Source of the DNA: Acidobacteriota bacterium
Lineage (GTDB): Bacteria > Acidobacteriota > Blastocatellia > Pyrinomonadales > Pyrinomonadaceae
Direction: 5' to 3'
DNA: 64,000 nucleotides
Assembly (NCBI GenBank): GCA_025463125.1
Contig: JAOAPX010000090.1
Location: 1-64,000 of the forward strand
Below are positions 1 through 64,000 of this stretch, one piece after another. The first letter of the stretch is position 1, and every line of letters starts with the position of its first letter. The notes beneath the pieces are model-generated. The model saw only the letters and a list, made by a program, of their open reading frames with translations. It was not told the origin of the DNA and did not search any database. A program made the translations under genes and the position numbers.

Positions 1-1
1 C

Positions 2-133
2 GACGACGTGAGAGACGTCGCCCTGCCCGTTCTGCGTCATCGTCTCGCGCTTCGCGCCGAAGCCGAGCTCGACGGCGCAACTACAGATATGGTTATTTCC
101 GAGATTATTAAAACAGTAGAAGTGCCGAGATAA
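2..133 (+). CDS. MoxR-family AAA ATPase, C-terminal fragment (gene starts before window)
   Basis: Open frame from base 2 gives [43 protein letters not shown], typical of MoxR C-termini. Confidence 0.72.
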
Positions 134-278
134 GAAAAAAGGCAGATAAGGGAAAAAAAGACGCGAAGAATTAATATTTTGGGTTAAATAAAATTCTCCC
201 GTTAAATCAAAATCAAGGAATAAACATTAAATTTTATTCAATTCTATCAATTTTAAGTTTTTATCTGCCTTTCTTGGC

Positions 279-1820
279 TTATTTCCGGCTTTCCTGTTCC
301 GTGCCGCTTTGAGAACGTTTTTCGGTTGCTGCCGGCGGCGAAGCTTTTTGTTGTTCAGCCGGTTTTGCCGGAGTTTTTTCCGTTTTCGGCTGAGTCGGTT
401 TGGTTTCAGGAGTGGCTTTTGGTGTCGCGTTCGGCGCTGGCGAAGGCGCGCCGTTAGCGTTATTGCCTTTCGGCGTCGGAGACGGCTTCACGGCGGCGTT
501 GACGTTTGTATTAGCCGGAATCGGAACTAAAATGATATTGCCGTCCTGCGGAATAAACTGGCTCGGGTTGTTCGGATCGATCGTAATCACCTGCCCGCCC
601 TGCGGAAAATTCATCGGCGGCGCTCCGGGCGGCGGACCGCTTCCGCCCCATGGATTGTAGCCGTCACCGCCGGGAATAGTTCCCGGAGGCTGCGCCATCA
701 TATTCGCATTGCCGATAACTTCGGCGGGCATCGTTGCCAGATTAGACAAGGATTGTTCGTCCAAACCGGTCGCCGGATTTATCGGCTGAACGGGCTGCCC
801 GTTCGCGTCGGTCTTCATCTGCGTTGCCGGATCGGTTTGTTTTACGGAAGTCGCGTAAATCATGCCGATTGCCAGCAGCGATATTCCGGCTAAAACTACA
901 AATGCCGTTTTCCAGACGTTATTGTTAACCGGTTCTTCAGCCGCAGTTCCTGGAATGACGACGGTTTCCTGACCTTCGTAATTTCCGGAAACGCGGGCGA
1001 GCGCATTCGCAAATTCGTCAATCGTCTGAAAACGCATATCAGGATTTTTTGCGAGCGCCTGCAAAACCAAAGGCTCGATTTCCGGCAGCAAATCATGTCG
1101 AAAAGCGGAAAGCGGCGGCGGCGGTTCCTGTACGTGCTTGAGCATCACGTCGGTCGCTTTTGCTCCTGTAAACGGCACTTCGCCAGCCAGCATTTGATAT
1201 AAAATCACGCCTAAACTGTAAACGTCCGAACGCGAATCAACTTCGCCCGTGCCCGAGCATTGTTCGGGCGAAAGATATTCTGCAACCGCGATGCTGTTTT
1301 CTTCAATCGCTGCGTGATCGTCCGGTTTGACCGATCCTAAATCGAGAACCTTAACCATTTCGGCGTTGTTCGCCGTTCGTGTAAGCAGTATATTTTCGCT
1401 GCTCAAATTGTGGTGAACGACACCGGCGGCGTGAGCGGTCGAAAGCGCGGAAGCGATCTGGCGTGTAATATTTATGGCGCGTTCGGGGGAAAATTGCCCT
1501 TCGCGTCGAACGGCGGTTTTCAGCGTTTCGCCATCGGCGCCTTCGTAAACGATGTAAACCGTATTTCCTTTATCCGAACCGAAATCCGTCACGTTTAAAA
1601 CGTTCGGGTGCGATATGCGCGAAACGGTGCGCGCTTCATCGGAAAAACGCCTGACGATATTGTCATCGACGGCGAGCGCGGGCGATAAGATTTTAACCGT
1701 CACGGGCTTATCCATCGAAACGTGCGTTCCGCGATAAACCGCGCCCAGATCGCTTTCGCGCAGAAACGAATCAATGCGGTATTTATTAGCTAAAATTTGT
1801 CCGGTATGCTGATCAGTCAT
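279..1820 (-). CDS. Ser/Thr protein kinase (PknB-like) with TM segment and Pro-rich C-terminal tail
   Basis: Kinase motifs (VVHHNLSSENILL, DLGSVK, SPEQCSGTGEVDSRSDVYSLGVILYQML); TM helix; P/A/T-rich tail. Confidence 0.9.
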   Translation of the reverse strand: MTDQHTGQILANKYRIDSFLRESDLGAVYRGTHVSMDKPVTVKILSPALAVDDNIVRRFSDEARTVSRISHPNVLNVTDFGSDKGNTVYIVYEGADGETLKTAVRREGQFSPERAINITRQIASALSTAHAAGVVHHNLSSENILLTRTANNAEMVKVLDLGSVKPDDHAAIEENSIAVAEYLSPEQCSGTGEVDSRSDVYSLGVILYQMLAGEVPFTGAKATDVMLKHVQEPPPPLSAFRHDLLPEIEPLVLQALAKNPDMRFQTIDEFANALARVSGNYEGQETVVIPGTAAEEPVNNNVWKTAFVVLAGISLLAIGMIYATSVKQTDPATQMKTDANGQPVQPINPATGLDEQSLSNLATMPAEVIGNANMMAQPPGTIPGGDGYNPWGGSGPPPGAPPMNFPQGGQVITIDPNNPSQFIPQDGNIILVPIPANTNVNAAVKPSPTPKGNNANGAPSPAPNATPKATPETKPTQPKTEKTPAKPAEQQKASPPAATEKRSQSGTEQESRK

Positions 1821-1910
1821 TACTTTATAAAACGCTCTAAAAGCAAGATTAGTTGCAATTTATGATTCTATACGATTCCGAATAGTTGTAACATACGCCG
1901 CCGCGGCGTT

Positions 1911-1953
1911 ACAAATAAAAAGCGGATGAAGCTCAAGCGAGAACTTCATCCGC
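1911..1953 (-). terminator. Rho-independent terminator downstream of atpE
   Basis: GCGGATGAAG/CTTCATCCGC 10-bp perfect stem followed on minus strand by TTTTTATTTG. Confidence 0.8.
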
Positions 1954-1973
1954 AATATCGTCTTTCGAAAAAA

Positions 1974-2291
1974 TTATAATTTAGCGAATACGATAACCAG
2001 TGCCAAAAGCACGAGCGATTCGATAAGCGCCAAACCGATAATCATCATCGTTTGAACGGTTCCGGCTGCGCCCGGGTTGCGTGCCGCGCCTTCAACGGCG
2101 GCAGCGCCGATGCGCGATTGTCCGATTGCGCCGAGACCGGCAGCCAACCCGAAACCGAGACCGGCAGCCAGCGCCTTGTAACCGTTAACGGTTGATTCGT
2201 TGTCAGCCGCGCCCGCGCCCTGCGCCATTGCCGGGATTGCCATCAAAGCCAAAGCTAAGACCGAAAAGAAAATCATCTTCAGATTTTTCAT
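1974..2291 (-). CDS. atpE: F0F1 ATP synthase subunit c
   Basis: Two-helix proteolipid, GLGAIGQSRIGAAAVEGAARNPGA and ALIESLVLLALVIVF. Confidence 0.93.
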   Translation of the reverse strand: MKNLKMIFFSVLALALMAIPAMAQGAGAADNESTVNGYKALAAGLGFGLAAGLGAIGQSRIGAAAVEGAARNPGAAGTVQTMMIIGLALIESLVLLALVIVFAKL

Positions 2292-2577
2292 TGTTTTAAT
2301 ATCTCCTAAAATTTATTTTTATCTAATTATTGTCTGACCAAATGAAGATTTTTCGGCTTTGTTTTTCGGAAAAGCTGCGGGGGTATTATTTCGCCTCGCT
2401 TCCGGTATGCGCTCGATTTCTACTCTCTTCGGAGTCGAGGCTCCTGCGTGCGGGCATATCCGATATAAATGCAGATTTTCTTAATTAACCCGGCTTAAAA
2501 TCTTCAAAAAACTTTTTTATTTTTTTCAAAGCGGCAACCCGCTACAGGTTACCGCTCGTTTAACTTAAATCTTTTAT

Positions 2578-3483
2578 TTATATTGTCTGCGCTACAACGG
2601 TTTCGCCCGCGTGTTCGTCGTGATGATCGTGTTCGTGATCGTGCGAGGCGTGCGAAACTTCGCTCAGGTAAATCGTCGAAAGCAGCGTGAAAACGAAAGC
2701 CTGCACGACGGCGACGAAGATAGCCAGCGGAAGCAAAACTATCGGCAGCAGAAACTGCGTAGCCGGAGCGTAGAGTCCGGAAACGATCAGCGCGACCTGC
2801 TCGTCCGCAAACATATTCGCAAACAAACGAATACCGAGCGTCAGCGGGCGGATCATATTACTGAACAATTCGATCGCGAAAATCAGCGGCGTGATAATCA
2901 GCGTTAAAATCAGCGGCAGACGCGGTCCGGTTAAATGTCCGAGATGGCTTAACAAACCGTTTTCTTTAATGCCGACGTAGTTGTAATAAACAAACGACGC
3001 GATACCGAGCGCGACCGTAACGCTGATGTGCGCGGTCGGCGACATAAACAGCGGAAAGAGTCCCATCAGGTTGGAAATCAGGATCAGAACCGCAAACGTC
3101 GCAATTACCGGGAAATATCTGAAAGCGTGTTCGCCGACGACGCTGACGACCATATCTTTTAATGCTAAGAATCCGGCTTCGAGCGTCAATTGTCCGGGTT
3201 TCGGATCGTCTTCGGAAAGCTTTCCTTTCAAAATCGAAACAACCGCTACCGTCAGGATACACGCGATAACGAACATAATCGTGTACCAGGGAATCGCCGT
3301 TTCCGGTGTATAAGGACCAAACAGCGCTTCGGCATCGGTTCCGAACGGTTTAAGAATATAGTTATCCCAAATCGGCTTGGTGTAGGCTACTTGAAAACGA
3401 TAAACCGGTTCGCCTAAATAATGATTGATAAATTCGACGATAAGCGGAGTGTGATGACCGCCTTCGGCTGCTAATAAAAACAT
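2578..3483 (-). CDS. atpB: F0F1 ATP synthase subunit a
   Basis: Subunit a motif SNMIRPLTLGIRLFANMFADEQVAL; multiple TM. Confidence 0.95.
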   Translation of the reverse strand: MFLLAAEGGHHTPLIVEFINHYLGEPVYRFQVAYTKPIWDNYILKPFGTDAEALFGPYTPETAIPWYTIMFVIACILTVAVVSILKGKLSEDDPKPGQLTLEAGFLALKDMVVSVVGEHAFRYFPVIATFAVLILISNLMGLFPLFMSPTAHISVTVALGIASFVYYNYVGIKENGLLSHLGHLTGPRLPLILTLIITPLIFAIELFSNMIRPLTLGIRLFANMFADEQVALIVSGLYAPATQFLLPIVLLPLAIFVAVVQAFVFTLLSTIYLSEVSHASHDHEHDHHDEHAGETVVAQTI

Positions 3484-3484
3484 C

Positions 3485-3916
3485 TTAAATTTCCTTTTTC
3501 TTAAAAAAACTCGAAAATAACCGAATAAAAGCCTCGATGATAATCGCTAGAGCAAAGCTCGACAAACCTAAAAGCACAGCGACGACCGGCACGGTTTTCG
3601 TTAAATATACAAAAGCGAGAATCGCGCCGAAAACCAGGTATCGCAAAAAATATCCGGTTGCCGTAAAGCGCTTTGTTTCGCCGCCGATCGCTTTATCAAA
3701 TATGTTTTTGAGCGAACGCTTTAACCAGTAATAATTTAATAAAGATAAAACGCCGCCGATTAAAACTCCGAAACCGAAACCTGCCGACACGAAAACAAAA
3801 CTTAACACAGCGCTCACAACAATTACCGCCGCCATTTCCGTATAAATCCGCTTGTGCGAAAGCGTTTCAATGGTTTCCTGTTGTTCTACTGTGGCTTGTT
3901 CGGAATTTTCGCTCAT
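3485..3916 (-). CDS. ATP synthase subunit I-like membrane protein
   Basis: Small TM protein directly upstream of atpB, FGFGVLIGGVLSLLNYYWLKRSLK. Confidence 0.7.
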   Translation of the reverse strand: MSENSEQATVEQQETIETLSHKRIYTEMAAVIVVSAVLSFVFVSAGFGFGVLIGGVLSLLNYYWLKRSLKNIFDKAIGGETKRFTATGYFLRYLVFGAILAFVYLTKTVPVVAVLLGLSSFALAIIIEAFIRLFSSFFKKKEI

Positions 3917-3991
3917 GGCGAAACTATGATTTTACAAGGGAAATTCGCAAAATTCAAAGACGAAAGCCGATTTTGTGCTTTTTTTCTCAAA

Positions 3992-4717
3992 TCAATCCTT
4001 ATTTTTCAGGATTTGCGACGTTATCCGGAAAAATTGCAGAAACCCGATGATCGAGCCTAAAACAATGCCTGTAACGGCTCCGTAAGGCGACGTTCCTAAA
4101 AGCAAATCGACAAACCAGCCGATCAGCAGCAAAAAAGCGATCGAAGCGAAAAGCGTAATCGCCGCCGCGTATGCCAGACCGCTTTTGCGAATCGTTTCCA
4201 CCTGAGATTCAGGCGCAAAGTCGGAAGCGGGCGGCGCGGTAATCGATTGAAAAAGAAAGCTTTCGTTTTGAGCGTATTGCGTTTGTTCGTCCGGCGTTTG
4301 TTCGTCCGGCGTTTGAGCATTCTCAGGCTGCCCGTTTGGAATTTGTTCGGTTCGGATTTGTTCGGTTTGAATTTGTTCGGTTTGAATTTGTTCGGTTCGG
4401 ATTTGCGTCCGGTCCGGAATCGTTCCGGCGACGGGCTGATATTTCGGTGTTTCGCCAGCCGCGTCAAACAGTTCCGAGGCGTTTTCCGGTTCGGCATCTA
4501 AACCGGGGATTTCGAGAATTTCTTCGTTTTCCGCGTATTCTTTGATTGGCTCAGGCTCGCTTGCGAGCTGAGCGGACGGATTGACAACCGTATCTTCGAT
4601 TATTACTTTTGTTCCAGGCGGCGGATTCTCATCGGCGTCAAGCAAACTTTTAATCATACTCAATTCTCCCGCGGCGAATATTTGCTCGGAACTTCCAAAA
4701 CATCTCTTTTCGAGCAT
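3992..4717 (-). CDS. AtpZ/AtpI-like protein with long repetitive N-terminal region
   Basis: C-terminal AtpZ-like TM pair (LLGTSPYGAVTGIVLGSIIGFLQFFRI) upstream of AtpI-like gene; TEQIx repeats; start uncertain (internal ATG possible). Confidence 0.68.
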   Translation of the reverse strand: MLEKRCFGSSEQIFAAGELSMIKSLLDADENPPPGTKVIIEDTVVNPSAQLASEPEPIKEYAENEEILEIPGLDAEPENASELFDAAGETPKYQPVAGTIPDRTQIRTEQIQTEQIQTEQIRTEQIPNGQPENAQTPDEQTPDEQTQYAQNESFLFQSITAPPASDFAPESQVETIRKSGLAYAAAITLFASIAFLLLIGWFVDLLLGTSPYGAVTGIVLGSIIGFLQFFRITSQILKNKD

Positions 4718-4810
4718 TGCTGAAATGATTTTAACTCAAAGCCGCAAATACGCGAAAGACGCAGCGAAAATAAGCAAAAAATAAACAAAAAAATACAGAA
4801 CAAAGATAAA

Positions 4811-4842
4811 GGCGTAAGTGAATTTTAACGTTCACTTACGCC
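4811..4842. terminator. Hairpin terminator, T-tracts on both sides
   Basis: GGCGTAAGTGAA-(8 nt)-TTCACTTACGCC perfect 12-bp stem. Confidence 0.75.
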
Positions 4843-4866
4843 TTTTAATAATAATATTTCCAAATC

Positions 4867-6366
4867 TCATTTTACCGACGCATTCGCCGCAATATTTACA
4901 CCGAGCAGATCGAAAAGTTTGTCCTGAATTTCCGGGTTAGTTACCAATCGGTTGTGCGTTTCGCATTGATATAATTCCGAAGCAATCGGCAAAACGGCTG
5001 TATTTTTCGCCGCGTCCTTTTTGAGCGAACTGACTGTTACAACGCCGTCGCCCTGCGCGTAAAGCAGTTTTTTCAAGTCTTCGGAAGTAACTTTTTCACC
5101 GTTCGAGCGCTCGAACGCGCTAGCCTTAAAGTGAGTGTCCCAGCGGTTTTTCTTTTCGTTTCGCAAAAGCAAAATCGCCGTTTGCGTATCTTTGCAATCG
5201 GCGCCCATCAGGTAAAACGTAACCGGCGGCTTTGCGCTCGTATTTGCGTCGAGCGCTTCCTGAAAACGTTTTGCGCGCGTTAAAGCGGCGGTGAAATATG
5301 CCTTTGCCGAACGCTGCTCCGCCAAACTGAATTTCTTTGCGAAATCGGTGTCTTTCCAGATGCTCCAATCGTATTTTTCCCACGTTGCCGGATTGTAGAT
5401 ATCAATAGGTACAGGCTTTAAGTTTTCGTCGTAAGCCGTAAACGCGCCTTGCGGCGGCAGAAGCTGGTAAATCGACGGAATCGTAAAAACGTCGAATTTG
5501 GAAAGATTTTGCACAAACGGCAGATTGATTCCGCCGCCGATAAAAGAAAACCCGTTTAGTATCGAATCAAACGCCTGAATCGAGCCTTGATTCGGAGTTC
5601 CGAGCAGAAACATTCTATTGAAAGAGCGCGCTCCAGCCCACGTCGGACGCGGTTTTCCGCGCGGTATGTCGGCGTTTCCGTACATCGCCGCGTAACGAGC
5701 GATCAAGCCGCCCATCGAATGAGCGATAACATTAAACTTTAAATCAGGGCGTTTTAATTTTCGTTTGAGAGCCTCGACTTTCTGCATTAAAAGCCGCGCG
5801 TTTTCGACGTTATCGAGTCGCCAATCGTACGGGAACACGTAAAACGTATCTTCGTAGCCATTTGCCGCGGGCGCGTCCCATTTCCCTTCCATATAGCCGC
5901 CGCGTTGCTGCAGAGCATCGATCAGTTTCTGGTAAATTTCGATTTCAGGCAGAAATTTTATAAATTCAACCGAGCGGATAATATCGCGCGCGCGCAGGCT
6001 GTCCCGGTTGCGCGTAAGATTCGGCGAGATCGGCAGACGCAGATCATCGTCTTTTGCGCGCTGAGGTCTAAACCATACTATCTCCTGATTTTTGCCGTTG
6101 ACCAATTCCGACCCGGTTAAGCCGGGAATAATAATAATGGGCGCTTTCCCGGTTTGAACCGGAGCCGAAACGGTTTTATCGTCCTTTTTATCTGCGGCTT
6201 TATCTGCGGCTTTCTTTTCTTCTTTTTTGTCTTCCGATTTTTTATCTTCGACTTTTTTTTCTTCCGCGGGAGGCTTTGCGTCCTGAGCCCGGACGCTTGA
6301 TGCGGCGCTTGTAAAAGCGAAAACTAAAAGAAACAGAAAAGCGATACGCTGATATGAATTGTACAT
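4867..6366 (-). CDS. Exported lecithin:cholesterol acyltransferase-like alpha/beta hydrolase
   Basis: Signal peptide; IIIIPGLTGSELVNG; nucleophile AHSMGGL; LLGTPNQGS. Confidence 0.85.
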   Translation of the reverse strand: MYNSYQRIAFLFLLVFAFTSAASSVRAQDAKPPAEEKKVEDKKSEDKKEEKKAADKAADKKDDKTVSAPVQTGKAPIIIIPGLTGSELVNGKNQEIVWFRPQRAKDDDLRLPISPNLTRNRDSLRARDIIRSVEFIKFLPEIEIYQKLIDALQQRGGYMEGKWDAPAANGYEDTFYVFPYDWRLDNVENARLLMQKVEALKRKLKRPDLKFNVIAHSMGGLIARYAAMYGNADIPRGKPRPTWAGARSFNRMFLLGTPNQGSIQAFDSILNGFSFIGGGINLPFVQNLSKFDVFTIPSIYQLLPPQGAFTAYDENLKPVPIDIYNPATWEKYDWSIWKDTDFAKKFSLAEQRSAKAYFTAALTRAKRFQEALDANTSAKPPVTFYLMGADCKDTQTAILLLRNEKKNRWDTHFKASAFERSNGEKVTSEDLKKLLYAQGDGVVTVSSLKKDAAKNTAVLPIASELYQCETHNRLVTNPEIQDKLFDLLGVNIAANASVK

Positions 6367-6434
6367 AAATCCCCTAGTTCAAAATCAAATTAAATAACCT
6401 AATTTACTATTTAATTTTATCACGAAAAGTAGCC

Positions 6435-7664
6435 TTATTTACTAAAGTCATTCTTTTCCGTAATTATAGATGTTACTTGAGGGGAATTTAGTTGGTACCT
6501 GATTCCTCGCCAGACGATTTCACGCGAAAACAATGCCGCCAGATCGTTGTATAAAAACAGGAACGGAGACAAAATCCAGAGCGTATTTTGCGCCCGGAAT
6601 TGTTTATTTATCTGGTTTTCGTAATTTTTCAGAACAAGTTTTACAGCCTTTAAGCGAAGCCGCGATTTACCTGTGCTGAAAGCGCAAATTAAAATTAAAC
6701 TAATTAAAGCGAACCAAAAAGAAAACTCGCTGACCGAGCCGAAAATCAAAATCGAAAGCGCCCAGACGATAATTAAAACAAACAAAAAAGAGCCGATTAA
6801 AGAAGCTATCCAAAGATTCGTCGCGTAGACGCGCGTGATTTTCATCTGTCTCGTCGTAAATTCGAGAAGCTGCGGCAATGTGTAATTTTCAAACGAAGCG
6901 GTCAGGGCTTGCGGCACGAAAAAGATCGCCAGACCGGCTTTTTTCATCATTCGCGTGACGGCGAAATCGTCGGAAAGAACGCCGCGCCAGTTTTCCCTGA
7001 TGTCGAGCTTCGTAAAAGTTGCGCGGCGAATCGCCATCGAACCGCCCCAGCAAAAATTACTCTGCGCGTTTTCGCCCAGAGCCGAGGCGATCGAGGCGTT
7101 CCAAACCGAAAGCAGCGCCGTCGCAAAATTATTTTTCTTTGAAACGAACCAGCGGTAACCGGTTGCGCAGCCGATTTTTTTGTCCTGCAAAGGAGCGATC
7201 AGATCGCGCAGCCAGTTTTCCGCCGGGCGCGCGTCCGAATCGACAAAAACATAGATTTCCGATTCGCCTGCGACTTCTAAAACCGCTTGCCGCAGATTGT
7301 GAACTTTCTGGCTCGAATCGATTGCTTTTCCCGCAGAGATCACTTTCGCGGAAACGTTTTTTGCGCCGGAGGTTTCTTTGCGCATAACTTCTTCGATAAT
7401 TTTCACGCATTCGTCGCTCAAATCATCGACGGCAAAAATAATTTCGTAACGCGGGAAATCCTGGCGGAAAAGCGCGGAAAGATTCTGCCGCAAATCGGCA
7501 TCGACGCCCCGGCAGGGCGCGATTATCGAAACAAACGGCGCAAAATACGATTTCGGTTTGGCGAGTTCGCGTTTGAAAAAATTGAGGTAAGCGATTCCGC
7601 CGCGAAGCGATTTATAACTAAAAAAAACCAGTATGGCGGCAAAAAAATAAAAAATGTAAATCAT
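6435..7664 (-). CDS. Family 2 glycosyltransferase (ceramide glucosyltransferase/HpnI-like)
   Basis: VSIIAPCRGVDADLRQNLSALFRQDFPRYEIIFAVDD, DSDARP, C-terminal TM segments. Confidence 0.82.
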   Translation of the reverse strand: MIYIFYFFAAILVFFSYKSLRGGIAYLNFFKRELAKPKSYFAPFVSIIAPCRGVDADLRQNLSALFRQDFPRYEIIFAVDDLSDECVKIIEEVMRKETSGAKNVSAKVISAGKAIDSSQKVHNLRQAVLEVAGESEIYVFVDSDARPAENWLRDLIAPLQDKKIGCATGYRWFVSKKNNFATALLSVWNASIASALGENAQSNFCWGGSMAIRRATFTKLDIRENWRGVLSDDFAVTRMMKKAGLAIFFVPQALTASFENYTLPQLLEFTTRQMKITRVYATNLWIASLIGSFLFVLIIVWALSILIFGSVSEFSFWFALISLILICAFSTGKSRLRLKAVKLVLKNYENQINKQFRAQNTLWILSPFLFLYNDLAALFSREIVWRGIRYQLNSPQVTSIITEKNDFSK

Positions 7665-8965
7665 CGGGTTTCGCCGCCTTGCAGATACGGTTTTAAGCTT
7701 TCGATTGTTTTTGCGGCTGCGCCGCGATTTTCTTCAATGACGGCGCGGGCGTTTCGGGCGAGCTTTTCGCGCTTTTCCGCATCGCGCAAAAGGCTCTCGA
7801 AAACTTCCGACAGTTTACCGGCGATGTTTTTTTCTTCGATTCGCGGCAATTGGATAAGAGCTTCTTTACTCGTAAATTCCCTGGCGACAGCCGCGAAATT
7901 CATCGTGTAAAAACCGGTCGCAATCGCTTTTCCGGCAACGGCGGGCTCTAAGATGCTTTGCCCGCCGTGCGGAATTAAGCTTCCGCCGACAAAAACGATT
8001 TCGGCAAGCGGGTAAATCGCGCGAAGCTCGCCGATCGAATCGAGCAAAATTATTTCCGCCGTTTTGTCGGCTGCCGACTCGTTTTCCGCGCGACGCGCCC
8101 AATTAAAACCGGTTTCTTTTATCAATTCCGCGACTTCGTCGAAGCGTTCCGGGTGGCGCGGCGCGATCAAAAGGCGCGGCAGTTTGCCTCGCGAATTTTT
8201 CCGGACTCGTTTGAAAGCATCGAGAATCCAGCGTTCTTCGGGCGCGTGCGTGCTGGCTGCGACAATCAAAGGCGCGTCAGCGGACGCGGCGAATCTTTTT
8301 CGCAAAGCTTCGGTCAAATCGCTTTTTTCGAAGCTTTGATCATACTTGACGTTTCCCGTAACTTTTACTTTGCTGCCGCGCATCCCGAGCTGCATCAAGC
8401 GTTTCGCGTCGGCAGGCGTTTGCATTAAAGCCAGATCGACGCGGCTCAAAACGCGGCGCATAAAATTTTTGATGTGCGAGTAACGCTTAAATGATCTTTC
8501 GCTCAGCCTGCCGTTTACAATCGCGACAACCGCGCCGCTTTTTCCCGTTTCGCGGATAAAATTAAACCAAAGCTCGGTTTCCATCAGCAAAACCGCTTTC
8601 GGCTGAAAATTTCGGAGAGCCCGCCGCACGCTGAAACGCCAATCGTATGGAAAATAAAAAATGCATTCGGCTTCGCGCTCGAATATCTTTTCGGCTAAAG
8701 TCTGCCCGGTTTTGGTCGTTGTCGAAACGATGAGACGATGTTCGGGAAATTGTTTCCTGATTTCTGCGACGAGCGGTCGCGCCGCATTCGTTTCGCCGAC
8801 CGAAACGCAGTGAAGCCAGACGACCGGCTTTTCGTTTTTTTCGAATTTCGGCAAATAACCGAATCTCTGCCAAAAACCGGAAGCGTATTTTTCCCGCCGC
8901 AGAAGAAAAACGGGCGATAACAAAATGAAGCTGACGGTTAAAAGAAAACTGTAAATTAAAAACAT
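7661..8965 (-). CDS. waaA: 3-deoxy-D-manno-octulosonic acid transferase
   Basis: WLHCVSVGETNAARPLV, FGGSLIPHGGQSILEPA-type KDO transferase motifs; overlaps upstream GT2 by 4 nt. Confidence 0.92.
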   Translation of the reverse strand: MFLIYSFLLTVSFILLSPVFLLRREKYASGFWQRFGYLPKFEKNEKPVVWLHCVSVGETNAARPLVAEIRKQFPEHRLIVSTTTKTGQTLAEKIFEREAECIFYFPYDWRFSVRRALRNFQPKAVLLMETELWFNFIRETGKSGAVVAIVNGRLSERSFKRYSHIKNFMRRVLSRVDLALMQTPADAKRLMQLGMRGSKVKVTGNVKYDQSFEKSDLTEALRKRFAASADAPLIVAASTHAPEERWILDAFKRVRKNSRGKLPRLLIAPRHPERFDEVAELIKETGFNWARRAENESAADKTAEIILLDSIGELRAIYPLAEIVFVGGSLIPHGGQSILEPAVAGKAIATGFYTMNFAAVAREFTSKEALIQLPRIEEKNIAGKLSEVFESLLRDAEKREKLARNARAVIEENRGAAAKTIESLKPYLQGGETR

Positions 8966-8984
8966 CTGAGTTTACAAAGCCGAC

Positions 8985-9055
8985 AAAAAATCGGCAGAGC
9001 CAGCCGGAGTTTCGCTTTACTAACCCTGCCAACTCTGCTCGCTCTGCCGATTTTG
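8985..9055 (-). terminator. Long-hairpin terminator downstream of efp
   Basis: AAAATCGGCAGAGC ... GCTCTGCCGATTTTTT long inverted repeat immediately after efp stop. Confidence 0.65.
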
Positions 9056-9060
9056 TTAAC

Positions 9061-9624
9061 TTACTTGACTCTTTCCATATAGCGCGCTTCGGACGGATTG
9101 ACGCGAATCCGCTCGCCTTCGACGATAAACGGCGGGACGTAAAGAGTTACGCCGTTTTCGAGCGTTGCCGGTTTGTTTGAATTCGAAGCGGTCGCGCCCT
9201 TCATAACCGGTTCGGTCGAGGTAACGGTCAATTCCATCGAAGCCGGAAGCGAAACGCCGATCGGTGTTCCGTTATAAAATTCGACCTCGATTTTCAAACC
9301 CGCCATCAGCCACTGCGAAGCGTCGCCGAGCTCTTCTTCGGTCAGCGAAACCTGCTCGTAATTTTCCGTGTTCATAAAGTGATGATGCGAACCGTCGGAA
9401 TAAAGATATTCCATCGCGTGCTGTTCGAGCACGACGCGGTCGAGCGTGTCATTCGAACGAAAACGGTGCTCGAACGAGTTGCCGGTCAAAAGATTTCTGA
9501 GACGCGTCTGCACCATTGCGCGCAGATTTCCGGGCGTGTGATGTCGAAAATCCATCACCTTGCACGGCGTTCCCTCGAACAAAATAACCATTCCTTTTCT
9601 AATATCATTAGCTGAAAGTGCCAT
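9061..9624 (-). CDS. efp: Elongation factor P
   Basis: Full-length EF-P, KGMVILFEGTPCKVMDFRHHTPGNLRAMVQTRLRNLLTG; C-terminal GERIRVN. Confidence 0.94.
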   Translation of the reverse strand: MALSANDIRKGMVILFEGTPCKVMDFRHHTPGNLRAMVQTRLRNLLTGNSFEHRFRSNDTLDRVVLEQHAMEYLYSDGSHHHFMNTENYEQVSLTEEELGDASQWLMAGLKIEVEFYNGTPIGVSLPASMELTVTSTEPVMKGATASNSNKPATLENGVTLYVPPFIVEGERIRVNPSEARYMERVK

Positions 9625-9739
9625 AAATTCTGTTTAATCTCCGTTGTGATAAAAAGTTTTAATAAATTGATATTTACAAACTTGCTAGTTTAATTTTCAA
9701 AGCGCGATTTTGTCTAGCCATCGCCGATCTTTACGCGCC

Positions 9740-10273
9740 TTATTTTGTAAACGGCATCGGCTGCGGTTCTTCGCCTTCTTTCGGCGGTTCGCGTTTTATG
9801 CTTTGAAAAATTTCAATAATCTTATCGTGCATCGTTTTCGCTTCCGCGTCGTTCGGATTGAGCTTCAAACCTTTGCGAAAATCGCCGAGCGCCGCGCGGT
9901 ACTGCGCCGCTTCGGTCAATAAAAACGCCCGCTCAAAGCGCGCCGCCGCCAGATTTTCCTTCGCTTTGGCATCGCTTGGCTTGGCTTTGTATTCCGCTTC
10001 CGCCTTTTCGATTTTCGCCGTTTGCGCCGAAACGTCGATCGGACGAGCCATCGGCGATTCAGTCGAACCGGTGGGTCTTGTCGCCGTCGTCGCAGGCGCT
10101 GAAGATGATGCCGGCGGCAAAGATTTTTCCGTCGAATGCGCCGCGACGGTTTCCGGCTGAGACCGGTTTACGGCGACGGACACATTCGTATTCTGAACCG
10201 CCACGTTCTGCGGCGTATTACTACAGCCGACTAAACCGACAACGCTTAAACTTAAAATTGCTATTTTTTTCAT
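9740..10273 (-). CDS. TPR-containing lipoprotein
   Basis: Lipobox LVGCS; TPR AQYRAALGDFRKGLKLNPNDAEAK. Confidence 0.75.
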   Translation of the reverse strand: MKKIAILSLSVVGLVGCSNTPQNVAVQNTNVSVAVNRSQPETVAAHSTEKSLPPASSSAPATTATRPTGSTESPMARPIDVSAQTAKIEKAEAEYKAKPSDAKAKENLAAARFERAFLLTEAAQYRAALGDFRKGLKLNPNDAEAKTMHDKIIEIFQSIKREPPKEGEEPQPMPFTK

Positions 10274-10503
10274 GATAATTATTATAAAAGCCGGATTCCC
10301 GCTTATAAAAGATAACCGGACGGCTTTACCGCGAAACGCGCAAAAGACACAGAATCAAAATCTTACTTAATTCTCGCTTATTTCCCGTGTTTCGCAGGCA
10401 TAAAGCCTTGTAATGCATTTTAACCGGCGACTTTTCTTTGAGCCGGAAACGAAAATCAACCGTTTCTTTAATCTTTCGCCGCCGAATGATTCGTTAATTT
10501 TCT

Positions 10504-12462
10504 TTATTTATTCTCAATATAAGGGCGCGCCTGCACAACGTAGATTCGCCCGTTCATAATTCCCCACTCAATATCCTGTTCTTTTTTCCCGCCGAAAACG
10601 CGGCGCACGCTGAGCGCGATTTTCGCTAAATTCCGCGCCTGCAAATCCGTTAAGATTCGTTTCGATTGCGGGTCGGCGCATTGATCTGTTTTTTCAACCA
10701 AACCGCCTTCGTCGTCGAAAACAAGCGAGTTTTGCTGCTGCGAAATGGTCATCAAGATAACCGAATTAGATGTAGGATTAAACAAAATCTGCTCGGGAAT
10801 ACCGTTATTGTCGGGAATTTTCGAATTATGCCCGCAAACGGTGCTGATGTAAACGGCGTTTTTGTTGTTGTCGTCAAACGGGTCTTTGGAAATCATCACG
10901 CCGCCTTTTTGCATATTGACGCTCAATTGAATCAAAGCCGACATATAAACGTCCGTCTGGCTGACGTAATTGCGCACCCGCGCTTCATACGCTTCAAATT
11001 TCCAGAGCGACGCCCAAACTTTTTTCACGGCTTCGATCAAATCTTTTTCTTTCGTAACGTTCGGCACGCTCGAATAAAGACCGGCGCCCGAGAAATTCGG
11101 CAAATCTTCCGAATTTGAAGAGCTTCGAACGAACACGGAACGCCCGCCGAGCTGCGTTTTCCATTTCTGCACGATCTGGCGGCGCAGCGCTTCGTCAAAC
11201 TCGCCGTTTTGAACTTGCTTTCGAAACGCATCGAGTTTTTCGCGGCGATAACGCGGATTATGTATAAAATTATTGTCGTCTAAAAACTGTTCGATTTCCT
11301 TGTCGAAACCGTTCGCCTTCATAAAACTGTCGTACCAGTAGAAAGGCACGGCGAAACCGTCGGGAACGGTAAATCCTACGAGTTTCGCGTTCAGCATTTC
11401 GCCTAAGTTTGCCGATTTCGCGCCGTAAAGAACGCTGTCTTTTTTACGCATCTCGCGAAGTCCGGCGAGCTTTTTAATTTCCAGATTAACCGGCGGAATC
11501 TGTATGTCGGGCGGCGTGTAATTCTTTAAAACTTCCGAATCGGCGCGTTTGAACTTGTAATCGGTCAAACCCGCGTCGAGCTCGACCCAGTAAGTGTCGA
11601 ATTCTTTAAAAAGCTTGTCGGCGTCCTTGATATAAACGTTCGGGATGCCCCAGCCTTTGGCTAAAATATTGATGTGCGAAAGCGGCGTAGACGGTTTTGC
11701 AACGATGATTCCGCGAACCGGCGGCAGACTCAGAGGCAATTCTTTCAGCACTAAAATCTCGTTGTCGCCGATTTCTACGGTATCGTCGAGCTTGTCGATA
11801 ATGTGGATTCTGCCGACGGTTTTTCCGGTATTAAGAGCGAGATATTCCTGATTTTTGGCGATGTCGCTTTGAAGAACGCGTTCGATGCCGAGCGTTGCCG
11901 AAACGTCTTCCTGCCGGATCGAATTCGGTTTATAAAAAACGTCTGTGAAAAACGTCCGGTTGATCGTATCGCCGGCGATCGTGATGTGTTCGGCGGTCGC
12001 CTGATCGCCTTCCCAAAGCTCCCATGTGAATTTTTCGACCGGTTTTTGCCAGGCGATCGTGCCGACGATAAAACGCCGGTCTTCGTCTATATAAATCGGT
12101 TTAAAAACATCGCCGCCGCGCGGAACGAGATAGTTTGCCAGCAGAAAATCTTTATGAAATCGATATTTCTGCGAATTTACATAATAGATTTTGTTTTTGT
12201 TTTTGCGGTCGATGATAAACATCGCGTGCGGCAAAGCGTACGGCGTGCCTTGATGATAAGTTCTGGCAATCGTATCGAAATCAGCCTGCGAAACTACTTT
12301 CGGCAAAGAATTTTTTTTCGCGTCCGGCGTTTTCGGCATCGCGCCCGCGGATTCGCGCGTCGGCGAAGGCTTGCGCGCCATCTGCCCGTATGCGCTCTGA
12401 CCGAGCGAGAAAATCAAACCGGATAAAAACAATACCGAGAAAATATTTTGTAGCTTCTTCAT
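10504..12462 (-). CDS. Exported PEP-utilising/PPDK-type protein (His domain followed by ATP-grasp domain)
   Basis: Signal peptide MKKLQNIFSVLFLSGLIFSLGQSAYGQ; mobile His motif STPLSHINILAKGWGIPNVYI; PPDK_N-like FVRSSSNSEDLPNFSGAGLYSS. Confidence 0.85.
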   Translation of the reverse strand: MKKLQNIFSVLFLSGLIFSLGQSAYGQMARKPSPTRESAGAMPKTPDAKKNSLPKVVSQADFDTIARTYHQGTPYALPHAMFIIDRKNKNKIYYVNSQKYRFHKDFLLANYLVPRGGDVFKPIYIDEDRRFIVGTIAWQKPVEKFTWELWEGDQATAEHITIAGDTINRTFFTDVFYKPNSIRQEDVSATLGIERVLQSDIAKNQEYLALNTGKTVGRIHIIDKLDDTVEIGDNEILVLKELPLSLPPVRGIIVAKPSTPLSHINILAKGWGIPNVYIKDADKLFKEFDTYWVELDAGLTDYKFKRADSEVLKNYTPPDIQIPPVNLEIKKLAGLREMRKKDSVLYGAKSANLGEMLNAKLVGFTVPDGFAVPFYWYDSFMKANGFDKEIEQFLDDNNFIHNPRYRREKLDAFRKQVQNGEFDEALRRQIVQKWKTQLGGRSVFVRSSSNSEDLPNFSGAGLYSSVPNVTKEKDLIEAVKKVWASLWKFEAYEARVRNYVSQTDVYMSALIQLSVNMQKGGVMISKDPFDDNNKNAVYISTVCGHNSKIPDNNGIPEQILFNPTSNSVILMTISQQQNSLVFDDEGGLVEKTDQCADPQSKRILTDLQARNLAKIALSVRRVFGGKKEQDIEWGIMNGRIYVVQARPYIENK

Positions 12463-12476
12463 AATTTTTTTAGGAA

Positions 12477-13124
12477 TTATTTATAAATGACGCGGCGGCG
12501 AAAACTTTCAAGCTGTTCGCGGTTGCCGAGATGAATGCCGAGCTTTTTCAGATAGCCTTCGCGCATATCGTAAATCCATCCGTGAACCGTCAGGTTTTGC
12601 CCTTTTTGCCAGGCATCGCGCACAAACGTCGTTTCGCAAACATTCAGCGTTTGTTCTAAAACATTGAGCTCGCACAATTTATAAAAACGATTGAGCTCGT
12701 CTTCGATTGCTTCGAGCGTCGCTTCGTGCGTTCGCATCACGTCCTGAATATGACGCAGCCAATTATCGATCAAACCGAAACGGACGTTTTCCATCGCCGC
12801 TTTAACGCCGCCGCAATTGTAATGCCCGCAAACGATTATGTGTTCGACGCCGAGAGCTTCGACGGCAAATTGAATGACCGACAGGCAGTTCATATCCGTA
12901 TGAACGACGACATTGGCAATGTTTCGATGCACAAACAGCTCGCCCGGTTTCAAACCCATCGTCATATTGGCGGAAATACGGCTGTCCGAGCATCCGATCC
13001 ATAAATATTTCGGCGTTTGTACGTCATAGATGCGCGAAAAATATTCGGCATCTTTTGTTTTCATCTCTTCCGCCCAGCGGGCGTTGTTTTCCAGCAAGTA
13101 ATCAAGTGTGTCCATAAGAAACAA
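12477..13124 (-). CDS. can: Beta-class carbonic anhydrase
   Basis: Zn motifs WIGCSDSRI and VCGHYNCGGV. Confidence 0.95.
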   Translation of the reverse strand: MFLMDTLDYLLENNARWAEEMKTKDAEYFSRIYDVQTPKYLWIGCSDSRISANMTMGLKPGELFVHRNIANVVVHTDMNCLSVIQFAVEALGVEHIIVCGHYNCGGVKAAMENVRFGLIDNWLRHIQDVMRTHEATLEAIEDELNRFYKLCELNVLEQTLNVCETTFVRDAWQKGQNLTVHGWIYDMREGYLKKLGIHLGNREQLESFRRRVIYK

Positions 13125-13138
13125 AATAATATTCTACA

Positions 13139-14398
13139 TTATTTCCGTAAAATCTCTTCAATCGCGTCGCAGGCGGTTTCCGTTCCGTGTTCTTCTGCAA
13201 TAATTTTACGGGCGGCATTCGCCTTTATTTTATAATCCGGATCGTAAAGCAGCGCCCGCAAATGATTTGCAGCGTTTTCCGCCGCGTAGTTTTCTCTTGA
13301 AATTACGCGCGCCGTGCCGAGCCGCTCGCAGCGCGCCGCGTTGTCCGGCTGGTCGTGCGAATAAGGCATAAAAAGCTGCGGAACTCCGGCGCGCAAAACC
13401 TGAGCCGTCGTGCCGACGCCGCCTTGATGCACGACGCACGCCGCTTTCGGAAAAACAAGAGAATACGGCGCGTAATCGTATCCGGCGATTTTGTCGCTCA
13501 AACCTTTCGGCGGCTCGTTGTAAACGCCGTAAAGCAAAACGGCGCGGCGATTGAGAATTTTCGCCGCCTTCGCGCTTTCTTCAAAAAAATCGCGCGCGTC
13601 CATAACAGCCGCGCTGCCTAAAGTAAAAACAATCGGCGGTTCCCCGTTTTCCAAAAATTCGGTCAAGCCTTCAGGCATTTTACCCGTATCATTTTGTCCG
13701 TCGTAAAAACAAAATCCGGTTTGCAAGGTCGGAACGTGCCAATCGGGCTGCGGTCGGGCGAGAACTTTTGAGAAAAGCGCGAGATGCAGCAAATCCGAGT
13801 TTTTGCCGAAAAAAATCGCGTCGTGATTTTCGTCGAGACCGAGCGAGCGGCGAAAGTCTCTGTACGGCTCGAACCAGTCGCGAATCGTCCAGGTCATAAA
13901 TTTGAAGATGTTTTGATGAAAAGCTACGGGCAGAAACCGCAAGCTCCCGTACCATTGCGCCGTCGGGTAAACATTCGGGTCATGCGCCGAAAAGAGCGAA
14001 ATCGGCGCGAGGCTCGTCGAAATCCATTTGATCCCGGTTTTTTCAACCACCGATTTTGCGGCGTAGACGATCTCGCCCGTAATCAGCAAATCCGCGCCTT
14101 CGACCGCCGCCGTCAAATCCTCGTACATCGGTCGCAGGTTCGGAAAAATGAGTTTTTTTAAAATCGTTTCCGTTCCCTTTTCGGCGTCCATCAACTGCCT
14201 TGCGAGTTCTTTATCTTCCGGGTCGATGTTCGGGCGCAGCGGAACGAGCGCGAATCCGAGAGATTCGATCTTTTCCCTATAAAACTCCATCAGGCTGAAA
14301 ACGACGCTGTGACCGCGCCGCCGCAATTCCAGAGCGAGCGCGATTTTCGGATGAACGTCGCCGAGCGAGCCGAATGTGGAAATAACAATTTTCGCCAT
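13139..14398 (-). CDS. Glycosyltransferase (MGT/UGT type, GT1/GT28-like)
   Basis: STFGSLGDVHPKIALALELRRRGHSV; VVHQGGVGTTAQVLRAGVPQLFMPYSHDQPDNAARCERLG. Confidence 0.9.
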   Translation of the reverse strand: MAKIVISTFGSLGDVHPKIALALELRRRGHSVVFSLMEFYREKIESLGFALVPLRPNIDPEDKELARQLMDAEKGTETILKKLIFPNLRPMYEDLTAAVEGADLLITGEIVYAAKSVVEKTGIKWISTSLAPISLFSAHDPNVYPTAQWYGSLRFLPVAFHQNIFKFMTWTIRDWFEPYRDFRRSLGLDENHDAIFFGKNSDLLHLALFSKVLARPQPDWHVPTLQTGFCFYDGQNDTGKMPEGLTEFLENGEPPIVFTLGSAAVMDARDFFEESAKAAKILNRRAVLLYGVYNEPPKGLSDKIAGYDYAPYSLVFPKAACVVHQGGVGTTAQVLRAGVPQLFMPYSHDQPDNAARCERLGTARVISRENYAAENAANHLRALLYDPDYKIKANAARKIIAEEHGTETACDAIEEILRK

Positions 14399-14458
14399 AA
14401 ACCGAAATTAGTGAAAAGTGAAAAACGAACTAGTGAAAAACGAAAGATTTTTATTTCT

Positions 14459-14496
14459 CACTTTTCACTTTTCACTTTTCACTTTTCACTTTTTTG
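14459..14496. repeat. Heptamer tandem repeat (CACTTTT)x5, with inverted AAAAGTG copies at 14411-14440
   Basis: Direct reading of cacttttcacttttcacttttcacttttcactttttt. Confidence 0.85.
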
Positions 14497-14670
14497 TCTT
14501 TCAATTTCCCGCTCGTTTAAGCGTTCTTTCACTTGAAACCGAATGCTCAAAAAAAACGCGACCGCGGCGAAAACCACTGACACAAACAGCCCGTCGTTAT
14601 TTCCCCGCCACAAGAAAAACGCGGCGATCCCGATCAGAATCACCGCTGTAATTTGAAAAAATCTTTCCAT
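14479..14670 (-). CDS. Small membrane protein of unknown function
   Basis: 63 aa, two hydrophobic segments, co-oriented with neighbours. Confidence 0.55.
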   Translation of the reverse strand: MERFFQITAVILIGIAAFFLWRGNNDGLFVSVVFAAVAFFLSIRFQVKERLNEREIERQKSEK

Positions 14671-14900
14671 TGTTATTTTTTACAACTCGTTTTTTATTTC
14701 GTCATTAAGAATTTCGCTCGCTGCTTTTCGATTGCGGCTTTTCTTCCAAAAGTATCTCAAAACCAGATAAATAGGTAAAACTATAAACAACGGAAACGGC
14801 AGAATCGCAATCGCAAAAGTAATCAAGCCGAGCAGAAAACTAAGCGCGAAAGAAAAACCGCTGCTTAGAGATTCGGTCAGTTGATAGAAAAAGAAGCGAG

Positions 14901-15527
14901 TTATTGAGGCTTGCGCGCGGCAGCGCGAAAACCTTCCCCGGCGAAAAAAGAGCGCACGGCACTAAGCATCCGGCGGACGGCGCGGAAGACTTTCGGCGCG
15001 AACCAGAAAAAGAAAATCGTGAAAATTATTAAAACTATCGCGATCAAGACGGGCGCGAAAACGGCTAAAACCGTTCCGGCAAAAGCGATGACGTCTTCGG
15101 TAATTGATAAAATCCAGTTGGACACGGGTTCGGGCGAAAGGTTTGCGCCGGCGCGAAGCGCGGCTTTTGTGCCGTGAGAGGAAAACGCCAGACCGCCGCC
15201 GAGAAGCGCCGCGATTGTAAAAACGCCCGCGTCCATCTCGTTTGTCGCCGCGTATGCGACGATTGCGCCCGCCGGAACGCGTATAAACGTGTGAACCGCG
15301 TCCCAGACGCTGTCAACGTACGGGATTTTATCGGCGAAAAACTCGATGAAATATAAAAAGGCGGCGACGCCGATAATCCACCAATTATCGAGAACGTCCA
15401 AGCCGCCGGGCAGTTTCGTCGCGCCGAACTTTTGCAGCAGTCCGAGAACCGAAACGGTCGCGTAAAGATTTATACCGGAAGTCCAAGCCGTTCCGAGCGC
15501 CAAACTCAATGTCGAAAACCATTCCAT
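14901..15527 (-). CDS. DUF4126 family membrane protein
   Basis: LALGTAWTSGINLYATVSVLGLLQKFG...LDNWWIIGVAAFLYFIEFFADKIPYVDSVWDAVHTFIRVPAGA. Confidence 0.85.
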   Translation of the reverse strand: MEWFSTLSLALGTAWTSGINLYATVSVLGLLQKFGATKLPGGLDVLDNWWIIGVAAFLYFIEFFADKIPYVDSVWDAVHTFIRVPAGAIVAYAATNEMDAGVFTIAALLGGGLAFSSHGTKAALRAGANLSPEPVSNWILSITEDVIAFAGTVLAVFAPVLIAIVLIIFTIFFFWFAPKVFRAVRRMLSAVRSFFAGEGFRAAARKPQ

Positions 15528-15673
15528 AATATTTTCTCCTTAATCAGAAACCAGAATGATTCAAACAAAAACTATTCACACAAGATAATTCAAAACCGGG
15601 TAAACAGGAGTTTTGATTATACGCGTATTCAGCACGGCATCCGGCTTTTTCAGGTTTTGTTTCCTGTAAATCT

Positions 15674-17026
15674 TTACGCCGCTTCTTCCTCTTCGGTTCC
15701 GTCTCCGTCGCGTTTGATGCCGAATTTTTCCAGGCGATACTGCAAAGTTCTAAAAGTTAAACCGAGCAATTTCGCGGATTTCGTAATGTTGTAATCGGTG
15801 CGTTCCATCGCCTGCATAATCAGGCTGCGCTCGACGTCTTCGAAATTAACGCCTTCGGCGGGCAGTTTGAATAAATCGTCAGCCGACGCCGTTCGAGCCG
15901 TCTGCGACATTTCCGGCGGCAGATCGTCAAGCGTGATCGTGTCGTCTTCGCACAAAAGAATCGCTCGTTCGAGCGCCGATTCAAGCTGGCGAACATTGCC
16001 CGGATACGCGTAATCTTCCAGAAGACGCCGCGCTTCCGAGCTTATATTGATTTTGCGCTCGGTGCCGCGCGTGTGTTTTTTGAGAAAATACTCGATTAAA
16101 ACTTTTACGTCCGTAGCGCGCTCGCGCAGCGGCGGCAGCTCGATCGAAAGCACATTCAGGCGGTAATACAGATCTTCTCTGAAACGCTTTTCTTCGACCA
16201 TTTTGAGCAAATCGCGATTTGTCGCCGCCACCACCCGGACGTCAACGTCGAGTTCCTTTGTTCCGCCGACGCGGCGAATTTGTTTCTCCTGCAAAGCGCG
16301 CAGAATTTTAGCCTGAAGGCTGACTTCGAGCTCGCCGATTTCGTCTAAAAAAAGCGTTCCGTCGTCAGCGATTTCAAACAAACCTTTTTTCTCGCCGATC
16401 GCGCCCGTAAACGAGCCTTTTTCGTGCCCGAAAAGCTCGCTTTCGAGCAGATTTTCGTTAATCGCCGCGCAGTTGACGGCTTGAAAAGTTTCATTCGAGC
16501 GCAAACTGTTCTGGTGAATCGCCCGCGCGATCAATTCTTTCCCGGTTCCCGATTCGCCGCGAATCAAAACGGTCGAATTCGATTTCGCCACCTTTAAAAT
16601 CAGCTTTTTTACTTTGTCCATCTCCGGCGAAGCGGAAACGATTTCGCCGTCGAGAACCGACAATTTATTAAGCGCGCGGCTGACCGTATCGAGCAGCTTT
16701 TCGCTGTCGTAAGGCTTTTGCAGATAATCGAAAGCTCCAAGGCGAAGCGCGTCGACCGCCGAATCGACCGAGCCGTGCGCCGTCAGCAAAATAACAATAA
16801 TCGACTTGTCGAAATTCGTCAGCTCTTTTAATAAATCGAGACCGCTCATCCCGGTCATTTTCAAATCCGTTAAAACCAGATCAAAACGGCGGTCGGCAAC
16901 AAACTTCATCGCCGCTTCGCCCGAACTCGCCGTCGTCACGTCATAACCTTCGCCCGACAAAATCATCTCCAAAATCTCGCGCTGAGATTTTTCGTCATCA
17001 ACTACTAAAATACTTTTTCTAGCCAT
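15674..17026 (-). CDS. Sigma-54-dependent response regulator (NtrC family)
   Basis: REC domain; [45 protein letters not shown]-terminal Fis-type HTH. Confidence 0.95.
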
Positions 17027-17030
17027 AAAT

Positions 17031-17819
17031 TTAATAAATATATTTGCTTTCGGTTCTTATTAAATTGAAAAGAATATTTTCCCTTAATGATTTTAACCTC
17101 GTTATCTGTTCATCTGTAAAAGTTAAGTTTCTTAAAATCATTACTTTCACTGAGTCAAAGGCTTTTGAATTAAAAAGCTGCTCAAAATCCTCAAACGGCG
17201 TGCAATAATCTTCCCAATGTTCTACATATGTTTCTTGATAATCAGTGAAATCAAAGTGCCATAAATTCTTAAAACAACTCGAATTACTCAAATTGAATAT
17301 AAAGTTTTGTCTGTCATAACCTACTTGCATTACCAAATATTCTAATGGGTGTGAATCTAAATCAAAGAACTCTTCGTTCGGAGCTGACGGAACCTGTAAT
17401 GCCAAAAGTTTCGGCATTTTATTTATTAGTTTTGCAATTACGCCCTCTTCATCATAAGTTTGCGCCATTATAGTCCGATTATGATTTTTAGGTTCAGTCA
17501 ACTTTACAGAAAAATTAATCAAATTTGGGAAAACCACTTTACTTTCAGCAAGAAATGTAAAATCGAAATTATTTGTACCGTTAGCTCCCTCGTCAGGTGC
17601 GTCAAAAATCAAACTTCTAACTTTTTCAGCGACCGCTTTTTTTGACAGAGTTTCTAGAATTTCGGTAAAGGATTCATCAGTTGGACTGCCGAAAAAAGAC
17701 ACTTTGAGTAATTTACCGATTTCACAAAACATTAAAGACTCTTCATAAGCCCAAGTCCCGTCATTTTGCAAATTTATTTTTGTTTGAAGTTCCTTAAGCT
17801 CTCTTATTACTTCATCCAT
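17031..17819 (-). CDS. Hypothetical protein, possibly leucine-rich-repeat-like
   Basis: 262 aa ORF; LRR-like spacing (FPNLINFSV, MPKLLALQVP, FDSVKVMILRNLTFTDEQI); visibly AT-rich. Confidence 0.65.
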   Translation of the reverse strand: MDEVIRELKELQTKINLQNDGTWAYEESLMFCEIGKLLKVSFFGSPTDESFTEILETLSKKAVAEKVRSLIFDAPDEGANGTNNFDFTFLAESKVVFPNLINFSVKLTEPKNHNRTIMAQTYDEEGVIAKLINKMPKLLALQVPSAPNEEFFDLDSHPLEYLVMQVGYDRQNFIFNLSNSSCFKNLWHFDFTDYQETYVEHWEDYCTPFEDFEQLFNSKAFDSVKVMILRNLTFTDEQITRLKSLRENILFNLIRTESKYIY

Positions 17820-17823
17820 AAAT

Positions 17824-19311
17824 TTAATCTACCTTTGGTAATCTTACCGTAAACTTCGTTCCTTCGTTTAGATGCGATTCAACGCCGATCTCGCCGTTGT
17901 GGTCGTCAATAACTTTTTTGACGATTGCCAATCCCAATCCAGTTCCGGTTTCTTTGGTCGAAAAATACGGCTCGAATATTTTTGCCGAATTCTCTTCGGT
18001 AATTCCGCCGCCCGTGTCGGCGATCTCGATTTTTACAAATTCATCTTCGGGCGAAATTGTAACATTTAAATTGCCGCCGTCTTTTTCCATCGCCTGAATG
18101 GCGTTGATGAAAAGATTATTGAAAACCGAGCGCAGAAATTCGGCGTCGCCGGAAATGAGCGAAACGTTTTCGCGCTCGACGACGCTGATAACGATGTTTT
18201 GATCTTCGGCTTGCGGCTCGATGATATGCAGCGAATCTTCGATGATTTCGCGCACGTCGGTCGGCTGTAAATTCAGTTTTATCGGGCGCGAGTAGCGCAG
18301 AAAATCGGAAATCTGGTTGTTGATTCTGCCGACCTCGGTTTTCAGCTGCGCGGTCAGCTTTTCAAAAGTCGGCTGTTTCTCAGGGTCTTCGGGTTTGAAT
18401 TTATTTCTTAAATGATCGAGCGTTAAGTTTATGTAATTAAGCGGATTGCGAATTTCGTGAGCGATCGCCGAAGCCAGGCGACCGACGACGGCGGATTTTT
18501 CCGCTTCCTGCACGCGGGCTTCAAGCTCGCGGTTTTTGGCAAGCTCGGCGGTCATCTCATTAAAGCGAGAAGCCAGTTCGCCCATTTCATCGCTGCGCTC
18601 GGCTCCTTTAACGCGAACCGATAAATCGCCGTCGGCGATGCGCCGGGCGGCATTCGATAAATTGGCAATCGGACGCGTAAAACGCCAGACGAGAAAAAAC
18701 GTCGTTAAAGTCGAAAGCAAAAGAATGCCGAGCGTGTAAATCAGCGGTCGGGCGGCGCGGGCGGCGGCTTCCTTCGTGTCGTTTTCAAGAATGACCATTA
18801 CGTAATAACGCCCCTTGCTCGTCTGCACGGGAATAGCGTGCGCTTCGCCGTCTGGAAAGTCTTCCGGGGTGACTGCGGCGTTCGGAAACCTCTGCAAGTC
18901 TTCGCCGAGGCGAGAGCCTTCCATAAGCGGCGGCAAATTTACGAGTTCCGATAAATTGACGTACTTCGGCTCGCCCTGCGCGTCGGTAGTCGGTGCAAAC
19001 TGCGGGTCGAGACTGTCGTAAACCTGCCATTCGTTATCGATAATCAAGATATTTTTAATGCGGCTTGTGGTTTTTTCGTCGAAAAACGTTTGTCCCTCGC
19101 GCTTGACCAAATCTTCCATATACTCGTTTGAGGTCAAGCCGTTTGTCGCCAGCGCGAATCCTGCGACGAGCGCCTGCGTCTGCGCTTCGAGCGTTTTGTT
19201 GTTTTCCTCCTGTGTTTCGAGATTCAAATAATATTGAACGCCGAGCGTCGCGACGAGTAAAAATGCCAGAATTATCAAAAGCTTTCCGCGAAATGTTTTA
19301 AAAAAGTTCAT
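17824..19311 (-). CDS. HAMP-domain sensor histidine kinase (NtrB/ZraS-like)
   Basis: TM-sensor-TM, HAMP, ASAIAHEIRNPLNYI H-box, TGTGLGLAIVKKVIDDH. Confidence 0.93.
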   Translation of the reverse strand: MNFFKTFRGKLLIILAFLLVATLGVQYYLNLETQEENNKTLEAQTQALVAGFALATNGLTSNEYMEDLVKREGQTFFDEKTTSRIKNILIIDNEWQVYDSLDPQFAPTTDAQGEPKYVNLSELVNLPPLMEGSRLGEDLQRFPNAAVTPEDFPDGEAHAIPVQTSKGRYYVMVILENDTKEAAARAARPLIYTLGILLLSTLTTFFLVWRFTRPIANLSNAARRIADGDLSVRVKGAERSDEMGELASRFNEMTAELAKNRELEARVQEAEKSAVVGRLASAIAHEIRNPLNYINLTLDHLRNKFKPEDPEKQPTFEKLTAQLKTEVGRINNQISDFLRYSRPIKLNLQPTDVREIIEDSLHIIEPQAEDQNIVISVVERENVSLISGDAEFLRSVFNNLFINAIQAMEKDGGNLNVTISPEDEFVKIEIADTGGGITEENSAKIFEPYFSTKETGTGLGLAIVKKVIDDHNGEIGVESHLNEGTKFTVRLPKVD

Positions 19312-19514
19312 TGTTTATTGGTCTAGACCAGAAAAAATAAAAAGTCCAAAATAATCTTGCCGTATCTTAACCCGCAATGTTATAGTCTTGTTTAGCTTCA
19401 AAAAGCAAATTCTTGTTTTCCAACGAAAATTAAACAATTAGTAACAATTTAGTCAGGAATTTTCCGCTCTCCTGGAAAAGCTCCTTCAAAAACCCTTTGT
19501 AATCCGAGGTAAAA

Positions 19515-21212
19515 GTGATGTTATTACGCCCTGAAATGAGTCATTTAAAATGGTGTTCCGCGCTTTTTTTAATGGTCTTTTTGTTTGCCCCAAGCAGTAT
19601 CCAAGCACAAACTAAAAAATCCGCTAATAAAAAGCCGACCGCGGCTAAGAAGACGGAAAAGACTGCTAAAGATGCCAAAAAAGAAAGCGCATCGACAAAA
19701 AAGGAGAAATTGTCTGCAAAAGACAAGGCAAAACAAGCTGAATCAAAGAAAAAGGAAACCGCCGATAAAAATAAAGATCGGCAGGCGAACCTGAAAAAGA
19801 AAGACTCCGCAAAAGAAAAAGATACCGCCAAAACAAAAGAATCGAAAAAAGCATCGGAAAACAGACGCGCTGAACAAGCTCGCCGACGCGCCGAGGAACT
19901 TGAGCGCAAAAAAGCCGAAGAAGCCCGCCGCCAGGCAATTCTTGCGGAAAAACGCCGCCGCGAACAGGCAGCCCGCGAAGCCCGCGCCCGCGCTCTTGCT
20001 TTCGAACGCGGATTGCGTACCGAAACAATCGAAAACATCGCCAACGACAATACCGAAGGCGAAGATCCGCAAATCCGCCGCGCCGCGATCGCCGCTCTCG
20101 GCAATCACGCCGGAACGGTCGTCGTTATGGAAGCGCAGACCGGAAAAATCCTGACCGTTGTAAATCAGGATTGGGCGGTTCGCAACAGCTATCGCCCGTG
20201 TTCGACAATTAAATTGGTAACGGGCGTTGCCGGATTAAACGAAAACGTTATCAACGGCGAAGGAAACGTCGGCAATTTTCGTATGAATCTCGACGACGCG
20301 CTCGCTTATTCAAACAATGTCTATTTTCAAAAAGTCGGCGCGAATATCGGCAACACCAAGATTATTTCATACGCCCGCACGCTCGGTTTAGGCGAACCGA
20401 CCGGCGTAAATTATGAAGGCGAAGTCAGCGGAAAATTGCCGTACAATAACAACAAAGCGCTGATCTATTCGCACGGCGACGATTTCGAAGTTTCGCCGAT
20501 GCAGCTTGCCGTGATGGTTTCGGCGATTTCCAACGGCGGAAAAGTCGTCGTTCCGCAGGTAGCGCGTGCGCAAACCGCGCAGGCAAGTTTTCGCGGTTAT
20601 CTGCGCCGACAGGTAAATCTGCCGGCGAGCAACTTGACCGGCGTCATTCCGGGAATGGTCGGCGCCGCTCAATACGGCACGGCGCGGCGCGGCGTTGACG
20701 CGTCGATGGGCGTAGCCGGAAAAACCGGCTCATGCATCGGCAAAGGCACATGGCTCGGACTTTTCGCCTCGGTCGCTCCCGTACAAAATCCGAAATATTC
20801 GGTCGTCGTCATTACTCGCGGTCAAGCCGAGCGCGGAAAATACGCGGCGGCGGTCGCCGGACGGGTTTATCAGGCGCTGCGCCCGCGTTTGAATGAAAAA
20901 AGCAACGAGCGCAATATCGCTTTAACGCCTTTTAGAATCGCCCCGAAATCGCAGATTTCAGCCAAAACGCCTGTTTTAGATTTAGATGAGGAAGAAGAAG
21001 GCGATGAATCGATAGAAGCCGAAGGAGGCGACACACCGGAAAGGACTGGAGAAACAGCCGCGCCGAAAACAGTAGCGCCCGTTAATTCGCCTGCTCCGAG
21101 AACGGAAGTCAAAAAGGCGGAAAAAATCGCTAATATGTTTCCGACGGTCGTCATTAAGGTAAAGAAACCCGAAGGCGAATCGACGCGCCCGCGCGTTGTA
21201 ACCAACAAATAA
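19515..21212 (+). CDS. Exported penicillin-binding-protein-like transpeptidase with Lys/Ala/Glu-rich N-terminal region
   Basis: Signal peptide; long K/A/E-rich segment; transpeptidase motifs STIK, SNN, KTGS. Confidence 0.82.
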   Translation: MMLLRPEMSHLKWCSALFLMVFLFAPSSIQAQTKKSANKKPTAAKKTEKTAKDAKKESASTKKEKLSAKDKAKQAESKKKETADKNKDRQANLKKKDSAKEKDTAKTKESKKASENRRAEQARRRAEELERKKAEEARRQAILAEKRRREQAAREARARALAFERGLRTETIENIANDNTEGEDPQIRRAAIAALGNHAGTVVVMEAQTGKILTVVNQDWAVRNSYRPCSTIKLVTGVAGLNENVINGEGNVGNFRMNLDDALAYSNNVYFQKVGANIGNTKIISYARTLGLGEPTGVNYEGEVSGKLPYNNNKALIYSHGDDFEVSPMQLAVMVSAISNGGKVVVPQVARAQTAQASFRGYLRRQVNLPASNLTGVIPGMVGAAQYGTARRGVDASMGVAGKTGSCIGKGTWLGLFASVAPVQNPKYSVVVITRGQAERGKYAAAVAGRVYQALRPRLNEKSNERNIALTPFRIAPKSQISAKTPVLDLDEEEEGDESIEAEGGDTPERTGETAAPKTVAPVNSPAPRTEVKKAEKIANMFPTVVIKVKKPEGESTRPRVVTNK

Positions 21213-21243
21213 TCCGGCGGATTCAACCGGTAAAAGTTAAAGG

Positions 21244-21290
21244 CACCAAAGTATCGCGTAAAAGCAGAATATTTTGGTGTTTTTTTCTTT
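21244..21290 (+). terminator. Rho-independent terminator after transpeptidase gene
   Basis: CACCAAA...TTTGGTG followed by T-run. Confidence 0.65.
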
Positions 21291-21395
21291 ATATCGAGCT
21301 TGACAAGAAAAATAAACTTACGTGATTATTTAGTTTTTACGCCTTTATAGAGTAATATTTTCAATACAGCCGTTTTTCAAGTTTGGAAAGATCGC

Positions 21396-21428
21396 GTTGC
21401 AACAATTTTTGCAACTCTTTTTTTTATG
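21396..21428 (+). terminator. Terminator-like hairpin upstream of 21526 CDS
   Basis: GTTGCAACAATTTTTGCAAC then TCTTTTTTTT. Confidence 0.65.
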
Positions 21429-21525
21429 AAAACATCTGAATTGACGCAAAACACTGAAACTCTATATCAAGTTTCAAAATTAGAAAAAAAGAAAAAAGCT
21501 TCGATTATAGCTTGGAGGAAAATTA

Positions 21526-22809
21526 ATGAAATCAATTTTTAGGTTTTTAGGATTAGGCGCTCTGGCAGTAACTTTTACAGCCGCCGGTGCAATCGACGGC
21601 TACGCCCAGGATGCCTGCGCGGATGTTGAGGCAAAACAAGCTTTGTATGCAAAGTTTACCATAAACTTTGACAAAACTATCGAACTTCGCAAAGTTGCCC
21701 TTAATGCCGCGAAAGAGTATTTAGAAAAATACGGCAGTTGTCCTGATGATAAGCAGCAGGTTGATTATTTCAAAACATATATTCCGGCAGCGGAAAAGCA
21801 AATCCAGGACGCAGCTAAAGCGGCTGACGACCAAGCTATGTATGCGCGCTTCAACAACGCGTTGAAAGCGAAAAACTGGGATGAAGTTTACGCCGGCGGC
21901 AAAGAAGTTTTAGGAAAAGTACAGGACCCGACAATCCAGCTCGATGTCAGCATTTTACTCGGTTCGATCGGTCTTGACGAAGCGGTCAAAAACAACGACA
22001 AATATAATGCCGATACGGTTCGCTACGCGCAGGAAGCCATTCAAAAAATCGAAAGCGGCGTAACGTCCACCAATTACGGCGTTGCCAATCAGGGTTCGGG
22101 AATTATGTTCAAAAACGCTAAATTCCCCGACGGAAAAAACAACGCGCTCGGCTGGCTGAATTACACGATCGGCTATATTAAATATAACCGTGAAAAAAAT
22201 AAAAAAGACGGGCTGCCGTATTTGTACAAAGCGACTCAGTACAATTCAGCGACAAAAAATTTCCCGGAAATTTACGCGACCATCGGTCAGTCGTATCTGG
22301 ACGAGATCGCAAGACTCGAAACCGACCGCACCGAAAAGCTGAAAGCGGCGAACAATGTCGATACGGATGAAACAAAAGCTATTTACGCTTTGCAAAAAGG
22401 CTACGGCGAACGCGCGAGCGATGCTTTTGCCAGAGCTTATAAACTTATCGGCGCGACTCCGGCTGAAAAAGGGTTGAAAGACAACGTTTATTCGAGATTA
22501 AAACTCGCTTACGAAATTCGTAACGGAAAAGCTGACGGGTTAGACGCTTTTATCTCGTCGGTAAACACAAAACCGATGCCGAACCCGACAACCGAAGTTA
22601 CCCCGGTCGTAGAAGTTGTTCCGTCAACGACGACAACATCAAGCGATACGTCTTCGGCACCCGCTCCGGCGGCTATTCCGGTCAACAACGCAAAACCGGA
22701 AAAAGCTGCGAAAGCGGCTTCGACGACGGCAAAAGCCAGCGCGGCTGAAACCAAAACAGCAAAAGCTCCGGTGAAAAAAGTTGCTCCGAAAAAGAAAGGA
22801 ACACGCTAA
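21526..22809 (+). CDS. Exported hypothetical protein with Ala/Lys-rich C-terminus
   Basis: RBS GGAGG; signal peptide ending GYAQ; helical body; low-complexity tail. Confidence 0.75.
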   Translation: MKSIFRFLGLGALAVTFTAAGAIDGYAQDACADVEAKQALYAKFTINFDKTIELRKVALNAAKEYLEKYGSCPDDKQQVDYFKTYIPAAEKQIQDAAKAADDQAMYARFNNALKAKNWDEVYAGGKEVLGKVQDPTIQLDVSILLGSIGLDEAVKNNDKYNADTVRYAQEAIQKIESGVTSTNYGVANQGSGIMFKNAKFPDGKNNALGWLNYTIGYIKYNREKNKKDGLPYLYKATQYNSATKNFPEIYATIGQSYLDEIARLETDRTEKLKAANNVDTDETKAIYALQKGYGERASDAFARAYKLIGATPAEKGLKDNVYSRLKLAYEIRNGKADGLDAFISSVNTKPMPNPTTEVTPVVEVVPSTTTTSSDTSSAPAPAAIPVNNAKPEKAAKAASTTAKASAAETKTAKAPVKKVAPKKKGTR

Positions 22810-22840
22810 TTACACTCGGATAAAAACCTAAAAATTAAAG

Positions 22841-22878
22841 GTCGGGCGCGAGTTTTTCAGCGCCCGACTTTCTTTTTT
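22841..22878 (+). terminator. Rho-independent terminator
   Basis: GTCGGGCGC...GCGCCCGAC then TTTCTTTTTT. Confidence 0.82.
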
Positions 22879-22905
22879 GTTTTTATGTTCTTAAAATGAA
22901 CCACA

Positions 22906-23628
22906 ATGTCGCAGAATATCGCTAAACTGGAAAGCCTCATCGGTCACAAATTTCGAGACATTTCTCTGCTGGAACGCGCCGTGACGCATCGTTCGTGGGC
23001 ATATGAGCGGTTGCCCGAAGGCGCGGAAGAGGAAATTCGCGAATGTCAAAATGAATCGCTCGAATTTGTCGGCGATTCGGTGCTCGGCTTAGCCATCGCC
23101 GAGCAGCTTTACCTGCGCAACCCGAAATCGAGCGAAGGCGATTTGACGCTTATGAAACATCATTTGGTCAGCACCGGAACGCTTGCGAAACTCGCGCAGA
23201 ATCTTAATCTCGGCGAATTTATGCGCGTCGGACGCGGCGAAGAAAAAACCGGCGGCAGACGAAAACAGGCGCTTCTCGCCGATACGCTCGAAGCCGTTAT
23301 CAGCGCGATTTTTTTTGACAGCGGTTATATTTCCGCGCGCGCTTTCGTTAATCGCATCTTCGCCGAAGAATTGCGCAGCGCGACGCCGAAAACGTCGATC
23401 GACTATAAAACCTTATTGCAGGAAACGCTTCAAGCCGAAAAACTTTCCGCTCCGGTTTACACGGTTGTCAAAAACGAAGGTCCGCCCCACGACCCGACCT
23501 TTTACGTCGAAGCCGTCTGGGAAAGCGGAAAAGTTGAGGGAAAAGGAAATTCGATAAAATCCGCCGAGATGATGGCGGCAAACCTGGCTTTACAGCAATT
23601 GCAAAAACCTTCGAAACGCAAATCGTAA
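22906..23628 (+). CDS. rnc: Ribonuclease III
   Basis: NESLEFVGDSVLGL signature; C-terminal dsRBD. Confidence 0.95.
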   Translation: MSQNIAKLESLIGHKFRDISLLERAVTHRSWAYERLPEGAEEEIRECQNESLEFVGDSVLGLAIAEQLYLRNPKSSEGDLTLMKHHLVSTGTLAKLAQNLNLGEFMRVGRGEEKTGGRRKQALLADTLEAVISAIFFDSGYISARAFVNRIFAEELRSATPKTSIDYKTLLQETLQAEKLSAPVYTVVKNEGPPHDPTFYVEAVWESGKVEGKGNSIKSAEMMAANLALQQLQKPSKRKS

Positions 23629-23654
23629 AATCAACGTAATCTAACACAGCATTT

Positions 23655-24485
23655 ATGAGTAAAGAAGAAAGCGAAATAAAAACAACCAACGAACCGAAAC
23701 CGATCGGACCGCCGAAAACAGTCGTGCGCGAATATTTTGAATCGTTTGTCGTCACGCTGATTATGGCGATTTTCGGGATGACCTTTATTCTGCAAGCCGT
23801 CACGGTTCCAACCGGTTCGATGCAAAATACAATTTTGATCGGCGATTACCTGCTCGTCAATAAATTCATTTTTGCGCCGAGCGGGAACCCGCTTCCGTTT
23901 CTGCCGCAGCGAGACGTAAGGCGCGGCGACATAATCGTTTTCAAGTATCCGGGAAACAAGGTTCACCCTGAGAATGATCGCGCAAGCGGCATCGTTCCCT
24001 ACCAGATCAATTACGTCAAACGCGTCATCGGATTGCCGGGCGAAACCGTCGAATTCCGCAACAACCAGGTTTACATAAACGGGCAGCTTTTGCCCGAACA
24101 CCGCGTTCTAGGCGATGCCGACGATAATCAATCGGCGCTGGAAACAAAAGAATTTGAACCGCGCGAGGGCGACGAGCTTCACGACGTTTATTATTCGGAA
24201 AGAAAAATGAAATACCTGCAAGCGGGTCGCGATTTTTCGCGTGAAGGCTTTGAATTCGGCGTTCCGGGCAAACCGATGGTCGTTCCCGCAAATCAGTTTT
24301 TCGTCATGGGCGATAGCCGCGACAACAGCGAAGACAGCCGTTTCTGGGGCTTTGTTCCGCGCGAATTGATTGTCGGGCGAGCGATGTTCGTTTACTGGTC
24401 ATGCGATCGCGGCGCTTCGAACGGCAGTATGGTCGGCTGCCTGACCAATCCGCGTCTCGATCGCATCGGTAAAATGATCAAGTAA
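23655..24485 (+). CDS. lepB: Signal peptidase I
   Basis: PTGSMQNTILIGDYLLVNKF (Ser), YVKRVIGLPGE (Lys), MGDSRDNSEDSRFWG. Confidence 0.95.
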   Translation: MSKEESEIKTTNEPKPIGPPKTVVREYFESFVVTLIMAIFGMTFILQAVTVPTGSMQNTILIGDYLLVNKFIFAPSGNPLPFLPQRDVRRGDIIVFKYPGNKVHPENDRASGIVPYQINYVKRVIGLPGETVEFRNNQVYINGQLLPEHRVLGDADDNQSALETKEFEPREGDELHDVYYSERKMKYLQAGRDFSREGFEFGVPGKPMVVPANQFFVMGDSRDNSEDSRFWGFVPRELIVGRAMFVYWSCDRGASNGSMVGCLTNPRLDRIGKMIK

Positions 24486-24500
24486 AAATCGAAAAAACGA

Positions 24501-24551
24501 ATTTCTAATTGCGAAATATCTTAATTCATTTCTTATTTCGCAATTAGAAAT
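24501..24551. repeat. Perfect 18-bp inverted repeat (hairpin) between lepB and psuG
   Basis: ATTTCTAATTGCGAAATA-15 nt-TATTTCGCAATTAGAAAT. Confidence 0.88.
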
Positions 24552-24571
24552 CCGCAGTTCGCCGTTTAACA

Positions 24572-25471
24572 ATGAAATTAAATTATAACGAAGAAATTTC
24601 CGACGCTCTCGAAAACTCAAAACCGATCGTTGCTCTCGAATCAACCGTTATCGCACACGGCTTGCCGTATCCGAAAAACCTCGAAACCGCTTTTAATCTG
24701 GAAAAAATCGTGCGTGAAAACGGCGCCGTGCCCGCGACGATAGCGGTTTTCGACGGCGAATTTCACGTCGGTCTGAATCGAAATCAAATCGAACGGCTCG
24801 CGACGGAAAAAAATATCCGCAAAATTTCGCGGCGTGATTTGCCCGTCGCCGCCGGCAGAAAGTTAAATTGCGCGACGACCGTTGCCACGACCACTTTTAT
24901 CGCGCATAAAGCCGGAATCAAGGTTTTTGCCACGGGCGGAATCGGCGGCGTTCACCGCGGCTGCGCGCAGGACGTTTCGGCGGATTTGCCGGAGCTCGCG
25001 CAGACGCCGATGACGATCGTTTGTTCGGGCGCGAAAATGGTTTTGGATTTGCCGGCGACGCGCGAATGGCTGGAAACTTTCGGCGTCACGATTCTCGGTT
25101 GGCAATGCGACGAGCTGCCCGGGTTTTATTCGCGCCGAAGCGGGCTTTTCGTTGATGAAAACATTGCGACGGTTCAGCAGGCGGCGGAAATTATTCACGC
25201 TCGCGACCGTTTAAATTTACGGAATTCGATTCTTTTAACCGTTCCGGTTCCGGTTAAAGACGAAATCGACTTCGATGAACTGGAAAACATTCTGGCTGAA
25301 GCGCTCGCGCTCGCCGATGAGCTAAACGTTTCGGGCAAAGAAATAACGCCGTTTTTGCTGACGCAAATGGCTGAAAAAAGCGGCGGGAAAACCTTGGCGG
25401 CAAATATCTCCCTGCTTGAAAACAATGCGAAAATCGCCGCTCAGGTTGCGGTTCAGCTAAACGAAAAATAA
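24572..25471 (+). CDS. psuG: Pseudouridine-5'-phosphate glycosidase
   Basis: VALESTVIAHGLPYP; VFATGGIGGVHRG; LGWQCDELPGFYSRRSG. Confidence 0.95.
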   Translation: MKLNYNEEISDALENSKPIVALESTVIAHGLPYPKNLETAFNLEKIVRENGAVPATIAVFDGEFHVGLNRNQIERLATEKNIRKISRRDLPVAAGRKLNCATTVATTTFIAHKAGIKVFATGGIGGVHRGCAQDVSADLPELAQTPMTIVCSGAKMVLDLPATREWLETFGVTILGWQCDELPGFYSRRSGLFVDENIATVQQAAEIIHARDRLNLRNSILLTVPVPVKDEIDFDELENILAEALALADELNVSGKEITPFLLTQMAEKSGGKTLAANISLLENNAKIAAQVAVQLNEK

Positions 25472-25516
25472 CCGCAAAAAATACAAAATACAAAATACAA
25501 AACACGCGCGAAATAA

Positions 25517-25592
25517 AAAGCCGCGAATTACACAAGTTAATACGAATTGTTTTTAGCGCAATGCTCGTTTATTTTGTTTAACTCGCGGCTTT
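25517..25592. terminator. Hairpin between convergent genes (possible bidirectional terminator)
   Basis: AAAGCCGCGA...TCGCGGCTTT 10-bp inverted repeat in convergent intergenic region. Confidence 0.5.
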
Positions 25593-25609
25593 AAGCTTTA
25601 TGCCGAAGT

Positions 25610-26455
25610 TTATTTCGCATCTCGCTTTTCGAGTTTTTCTTTCAAAGAATCCAATCTTTTCCGCGCTTCGGCTGCTTCGGTCGATTTCGGGTATTTCGCC
25701 GTTATTTCGCGCCAGCTCGCGCCTTCGTAATGATAATTTTTTGTATTTGAATTAAAAAGAAAAACGATGCCGAGCTTGCGATAACGGTCGAGACTGACGA
25801 AGTTAAGATAAAAACTGTGGAGCGGCGCGCCGGATGCCGCCATTTCACGCCGCTGCAGACGCCGCGTCGCATCTCTCGACAATCGCAAAGCCGTTTCTTC
25901 CGCTAAATCTCCGAAAAGCAGCAAAATCGCCGGGCGCAGAAGCGAATCCGGGTATATTTCAAGAAAGCCGGCGGCAATTTCCAATTGATCGAAACCGCTC
26001 GAAGCCTGCACGAGCCGCGCGAGTCTTTGATCGTCGCCGCGGCGAAACTTTCCGAAAACCGCTTCCGACTGCACCCAGCCGGAGTTTTTCGGCGGAGCGG
26101 AAACGCGGAAAAACAGAACGCCGTCGGCTTCTCTTTCGTCGATAATCCGCACTTTGCGCCCGCGCCGCATTCGCTGAATCGAATCGGCGAAAAGGCTCGG
26201 TCGAGCGCGCAGAACGGCTAAGCTCTCGTCGATAACGACGCCGGCAGATCCGATCGTTTCGGATGGCTGGGATTTCGGCGTGAATTTTGCTTTCGGCGCG
26301 AGTTTTCGTTTTTGCGCTTCTGCCGCGAAAGTGAAAAGAAAAAGAGTAAACAAAAAAAACAGAGAAAGTGAGAGTTTCATATTTTCCTCGTGTAAATTGA
26401 ATGTGAGAATTATTTTCAAATAACTTACTATTAAAACCTCAATATTACAAAGCAT
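25610..26455 (-). CDS. Exported SH3-like/TPR-like hypothetical protein (likely start at internal MKLSLSLFF)
   Basis: Signal peptide MKLSLSLFFLFTLFLFTFAAEA; LRARPSLFADSIQRMRRGRKVRI SH3b-like segment. Confidence 0.7.
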   Translation of the reverse strand: MLCNIEVLIVSYLKIILTFNLHEENMKLSLSLFFLFTLFLFTFAAEAQKRKLAPKAKFTPKSQPSETIGSAGVVIDESLAVLRARPSLFADSIQRMRRGRKVRIIDEREADGVLFFRVSAPPKNSGWVQSEAVFGKFRRGDDQRLARLVQASSGFDQLEIAAGFLEIYPDSLLRPAILLLFGDLAEETALRLSRDATRRLQRREMAASGAPLHSFYLNFVSLDRYRKLGIVFLFNSNTKNYHYEGASWREITAKYPKSTEAAEARKRLDSLKEKLEKRDAK

Positions 26456-26550
26456 TTTTTGCCGCTTGTTTCATTCAGCAAAACGGCGCATAAAAAAACT
26501 GCAGCGCAACAAATCAGCGACTGCAGTTTTTCAGATCGTAGTTTTTTTTA

Positions 26551-27258
26551 TTAAAAAGCCGTTGCGGCGGAATCCGCCGTTTGGATCGAAAGCATAAACC
26601 GGCGCAATTCGTTTTTAACAAAACGATATTCGGCGTTGTAAGAAGTGAAAACCGGCTGCGCGTTATTTCCGGCAGGCGAAGATTTCGCGGACGTTTCCTG
26701 AAGCTTAATTTTTTGCGTTTCGCCGAGATTGGCATTGTCAAAACGGTACCGCAGGATTCTCGTTTTGCCGTCTGATTCATCTTTGTCGGGCGCGCCTTTC
26801 TTTTTGATTATTTCTTTCGGTCCGGTCATATTCGCCGCGCCGAAAAGCATCGAAGTCGCGGACGGGCGCGTTCCTAAAAAGAACGGCGATTCCGTTTCAA
26901 AATAACTTTTATCTTTTAATTGATAATGCCTGTTTTGATAAGATTTGCCGACGGCAAAAACTTCTATGGCGACAATTAAAAAAGGGCGTTCTTTTGAATA
27001 AGCCGTGACGGTCATCACCTGGTTGCCGTATTCGTTGTAAAACATATATTTCGGCTGGCTGCTTTCGTTCTCGAAACGCGGCGAATAGTTTTGCAGTAAT
27101 TGTTTGGCGGCTTCTTCATCGCCGCCGAGACGAAAACCGCTGACCGTTAATTCCGGCACGGGACGCGCAGTTTGCGCCGATGCGGAAAAATTCGAAACGT
27201 TTGTAAAAATAAAAAATGCCAATAGATAAAAGGCGGATTTTGAAACGATGTTTTTCAT
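26551..27258 (-). CDS. Exported hypothetical protein
   Basis: Signal peptide; consistent coding ORF. Confidence 0.65.
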   Translation of the reverse strand: MKNIVSKSAFYLLAFFIFTNVSNFSASAQTARPVPELTVSGFRLGGDEEAAKQLLQNYSPRFENESSQPKYMFYNEYGNQVMTVTAYSKERPFLIVAIEVFAVGKSYQNRHYQLKDKSYFETESPFFLGTRPSATSMLFGAANMTGPKEIIKKKGAPDKDESDGKTRILRYRFDNANLGETQKIKLQETSAKSSPAGNNAQPVFTSYNAEYRFVKNELRRFMLSIQTADSAATAF

Positions 27259-27466
27259 ATGTAAAACCGGGAAGATTAAATTAACCGATGAATTTGTAGA
27301 AATGTAAAAGTATTGAAGGCGTGAATCTCTTGTCTTAAGAGCTCGTTATCTATTGTAGCAAAGCGGAGAGAAATTTTTCAACCGGAGTGTTTAAACTGTT
27401 TTATGTGTTTTAACAATTTCTAACAAATCTTTTTTGTTAATCGTTTAGCGCCGGCGCAGAACTTAA

Positions 27467-27976
27467 TTAACGCGCTTTTAATTTCGCATTATTAATTCTA
27501 TTTTGGAAACCGGCATGATGAAAATGACAAATCGCGATTGCCAGCGCGTCAGCGGCGTCGTGTGGCTGCGGAACGGTTTTCATACGCAAAAGCAGGCGCA
27601 CCATTTCCTGCACCTGATGTTTTTCGGCGTTGCCGTAACCGACGACCGTTTGTTTTATCAAACGCGGGCTGTACTCGCCGATTTCCAGCGCGGATTTTTC
27701 GCCTAAAAGCAAAACGACGCCGCGCACTTGTCCGAGCTTTAAGGCGACTTTAACGTTTACGGCGTAAAAGGCTTCTTCGACCGAGATCGCGTCGGGCTTA
27801 AATTTTTCGATTACTGCTTCGACGCCTTCATAGATTTTCAGCAAACGCCTCGGAAAGCTTTCACGCGCGCTCGATTTTACGGTTCCGTAATCAACCAGAG
27901 AATATTTCAGCCCGCTTCCCTCGACAACGCCCCAGCCGAGCGTTTCGCTGCCCGGATCAATGCCCAAAACACGCAT
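27467..27976 (-). CDS. ruvC: Crossover junction endodeoxyribonuclease RuvC
   Basis: RVLGIDPGSETLGWGVVE; SVEEAFYAVNVKVALKLGQVRGV; HDAADALAIAICH. Confidence 0.95.
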   Translation of the reverse strand: MRVLGIDPGSETLGWGVVEGSGLKYSLVDYGTVKSSARESFPRRLLKIYEGVEAVIEKFKPDAISVEEAFYAVNVKVALKLGQVRGVVLLLGEKSALEIGEYSPRLIKQTVVGYGNAEKHQVQEMVRLLLRMKTVPQPHDAADALAIAICHFHHAGFQNRINNAKLKAR

Positions 27977-28130
27977 TATTTACACCATTTCCACACTATA
28001 AAATTGACTTGAATCAGCCTCAAAGATAACCTATATTTTTTACTTAAATTAAGCAAGTTTTCGTTTTTGATTGTAATTCCCCGTAACAATAAACTATCTT
28101 ATTAGTGTCAATTAACCGACATACACCGAA

Positions 28131-29048
28131 ATGAACACTCAAACAACAGACTGCAATTTGAAAGAATCGGTACACACGTTGCTTGCTGAAATTGTCGATT
28201 ACGCGGGGCTTTTTCCGCCTTCACAAATTTCGATGGCGGAAGCAGTCAGCAATTACGCCGCTTATAAAAAAAGCAATCATAAATGGATGCTCGGTCGTTT
28301 TGTCGTCGCCGTTGCGCGGCTCGATGAATTTATCGAGCAGGCAGACAAATATCTGGCGGGCGGTGAAGAAAACGTCTGGCGTTTAAGCGTTCTGGCGGGC
28401 GAAGACGTTTACGACAGCGTTCGCCGCGTCGATAGATTTAACGCGCAAAACTCTTCGCGCGTGTTGTGCGACGCGCTCGAAGTAAAGGTTACGACCGTTT
28501 CCGAAATTGAAAACACGGTCAGCATTCTGCCCCCGTCCCTGACGACTTATTTTGAAATCACGCCCGACCGGATGTTGGCTGAAACGGTTTCGACGCTGGC
28601 GATTCTCGGTCAGCGCGCTAAAATCCGCACGGGCGGTTTAACGGCTGACGCTTTTCCTTCGAGCTCCGAAGTAATCAGGTTTATTCGCACGTGTCTTGCG
28701 GCAAACGTCCCTTTCAAAGCAACCGCCGGACTTCATCACCCGCTCCGGTGCTTCAAACCGCTGACTTATGCGCCGGATGCGCCCTCGGGCGTGATGCACG
28801 GCTTTCTGAATTTGTTTTTAGCGACGGGTTTCGCGCGCCAGGGATTTCGAACGAATATTCTCGAAGGATTGCTCGAAGACGAATTTCCCGAAAGCTTCGA
28901 GTTTTTTGATAGCGCCGTCACGTGGCATCGCGATTATATTTTGACGGTTCAGCAAATCGCTTTGATGCGGCGGCGCAACATAATTTCTTTCGGTTCATGT
29001 TCGTTTGAAGAACCGATCGCGGATTTGCGGGAAATGGGAATTTTATAA
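28131..29048 (+). CDS. Conserved hypothetical protein upstream of fumarylacetoacetase
   Basis: 305 aa ORF, EIVDYAGLFPPSQISMAEAV; co-directional with fahA. Confidence 0.75.
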   Translation: MNTQTTDCNLKESVHTLLAEIVDYAGLFPPSQISMAEAVSNYAAYKKSNHKWMLGRFVVAVARLDEFIEQADKYLAGGEENVWRLSVLAGEDVYDSVRRVDRFNAQNSSRVLCDALEVKVTTVSEIENTVSILPPSLTTYFEITPDRMLAETVSTLAILGQRAKIRTGGLTADAFPSSSEVIRFIRTCLAANVPFKATAGLHHPLRCFKPLTYAPDAPSGVMHGFLNLFLATGFARQGFRTNILEGLLEDEFPESFEFFDSAVTWHRDYILTVQQIALMRRRNIISFGSCSFEEPIADLREMGIL

Positions 29049-29165
29049 AATTAAAACAAGGGGATTCATCCTTCAATCGAGCAATCGAGGCGATTTCGCA
29101 GGCGAAAAGTTAAAAGTTGAAAAATAAAAGTTGAAAAAGTTATACGTTGAAGGATAAAGAGATTA

Positions 29166-30491
29166 ATGATTGAAATAAATGAAACGCACGATCAAAATTT
29201 AAAAAGCTGGATTGAATCGGCAAACGCGCCCGGTACGGATTTTCCGATTCAGAATTTGCCGTTTTGCGTTTTTACGCGAGCCTGCACGTATGAAAACGTT
29301 CGGATCGGCGTCGCCGTCGGCAATTTCGTACTCGACGTTTACGCCTGTTACGAATCGTGTCTGTTTGACGACGAATCTTTCGCCATTGCCGTTACCGCCG
29401 ACAATTATTGCCTGGATCATTCGGTGATGCGTAAAAACACGAGCGTGCAAAGCGCTTTTCGTCGCCGTTTAAGCGAAATACTGTCGGAAAAAGCCGACGA
29501 AAACACGAGAAAAAGCGTGCAGCGAAATTTGATCCCGATCGAGGAAGCGCAGTTTTATCTGCCGGCGCACATCGGCGATTACACGGATTTTTACAGCTCG
29601 ATTTTCCACGCGACAAACGTCGGCTCGATGTTTCGCCCGGACGCTCCGCTGCTTCCAAATTATAAATACGTTCCGATCGGTTATCACGGGCGAGCGTCTT
29701 CGATCGTCGTTTCCGGAACGGAAATCACGCGCCCGAAAGGACAAAACCGAACGAATCCGGACGCCGCGCCCGAATTCGTTCCGTGCAGAAATCTCGACTA
29801 CGAAATGGAAGTCGGTTTTTTCGTCGGCAAAGGCAATGAATTAGGCGAAACGATTTCGATCGAAGAAGCGGAAGATCATATTTTCGGTTTGTGTCTCGTC
29901 AACGATTGGTCCGCGCGCGACATACAAGCCTGGGAATACCAGCCGCTCGGACCGTTTCTCGCCAAAAATTTCGCCACATCCGTTTCGCCGTTTGTCGTGA
30001 CGATGGAAGCGCTCGCGCCGTTTCGCGCAAGCGCCTTTAAACGACCGGAAGGCGATCCGCAGCCGCTCGAATATCTCTACTCGGAGCAAAACGAAAAAGC
30101 GGGCGGTTTCGACATCAATCTCGAAGTTTATCTGCAAACGCAAAAGATGCGCGAAGAAAACGCCGAGCCGTTTCTGCTTTCGCGCTCGAATATGAAGGAT
30201 TTATACTGGACGATAGCGCAGATGCTGACGCACCACGCCTCGAACGGCTGCAACTTGCAAACCGGCGATTTGATAGCAACCGGCACGGTTTCCGGCGAGT
30301 CTAAAGAAGAAAGAGGTTGTTTGCTGGAATTAACCTGGCGCGGAAAAGAGCCGCTTCAATTGCCGAACGGCGAAACGCGCAGATTTTTAGAAGACGGCGA
30401 CGAAATTATCATGAAAGGCTTTTGCGAGCGCGAAGGCTTCCGGCGCATCGGTTTCGGCGAATGTCGCGGCGTAATTGCGGCAGCCGAATAG
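29166..30491 (+). CDS. fahA: Fumarylacetoacetase
   Basis: DYTDFYSSIFHATNVGSMFRP; YHGRASSIVVSGT; NDWSARDIQAWEYQPLGPFLAKNFATSVSP. Confidence 0.95.
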   Translation: MIEINETHDQNLKSWIESANAPGTDFPIQNLPFCVFTRACTYENVRIGVAVGNFVLDVYACYESCLFDDESFAIAVTADNYCLDHSVMRKNTSVQSAFRRRLSEILSEKADENTRKSVQRNLIPIEEAQFYLPAHIGDYTDFYSSIFHATNVGSMFRPDAPLLPNYKYVPIGYHGRASSIVVSGTEITRPKGQNRTNPDAAPEFVPCRNLDYEMEVGFFVGKGNELGETISIEEAEDHIFGLCLVNDWSARDIQAWEYQPLGPFLAKNFATSVSPFVVTMEALAPFRASAFKRPEGDPQPLEYLYSEQNEKAGGFDINLEVYLQTQKMREENAEPFLLSRSNMKDLYWTIAQMLTHHASNGCNLQTGDLIATGTVSGESKEERGCLLELTWRGKEPLQLPNGETRRFLEDGDEIIMKGFCEREGFRRIGFGECRGVIAAAE

Positions 30492-30525
30492 TTATAAATA
30501 TTTTCAAACAATTAGAAATAATTTC

Positions 30526-30594
30526 AAACAGGATAAATAGACAAAGAAGGATGGAAATTTGATTTCATCCTGCGCGGGCTGTCTGTCCTGTTTG
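30526..30594. repeat. Imperfect palindromic extragenic repeat
   Basis: CAAACAGGATAAATAGACA...GGATGGAAAT paired with ATTTCATCC...TGTCTGTCCTGTTTG. Confidence 0.7.
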
Positions 30595-30619
30595 ATTTTT
30601 ATATGGCAAAATAAGGGTA

Positions 30620-32017
30620 ATGGATTTTACTTTCGACAAATTTCATGAAGAATGCGGAATATTCGGCATTTTCGGACATTCCGAAGCTTCAACACTAACG
30701 CAGCTCGGACTTTTCGCTTTGCAGCATCGAGGGCAGGAAGCCTGCGGCATTGTTTCGAGCGACGGCACGGATCTGCACCAGTTTCGCTCGATGGGCTTGG
30801 TCGCGGATGTTTTGACCAAAGACGTTTTAAGAACGCTGAACGGCACGAGCGCCATCGGTCACACTAGATATGCGACCGCCGGGAAAAATACGATCAAAGA
30901 AGTTCAGCCTTTTTCCGTAACCTGCCAGCACGGTCAAATCGCCGTCTGCCATAACGGCAATCTGCCGTATGCCGCGCAAAAACGCGATGAGCTGGAAAGA
31001 AGCGGCGCGATTTTTTCTTCGACGTCGGATACGGAAACGCTTCTGCACGGCATCGCGCGCACCGAAGCCGGTAACGCCATCGAAGCGATTGCCGACGTTT
31101 TACAGGATACCGAAGGCGCTTTTTCGCTTTTGTTTTTAACGCCCGACACTTTGATCGCCGTGCGCGACCCGCGCGGTTTTCGACCGCTGAATTTAGGAAA
31201 ATTAAAAGACGCGTGGTGCGTCGCTTCGGAAACCTGCGCGTTCGATTTGATTGATGCCGAATACGTTCGCGAAGTCGAACCGGGCGAAATGCTTGTGATC
31301 GACAAAAACGGCGTGCAGTCGTCATTTCCGTTTAAGCAGAAACCGAAATCGGTGTGCGCTTTCGAACACGTTTATTTTTCGCGTCCGGATTCGATAATCT
31401 ACGGGCGTTCGGTCAATGAATCGAGACACCGGATGGGCAAGCGGCTCGCCGTCGAGCATCCGGTCGATGCCGACCTGATCGTTCCGGTTCCGGATTCGGG
31501 CGTAGCGGCGGCAATCGGATACGCGGCGCAGTCGGGCATTAATTTCCGGCAGGCGATTATTCGAAATCATTACGTCGGGCGCACTTTTATCGAACCGAGC
31601 CAATCGATTCGCTCGTTCGGCGTACGCTTGAAACTTAACCCGATACGTGATTTGATCAACGGCAGGCGCGTGGTCCTGGTTGACGATTCGCTTGTTCGCG
31701 GAACGACTTCGAAAAAAATAGTTCAGATGGTCCGCGAAGCCGGGGCAAAGGAAGTTCATATGAGAATTTCGTGTCCGCCGACGGTTTCGCCTTGTTATTA
31801 CGGTGTCGATACGCCGCGCAAAGCCGATCTGATAGCCGCGCAAATGTCGGTCGATGAAGTTTGCCGCCACATCGAAGCCGATTCACTCGGGTATCTGTCG
31901 CTTGAAGGGATGCTCGAAGCGGTTAATATTAGTGAAACTTCAGCCTGCGTCGCCTGCTGGAGCGGAAATTATCCTACGCCGGTTGCAGGCGGAGAGCCGA
32001 CTATTGATAATGGTTAA
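30620..32017 (+). CDS. purF: Amidophosphoribosyltransferase
   Basis: Class II GATase (ECGIFGIFGH) and PRPP site VVLVDDSLVRGTTSKKIV. Confidence 0.96.
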   Translation: MDFTFDKFHEECGIFGIFGHSEASTLTQLGLFALQHRGQEACGIVSSDGTDLHQFRSMGLVADVLTKDVLRTLNGTSAIGHTRYATAGKNTIKEVQPFSVTCQHGQIAVCHNGNLPYAAQKRDELERSGAIFSSTSDTETLLHGIARTEAGNAIEAIADVLQDTEGAFSLLFLTPDTLIAVRDPRGFRPLNLGKLKDAWCVASETCAFDLIDAEYVREVEPGEMLVIDKNGVQSSFPFKQKPKSVCAFEHVYFSRPDSIIYGRSVNESRHRMGKRLAVEHPVDADLIVPVPDSGVAAAIGYAAQSGINFRQAIIRNHYVGRTFIEPSQSIRSFGVRLKLNPIRDLINGRRVVLVDDSLVRGTTSKKIVQMVREAGAKEVHMRISCPPTVSPCYYGVDTPRKADLIAAQMSVDEVCRHIEADSLGYLSLEGMLEAVNISETSACVACWSGNYPTPVAGGEPTIDNG

Positions 32018-32086
32018 GAATTACAGCCGGCAGTCAGCAGGAAAGCTGCCCGCTTTCAAGTTACCAATAAATTCTGGAGGTTATAA

Positions 32087-32575
32087 ATGCGATATTTTTT
32101 ATCAACGATTGTCGCCCTGGCGTTCGGCTTGAGTTTTTTAACGTCATGTCAGAACGCGGCGGCACCTGTCAAAGTCGAACAGGCTAAGACAAACACAAAC
32201 AATTCGGCTACCGCTTCGAAAACCGATGAACACGGACACCCGGACGGAGCGCCGCGCATTACTTTGGCGGAAGCCAAAAAAGATTTTGATGCGGGCAACG
32301 CGGTCTTTATCGATACGCGCGCCGAAGCGGCTTTCAAACAAGAACGCATCAAAGGCGCGATAAACATTTCGATGGAATCTTTCGAAGCGAAATATAAGGA
32401 TATTCCCGCAGGCAAGAAAATAATTGCCTATTGCTCCTGACCGAACGAACATACAAGCGCCGGTCTGGTTGCTAAAATGAAAGAAAAAGGAATTACAAAC
32501 GCTTATGCTTTGGTCGGCGGAACGAATGCCTGGAAAACGGCTGGTTACCCGATGGACAAAGGCGAACAAAAATAA
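32087..32575 (+). CDS. Rhodanese-domain lipoprotein with predicted selenocysteine at codon 118 (TGA 32438-32440)
   Basis: Lipobox LTSC; rhodanese VFIDTRAEAAFKQERIKGAINI; in-frame readthrough YCS[U]PNEHTSAGLVAKMKEKGITNAYALVGGTNAWKTAGYPMDKGEQK* completes the domain. Confidence 0.82.
32456..32473 (+). promoter_or_regulatory. Putative bacterial SECIS hairpin
   Basis: AGCGCC-GGUCU-GGUUGCU: stem with one bulged U, GG at the start of the 5-nt loop, about 21 nt 3' of the UGA; resembles the E. coli fdhF SECIS (loop AGGUCU). Confidence 0.65.
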
Positions 32576-32577
32576 AG

Positions 32578-33678
32578 CTAATTAATTTCTAATAAAGAAT
32601 TACAAATGCGTTCCGCCGCTCTGCCGTCCCAGAGCGGCGGAATTTTTTTGTTTTCGGAAACAGTTTCACCGGATAAAATTCGAAACGCCGCATTTGTGAT
32701 TTTACCCGAATCAGTTCCGACTAAAACGTTAGTTCCCATTTCAATCGTGATCGGTCGCTCTGTGTTTTCGCGCAGCGTCAGGCAAGGAACGCCGAGCGCG
32801 GTCGTTTCTTCCTGTAGCCCGCCGGAATCGGTCAAAACAAGTCGCGCGCCGCTGTAAAGCCGCAGGAAATCAAGATAACCGAGCGGATCGATGAGTTTTA
32901 TACCGGAGTTTTCGACCTTTTCGGCAAAGCCGAATTTAGCGATGTTCGCCTTTGTCCGCGGGTGCGCCGGGAAAATGACCGGAAGATGCTCGCTTACCCG
33001 GGAGAGCGCGTCGAGCAGATTTTCAAAAACGCCCGCTTCATCGACGTTTGAAGGACGGTGAAGCGTGGTCACCGCGTACCGGTTTTCCTTCAAACCTAAA
33101 TTTTCACGAACCGCGGATTTTTTCGCGAGCTCAAGACTATAAAAAAGCGAATCGATCATCACGTTTCCGACGAAATTTATTTTTTCCGCCGGAACGCCTT
33201 CGCGCCGGAGGTTTTCGTCGGCGTCCTGCGAGGTCGTTAAAAGCAGATCGGAAATCGAATCGGTTAAAATACGGTTGATTTCCTCGGGCATCGAGCGGTC
33301 GCGCGAGCGAAGACCGGCTTCGACGTGAGCGATTTTAACGCCCAGTTTCGAGCAGACGAGCGCGCATGCAATCGTCGAATTAACATCGCCGACGACTAAA
33401 ACCCAATCGGGTTTTTCCCGCAAAACAACCGGCTCGAACGCCGTCATAATCCTCGCGGTTTGAACCGCGTGTGAAGCCGAACCGACTTCCAGATGATAAT
33501 CCGGCGCGGGAATTCCCAAATCGACAAAAAAAGAATCCGACATCGCCGCGTCGTAATGCTGCCCGGTGTGAACGATAAGCGGCGTGAAATCATTTTCGCG
33601 CCGCAGCATTTCGCGCTGAATCGGCGCAATTTTCATAAAATTCGGACGTGCGCCGACGACGTTCAGGATTTTGAGCAT
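32578..33678 (-). CDS. wecB: UDP-N-acetylglucosamine 2-epimerase (non-hydrolysing)
   Basis: VVGARPNFMKIAPI; VHTGQHYD; HVEAGLRS; LTDSGGLQEE. Confidence 0.93.
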   Translation of the reverse strand: MLKILNVVGARPNFMKIAPIQREMLRRENDFTPLIVHTGQHYDAAMSDSFFVDLGIPAPDYHLEVGSASHAVQTARIMTAFEPVVLREKPDWVLVVGDVNSTIACALVCSKLGVKIAHVEAGLRSRDRSMPEEINRILTDSISDLLLTTSQDADENLRREGVPAEKINFVGNVMIDSLFYSLELAKKSAVRENLGLKENRYAVTTLHRPSNVDEAGVFENLLDALSRVSEHLPVIFPAHPRTKANIAKFGFAEKVENSGIKLIDPLGYLDFLRLYSGARLVLTDSGGLQEETTALGVPCLTLRENTERPITIEMGTNVLVGTDSGKITNAAFRILSGETVSENKKIPPLWDGRAAERICNSLLEIN

Positions 33679-33733
33679 AAATTTTGTCTGTTGAAATTTA
33701 TTTTATTTATTGAGAATTTAGCGATAAAAAACA

Positions 33734-33836
33734 ATTTAACCACAGATTTTCACGGATGAACATAAATAAAAGCCGGATTATTTTTTATAAATCCCGATTT
33801 TTACCTGTGTCTGTCCGCGTGAATCTGCGGTTAAAT
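33734..33836. repeat. Palindromic extragenic repeat
   Basis: TTTAACCACAGATTTTCACGGAT ... GTCCGCGTGAATCTGCGGTTAAA near-perfect inverted arms. Confidence 0.75.
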
Positions 33837-33862
33837 TTACCTTTCGCTTTAAGCCGGTGTCA

Positions 33863-35218
33863 CTACAAACGCACTATTTTCGCTTTGCTTCCGTTTCTGG
33901 TTTCTTCTTTGAGAGCGTTGCGCGTGTCAACGATGACCGATGCGAGATTGCAGACGCGTTTGTAATCAACGTCCGAGTGTTCCGTGCAGATGACGACGCA
34001 ATCAGCAGAAGAAATCATCTCATCGGTCAATTCCTGATTGTAAAGCGGCTCGCCCGCGCCGATCGTGTAAGCGTGGTCGAACGTGACTTCAGGCACAAAG
34101 GCGTCGTGATAAACAATCTCCGCGCCGCGTGAACGAAGCAAATCTATTACCGAAAGGGCGGGAGATTCGCGCATATCGTCGATGTCTTTTTTGTATGCGA
34201 CGCCTAAGATTAAAATCTTCGAGCCTTTCACAGACTTTTCATTTTCGTTCAGCGCATCGCGAACCAGACCGGCAACATATTTCGGCATCGAAGAATTGAT
34301 TTCTTCCGCCAAAGTAATAAATCTCGAATCAAAACCGTGCTGGCGCGCTTTCCAGGAAAGATAATGCGGATCGAGCGGAATGCAGTGCCCGCCGATGCCC
34401 GGTCCCGGATAAAACGGCATAAAGCCGAACGGTTTCGTCGCCGCCGCGCGAACTACTTCCCACGTATCGATTCCGAGCGCGTTGCAGACTTTCGCCATTT
34501 CATTCGCCATTCCGATATTGATGGCGCGAAAAGTGTTTTCCCATAATTTGCAGGCTTCAGCGACGCGAGCCGATGAAACGGCGTGAACTTTTTCGACAAT
34601 TTCAGAATAAAGCTGGGCGGCGACTTCCGTCGAATCCGCGCCGACTCCGCCGACGACTTTCGTGATATTGTGCGTTTGAAACTGCGGATTGCCCGGATCG
34701 ACGCGCTCGGGCGAAAAAGCGAGCAGAAAATCTTCGTCGAGTTTTAACCCGGCTTCTTCGATCATCGGCTGCAGAACTTCGTCGGTCGTGCCCGGATAGG
34801 TGGTCGATTCGAGAATGACGAGCTGACCGCGGCGCGCGTGTTTTTTGATTTCTTCGCCCGCCGCCAAAATATACGACATATCCGGGTCTTTGGTTTTTCT
34901 CAAAGGCGTCGGAACGCAGATGATAATCACGTCGCATTTATTCAGCTGCGAAAAATCAATCGTCGCCGTAAATTTCCCAGCCTCCAGTGCTTTACCGACA
35001 TTTTCCGACGGAACGTCAACGATATGAGAGCTGCCCTGATTTAGCCCGTCAACCTTTTTCCGGTCAACTTCAAACCCTATTGTCGGAAAACTTTTTAAGG
35101 CAAACTCGATAATCAGCGGCAGCCCGACATAACCTAAACCGATAACGCCGATGGTTGCGGTTTTGTCCGCGATAAGATTCTTTAACTCGTCTTTGATCAT
35201 TAATTTGAAATATTGCAA
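33863..35218 (-). CDS. wecC: Nucleotide-sugar dehydrogenase (UDP-ManNAc/UDP-GlcNAc dehydrogenase type)
   Basis: IGVIGLGYVGLPL; GPGIGGHCIPLDPHYL; next to wecB-like gene; substrate assignment inferred. Confidence 0.8.
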   Translation of the reverse strand: MQYFKLMIKDELKNLIADKTATIGVIGLGYVGLPLIIEFALKSFPTIGFEVDRKKVDGLNQGSSHIVDVPSENVGKALEAGKFTATIDFSQLNKCDVIIICVPTPLRKTKDPDMSYILAAGEEIKKHARRGQLVILESTTYPGTTDEVLQPMIEEAGLKLDEDFLLAFSPERVDPGNPQFQTHNITKVVGGVGADSTEVAAQLYSEIVEKVHAVSSARVAEACKLWENTFRAINIGMANEMAKVCNALGIDTWEVVRAAATKPFGFMPFYPGPGIGGHCIPLDPHYLSWKARQHGFDSRFITLAEEINSSMPKYVAGLVRDALNENEKSVKGSKILILGVAYKKDIDDMRESPALSVIDLLRSRGAEIVYHDAFVPEVTFDHAYTIGAGEPLYNQELTDEMISSADCVVICTEHSDVDYKRVCNLASVIVDTRNALKEETRNGSKAKIVRL

Positions 35219-35428
35219 ATAAACATATTTTTGTGTTTATAAAGAAGGATTGTATTTTATTCGGCGTGTTTTCCGAAAGATTTAGACTAAGGTAACCAAC
35301 TTTGTTAGTCAAGAATATACTCGTATAAAAAACTGTTTATGGTAGAATGATTTGACGAAAATCGCCGGTTCATTCTATGATTTTCCGCCGCGCCTTAAAC
35401 TTCAACTTACAAAATAAAGCGACAATCT

Positions 35429-36625
35429 ATGAACTCTGAAATAAATTCCGCGAATCCCGCTGTCAAAGCCATCATTTCCGGAGCAGCGCCGCGTCCGGCT
35501 CAAGTTGCCGCCGCGCGCGGAATTCTGCCTCTGCCGATCGGCGATTTGCTTGAAGTTCTTGTAGCGCTTGCCAGAGCCGATGACGCAGAGCTTGCCGGAA
35601 ACGCCCGGGCGACTATTGCTTCGCAAGACGCCAGCCAGCTTCTGAATGTTCTGAAAACCGATACTATCGCTCCGCAGGTTTTAAGTTTTTTCGCCGCGCG
35701 CGAAAAGATGCCGAGAGAAATCCACGAAGCGATTTTAACCAATCCGAAAACACCGCCCGAAGCGATCGCGAGTTTTGCGAGCACGACCCAAAACGGCGAA
35801 TTGCTCGAATACATTTCGCTAAACCAGCAGCTTTTGATTCGCACCCCGGCGATTATCGAGGCGATCGTCAACAACCCGCATCGAACCGCCGAAGCCGAGC
35901 GCCGCGCATCGGAAGTAAAACGAGAATTTTTTGAAAAAGAACGAGGCGCACAGCAAATCGCCAATGAGCTGCGAGCGCGCGGACAGGAAGCAGCCGCCGA
36001 ATTTATGGAAAATTCGGAAAGCGAGCTAAGTCTTGAAGACGCGCTTTTTCTTGCCCGGCACATCGAAGTTCCCGACTCGGAAACCGATGATTCTTGGCTT
36101 TTGCTCGAACACATCGAGGAATTTTACGAGGAAACCGGCGAGCGGCGCGAAGCGGTTATCGGTAAAATTTTAGGCGATTTGCGAATAGAAGAAGACGGGG
36201 TTTCAAACGATCGGATTTCGATGATCAATCGCATTATGCGAATGAAAATGAAAGATCGAGTTTTGATGGCGATGAAAGGCGACCGCGAAGCGCGAAACGT
36301 TTTAATTCGCGATCCGAACCGCATCGTCGCGCAAGCCGTTGTCCAGAATCCGCGCATCACCGAACAGGAAATCGAAAAGATTGCCGCAATGCGAACCGCG
36401 CCCGAAGAAGTTTTGCGGCAAATCTGCGTTAACCGGAACTTTGCCCGCAATTACACGATTATCCATAACCTGGCGCGAAATCCGCGCACGCCGTTCGCCA
36501 ATGCGGTGAGCATTTTATCGCGTCTGCAAGTGTCTGATTTAACGGCTATTTCAAAAAACCGGAATGTTTCCGACGCCGTCAGAAGACAGGCTGGACGACT
36601 TGTCGCCGCCCGCACCGGAAGATAA
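35429..36625 (+). CDS. HEAT/LRV-like alpha-helical repeat protein, function unknown
   Basis: Repeated helical units (HEAILTNPKTPPEAIASFA, IVNNPHRTAEAE, VVQNPRITEQEIEKIA, NLARNPRTPFANAVSIL). Confidence 0.75.
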   Translation: MNSEINSANPAVKAIISGAAPRPAQVAAARGILPLPIGDLLEVLVALARADDAELAGNARATIASQDASQLLNVLKTDTIAPQVLSFFAAREKMPREIHEAILTNPKTPPEAIASFASTTQNGELLEYISLNQQLLIRTPAIIEAIVNNPHRTAEAERRASEVKREFFEKERGAQQIANELRARGQEAAAEFMENSESELSLEDALFLARHIEVPDSETDDSWLLLEHIEEFYEETGERREAVIGKILGDLRIEEDGVSNDRISMINRIMRMKMKDRVLMAMKGDREARNVLIRDPNRIVAQAVVQNPRITEQEIEKIAAMRTAPEEVLRQICVNRNFARNYTIIHNLARNPRTPFANAVSILSRLQVSDLTAISKNRNVSDAVRRQAGRLVAARTGR

Positions 36626-36672
36626 GACTAGAGACATAAAAGAAAAAAGAAAAAAGAAAAAAGAAATAAAGG

Positions 36673-36714
36673 CGAAAACGCGAAACTTGTTACAGCTTCG
36701 CGTTTTCGTTTTTT
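36673..36714 (+). terminator. Rho-independent terminator
   Basis: CGAAAACGCGAA-12 nt-TTCGCGTTTTCG then TTTTTT. Confidence 0.88.
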
Positions 36715-36989
36715 GAAATAACCTCCCGAAAAAAACTTATAAAAGCATTCCGCCTTTTTTAATATTTTTTTCATCCTTTTAATATTTTTTCCATCCAGGA
36801 TTTTTTGTTTCTCGACGTCGTTTAAATTGTCGTTCGGCGGCGAAAGACTTGTTAAAATCTCCTATTTTTCTGATTTATTTCCGATCGCGGCGGTTTTCGT
36901 TTCGATACGCGAATTGATTGACCGGAAATGGCTCCGGTGTCAAAATAAATTGCGGAAAATCGCGGAAAATCGCAAAAGATTAAGGAAGA

Positions 36990-39900
36990 TTGAAGAAAGG
37001 ATTTTCGCTCCGTATATGTTTTTATAATTTGCGTGTAATCCTGATGGAAATACCCGAAGACACTCATGATAATCCGATGATCGGACGGCGCGTCGGCGTT
37101 TACGAGCTAAAAAAAGAGCTTGGGCGCGGCGGAATGGGTGCGGTTTTTTTAGCCGAGCGAGCCGACGGGGAATTTTATCAAACCGTCGCCGTAAAGCTCA
37201 TTAAGCGCGGGATGGATACGGATTTGATTCTCAAGCGTTTTCGCCGCGAGCGTCAGATTTTAGCCGCGCTCAATCATCCGAACATCGCGTATTTTCTCGG
37301 CGGCGGCTCGACGCCCGACGGCTTGCCGTATTTCGTTATGGAATACATTGAAGGCGCGCCGCTTTATCGTTTTTGCGATGAAAACGATCTCGACGTCAAC
37401 GAACGCTTAAAGCTTTTCCGGCAGATTTGCTACGCCGTCGAAGCCGCGCATCAAATAAAGGTTATCCATCGCGATTTAAAGCCTTCGAACATTCTTGTAA
37501 AACCGGGCGGCAAAACGAAGCTGCTTGATTTCGGCATCGCAAAGGTTTTAGACCCGGAATTATCCGTCACGGAAATCGACCCGACATCGACGCAGATGCG
37601 CGCGCTGACGGCTGAATACGCTTCGCCCGAACAAATCAAAGGCGAGCAGGTAACGCCGGCTTCGGACATATACAGTTTGGGCATAATGCTTTACGAGCTT
37701 TTAACCGGTCATCGCCCTTATAACGTTAAAAGAAAAGCGCCGAGCGAGGCGGCGCGCATTATCTGCGAAGAAGAACCGGCTCGACCGTCTTCTTTAATTG
37801 TTCGCCCGTCTTTAGAGATTCATCAAACATTTTCGCCGATCGAAACCGATAAACACAGCAATCGTAAAAACGAACCGATAAAAGAAGATTTAGAAAAAAT
37901 AATCTTAAAAACGCTTAGAAAAAACTCGTCCGAGCGTTACCAGTCAGCCGAAGATTTAGCCGCGGATATTACGAATTATCTCGAAGGTCGCGCCGTAAAC
38001 GCCGAATATTTTACCGCGCGCGCGCAACCGGTCGCGCCGAACGAGGGCGGTGCGCGTTCGATTGCGATTTTGCCTTTTAAAATGCTCGGCTCTAAACAAA
38101 CCGGCAATACGGGCAATGAATTTTTAGGGATCGGGCTGGCGGATTCGCTGGTTTCGCGTCTGAGCGGCGTGCAGAGATTAATAGTCCGACCGACAAGTTC
38201 GGCGTTGCCGTTCAGCGAAACCGACCCGTTCCAAGCCGGCAGCGCTTTGGGAGTTGATTATGTGTTAAACGGAAACATCCGGCGCATCGGCAATCGAATT
38301 CGGGTTTCGGCGCAGCTTTTAAGCATTGCGGAAAATTCAACAAGCTGGGCACGTGTTTTTGACGCCGAATCGGTTGATGTTCTCGAACTGGAAGATTCGA
38401 TCTCCGAAAAAGTCGCCGTCGCCGTGCTGCCGCAGCTGACCGGCGAAGAACGACGCCGTTTGGAAAAACGCGGCACAAACAAACCCGAAGCTTTTCAGGC
38501 TTACCTGCGCGGACGTTATTTCTGGAACAAGTTTACAAATGAATACTTGCTGAAAGCATTCGAATCTTACCGCGAAGCCATCGAGCTTGACCCGAATTAC
38601 GCGCTGGCGCACGTCGGCATCGCCGATTTTTACAATTGGACGGCGATTTTCGGGCAGATGCCTTCAAAGGAAGCTTTTCCGAAAGCGATAAAAGCCGCCG
38701 AGCGCGCTCTGGAAATCGACGGTTCTCTGGGCGAAGCTTACGCAGTGCTCGCATTTCCGACATTTCTTTACGACTGGAACTGGGAGGAAAGTCTGCGCCT
38801 GATTCGGCGCGCTTTGGAGCTTAATCCGAATTTCTCTTTTGCCCACGAGTATTACTCAAATTTTCTTTCATCGCAGGGCTTGTTCGATGAAGCGCTCGCT
38901 GAAATCAAGCTCTCCGAAGAACTCGATCCGCTTTCGCCGCGAGCAATGATTATGACTGCCTGGACTTTATACCAAACGCGGAATTACAACGAAGCCGTCG
39001 CCAAAGCAAGAAAAGCCAACGAGATGGAAAAGGATTTTCCGCAGGGCTGGATGCATCTCGGAAACAGCCTTGTCTACGCGGGACATATCAAAGAAGGCGT
39101 CGCCGCGCTGCGTAAAAGCTCGGAGCTTTGGGAAGATTCCGGGCTGCCCCGCCATCTTCTTTGTTTTGCGCTGGTTGCCGACGGTCAGCGCGATGAAGCG
39201 AGAAAAGTGCTCGAAGAAATACTGGAAATCAGCCGAAGGCAGCACGTAAAGCCGTATTTCATCGCTATGGCTTATGTTGCCGTCGGTGAAAGCGACGCGG
39301 CGTTCGAATGGTTTGAAAAAGCAATCGAAGAGCGCAACGAATGGATGATCTGGTTTGGAATCGACCCGAAATTGGACGCTTTGCGGAACGACCCGCGTTA
39401 CACCGAAATTCTAAAACGAACAAAAAACCCGATAATAAACCGGCAAATTAACCTTTCCGCTCCGGCGCCGATTACCACAAATCGTGAAAAATCCATTGCA
39501 GTTTTGCCGTTTAACGTGATCGGCGCGGCACAAACCGGCGATACCGACGACGTTTATTTGAGCATCGGTCTGGCAGACGCGCTGACGATGCGGCTTTCAA
39601 ATATTCGACGTTTTGTTGTTCGCCCGACCAGCTCCGTCATCAGTTTCACAAGCGACAAGGATTCGTTTTTATCCGGCAAAGAGCTCGGCGTCGAATACGT
39701 GGTTGAAGGCAATATCCGGCGCGTCGGCGATAAAATCCGCGTTACGGCGCAGCTTCTGGATATAAAAAACCACTCGACGCGCTGGGCGGAAAAATTCGAT
39801 GAAAAGTTTACAGACGTTCTCGAATTTGAAGATTTGATTTCCGAGCGGGTCGCTAAATCCTTGATTACGAGTTTGACCGGCGAAGAACTCAAACAAATCA

Positions 39901-40904
39901 AAAAGCGCGGAACCGACAACTCAGAAGCTTACAAAGAATATTTGCGCGGGCGCCATTACTGGAATCAGTTTACGCCGGAAGGCTTTGTCAAAGCACTCGC
40001 AAGCTATCATCGCGCCGTTGAGATCGCGCCTGATTACGCGCTCGCTTACGCGGGAATCGCCGATTACCACAATTTTCTCGGCGTTTACGCCATTAAACCG
40101 TTCGCCGAAACCTCAGCCGCGTCGAAAAAAGCGGCGCTCAAAGCTATTTCGATCGACGATACGCTTGCCGAAGCCTACGCCGCGCTCGGTTTTGCCGCGC
40201 AGATGGGTGATTTCGATTGGGAAGCGGCGGGAAATCATTTGCGCCGTTCGATAGAACTCAATCCGAATTACGTTCTCGGGCGGGTTTGGTATTGTTATTA
40301 TCTTGTGATGCGCGGCGAGTACGATGAAGCTTTCGCGCAGATTCAGCGCGCCCTCAAGCTCGATCCGCACACGCCGATCGTGCCGCAAACTTTAAATTGG
40401 GCGCTTTATCACTCTCGCCGGTACGCCGAAGCGCTCGAAGCGACGACTCGTTTTACCGAGGAAAATCCGAATTACGGACTGGGCTACGTTTTTTTATGTT
40501 CGGTGCTCAGCCGCGAAAAACAGTTTGATAAAGCTTTGCAAACCTGTCAGCGCGCGATAAAGCTTCTCGGTCGAAGCCCTTACACTTTGTGCTGGCTGGC
40601 TTCGATTTATGCGGCGGCGGGCAATCGCAGGCAAGCTTTAGCGCTGATCGAGGAAATCCGGCAAATGTCTGCCTCGCAGTACGTTTCGCCATATTTGCTG
40701 GCGATGGCGCATCTTAATTTAGGCGATAAGGAAAAAGCTTTCGCGCAGTTAAACGAAGCTTTGGAAATCCGCGACGGCAGGCTCAACTGGCTCGGCGTCG
40801 ATCCGCAGTTTGACGCGCTGCGCGACGACGCTCGTTTCGCGGAGCTTCTACGCCGGACAAACAACCCGATGTTTCGCGCCTTTCAGTTGAACAACACAAA
40901 ATAA
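36990..40904 (+). CDS. Ser/Thr protein kinase fused to two tandem FlgO/CadC-associated-like + TPR modules (likely start 37044)
   Basis: VIHRDLKPSNILV, DFGIAK, SPEQIKG; two copies of SIA(I/V)LPF...GLADxL...RPTSS...GNIRR(I/V)G followed by TPRs. Confidence 0.92.
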   Translation: MKKGFSLRICFYNLRVILMEIPEDTHDNPMIGRRVGVYELKKELGRGGMGAVFLAERADGEFYQTVAVKLIKRGMDTDLILKRFRRERQILAALNHPNIAYFLGGGSTPDGLPYFVMEYIEGAPLYRFCDENDLDVNERLKLFRQICYAVEAAHQIKVIHRDLKPSNILVKPGGKTKLLDFGIAKVLDPELSVTEIDPTSTQMRALTAEYASPEQIKGEQVTPASDIYSLGIMLYELLTGHRPYNVKRKAPSEAARIICEEEPARPSSLIVRPSLEIHQTFSPIETDKHSNRKNEPIKEDLEKIILKTLRKNSSERYQSAEDLAADITNYLEGRAVNAEYFTARAQPVAPNEGGARSIAILPFKMLGSKQTGNTGNEFLGIGLADSLVSRLSGVQRLIVRPTSSALPFSETDPFQAGSALGVDYVLNGNIRRIGNRIRVSAQLLSIAENSTSWARVFDAESVDVLELEDSISEKVAVAVLPQLTGEERRRLEKRGTNKPEAFQAYLRGRYFWNKFTNEYLLKAFESYREAIELDPNYALAHVGIADFYNWTAIFGQMPSKEAFPKAIKAAERALEIDGSLGEAYAVLAFPTFLYDWNWEESLRLIRRALELNPNFSFAHEYYSNFLSSQGLFDEALAEIKLSEELDPLSPRAMIMTAWTLYQTRNYNEAVAKARKANEMEKDFPQGWMHLGNSLVYAGHIKEGVAALRKSSELWEDSGLPRHLLCFALVADGQRDEARKVLEEILEISRRQHVKPYFIAMAYVAVGESDAAFEWFEKAIEERNEWMIWFGIDPKLDALRNDPRYTEILKRTKNPIINRQINLSAPAPITTNREKSIAVLPFNVIGAAQTGDTDDVYLSIGLADALTMRLSNIRRFVVRPTSSVISFTSDKDSFLSGKELGVEYVVEGNIRRVGDKIRVTAQLLDIKNHSTRWAEKFDEKFTDVLEFEDLISERVAKSLITSLTGEELKQIKKRGTDNSEAYKEYLRGRHYWNQFTPEGFVKALASYHRAVEIAPDYALAYAGIADYHNFLGVYAIKPFAETSAASKKAALKAISIDDTLAEAYAALGFAAQMGDFDWEAAGNHLRRSIELNPNYVLGRVWYCYYLVMRGEYDEAFAQIQRALKLDPHTPIVPQTLNWALYHSRRYAEALEATTRFTEENPNYGLGYVFLCSVLSREKQFDKALQTCQRAIKLLGRSPYTLCWLASIYAAAGNRRQALALIEEIRQMSASQYVSPYLLAMAHLNLGDKEKAFAQLNEALEIRDGRLNWLGVDPQFDALRDDARFAELLRRTNNPMFRAFQLNNTK

Positions 40905-40970
40905 GCTCGCTTATTTTGTGGGCGCGCGGCTTGTTTTATCAAGCATTTCACGCAAAACCTTTCTTTTGTT

Positions 40971-41561
40971 TTAGAGAAATCCCGAAACTTTTCCGGTTTT
41001 AACAAATGTTCCCGCTATATCCGTCAGCGTGTGGCTTGCCGCGCCGAGCCATAAACCTATGAAAACGGACGGAAACGCGTTTTCGCCGATATTCACCCGG
41101 ACAAATTCGCCGATTTGCCGCCAGGTTTTCGTGTATTCCAAAAGATCCGGCAGATTATTGTCGGTAAAAACGGCAATCAAATAAACGGCTAAAAACGATA
41201 AAAGCGTCAGCATGCCCATAAAATAAACGACGCGGAGAAACGTCCCGAACACAAGCCCGTGCGACCAGCGCGAGCGATGTTTGAAAAACGCCTGGTACGG
41301 GTACCAAAAAACGCGAAAAATTCCCCAGCGCGTGTATTGCTTGCTCATCGTATCCAAATCGGGTCCGAACATCAGACCGCCGATTAGAAAAGCGACAGCG
41401 ACAGCCAGAGAAACGGGGAAATTTTCCGTGAATTTCCACGCCGCCGCGAAAACGGGCGCAGTAAAAAAGAATGTGACGGCATCGTGTGTTTTTCCGGAAG
41501 GCATTTTAGATTTGAAACGGCAGGCAGATTTATGATTTGAAACGCTTTGCTCTCGCTGCAT
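40971..41561 (-). CDS. DUF2227-like putative metal-binding membrane protein
   Basis: MPSGKTHDAVTFFFTAPV; GPDLDTMSKQYTRWGIFRVFWYPYQAFFKHRSRWSHGLVFG. Confidence 0.8.
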   Translation of the reverse strand: MQREQSVSNHKSACRFKSKMPSGKTHDAVTFFFTAPVFAAAWKFTENFPVSLAVAVAFLIGGLMFGPDLDTMSKQYTRWGIFRVFWYPYQAFFKHRSRWSHGLVFGTFLRVVYFMGMLTLLSFLAVYLIAVFTDNNLPDLLEYTKTWRQIGEFVRVNIGENAFPSVFIGLWLGAASHTLTDIAGTFVKTGKVSGFL

Positions 41562-41581
41562 TATTGTAACCCATACTCTTG

Positions 41582-42307
41582 TTATTTTAAACAGAAATCG
41601 GCGACCAGCGGAAGATGATCCGACGCGACGAGCGCGAGGCGCGTTCGATGTACAAAGGCGTTTTCGATTTTCAGATGATTATCATAATAAATGTGATCGA
41701 GATGCAGAAACGGGAAAATGCCCGGATAAGTGCGTTTTCGCGGCAGATGCTCGCGCAGATCAGCCGAGCGAAAATGACTTTTCAAAAGCCGCGAAGCGAG
41801 CCCGCGCGTCCACTCGTTAAAATCGCCGAGCATAATCCGCGGCGCGTAATGATCGCGGTTTAAGATTTCCGCGTCGAGCAGCCGGATCGCCTGCTTGCGC
41901 CGCTCGAAAAAAGCGGTTCCGAGATGAATATTATAGATATGCAGGTAATCGTTTGAATTGACTTGAATGTCGGCGTGCAGACAGCCGCGCGGCTCGCGTC
42001 CGGGCACTGTAATGTCGTGATTTCTCGTTTCCTTAATCGGAAAACGCGACAAAATCACGTTGCCGTAAAGCCCGCCGAGATGCCGCCGGTTTTCGCCGAT
42101 CCGGTAATCAAAGCCGAGTTCTCCGGCAATAAAACGCGCCTGATCGTCTTTCGCCGCGCCGTTCTGCACGGAAACTACTTCCTGCAAAGCGACGATGTCG
42201 GCATCAATTTCGCGCAGCACGTCGGCGATCCGCAAAGGGCTCGTCTGCAAATCCAAGCCTTTGCATTTGTGAATGTTATAAGTTGCAATCCGAAAACTAC
42301 TCTTCAT
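41582..42307 (-). CDS. Endonuclease/exonuclease/phosphatase family protein
   Basis: [38 protein letters not shown]. Confidence 0.9.
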
Positions 42308-42367
42308 TTTATAAAGCTTGATACACGAATAAATAAAAACTCACCAAACGGAAATCAAAGATAAACC

Positions 42368-42397
42368 GGAATAATACGGAATAATACGAAATAATAT
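42368..42397. repeat. 10-bp tandem repeat (GGAATAATAC), three copies
   Basis: ggaataatac ggaataatac gaaataatat. Confidence 0.8.
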
Positions 42398-42434
42398 GAA
42401 AGAAATTTTCAATTCTTAAATTCTGTTATTCGTT

Positions 42435-44000
42435 TCATTTCTCGTTATTGCTCTTAATCAATTCGCGCTCGTTCGCATCGATCCGCGGCTGATTTTCTTT
42501 TGATGAATTTCCGCCCTCGCCCGATTGTTTAAATAATTGATAAGAATTAATAAACAGCGAAGCCGCCAGCCAGACGGCAATTATGCCGAGCGGGACGGCG
42601 ATTATTTTCGACCAGAAAATAGCCGTGACGCCTAAAACTAAAAGCATTCCGCCGCCGAACAGATTGATTCTGGCTTCCATCGCGCCGAGCGGGCGTTTTT
42701 TATTACTCGAAATTGACGAACCGAGCGCGGTTCCGATAGTGATTGCCGAAGGCGCGAAACGCGCGGAAACGGCTGAGCTTGTGCCGCTTGAAGCTTCTCT
42801 TTTTTTTACGGGTTTGGCTTTTCGCTTCTCGTTCAGACAGATTTCCGTCGCGTTTTCCAAATCCGCCAGATACATTTCCTGCATTCGCTGCCCGAAGTCT
42901 TTATTTTCAATGATTACGTCGATTTCGCAGTTTGTCAGCCAGCTCGCGACATTGAGATTCGTCGAGCCGACGCGCGACCAGAAACCGTCGATCACGGCGG
43001 TTTTCGCGTGCAGCATCGGACCGTTCCATTCGTAAACTTTGACGCCCGCTTCGAGTAAAGTCCGGTAACCGGAACGAGAAATCGCGCTCATCACCGCAAT
43101 ATCGGTTGCTGCCGGTAAAAGCAGGCGTACGTCCACGCCGTCCATCGCCGCCGAGCGCAAACTCTCGATATAAGCATTCGTTCCCGCAAAATACGCATCC
43201 GTCAGCCAGAGCGTTTCGCGCGAAAGCGCGGCGACCGTTTGATCGAGACGGTAAACCCGCGTATTTCCCGGCTTTGTCGCGACGACGCGCAAATTTATAT
43301 CGCCTGCGTCCGCTAAATTTTCATCGTCGGCAATTTGGCTTTTCGGTATCGGCGAGCCTAAATCGTCCCAGATATCCGCAAAGGCGCGATCAACATCGGC
43401 GACCGCTTTTCCGCGCAGCTCGATTCCCGTATCGCGCCAGGGCTCGATTCCCTTTTCCGGTTCGCCCGCCCACATCTGCCCGACGCAAAGCCCCGTCACA
43501 AAAGCAATTTCACCGTCAACCGTCAAAACTTTCCGGTGATCGCGCGTGATCCAGCCGAGCGGGCGTACAAAACTAAACGAATTAAAACAGCGGACTTCGA
43601 CGCCGCCGTCGCGCAGTTTCGTCCAAAATTTGCGCGAAGTCTTGCCGAAACCGCCCATCCAATCGTAAATCAAGCGCACGCGCACGCCTTCTTTCGCTTT
43701 TTTTATCAGCGCATCGGCAAAAAGATGTCCCTGCGCGTCTTCGTGGATAATGTAACTTTCGAAATGAATCGTTTTTTCGGCATTTTCGATCGCCGCGAGC
43801 CACGCCGGATAATTTTCAGCCGCGTCTTTCAAAAGCCGCACATTGTTGCGGCGAATCAGGGGCGCTTCGGCGATTCGCGTAAAAGCTTCTTCGGGCAGAA
43901 TGTTCGCAAGCGACGATTCGCGCCGCGTCAAAGCTGCGTGCGAGCGCGTTTCAAGTCGAATGTTTTTTTGAACTTCCGGCGTTTTCAGCATAGTTTTCAT
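42435..44000 (-). CDS. Phospholipase D-like / cardiolipin synthase-type protein with C-terminal TM segments
   Basis: Two HKD motifs: DHRKVLTVDG and LHAKTAVIDG. Confidence 0.88.
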   Translation of the reverse strand: MKTMLKTPEVQKNIRLETRSHAALTRRESSLANILPEEAFTRIAEAPLIRRNNVRLLKDAAENYPAWLAAIENAEKTIHFESYIIHEDAQGHLFADALIKKAKEGVRVRLIYDWMGGFGKTSRKFWTKLRDGGVEVRCFNSFSFVRPLGWITRDHRKVLTVDGEIAFVTGLCVGQMWAGEPEKGIEPWRDTGIELRGKAVADVDRAFADIWDDLGSPIPKSQIADDENLADAGDINLRVVATKPGNTRVYRLDQTVAALSRETLWLTDAYFAGTNAYIESLRSAAMDGVDVRLLLPAATDIAVMSAISRSGYRTLLEAGVKVYEWNGPMLHAKTAVIDGFWSRVGSTNLNVASWLTNCEIDVIIENKDFGQRMQEMYLADLENATEICLNEKRKAKPVKKREASSGTSSAVSARFAPSAITIGTALGSSISSNKKRPLGAMEARINLFGGGMLLVLGVTAIFWSKIIAVPLGIIAVWLAASLFINSYQLFKQSGEGGNSSKENQPRIDANERELIKSNNEK

Positions 44001-44172
44001 CGCTTTTTAATTATCGCGCAAAAAATCGCTATTTCAAACAAAATTCATTTTGAAGTAATATCTGCCGCGGATCAGAAAAAGAAATCGGGAGGATCAAGCA
44101 GATAAAAGAAAGAAGCAAAACATTAATTCTTATAATCTTCTTAAATTTCCGCCAATCGTCTTTGTCCTCCTT

Positions 44173-44234
44173 TATTACTTTTCCAATCTGCATTATCCGC
44201 GTATATTACTTTTCCAATCCGCGTTATCCGCGTA
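44173..44234. repeat. 31-bp tandem duplication, two differences
   Basis: TATTACTTTTCCAATCTGCATTATCCGCGTA / TATTACTTTTCCAATCCGCGTTATCCGCGTA. Confidence 0.92.
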
Positions 44235-44295
44235 AATCCGCGGCTGGTATCTCTTTCGCACTTTGCCTTTTCTTTTCGCACATTGCTAACAAAAA

Positions 44296-45258
44296 ATGCC
44301 GAAAATAACGATTTTTGTTACAATTTACGTTTGGCAAAACATTTGCCTTTTAACTTACCGCAGCCCTTTTGCAGGCTTTATAAAAATGAACGAGTTTCTG
44401 ACGAAATTAAAAACGACGCTTGAGATGATAAAGTTCGAGCATACTCTGTTTGCTCTGCCTTTCGCTTTCCTGGGCGCGGTTCTGGCGGCTGACGGCTTGC
44501 CCGGCGCGCGGCAAATCGTCTGGATAACCGTCGCGATGTTCGGCGCGCGAAGCGCCGCGATGACTTTTAACCGCATCATCGACCGGCGATTCGACGCCGA
44601 AAATCCGCGCACCGCCGGACGCGAGCTGCCGAGCGGAAAACTTTCCGTACATTTCGCGTGGGCGTTTTTCGTCGCTTCGGTCGCGCTTTTTGAAATCGCC
44701 GCATACTCGTTGAACTGGCTGACGTTCGCGCTTTCGCCTGTCGCGCTTTTGAGCGTTCTCGGCTATTCATACGCCAAACGTTTTACGAGTTTCGCGCATT
44801 TGATTTTAGGCTGGTCGCTGGCGATTTCTCCGACCGCCGCGTGGATCGCCGTGCGCGGCGCGCTCGATTCGGAAGTGCCGCTTCTGCTTTCGCTTCTGGT
44901 GATGATGTGGACAGCCGGATTCGATGTTTTATACGCCTGTCAGGATTACGAATACGATGTAAAAGCGGGCTTGCGCTCGATTCCGGCGCGTTTCGGCATC
45001 AAAAATTCGTTAAAAATCGCGAGGCTTTTCCACGCGCAGGCGTTCGTCGTGCTGCTTTTGCTTTATCTCGTCACGGGTTTAGGCTTGCTCGCGCTTTTAG
45101 GCGTTTTAGCCGTCGGCTCGCTGATGATTTACCAGCACACGCTCGTCAAAGCAAACGATTTATCCAGGTTAAACGCCGCGTTTTTTACGACAAACGCTTT
45201 CGTCAGCGTGATTTTACTCATCACATTCGGCGGCGCGGTCTTTGTGGCGAAATTATGA
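44296..45258 (+). CDS. UbiA-family prenyltransferase (futalosine-pathway MqnP-like; likely start 44385)
   Basis: [52 protein letters not shown]; next to mqnE. Confidence 0.88.
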
Positions 45259-45986
45259 TTAAACTTCCGGCGGTTCAAGGCGTAATCAAGCGCAGAATTC
45301 TGGTGAATTATCGCGCTGATGCCGATATTATCCGAAAGATTCTGCCCGAAGGTTTCCGTCCGAAACTCTACGGTGAAAAAGCGATTGCGGGAATTTGCCT
45401 GATTCGTCTCGAACACATTCGCCCGAAATTTGCGCCTGAATTCGTCGGCATTTCGAGCGAAAACGCCGCGCACCGCATCGCCGTTTTATGGGAAGACGAA
45501 TCGGGCGCAACCCGCGAAGGCGTGTATATTCCGCGCCGCGATACCGATTCGATGCTGAATCACCTGGCGGGCGGAAGGATTTTTCCGGGCGAACATAATA
45601 AGGCGAATTTTAAAGTAGAAGAAAACGTAAACGAAATTGATTTTGCGATGAAATCCGACGACGGAAAAGTTTCCGTCAAATTAAAAAGCGAAGTTTCCGA
45701 AGATTTTCCCGACAATTCTATTTTTTCTTCGCTTGCCGAAGCATCAAACTTTTTTGAAAAAGGCTCGCTCGGATATTCCGCCACAAAAGACGGTAAAGAT
45801 TTGGACGGAATCAATTTAAAAATAAAAGACTGGAAAGTCGAAGCGCTCAATGTAAACCTTGTCGAATCAAGTTTTTACGATGACACCGAAATTTTCCCGA
45901 ATGGCTCAGTCGAATTTGATCACGCATTGCTGATGCGAAACGTCGCGCACGAATGGCACAGCACGCAGAGTTTTGAGCTAAAATAA
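45255..45986 (+). CDS. DUF2071/acetoacetate-decarboxylase-like protein
   Basis: ATGA overlap with UbiA-like gene; [57 protein letters not shown]; the tracked ORF 44841 start is an artefact. Confidence 0.8.
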
Positions 45987-46016
45987 TTTTTTGAAAAATA
46001 ACTTAGAAATAAATTT

Positions 46017-47123
46017 ATGCAGTTTTCACACGATAAGAATTTGAATTTGATTGCGGAAAAAGTCGAGCGCGGTGAGCGTTTGACGTTTGACGAAGGCGTC
46101 GCGCTTTATAAAACCGATGATTTGAACGCGCTCGGAAAGCTTGCCGATTTCGTGCGGCGCTCGAAACACGGGCGGACGACGTATTACAACGTTAACCGGC
46201 ATTTTAATCACACGAATATCTGCGTGGCGGATTGCAAATTCTGCGGTTTTTACCGGCGCGCGCGACAGGAAGACGCTTACACGCATTCTATTGCCGAAGG
46301 AATTGAGATTGCCCGCAACGCCGTTGCCGAAGGCGCGACCGAGCTGCATATTGTCGGCGGTTTGAACACGAAATTGCCGTTTGAATATTACACGGATTTG
46401 TTTTCTTCGCTCAAAAAAGAGTTTCCGAAACTGCATTTGAAGGCGCTGACGATGGTCGAGCTCGATTTCTTTGCCCGTTTTTACAAGATGTCGGACGAAG
46501 AAGTGATTTCAAAACTCATCGCGGCTGGAATGGATTCGTGTCCCGGCGGCGGCGCGGAGATTTTCGCCGAACCGACGCGCTCGCGGATTTGCGATCACAA
46601 ATGCGACGGCGCGCGCTGGCTCGAGCTTTCGGGCAAAGTTCATCAAGCCGGACTTAAAACAAACGCGACGATGCTTTACGGGCATATCGAATCGATCGAA
46701 GACCGCGTCGATCATTTTGTAAAGCTGCGCGAGCAGCAGGACAAAACCGGCGGTTTCCAGTGTTTTATTCCGCTCGCTTTTTACCCGCCGGGAACGGCTT
46801 TATCGTCTCTGCCCGGACCGGACGCGATTGATAATTTAAAGACAATCGCCGTTTCGCGTTTGATGATCGACAATTTCGACCACATCAAAGCGTATTGGGT
46901 GATGCTCGGCAAAGCGACGACGCAAACGGCGCTTCATTTCGGCGCAAACGACGTTGACGGCACAATCACAGACGGCGGCGAACTGACGCACAGCTATTCA
47001 ATCGAAGAAGGCGGCGAACAGAAAATGACGCGCGCTGAATTAATCACGATGATCGAAAACGCCGGTTTCGAAGCCGTCGAACGCGACACTGTTTATAATC
47101 GAGTGGAAAAAGTCGCGGCTTAA
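46017..47123 (+). CDS. mqnE: Aminofutalosine synthase
   Basis: Radical [57 protein letters not shown]. Confidence 0.92.
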
Positions 47124-47129
47124 AAGTGT

Positions 47130-47204
47130 ATGAGAAAGATTGTTTATATTTCCTTAATAGTATGTTTTGCTTCAATATTTTCTTTTGCACAAGTAAAACC
47201 TTAA
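47130..47204 (+). pseudogene. Orphan signal-peptide ORF (24 aa)
   Basis: MRKIVYISLIVCFASIFSFAQVKP* with Sec-like signal, then immediate stop. Confidence 0.35.
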
Positions 47205-47229
47205 GTTTGCATAAAATTGGAGAAAGAAA

Positions 47230-47826
47230 ATGAGCGCGATTCCCAAAACAAACTTAACGCCTGAAGAATACCTCGAATTCGAGCGCAAATCCGAGACGAA
47301 ACACGAATATTTCGAGGGCGAGATCTTTGCGATGTCCGGCGCAAAGCGTAATCACAATGTTATCGCGTGGAACATCGGCGGCGAACTGCGGCAAAAGTTG
47401 AAAGGTAAGGATTGTGAAGCGTATCCGGCAGATATGCGCGTCTTTGTTCCCGAAACCGGACTTTATACTTACCCCGATTTAGTTGTCGTGTGTGGCGAGC
47501 CGAAATTTCAAGATGATGTTTTTGATACGCTTCTGAATCCGGTTTTAATCATCGAAGTTCTTTCCGAAACAACCGAAAGTTACGACCGGGGCAAAAAGTT
47601 TCAGCATTATCGAAGCATCGAAAGTTTGCAAGAATATGTTTTAGTTTCGCAGGACGAAGCGAGAATCGAAAAATACGTCAAAAGCGGCGACGGATTTTGG
47701 TTTTTTACAGAAGCCGTCGGACTCGATTCGGAAATAGAGTTTTCTTCGACAGGATGCCGAATCGCGCTTGGAGAAGTTTACGATAAGATAAACTTTTCAG
47801 AAAACGATGCCGAAAAAACGCAGTAA
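47230..47826 (+). CDS. Uma2-family (DUF820) endonuclease-like protein
   Basis: LTPEEYLEFERKSETKHEYFEGEIFAMSGA; YPDLVVVCG; PVLIIEVLSETTESYDRGKKFQHYRSI. Confidence 0.9.
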   Translation: MSAIPKTNLTPEEYLEFERKSETKHEYFEGEIFAMSGAKRNHNVIAWNIGGELRQKLKGKDCEAYPADMRVFVPETGLYTYPDLVVVCGEPKFQDDVFDTLLNPVLIIEVLSETTESYDRGKKFQHYRSIESLQEYVLVSQDEARIEKYVKSGDGFWFFTEAVGLDSEIEFSSTGCRIALGEVYDKINFSENDAEKTQ

Positions 47827-48730
47827 TTTTCAAAATCAATCAGAACTTTTAGCCGTTCGCTCGCTTCTCGGGGCAATCGGCGCTTTGCCGCTCGAAACTT
47901 CGATGCGGTTCGGTAAATCCGTCGGTGTTTTTCTTGCCAGACGTTTTCCGAAACTGCAAAAAACAGCCACGCGCAATCTGGAAATCGCGATGCCGGAATT
48001 ATCTGCCGGAGAAAAGGAAAAAATCGTGCGCGGGACGTTTGAAAGTTTGGGCAGACATCTCGGTTTCGTTTCGCACTTTCGAAAATTCAAGCACGAAGAT
48101 ATCAGAAACCTGGTCGAAGTCGTCGGCAGACAACATTTCGACCGCGCGCACGCGACCGGCAAAGGCGTTTTGTTTTTCACGGGGCATTTCGGCAGCTGGG
48201 AAGTTTTCAATCTTTTGCCGCCCGCGTTCGGTTTCGGAATGAATATTCTGGTGCGCCGAATTGATAATCCGCTGGTTGAAAACTTCGTGGATAAATTTCG
48301 AACGAGGTTCGGCAGCATAACTCTCGATAAAACAAAATCGGCGAGAAAGATGTTTCGCGTTTTGGAAAACGGCGAGCTGCTCGGCATTCTGGCTGACCTC
48401 AACGTGCAGGAAAAAGAAGGCGTTTTCGTGGACTTTTTCGGGATTCAATCTTCGACAACGACGAGCATCGCAAAACTCGCGTTAAAAACCGGCGCGACTG
48501 TTCTTCCCGCTTTCGCCGTCTGGGAAGAATCGAAAAATAAATACGTGGTTTATCTCGAACCGCCGGTTGAATACGAAAATACCGGTGATAATGAAGCCGA
48601 CGTTCGCGATTTAACGCAAAAAGTTACGCGCGTGGTCGAAAAATACGTGCGCAAATATCCCGAACAATGGCTTTGGATTCATAAGCGCTGGAATACGCGC
48701 CCGCCGGGCGAACCTAATTTGTATAAATAA
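47807..48730 (+). CDS. Lysophospholipid/lauroyl acyltransferase (HtrB-like)
   Basis: GVLFFTGHFGSWEVFNLLPP; PEQWLWIHKRWNTRPPGE. Confidence 0.9.
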   Translation: MPKKRSNFQNQSELLAVRSLLGAIGALPLETSMRFGKSVGVFLARRFPKLQKTATRNLEIAMPELSAGEKEKIVRGTFESLGRHLGFVSHFRKFKHEDIRNLVEVVGRQHFDRAHATGKGVLFFTGHFGSWEVFNLLPPAFGFGMNILVRRIDNPLVENFVDKFRTRFGSITLDKTKSARKMFRVLENGELLGILADLNVQEKEGVFVDFFGIQSSTTTSIAKLALKTGATVLPAFAVWEESKNKYVVYLEPPVEYENTGDNEADVRDLTQKVTRVVEKYVRKYPEQWLWIHKRWNTRPPGEPNLYK

Positions 48731-48792
48731 AGACTGATAGCCGCAAAGCTCGCAAAAATCCCCAAAACAGAAAATAAAAAAGTGAAAATAAA

Positions 48793-49863
48793 TTACAGCG
48801 TAGGGTTTTGCTCGACGAACTTTAAAAGATTGCCGACGTAGGTTCTAAAATTCGGGCACGCGACGTTGTGCGGCTTGAGAAGTTTCTCGGCGACGCTCGT
48901 GCTGTAAGTTTGCGGAATAAAAAAGTACGGAACGGCAGGAAACGGCAAGCCCGTCATCGGCGGCGAGACTTTTAAATGAAGAGACCATTCGATTAATTTC
49001 GGCGAAGGCTTGATGACGGATTTTTTCCCGACTAAAGCTTCGGAAATCGCGTCGAAAAGCTCTTCGGTCGTCAAGGGATTCGGGTCGGCGAGCGCGATTG
49101 TTTTGCCCGTAGCCGCTTCGTCTGCGGCGAGCGCCGCGATTCCTTCGACGACGAAATCCACCGGAACGAGATTCAATTTTACGTTTACGTTGCCGACGTT
49201 GATAAACCGCAAAAGATTCGGAGCTTTGCGCAGGTAAAGCATTAAATAATAAATGCCGTCGTATTTCGCCGTCTCGCCCGTGCGCGAATCGCCGACGACA
49301 ACCGACGGGCGAAATATAGTTGTCGGAACTTCGCTTTTTAGTTTTTCGACCGACAATTCCGCGAGATATTTCGTTTCTTCGTAATAATTACGAAATCCCG
49401 CGTCGTGTTCGAGCTCGGTTTCGAGAATTTCGCCTTTTCTTTGCCCGGCGACGTAACAGGTCGAAACGTAGTTGTAGCGGCGCAAATTCTGAAGGCTCCG
49501 AACAAAATCGTTAACGTTTTTCGTGCCTTCGGCGTTGACCAGAAACGCCAAATCTTTCTCGACACTCAAATCGTAAACGGCGGCGAGATGAAAAACGCTT
49601 GTCGTTTCCGATCTGACTTTTTCCAAATCCTTTTCGCCGATTCCGAGATTTTCAAGCGTAATGTCGCCGACGATTAATTCAAAATTTTCTTTCAAAACAT
49701 CGGTTCTCTGCGCGATTTTTTCAACGTCGCGCCGCGCTTTTTCGGCAAACGATGATTGGACGAGCAGGTAAAACTTCGTGTTCGGCGCGGAAAGCCGTTC
49801 GACCAGTCTTTCGGCGATAAAACCCGGAAATCCGGTGAGAAAAATTGTTTCGCTGTAACTCAT
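48793..49863 (-). CDS. SDR-type NAD-dependent epimerase / thioester-reductase-like protein
   Basis: FLTGFPGFIAERLVERL; YxxxK YYEETKYLAE; TIFRPSVVVGDSRTG. Confidence 0.82.
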   Translation of the reverse strand: MSYSETIFLTGFPGFIAERLVERLSAPNTKFYLLVQSSFAEKARRDVEKIAQRTDVLKENFELIVGDITLENLGIGEKDLEKVRSETTSVFHLAAVYDLSVEKDLAFLVNAEGTKNVNDFVRSLQNLRRYNYVSTCYVAGQRKGEILETELEHDAGFRNYYEETKYLAELSVEKLKSEVPTTIFRPSVVVGDSRTGETAKYDGIYYLMLYLRKAPNLLRFINVGNVNVKLNLVPVDFVVEGIAALAADEAATGKTIALADPNPLTTEELFDAISEALVGKKSVIKPSPKLIEWSLHLKVSPPMTGLPFPAVPYFFIPQTYSTSVAEKLLKPHNVACPNFRTYVGNLLKFVEQNPTL

Positions 49864-50031
49864 ACCTTTATATTATCAGTATAATTTTTAATTTTCGTAA
49901 CGCTCGTTTCTCATAATTTTATTTTGTTAAAAATTTTACCTATCTTTATATAGTTTGTGTTAACGTTCGGATAAATACATAATTTTAGAAGACTTAGCGT
50001 ATAATAACCAAAATACGCGTTTAATATTGCT

Positions 50032-50295
50032 ATGAGAAAAGAAAAAGCGAAAAATCCGGATGATTCCGCAAACGCTCGAAACAGAAAAACGGCGGCAAAA
50101 AAATCGGGAACCGCAAATGCGGGTTTCGCGAACGAACTGCGCGAACCGCGCTGGTCGGTCGTCAGTTTCGAAAACCGCGTCGCGAAAAATCTGTCTTACG
50201 AACAAGCCGAACGTAAAATCGCCGAATTGGAAAATCTAAAGATTTCCGGTCTTTGCATTATAACGGATGAAGCCGCAGAAAGGATTTCCAATTAA
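50032..50295 (+). CDS. Small hypothetical protein
   Basis: 87 aa, basic N-terminus then RWSVVSFENRVAKNLSYEQAERKIAELENLKISGLCII. Confidence 0.5.
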   Translation: MRKEKAKNPDDSANARNRKTAAKKSGTANAGFANELREPRWSVVSFENRVAKNLSYEQAERKIAELENLKISGLCIITDEAAERISN

Positions 50296-50435
50296 GATTA
50301 AGCACGGAAATGCGGGTAAAAAGCAAAAAAAGCGCTAAGGAGATTTAATGATTTAATGTCCGTTTTTTTTCATTAATTTACCTTTAATTCACTTTCTCTA
50401 ATTCACTTTCTCGGTTATTTTTTGTTTGCTCGCAA

Positions 50436-51440
50436 TTAAAACTTTAGTACGACTTTGCCGAAACTTTCATTCGATTCCATATAATCGTGCGCTGTCCTAA
50501 CTTCCTCAATATTAAAAACGCGATCAACGTTCGGTTTTAATTTATTGTTTTCAAAAAGCGGCAATACTTCCCTGATAAAAGCGGCGTTTGCCTCGGCTTT
50601 TTCGGCTGTGGGACGCGAGCGCAAAACGGTTCCGGTTATTTTCGCGCGTTTTGCCAGCGCCAGACCGAGATTAAATTCCGCCGATCTTCCGCTTGTCAGA
50701 CCGACGAGCATCAATCTGCCTTTTAATGCGAGGCTTTCCAAACTTGCGGCGAAATAGCTCGCGCCGACTAAATCCAAAATCACGTCCGCGCCTTTGCCTG
50801 CGGTCTTAAAGCGAATCAATTCGCCGAACTGCTGCGGGCTTTTTTGCAAAGCGTCGGAATCGGACAAAACGCTGAAATCGAGCCCGAACTCTCTGCATTT
50901 TTCCAGCTTATCGAGCGTGCGCGAAGTTCCGATTGTGTAAATATCGCGCGCTTTCGCCAGTTGGAGCGCGGCGAGCCCGACCCCGGAACCGACCGCGTGG
51001 ATTAAAAGCGTCTCGTTTTCGCGCAAATTCCCCTGCGAAAAAACGGCGTCGTGAGCCGTGATAAAAGCTTCGGGAACGGCGGCGGCTTCGGTAAATGATA
51101 AGCTTTCGGGGATTTTCGCGAGAAGCGATTCGTCGGTCAAAAGAAATTCGGCTTGCGCTCCGCCAGCCGTGATGCCGAAAACTCTGTCGCCGATTTTAAA
51201 GTTGCTGACGCTCTCGCCCGTTTCGGCGATTTCGCCCGCGAATTCCAAGCCTAAAATTCTTTCCGGGTAACCTTTCGGCGCGGGATAAAAACCTCTGCGC
51301 TGCAAAATATCGGCGCGATTTAAGCCCGAAGCTTTCACGCGCACGACGACTTGACTGTTTTGCGGCGCGGGCGGATTTTCGATTTCACGAATTTCCAGAT
51401 TTTCCGCCGCGCCGAATTCCTTGATGTAAACTGCTTTCAT
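50436..51440 (-). CDS. NADPH:quinone oxidoreductase (PIG3-like MDR)
   Basis: RVKASGLNRADILQRRGFYPAPKGYPERILGLEFAGEI; LIHAVGSGVGLAALQLAKA. Confidence 0.9.
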   Translation of the reverse strand: MKAVYIKEFGAAENLEIREIENPPAPQNSQVVVRVKASGLNRADILQRRGFYPAPKGYPERILGLEFAGEIAETGESVSNFKIGDRVFGITAGGAQAEFLLTDESLLAKIPESLSFTEAAAVPEAFITAHDAVFSQGNLRENETLLIHAVGSGVGLAALQLAKARDIYTIGTSRTLDKLEKCREFGLDFSVLSDSDALQKSPQQFGELIRFKTAGKGADVILDLVGASYFAASLESLALKGRLMLVGLTSGRSAEFNLGLALAKRAKITGTVLRSRPTAEKAEANAAFIREVLPLFENNKLKPNVDRVFNIEEVRTAHDYMESNESFGKVVLKF

Positions 51441-51516
51441 TAGTTTTAAGATTCAAAGCCGGTTTGTTTAACGATTCACAATTCTAAATCTCGGATTTTA
51501 AGTTTTGAATTATCGA

Positions 51517-53271
51517 TTATTTTCTCAAACGCGCTTCGACGTTGTTTGCTTTGAGAGAATTTCCGGTTGCCCGCTGCAAATCGGCAATCGCTTTGTTCAG
51601 TTCGGTTTGCGCTCTAAGCTCCGCGCTGCGGGCGTTCATCAAAGCGGTCTGTCGTTCGAGAACTTTGTAAACGTCCGATTGCCCGTTGTCGAGTTTTCTT
51701 TGTTCGGATTCGTATTGTTTCAGCGAGTTTTCTCTCGAAATCGCCGCCGAACGAAGTCGCGCTTCGGAAGTTCTGACCGATTGCAGTGAATTGCGCACGT
51801 CAACCTGAATCGTTTGCTCGATCTGCTCGCGCTGCGTTTTGATCTGCTCGTTTTGCACGAGCGAGCGCCCCAACTGCGCTTTCGTTGTTTTATTACCGAA
51901 AAGCGGCAGATTTAACTGCACGCCGACGCGCAAAGTCGGGTAACGATTGGCGAAAACGTCGGAAATCGAGCTGCCCGTAATATTACCGAGCAAAGCCGTC
52001 TGCTGCTGGCAAGCCGGAGAAGTCGGCGCGGTCTGGCACGGCGACGGAAACGGGCTGCTGAAATCGGGATTCTGGCTGCCGCCGACGCCCGAAGTTGTGT
52101 AGCTCGCTATCAGATCGACTTGCGGTTTCGCCTGATCGCGATAAAATCTCTGGTCAATTTCGTTAATGTCTCTTTGCACGTTATTGACTTCCACTTCCGG
52201 GCGATTTGCCAGAGCTAAACCGAGCGCTTCGGGCAAAGTCGTATTCGGAGCGTCCAGATCGACCGAATCGGTCGGGACGATTGATTCGCTCCAGAGCATA
52301 TCGTTTTTGCTCGCCGAAATCAGGTTTTTCAAATTGTTTTCGGCGCGACCGACCGTTTCGAGCGCTTCGTAAACGCCTTGCTCGATGTTGGCGATTTGCG
52401 TTTCAGCCGCGACGATATCAATCGGCGCAAGCTGCCCTTCATCGACAAGGCGGCGATTGTGTTCGAGCTGCTGTTTCGCGTCGCGCACGCCGTCGCGCTG
52501 AACCTGCAAATTTCTTAAGGAAAACGTCAAATCCCAGTACGCGCGCTGAACGTTCGTAATTATTTCAATCGAACGCTGGCGAAACTGCGTGTCGGTCAAA
52601 CTCAGGTTGCGCTTGGCGATTTCGATCGTGCGGCGCGGCTGGTCGAACGAGCGCCCGCGTAAAAGCGGCTGCGTGACGCTGAAATTCAGCGAAGTATTAT
52701 TTTGCGGGCTTAAAATCGAAATCGGATTATCCGTCGTCAGGCGCTGGTTATTCGCGGTCGCGTTAAAAACGGTTCCGTATTTTCGCAAGTAGCCTTGAAA
52801 TCCCGCGTTTGCGTTGATCGAACTGTTGGTCGTCGTCGCGTTCGTGCTGAAAATAGAGACGTTCGGCACGGTCGCGCGCTCGTAAAAGGTTTGCCCGGTA
52901 AAACGCGGCTCATAATAGCCGTCGGCTGACTGCAAATCAAATTCGGCGATGCGCACATTTTGCCGCGAAACCTCGATATCCTTATTGTTTTCAAGCGCCA
53001 GCGAAATCGCTTCTTTTAACGAAAGCGGCTTTTGCTGAAGCATATCGACGCCGACTCTGCCGAGATCAGGCAAGCTTTTATCGTCAGATTCAAAAGAGGG
53101 CGCGATTGCCGGAACGCCGCTTAAATTTTCCGGCTGAACGTTCTGCGCGTCGTCAGGCTGTTTCTGCTCGATCGGCGTCGGTGAAGGTGTCGGCGTCGGC
53201 GTTTCCGTTTGGGCTTTTACCTGCCCGAAAGACAAAACAATTAAAGTTAAAATGAATAAATGCCTTTTCAT
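51517..53271 (-). CDS. TolC-family outer-membrane efflux protein
   Basis: MKRHLFILTLIVLSFGQVKAQ signal; OEP repeats SLKEAISLALENNKDIEVSRQNVRIAE; next to RND pump. Confidence 0.9.
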   Translation of the reverse strand: MKRHLFILTLIVLSFGQVKAQTETPTPTPSPTPIEQKQPDDAQNVQPENLSGVPAIAPSFESDDKSLPDLGRVGVDMLQQKPLSLKEAISLALENNKDIEVSRQNVRIAEFDLQSADGYYEPRFTGQTFYERATVPNVSIFSTNATTTNSSINANAGFQGYLRKYGTVFNATANNQRLTTDNPISILSPQNNTSLNFSVTQPLLRGRSFDQPRRTIEIAKRNLSLTDTQFRQRSIEIITNVQRAYWDLTFSLRNLQVQRDGVRDAKQQLEHNRRLVDEGQLAPIDIVAAETQIANIEQGVYEALETVGRAENNLKNLISASKNDMLWSESIVPTDSVDLDAPNTTLPEALGLALANRPEVEVNNVQRDINEIDQRFYRDQAKPQVDLIASYTTSGVGGSQNPDFSSPFPSPCQTAPTSPACQQQTALLGNITGSSISDVFANRYPTLRVGVQLNLPLFGNKTTKAQLGRSLVQNEQIKTQREQIEQTIQVDVRNSLQSVRTSEARLRSAAISRENSLKQYESEQRKLDNGQSDVYKVLERQTALMNARSAELRAQTELNKAIADLQRATGNSLKANNVEARLRK

Positions 53272-53312
53272 ATAAATATCATAGGGGCAGGAATAAAACC
53301 TGCCCGTCGCAA

Positions 53313-56576
<3,264 letters not shown>

Positions 56577-56692
56577 AATTCTTTTAGTTTTTGGTTTTTA
56601 GTCTTTAGTTTTCGGTTTTTCGATTTCAGCTTGTTTGATCAACCTTTCTTTGCCTGTCAACAAACCGAAATCAAAAACCAAAAACCGGAAAC

Positions 56693-58024
56693 CTAGTTTT
56701 GCTGACGAACCAAGACACCGTCGTTGAGCAAGTTCAAATTATTTACAGCGACCGTTTCGTTTTCGCGTACGCCCTGTTTAACTTCGATGTAGTCGTTTTC
56801 CAAAAATCCGAGCTGAACCAGCCGTTCAGCCGCAAATCCGTCCTGTATAACGTAAACCCTGTTTGTTTCGCCTTCGGTTCGAACCGCCGCGACCGGAATC
56901 ATAACCGCGGGCGCCGGTTTCGGCTGCGTCAGGCGAACCGTCGCAAACTGTCCGGGCTTTAATAAACCGCCGACGTTTTCCACTTCCGCTTCGACCGTCA
57001 AAGTTCTCGAAGTCGCGTTGACGCTCGGCGAAATTCTAACGACTGTTCCGGCAAAATTGCGATCCGGGTAAGCGCTCGTCTGCAGAGAAATTCCCTGCCC
57101 GTTTGCGACCTGACCGATGGCTTGTTCCGGGATGTCTATGCGCAGACGCAAAACGCTCGTGCGAACGATCGTGGCTATTTTGCTGCTCGTCGCCGCAAAT
57201 TCGCCTAAATCGGCGACTCTTTCCGACACGTAGCCGCTGATCGGCGCGTAAACTACCGCGTCGGCAATCGCTTTTTCAGCCGAAGCCGTTTGCGTTCGCG
57301 CCGCGTCAGCCGCAGATTGCGCCGAGCGAACTGCCGCCTGGGCGGTTTCAACCTGAGATTGCGCCGTGCGAATGGCGGCGACAGCGACCGACGCGGTCGA
57401 ACGAGCTTCGTCGAGCTGTGCTCTTAATTGATCGCGCTGCGCTTTGCGCTGATCGTAAATCGTGCGCGCGATGTCGCCGGTTTCGAGCAATCTTTCGGCG
57501 CGCCCCAGTTCCTTTTCGGCTAATTCAAGTTGAGCCGAGGTGGCGCGAACCTGTGAGAATGATTCGATATTAAAATTTGAACCTTCGGTCAAACCGAGCC
57601 GAGCCTGTGTTTGCCGCACGTTTGCGCGCGCCGCTTCGACCTGCGCCTGCGCCTGACGAACGCCCGAATCGGCTTGCGCCACCTGCGCCTGCGCCTGTTC
57701 GAGCCTGATGCGAGCATCGCGATTATCGAGCCGCACCAAAACGTCGCCCCTGTTGACATAGCTTCCGATGTCGAAATTCACTTCGACAATTTTTCCGCCG
57801 ACCGTCGGCGCGACGTCCGTCTGCGCGTCGCTGGCTAAATTACCGGTCGCTTCGAAATAAGTCGGAATCTGGCGAATAACCGCCTGCGCCGCCGCTACGT
57901 CAATAACCGTCGGCGCAGCGTTTGCTGTATTTGCCGGACTCGCTTTTGAACCGCCGCACGAAGCAATAAACAGCGAAAATGAAAACACTGAAACGGCAAA
58001 AAATATAAATTTGATTGCTTTCAT
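56693..58024 (-). CDS. RND periplasmic adaptor (membrane fusion protein)
   Basis: Lipobox IASCGG; APTVGGKIVEVNFDIGSYVNRGDVLVRLD; long coiled-coil; internal start MKAIKFIFF preferred. Confidence 0.92.
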   Translation of the reverse strand: MKAIKFIFFAVSVFSFSLFIASCGGSKASPANTANAAPTVIDVAAAQAVIRQIPTYFEATGNLASDAQTDVAPTVGGKIVEVNFDIGSYVNRGDVLVRLDNRDARIRLEQAQAQVAQADSGVRQAQAQVEAARANVRQTQARLGLTEGSNFNIESFSQVRATSAQLELAEKELGRAERLLETGDIARTIYDQRKAQRDQLRAQLDEARSTASVAVAAIRTAQSQVETAQAAVRSAQSAADAARTQTASAEKAIADAVVYAPISGYVSERVADLGEFAATSSKIATIVRTSVLRLRIDIPEQAIGQVANGQGISLQTSAYPDRNFAGTVVRISPSVNATSRTLTVEAEVENVGGLLKPGQFATVRLTQPKPAPAVMIPVAAVRTEGETNRVYVIQDGFAAERLVQLGFLENDYIEVKQGVRENETVAVNNLNLLNDGVLVRQQN

Positions 58025-58058
58025 AAAATATATATGTCTAAAAATAACTTGCGTCTTA

Positions 58059-58706
58059 CTACTTACAAATTCCGCGAAGCAATATTTCGGCAAAACCGCG
58101 AGCCGCTTCTTCGTTGGAAATTTTTAATAATTTCTGATCCTTGTCCCAAAGAATATTATTCAGCGAGTGATGAACGAACATCCCCATAAAAGCCCGGATC
58201 GCCACGTTCGGCTCGACTTCGCGAAACACGCCGTCTTTTTGCCGCTCGCGAATATAAGAGCCTAAAAACTCATAAACGTCCGTGATAAAACTTTCAAAAA
58301 ACATTCGCGCCAAATCGTGCTGTTCGAGCGCCGAATGAAGCATCAGGCGCAAAAAATCACAGTCTTCGTGGTGATGATCGAGCGCGTTTAAAGCCATTGT
58401 ATAAAACACGCCGAAATCATCTTTTGCCGCTATTTTGTCAGCCAGCAACTCAAACGGATTCGGAAACGAGCGATTACAAGCTTTGCGATCGAGAATCGCC
58501 GAATAGAGCTCTTCCTTGTTAGCGAAATGTTTGAAAACCATCGCTTCGGAAACGCCTGCCTTGACAGCGATTTCCTTTGTCGTTGTTCCGCTAAAGCCTT
58601 TTTCGGAAAAAAGGCGCATCGCGATTTCTAAAATCTGCTGGCGGCGAACATCGCCTGCCATACGCGTTGCGATAACTTCTAAATTCTTTTCCAATCTTTG
58701 CTCCAT
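58059..58706 (-). CDS. TetR/AcrR-family transcriptional regulator
   Basis: RRQQILEIAMRLFSEKGFSGTTTKEIAVKAGVSEAMVFKHFANKEELY. Confidence 0.95.
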   Translation of the reverse strand: MEQRLEKNLEVIATRMAGDVRRQQILEIAMRLFSEKGFSGTTTKEIAVKAGVSEAMVFKHFANKEELYSAILDRKACNRSFPNPFELLADKIAAKDDFGVFYTMALNALDHHHEDCDFLRLMLHSALEQHDLARMFFESFITDVYEFLGSYIRERQKDGVFREVEPNVAIRAFMGMFVHHSLNNILWDKDQKLLKISNEEAARGFAEILLRGICK

Positions 58707-58716
58707 TTTCGGGTGA

Positions 58717-58734
58717 TAAGTAAGTGCTTACTTA
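58717..58734. promoter_or_regulatory. Palindromic operator candidate for TetR regulator
   Basis: TAAGTAAG-TG-CTTACTTA perfect 8-bp arms, 10 nt upstream of the TetR start. Confidence 0.7.
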
Positions 58735-58945
58735 CTTTCTCATTTCAGTAGTTTTCTGTCAATCGCGCCGACGGTAATTTTCGTAAAGATTGATGTAAAA
58801 TCTTTCATAAAAACATTTGAACAGTTGACGGTAAAATTCGTATCAACTTTTAACGAGCAGAAGACATCCGAACAATGTCACGGTAAATTTAGCGGCAAAC
58901 GATTTTTGGGTTACAAGAAAACTTACGAAAAGGAGAATTTAATAA

Positions 58946-59275
58946 ATGGAAAATCAAGACCAGAAAGGATTGATCAAAATGGAAGAAACCGACGTAAACG
59001 ACGAGGCAACTTACAACGAATATATGGGCGATTATAAAGGACAGGCGCAGGAATACGGGCAGCGTCTTCAAGACGCGGCGACAAAAGCGAGAGATTTTGC
59101 CAGCGAAAAATTCTCGCAGGCGAACGATAAATTCAAGGAACTTCAAAACAAAGATCCGAAAGAATTGGTCGAAGAAGCAAAAGAATACGCACGGCATAAA
59201 CCCGGGCAGGCTCTTCTTATTTCAGCCGTGGTCGGTTTGGTAGTAGGCGCGATTTTGCGCGGCGGCAGAAGATAA
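58946..59275 (+). CDS. Stress-type small membrane protein (YtxH/DUF883-like)
   Basis: RBS AGGAG; amphipathic helix; C-terminal ALLISAVVGLVVGAILRGGRR. Confidence 0.75.
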   Translation: MENQDQKGLIKMEETDVNDEATYNEYMGDYKGQAQEYGQRLQDAATKARDFASEKFSQANDKFKELQNKDPKELVEEAKEYARHKPGQALLISAVVGLVVGAILRGGRR

Positions 59276-59292
59276 ACCACGGTTTTTACAAT

Positions 59293-59330
59293 AAAAAAGG
59301 CGACTCTAAAATGCCAGAGTCGCCTTTTTT
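59293..59330. terminator. Bidirectional terminator between convergent genes
   Basis: AAAAAAGGCGACTCT-8 nt-AGAGTCGCCTTTTTT. Confidence 0.92.
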
Positions 59331-59357
59331 ATTTAGTTTTTATTAAAGATAGAAAAC

Positions 59358-59708
59358 TCAAGCCTGAGCGTGAATCAAACGGCGCGTGCGATCGCCGAAT
59401 AAAACATCAATTTTTTGCGGTTCGATAACAGCCGTGACTTCGCCCTGCCCGAAGGTCGAATGCAGCATCGCCTGACCTTTGCGGTATTTACGCGTTCGGT
59501 CGTAAGGTGAAGCGGTTTTCGATTTGCCCATCGCCACAGAAGTTTTTACTCCGCGACTGAATGTGCTCGAAGTCGAGCAAACCTGACAGATCGCTTTCGT
59601 GATCGTGCCCTGCTTGGTCGCCGTTTCAACCGTGTGACTTTGTTCGACATCGCAACCCGAACATAACATTGTCAGCGTTTCGCCTACTGCATATTTTTGA
59701 TTTTTCAT
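59358..59708 (-). CDS. Small protein with zinc-ribbon-like CxxC pairs and Tudor/CarD-like C-terminus
   Basis: CSGCDVEQSHTV...CQVCST; YRKGQAMLHSTFGQGEVTAVIEPQKIDVLFGDRTRRLIHA. Confidence 0.7.
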   Translation of the reverse strand: MKNQKYAVGETLTMLCSGCDVEQSHTVETATKQGTITKAICQVCSTSSTFSRGVKTSVAMGKSKTASPYDRTRKYRKGQAMLHSTFGQGEVTAVIEPQKIDVLFGDRTRRLIHAQA

Positions 59709-59727
59709 AACTTAAAAGTCTCCTTTT

Positions 59728-60930
59728 TTATCTTGAACGTCGCGGACGAAAAGAACGAAAAGTCTTTTTCCCCGTAGAAAGTTTATTTGCTGAAGAGGTT
59801 AATGACGGCATCACGCCGCCGAAATTCGGCAGTAAAATACGCTCGACCTTTTGACCGGTCAAACGCTCGATCGCACGCATCGTGTGCTCCTCGGCACTGG
59901 TTACCAGTGTGATTGCGCGACCTTTATTTCCCGCGCGACCCGTGCGCCCGATACGGTGAACGTAATCCTCGGGAGCTTCCGGCACATCGTAATTGATAAC
60001 GTGTGAAACCGAATCGATGTCAATTCCGCGAGCGGCAACGTCCGTAGCTATCAGCACGCGCGTTTTACCGTTTTTGAAACTTCGCAGAGCGGCTTCGCGC
60101 TGCGACTGCGAACGGTCGCCGTGTATGCGGTTCGAAGCATGTGAACGTGCTTCGAGAATATGCGAAAGGCGATCTGCGCCGCGTTTCGTGCGTGTAAAAA
60201 CCAGCACGCGCTCGAATTTTTCACGCTCGAGCAAATCGAGAAGAAGAACGGTTTTCGAAGCTGCGGCAACCGGGTAGACGCTTTGCTCGATCAATTCCGA
60301 AGTTTTTCCGCGTCGGCTGGCTTCGACAAATTCCGGCGCATTCATTATGGAATGCGTAATTCTTTCGATTTCCGGCGACATGGTCGCTGAAAAAAGAAGA
60401 GTTTGACGCTTGACCGGCAGAATTTTAACGATTCGTTTTATCGCCGGTAAAAATCCCATATCGAGCATACGATCGGCTTCATCGAGCACGAGCGTTTCGA
60501 GATTTGAAAAATCAATCGCGCCCTGCTCCATAAAATCCATCAATCGTCCGGGAGTAGCAACGATAATGTGAGCGCCGCGTCTTAAAGCTTCGGCTTGCTG
60601 GCGATATCCGGCACCGCCGATGATTGACGCGCAGCGAATGCCTTTCGGCGCGAGGTCGCGACAGGCGGCTTCTGTTTGATTAGCGAGTTCGCGCGTCGGC
60701 GCAAGCACTAAAACAGAAGTCCCTTTCGACTTTTCATTAATTATTTTTTGTAGAACCGGAAGCAAAAACGCTGCGGTTTTCCCCGTTCCGGTTTCGGCGC
60801 AGGCGATAATGTCCGCGCCACCCAAAGCGATCGGAATCGCTTGTTTTTGAATTGGTGTCGGCTCCGTAAAGCCGAGCGACTCGCATCTGCTCGTTAAAAC
60901 AGGCAGCAAGCCTAAGTCTTTAAAACTCAT
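59728..60930 (-). CDS. rhlE: DEAD-box RNA helicase (RhlE-like)
   Basis: AETGTGKTAAFLLP, VLDEADRMLDMGF, FSATMS, HRIGRTGRAG. Confidence 0.92.
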   Translation of the reverse strand: MSFKDLGLLPVLTSRCESLGFTEPTPIQKQAIPIALGGADIIACAETGTGKTAAFLLPVLQKIINEKSKGTSVLVLAPTRELANQTEAACRDLAPKGIRCASIIGGAGYRQQAEALRRGAHIIVATPGRLMDFMEQGAIDFSNLETLVLDEADRMLDMGFLPAIKRIVKILPVKRQTLLFSATMSPEIERITHSIMNAPEFVEASRRGKTSELIEQSVYPVAAASKTVLLLDLLEREKFERVLVFTRTKRGADRLSHILEARSHASNRIHGDRSQSQREAALRSFKNGKTRVLIATDVAARGIDIDSVSHVINYDVPEAPEDYVHRIGRTGRAGNKGRAITLVTSAEEHTMRAIERLTGQKVERILLPNFGGVMPSLTSSANKLSTGKKTFRSFRPRRSR

Positions 60931-61086
60931 TTGTATCAGTAATCCTTTAATCTTTACTCAACCGAAAAACTCTAAGCGTTTTTTGAAAAACATAAAAAGC
61001 ATCATCGGCACAAAATAATTTTTGCTGACGTAAAAATGCCTTCTCCCGTGTTTTTCAGGAGTTTATAAGAAGTATCCAACGAAAGT

Positions 61087-61335
61087 GTGCTTCAGTGTAA
61101 CGGTTGCAACGGAAGTGTTTGCGTTCGAAAGCTCAAAAAAAGTGAGCCGCTTCTAACAGTTATAAACGAACCTGCCCTCGAACTATCCAAAACGCCGCCG
61201 CTTAAAATCTATCAATTGGGACGAACTACCGTTGATGAAAGAGAGAAGGAATTGCCGTTTACTATTATGCCTTATTTAAGCAATAAAAGCAATCGTATTG
61301 GTTTAGATGCAAAAACCCAAGTTATGGTTAAATAA
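61087..61335 (+). CDS. Short hypothetical ORF
   Basis: Open frame in otherwise empty intergenic region; no recognised motif. Confidence 0.25.
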   Translation: MLQCNGCNGSVCVRKLKKSEPLLTVINEPALELSKTPPLKIYQLGRTTVDEREKELPFTIMPYLSNKSNRIGLDAKTQVMVK

Positions 61336-61547
61336 TTTTTCACTTATTATCAATATCATTACAGGCTAAAAAATTTCAGCAAAAACCTTTTATATTAATT
61401 GTTTAAAGGCATTGCTCAGCTTACCGCCGCTTAGATGTCAGAGGATAAAAGCAATCTTTTTTTCGGTCACTTAAATTTTAGTTTTAAGTTTCCTAACCCG
61501 CGCGTATGTTTTGCTTCTTATTTAAAACCGACGTTATCATTAATTTA

Positions 61548-62093
61548 ATGAAAAACTTTAAACCGACAAAAGAAGATTTACGTGACGCGGTTAACCGCAC
61601 GACCGAAGATTTGATTGATTATAATCTGAACGTCTTGTTTTGCGGCATCAACCCGGGAATGTGGTCGGGCGCGACCGGTTTTCATTTCGCCAAACCGGGC
61701 AACCGATTCTGGAAGGCTCTTTATCTCGGTGGATTTACAGACCGCCTTTTACATCCTTCGGAAGAGCATGAATTACTCGAAAACGGGTACGGAATCACGT
61801 GTTTCTGTAAACGAACGACCGCCAGAGCCGACGAATTGACAACCGAAGAATACATCGAAGGCGGCAAAGTTCTCGTAAAAAAGATTATTAAATATAAGCC
61901 GCGTTTTTTGGCGGTTCTCGGCATCGGAGCCTACCGGACGGCTTTTAATTTACCGAAAGCGAAATTAGGCTTGCAAAACGAAAAATTCGGCAGCGCGCGC
62001 GTTTGGCTGCTGCCGAATCCGAGCGGATTAAACGCTCATTATCAATTGAATGATTTGGCTCAGCTTTTTTCCGAGTTGAGAAATTCAATCTGA
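61548..62093 (+). CDS. mug: G/U mismatch-specific DNA glycosylase
   Basis: VLFCGINPGMWSGATGFHFAKPGNRFWKALYLGGFTDR; LLPNPSGLNAHY. Confidence 0.92.
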   Translation: MKNFKPTKEDLRDAVNRTTEDLIDYNLNVLFCGINPGMWSGATGFHFAKPGNRFWKALYLGGFTDRLLHPSEEHELLENGYGITCFCKRTTARADELTTEEYIEGGKVLVKKIIKYKPRFLAVLGIGAYRTAFNLPKAKLGLQNEKFGSARVWLLPNPSGLNAHYQLNDLAQLFSELRNSI

Positions 62094-62156
62094 CGCCAAA
62101 TCCGATTTGTGATTTCGAACATATGCGGCGCAAAAGGCGCGACGATCCATATTCGA

Positions 62157-63116
62157 TTAAGCCGGAGCTTCGATTTCCGGAAGATCCTTTAAAAGTTCAT
62201 CGATTGCCTGAAGAGTGTGAGCGGATAGCTTTACGCCGGACGCCGCCGCGTTATCGACAACCTGTTCGGGACGGCTCGCGCCGATGATCGCCGAAGAAAC
62301 GCGTTCGTCGCGCAAAACCCACGCGAGCGCGAGCTGCGCCATCGAAAGGTTTTCCGCCGCCGCGAGCGGGCGCAGTTTCTCGACGAGTTCGAAAATTTCG
62401 TCGCGCATTAAACGATTGATCGCGACATTCATTTTATCGTTTGCCGCGCGCGAATCGTTCGGGATTTGCTGTCCGGCTTTGTATTTTCCGGTTAAAACTC
62501 CCTGACCGAGCGGCGACCAGACGATTTGCCCGATTCCGTTTGCCGCGCAGATCGGGAAAACTTCTTTCTCGGGCTCGCGCCATAAAATCGAATACTGCGG
62601 CTGACTCGACACGAATTTTTCTACGCCCGTCATTTCCGCCGCGGCTTTGATCTGTTCGGCGCTCCATTCGCTGAAACCGAGATATCGAACCTTGCCTTCG
62701 CGAACGACTTCGGATAAGGCAGCCAAGGTTTCTTCGAGCGGCGTTTCTTCGTCGTAGCGATGACATTGATATAAATCAACGTAATCGGTTTTCAACCTTT
62801 TCAAAGAATCGTTTAATTGTTTGTGTATCTGAGCGCGCGACAAGCCGCTGTCGGTTTCGGTCATCGGAAAGAAAAGTTTGGTGGCTAAAACGTAAGAATC
62901 GCGCGGGCGGTCGCTTAAAACTTCGCCGAGAAACGTTTCCGAAGCTCCTTTGCCGTAGATATTCGCCGTGTCTATAAAATTGATTCCGACTTCGAACGCT
63001 TTTTCCACACACGCCGCCGCTTTTTCGCGCTCGACTCCGCCCGAATACGTCAGCCACGTTCCCAAACTGATTTCCGAAACAGTTAAATCGCTATCGCCTA
63101 ATTGTCTATATTTCAT
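62157..63116 (-). CDS. Aldo/keto reductase
   Basis: MKYRQLGDSDLTVSEISLGTWLTYSGGVE; FIDTANIYGKGASE; DYVDLYQCHRYDEETP. Confidence 0.93.
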   Translation of the reverse strand: MKYRQLGDSDLTVSEISLGTWLTYSGGVEREKAAACVEKAFEVGINFIDTANIYGKGASETFLGEVLSDRPRDSYVLATKLFFPMTETDSGLSRAQIHKQLNDSLKRLKTDYVDLYQCHRYDEETPLEETLAALSEVVREGKVRYLGFSEWSAEQIKAAAEMTGVEKFVSSQPQYSILWREPEKEVFPICAANGIGQIVWSPLGQGVLTGKYKAGQQIPNDSRAANDKMNVAINRLMRDEIFELVEKLRPLAAAENLSMAQLALAWVLRDERVSSAIIGASRPEQVVDNAAASGVKLSAHTLQAIDELLKDLPEIEAPA

Positions 63117-63260
63117 AGAAAATTTTCCTTTTTATAAATTCAATCCGCAAATCAAAGTATGTATTACAGATTATAATTTTACGTGTTATTAGCAAACCGC
63201 GAAAACCGTTTTACAGGCGAAAATAAAGCAATAACAAGTGAAATTAACAAGTGAAATAAA

Positions 63261-63295
63261 AAAAGAGCCGGCTCTAAGCGGTCGGCTCTTCTTTT
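63261..63295 (-). terminator. Rho-independent terminator after sucA
   Basis: AAGAGCCGACCGCTTAGAGCCGGCTCTTTTTTT on the minus strand. Confidence 0.8.
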
Positions 63296-63362
63296 ATTTA
63301 ATTTTACCGTTTTTTACCGTTAAGCCCGATAAAAATCTGTGAGACTTTCATTTTCCCGCAAA

Positions 63363-64000
63363 TTAAGAGCTCGCCGGAGCGATTTTCATGGAAACTTCCG
63401 GCTCGCTGGCAGCCGAGATTTCATCGGAATCCTTGATCAAAGAATCTTCGACAATCTGTTTCTGCTCAAGTTCGTGGATTGCGTAAGAACCGGTCGCGGG
63501 ACTTGCCGAAGCGGCTCTGCCGACGTATCTCAGTTCGACATTTTGCGGCAGAACCCGGCGAATTCTCGATTCGACAAACAGCCAGCCGCCCATATTTTGC
63601 GGTTCTTCCTGCGTCCAGAAAATTTCGGTCGCGTTTTCGTAAGAAGCAAACACTTCTTTTAATTTTTCAGCCGGAAACGGGTAAAATTGTTCGAGCCGAA
63701 CAATTGCGGTGCGATTATCATTGGCGTCGGCGCGTCCCGCTTCGAGATCGTAGAAGACTTTGCCAGAACAAACGACGACGCGGCGGACTTTCGATTTATC
63801 GCTGATTTTCGCGTCGTCAAGCAAGGGCTGAAAACCTCCGCCGATTAATTCTTCAACCGTTGAACTTGCCGCCGGAAGTCTTAACAAACTTTTCGGCGTC
63901 ATAACGATTAACGGTCGAACAATTTCCTGTTTGACCTGTCGCCGGAGAAGATGAAAATACTGCGCCGGCGTTGTCGGGTAGCAAACCTGCATATTATTTT
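63363..64000 (-). CDS. sucA: 2-oxoglutarate dehydrogenase E1, C-terminal part (runs off window)
   Basis: VCYPTTPAQYFHLLRRQ; PLIVMTPKSLLRLPAA; WTQEEPQNMGGWLFVESRI; YVGRAASASPATGS. Confidence 0.92.
   Translation of the reverse strand, partial: NNMQVCYPTTPAQYFHLLRRQVKQEIVRPLIVMTPKSLLRLPAASSTVEELIGGGFQPLLDDAKISDKSKVRRVVVCSGKVFYDLEAGRADANDNRTAIVRLEQFYPFPAEKLKEVFASYENATEIFWTQEEPQNMGGWLFVESRIRRVLPQNVELRYVGRAASASPATGSYAIHELEQKQIVEDSLIKDSDEISAASEPEVSMKIAPASS

Follow-up and report, generated by a model that had tools for sequence, protein, structure and literature searches.

Rhodaneses with a Cys-x-Sec pair (CxU) are an already listed kind of selenoprotein, entered with the model NF041203 as rhodanese-like form 3, for which Zhang and Gladyshev 2005 are credited (PMC13188914), and elsewhere given as COG0607 form 2, CxU (PMC9312934). 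Selenocysteine (Sec) is also placed within the rhodanese domain in the selenoprotein rhodaneses of forms 1 and 2 (UxxS and UxxG) and in TsoB (NF045694) (PMC13188914). The initial annotation of the DNA studied here had noted that Sec-containing rhodaneses were on record, which is right, the kind in question being CxU form 3, NF041203 (PMC13188914, PMC9312934). The locus described below lies in a stretch of 64,000 nucleotides of an Acidobacteriota contig (the window), and the sequence comparisons give good support to regarding its predicted product as a lipoprotein branch of the CxU kind.

A rhodanese gene interrupted by one in-frame TGA

The gene runs on the forward strand from an ATG at position 32087 to a TAA at 32573-32575, and a Shine-Dalgarno-like GGAGG, read by eye on the same strand (32076-32080), stands 6 nt 5' of the ATG. 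The whole of 32087-32575 is a single frame with one interruption, a TGA at 32438-32440 (codon 118), which is where the initial annotation had put the end of the ORF, at 32440 inside the rhodanese active-site loop. Translation through this codon gives the 162-residue product exactly as it was quoted there, with the TGA as residue 118, made up of a lipobox-bearing signal peptide, a linker and a single whole rhodanese domain (32264-32539). Because the TGA falls in the active-site loop, the 117-residue ORF alone would be without the second half of that domain, and the claim that this half follows the TGA holds, the read-through product matching positions 2-101 of the 102 in the Pfam profile PF00581 with 58.6 bits (gathering score 22.2, E = 9.2e-16). 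An AlphaFold2 model has a confident rhodanese fold, with block mean pLDDT values of 90-98 over residues 51-160, and a Foldseek search against the PDB matched solved rhodaneses, including the YgaP rhodanese domain, the near matches also including a CoA-disulfide reductase with a rhodanese domain and NADH- and CoA-persulfide reductases.

The active loop reads YCSUPNE and holds the C-x-U of NF041203, seen also in aligned homologues, with Cys-116 encoded at 32432-32434. Compared with the canonical rhodanese loop, this one (CSUPNEHTS) has two extra residues. The canonical CxxGxR-type loop is absent, so sulfur transfer itself is not assured. Profile alignments disagree on the counterpart of the canonical catalytic cysteine, which aligns to Cys-116 in 3tp9 and 3nhv and to Sec-118 in 6mxv.

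Read with the standard code, the ORF is complete at 32440, and the gene might be a truncated rhodanese whose TGA is a genuine stop, an artefact of sequencing or the lesion of a pseudogene. TGA terminates 5 of the 38 long ORFs in the window and is therefore otherwise a working stop here, and 44 open codons 3' of a stop are by themselves not rare. The frame 3' of the TGA nevertheless exceeds what chance would give, because purifying selection acts on it (dN/dS 0.09-0.42 against six relatives) and because Cys versions that lack the interruption are homologous to it. A scan of the other read-through frames in the window, judged by eye, yielded no second convincing selenoprotein, and PADLOC returned no match.

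Evidence on the decoding of codon 118

Homologues were compared at the site of residue 118 in two partly overlapping sets, one of 30 sequences with 27 Sec and 3 Cys, the other of 79 from named GTDB genomes with 74 Sec and 5 Cys. Nothing but Sec or Cys occurs in this column, TGA being far commoner than a Cys codon, which answers the check on a cysteine at residue 118 that had been proposed at the outset; the best matches in relatives keep the TGA at the same column. Across the two sets TGA is found at 102 homologous sites (79 distinct sequences), and this recurrence rules out the sequencing error that had been named as a possible refutation. Two residues before, Cys-116 is invariant in 41 aligned sequences. 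The hosts are nearly all Pyrinomonadaceae, other Blastocatellia or unassigned Acidobacteriota, with one Thermoanaerobaculia MAG and one Deltaproteobacteria MAG at the edge of the range, and we accordingly take the host of the window gene to be a Pyrinomonadaceae-like acidobacterium. A family profile matched most of the Blastocatellia genomes sampled (95 of 118 at E = 1e-20, not all of them with TGA). A 90-row tree, which is weakly resolved, requires six changes to explain the Cys state, and its Cys rows are scattered among the Sec rows in a manner that fits repeated Sec-to-Cys replacement.

The putative SECIS element lies at 32456-32473 and is drawn as AGCGCC, a loop GGUCU that starts 22 nt 3' of the UGA, and GGUUGCU with one bulged U; it thus has a G in the apical loop of a hairpin directly 3' of the UGA. 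The motif at the tip of the stem-loop, CC-N-G-(T/G)-NN-GG, is present at the same offset from the UGA in all 79 distinct Sec sequences and in none of the eight Cys homologues, having been lost wherever the codon is Cys. The third positions of codons +7, +8 and +9 after the UGA show no variation (27 of 27 Sec sequences), contrary to the codon usage in the rest of these genes and to nearly all other third positions nearby, which vary. Codons +6 and +10 covary at their third bases through synonymous changes, with Ser AGC paired with GTG/GCG in 37 of 47 instances and Ser AGT with GTA/GCA in 20 of 27, a degree of pairing reached by none of 2000 column shuffles, which ignore relatedness. Folded alone, as a single sequence, the window element is not the minimum-energy fold (z about 0); the evidence for this predicted element is comparative and does not come from folding energy.

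The source genome, a 3.79-Mb draft that is 94% complete, contains all four of the genes for which a search had been advised, with selA (547 bits), selB (402 bits) and selD (363 bits) found by profile searches and a tRNA-Sec gene with the anticodon UCA. The selD gene (G000 contig C4:1620-2543; L057, L147) has a single in-frame TGA of its own, which makes SelD a probable further selenoprotein. Among 40 relatives searched, selA scored above the cut-off in 39, and in the sole exception, G021 (99% complete), a Sec homologue of the rhodanese lipoprotein is likewise absent. G021 and G081, which belong to the genus g21 of the same family, are both without this rhodanese, and together with the missing selA match above cut-off in G021 this suggests a loss of the Sec trait.

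The sequence features expected of a bacterial selenoprotein are found here, namely a UGA at the redox Cys position of the homologues, a predicted SECIS 3' of the UGA and SelA, SelB, SelD and tRNA-Sec in the genome. The selenoprotein claim of the initial annotation finds support in the Sec machinery, in a column restricted to Sec and Cys and in a conserved, covarying SECIS, and UGA-118 is almost certainly decoded as selenocysteine. A truncated gene is very improbable given that about a hundred relatives share the TGA, that selection acts downstream of it, that the SECIS motif disappears with the Sec codon and that the genome holds the full machinery. A genome-wide reassignment of TGA as a Trp or Gly codon would account for the open frame itself, the one observation found in its favor; it has next to no credibility, since TGA ends other long ORFs in the window, the tRNA-Sec with anticodon UCA is present and the homologues alternate with Cys and not with Trp or Gly.

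Export, neighbourhood and possible chemistry

At its N terminus the window protein has a signal peptide with the lipobox L-T-S-C21 (32087-32149), the combination by which a bacterial lipoprotein is recognized, with Cys-21 as the predicted lipidated residue. In a rough pattern scan, 51 of the 75 judgeable homologues had a lipobox behind a hydrophobic stretch, and the rest of the 75, viewed by eye, include many near-lipoboxes and a few plain signal peptides. The lipoprotein form claimed for this protein is thus seen across most of the clade, and it is very likely that the window protein is an extracytoplasmic lipoprotein. For the reading as a whole, that of a selenoprotein exported and anchored by lipid, we estimate a probability of about 0.9.

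Six relatives have neighbouring pairs of Sec rhodaneses (L141, L142, L143, L144, L145 and L146). Within each pair, inspection by eye shows a lipobox in one copy only, and YCxU and the SECIS tip are common to both; in some genomes the second copy of such a tandem pair is exported and carries Sec. In other Acidobacteriota, Sec CxU rhodanese domains are found C-terminally on membrane proteins, fused to a VTT/DedA-type protein in L148 (Pfam) and L149 (by eye) and to a Na+/H+ exchanger in L150 (Pfam); their TGA is followed by a similar SECIS tip.

The genes around the locus differ within the clade. Just upstream in the window's subclade is an amidophosphoribosyltransferase gene (purF, named by eye), whereas in a sister subclade the gene directly follows an AhpC/TSA peroxiredoxin gene (17 loci), and in a third it is in divergent orientation to NrfD/4Fe-4S and molybdopterin oxidoreductase genes, which are of a type that occurs in polysulfide reductases. 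What lies upstream varies from subclade to subclade, whereas UDP-sugar genes (named by eye) stay constant downstream, and for this reason we have downgraded the neighbourhood as a functional clue to a source of weak hints. No conserved selenium-metabolism gene was seen among the neighbours.

The protein may carry out sulfur/selenium transfer or thiol redox chemistry, as the initial annotation suggested, and the most likely mechanism appears to be a Cys/Sec redox pair that handles sulfane sulfur or disulfides, because Cys-116 does not vary and the site two residues on holds only Sec or Cys. In the scheme that we propose, the SECIS hairpin in the coding region 3' of UGA-118 would recruit SelB and Sec-tRNA(UCA), the UGA would be read as selenocysteine and the complete rhodanese domain would be made. 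After export and presumed lipidation at Cys-21, the active loop would present the Cys-116-Ser-Sec-118 pair, of which one chalcogen would react with a persulfide, polysulfide or related thiol substrate and the other would resolve the intermediate as an Se-S bond, to be reduced by a thioredoxin-like partner outside the cytoplasm. Such an enzyme would be a sulfane-sulfur or disulfide reductase and not a simple thiosulfate:cyanide sulfurtransferase. We give this redox-sulfur mechanism of Cys-116 and Sec-118 an even chance of being correct.

Two other functions have to be weighed against this redox-sulfur mechanism. The Sec protein might be mainly a peroxide/disulfide reductase or an oxidoreductase whose rhodanese fold no longer handles sulfane sulfur, as could be argued from a CxU pair without the CxxGxR loop, from the peroxiredoxin gene at the 17 sister loci and from the view that many Sec proteins are thiol oxidoreductases (PMC9312934). 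That peroxiredoxin, unlike the rhodanese, has no evident export signal, its place is taken in the window's own subclade by the amidophosphoribosyltransferase gene, and the third subclade has oxidoreductase genes of the polysulfide-reductase kind, so that we regard this function as possible, if on the unlikely side. Rhodanese folds can hold sulfur or selenium on an active-site residue, and on this ground the protein could instead carry or deliver selenium or sulfur (from selenite or thiosulfate, for example) without being a reductase; its export away from the cytoplasmic selenophosphate pathway and the lack of a conserved selenium-metabolism neighbour make this distinctly improbable.

Returning to the redox-sulfur mechanism, a broader and tentative proposal is that of a clade-wide envelope enzyme of Blastocatellia, a lipid-anchored Cys-x-Sec rhodanese with a tandem exported Sec copy in some genomes, which might serve an undescribed extracytoplasmic relay for persulfide or sulfane-sulfur reduction. 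If the function is as we infer, the use of Sec would extend to lipid-anchored sulfur/thiol chemistry of the envelope. Whatever the function, the homologues in which Cys has naturally replaced Sec and the SECIS motif has gone are available for comparison.

Comparison with described rhodaneses

The best NCBIfam match of the window protein and its homologues is NF041203, rhodanese_LYCAU, a "rhodanese-related (seleno)protein". The window protein scores 86.1 bits (79.2 from the genome search) and the homologues 63.8-111.9 bits, some of these being cut at the N terminus, against a curated cut-off of 115. The standard code halves the gene, and since its score with the best-matching selenoprotein model also stays below the cut-off, misannotation is likely. 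A widespread lipid-anchored branch would in this way be missed by the existing model. In a search of 149 Acidobacteriota genomes with NF041203, 37 gave matches of E = 1e-18 or better, many of them interrupted by a TGA in frame, and one match only passed the cut-off, which is likely to be an annotation blind spot. The literature searched, with most subscription journals outside it, yielded no account of this lipoprotein branch.

The single-domain Cys rhodaneses GlpE, which is cytoplasmic, and the YgaP rhodanese domain are like the window protein in fold and domain size, but have one catalytic Cys and a shorter loop, where the window protein has Cys-x-Sec, two additional loop residues and no CxxGxR. 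Forms 1 and 2 and TsoB share with the window protein a Sec within the rhodanese domain, although their Sec motif is without a paired Cys-x-Sec; TsoB, whose profile NF045694 matches the window protein weakly, is in addition a large rhodanese/DsbD-like fusion with two Sec residues. The NF041203 kind is the closest, having in common with the window protein the Cys-x-Sec in the active loop and a single rhodanese domain, and the branch described here differs from it in being mostly lipid-anchored, by prediction, and in belonging to Acidobacteriota, chiefly Blastocatellia.
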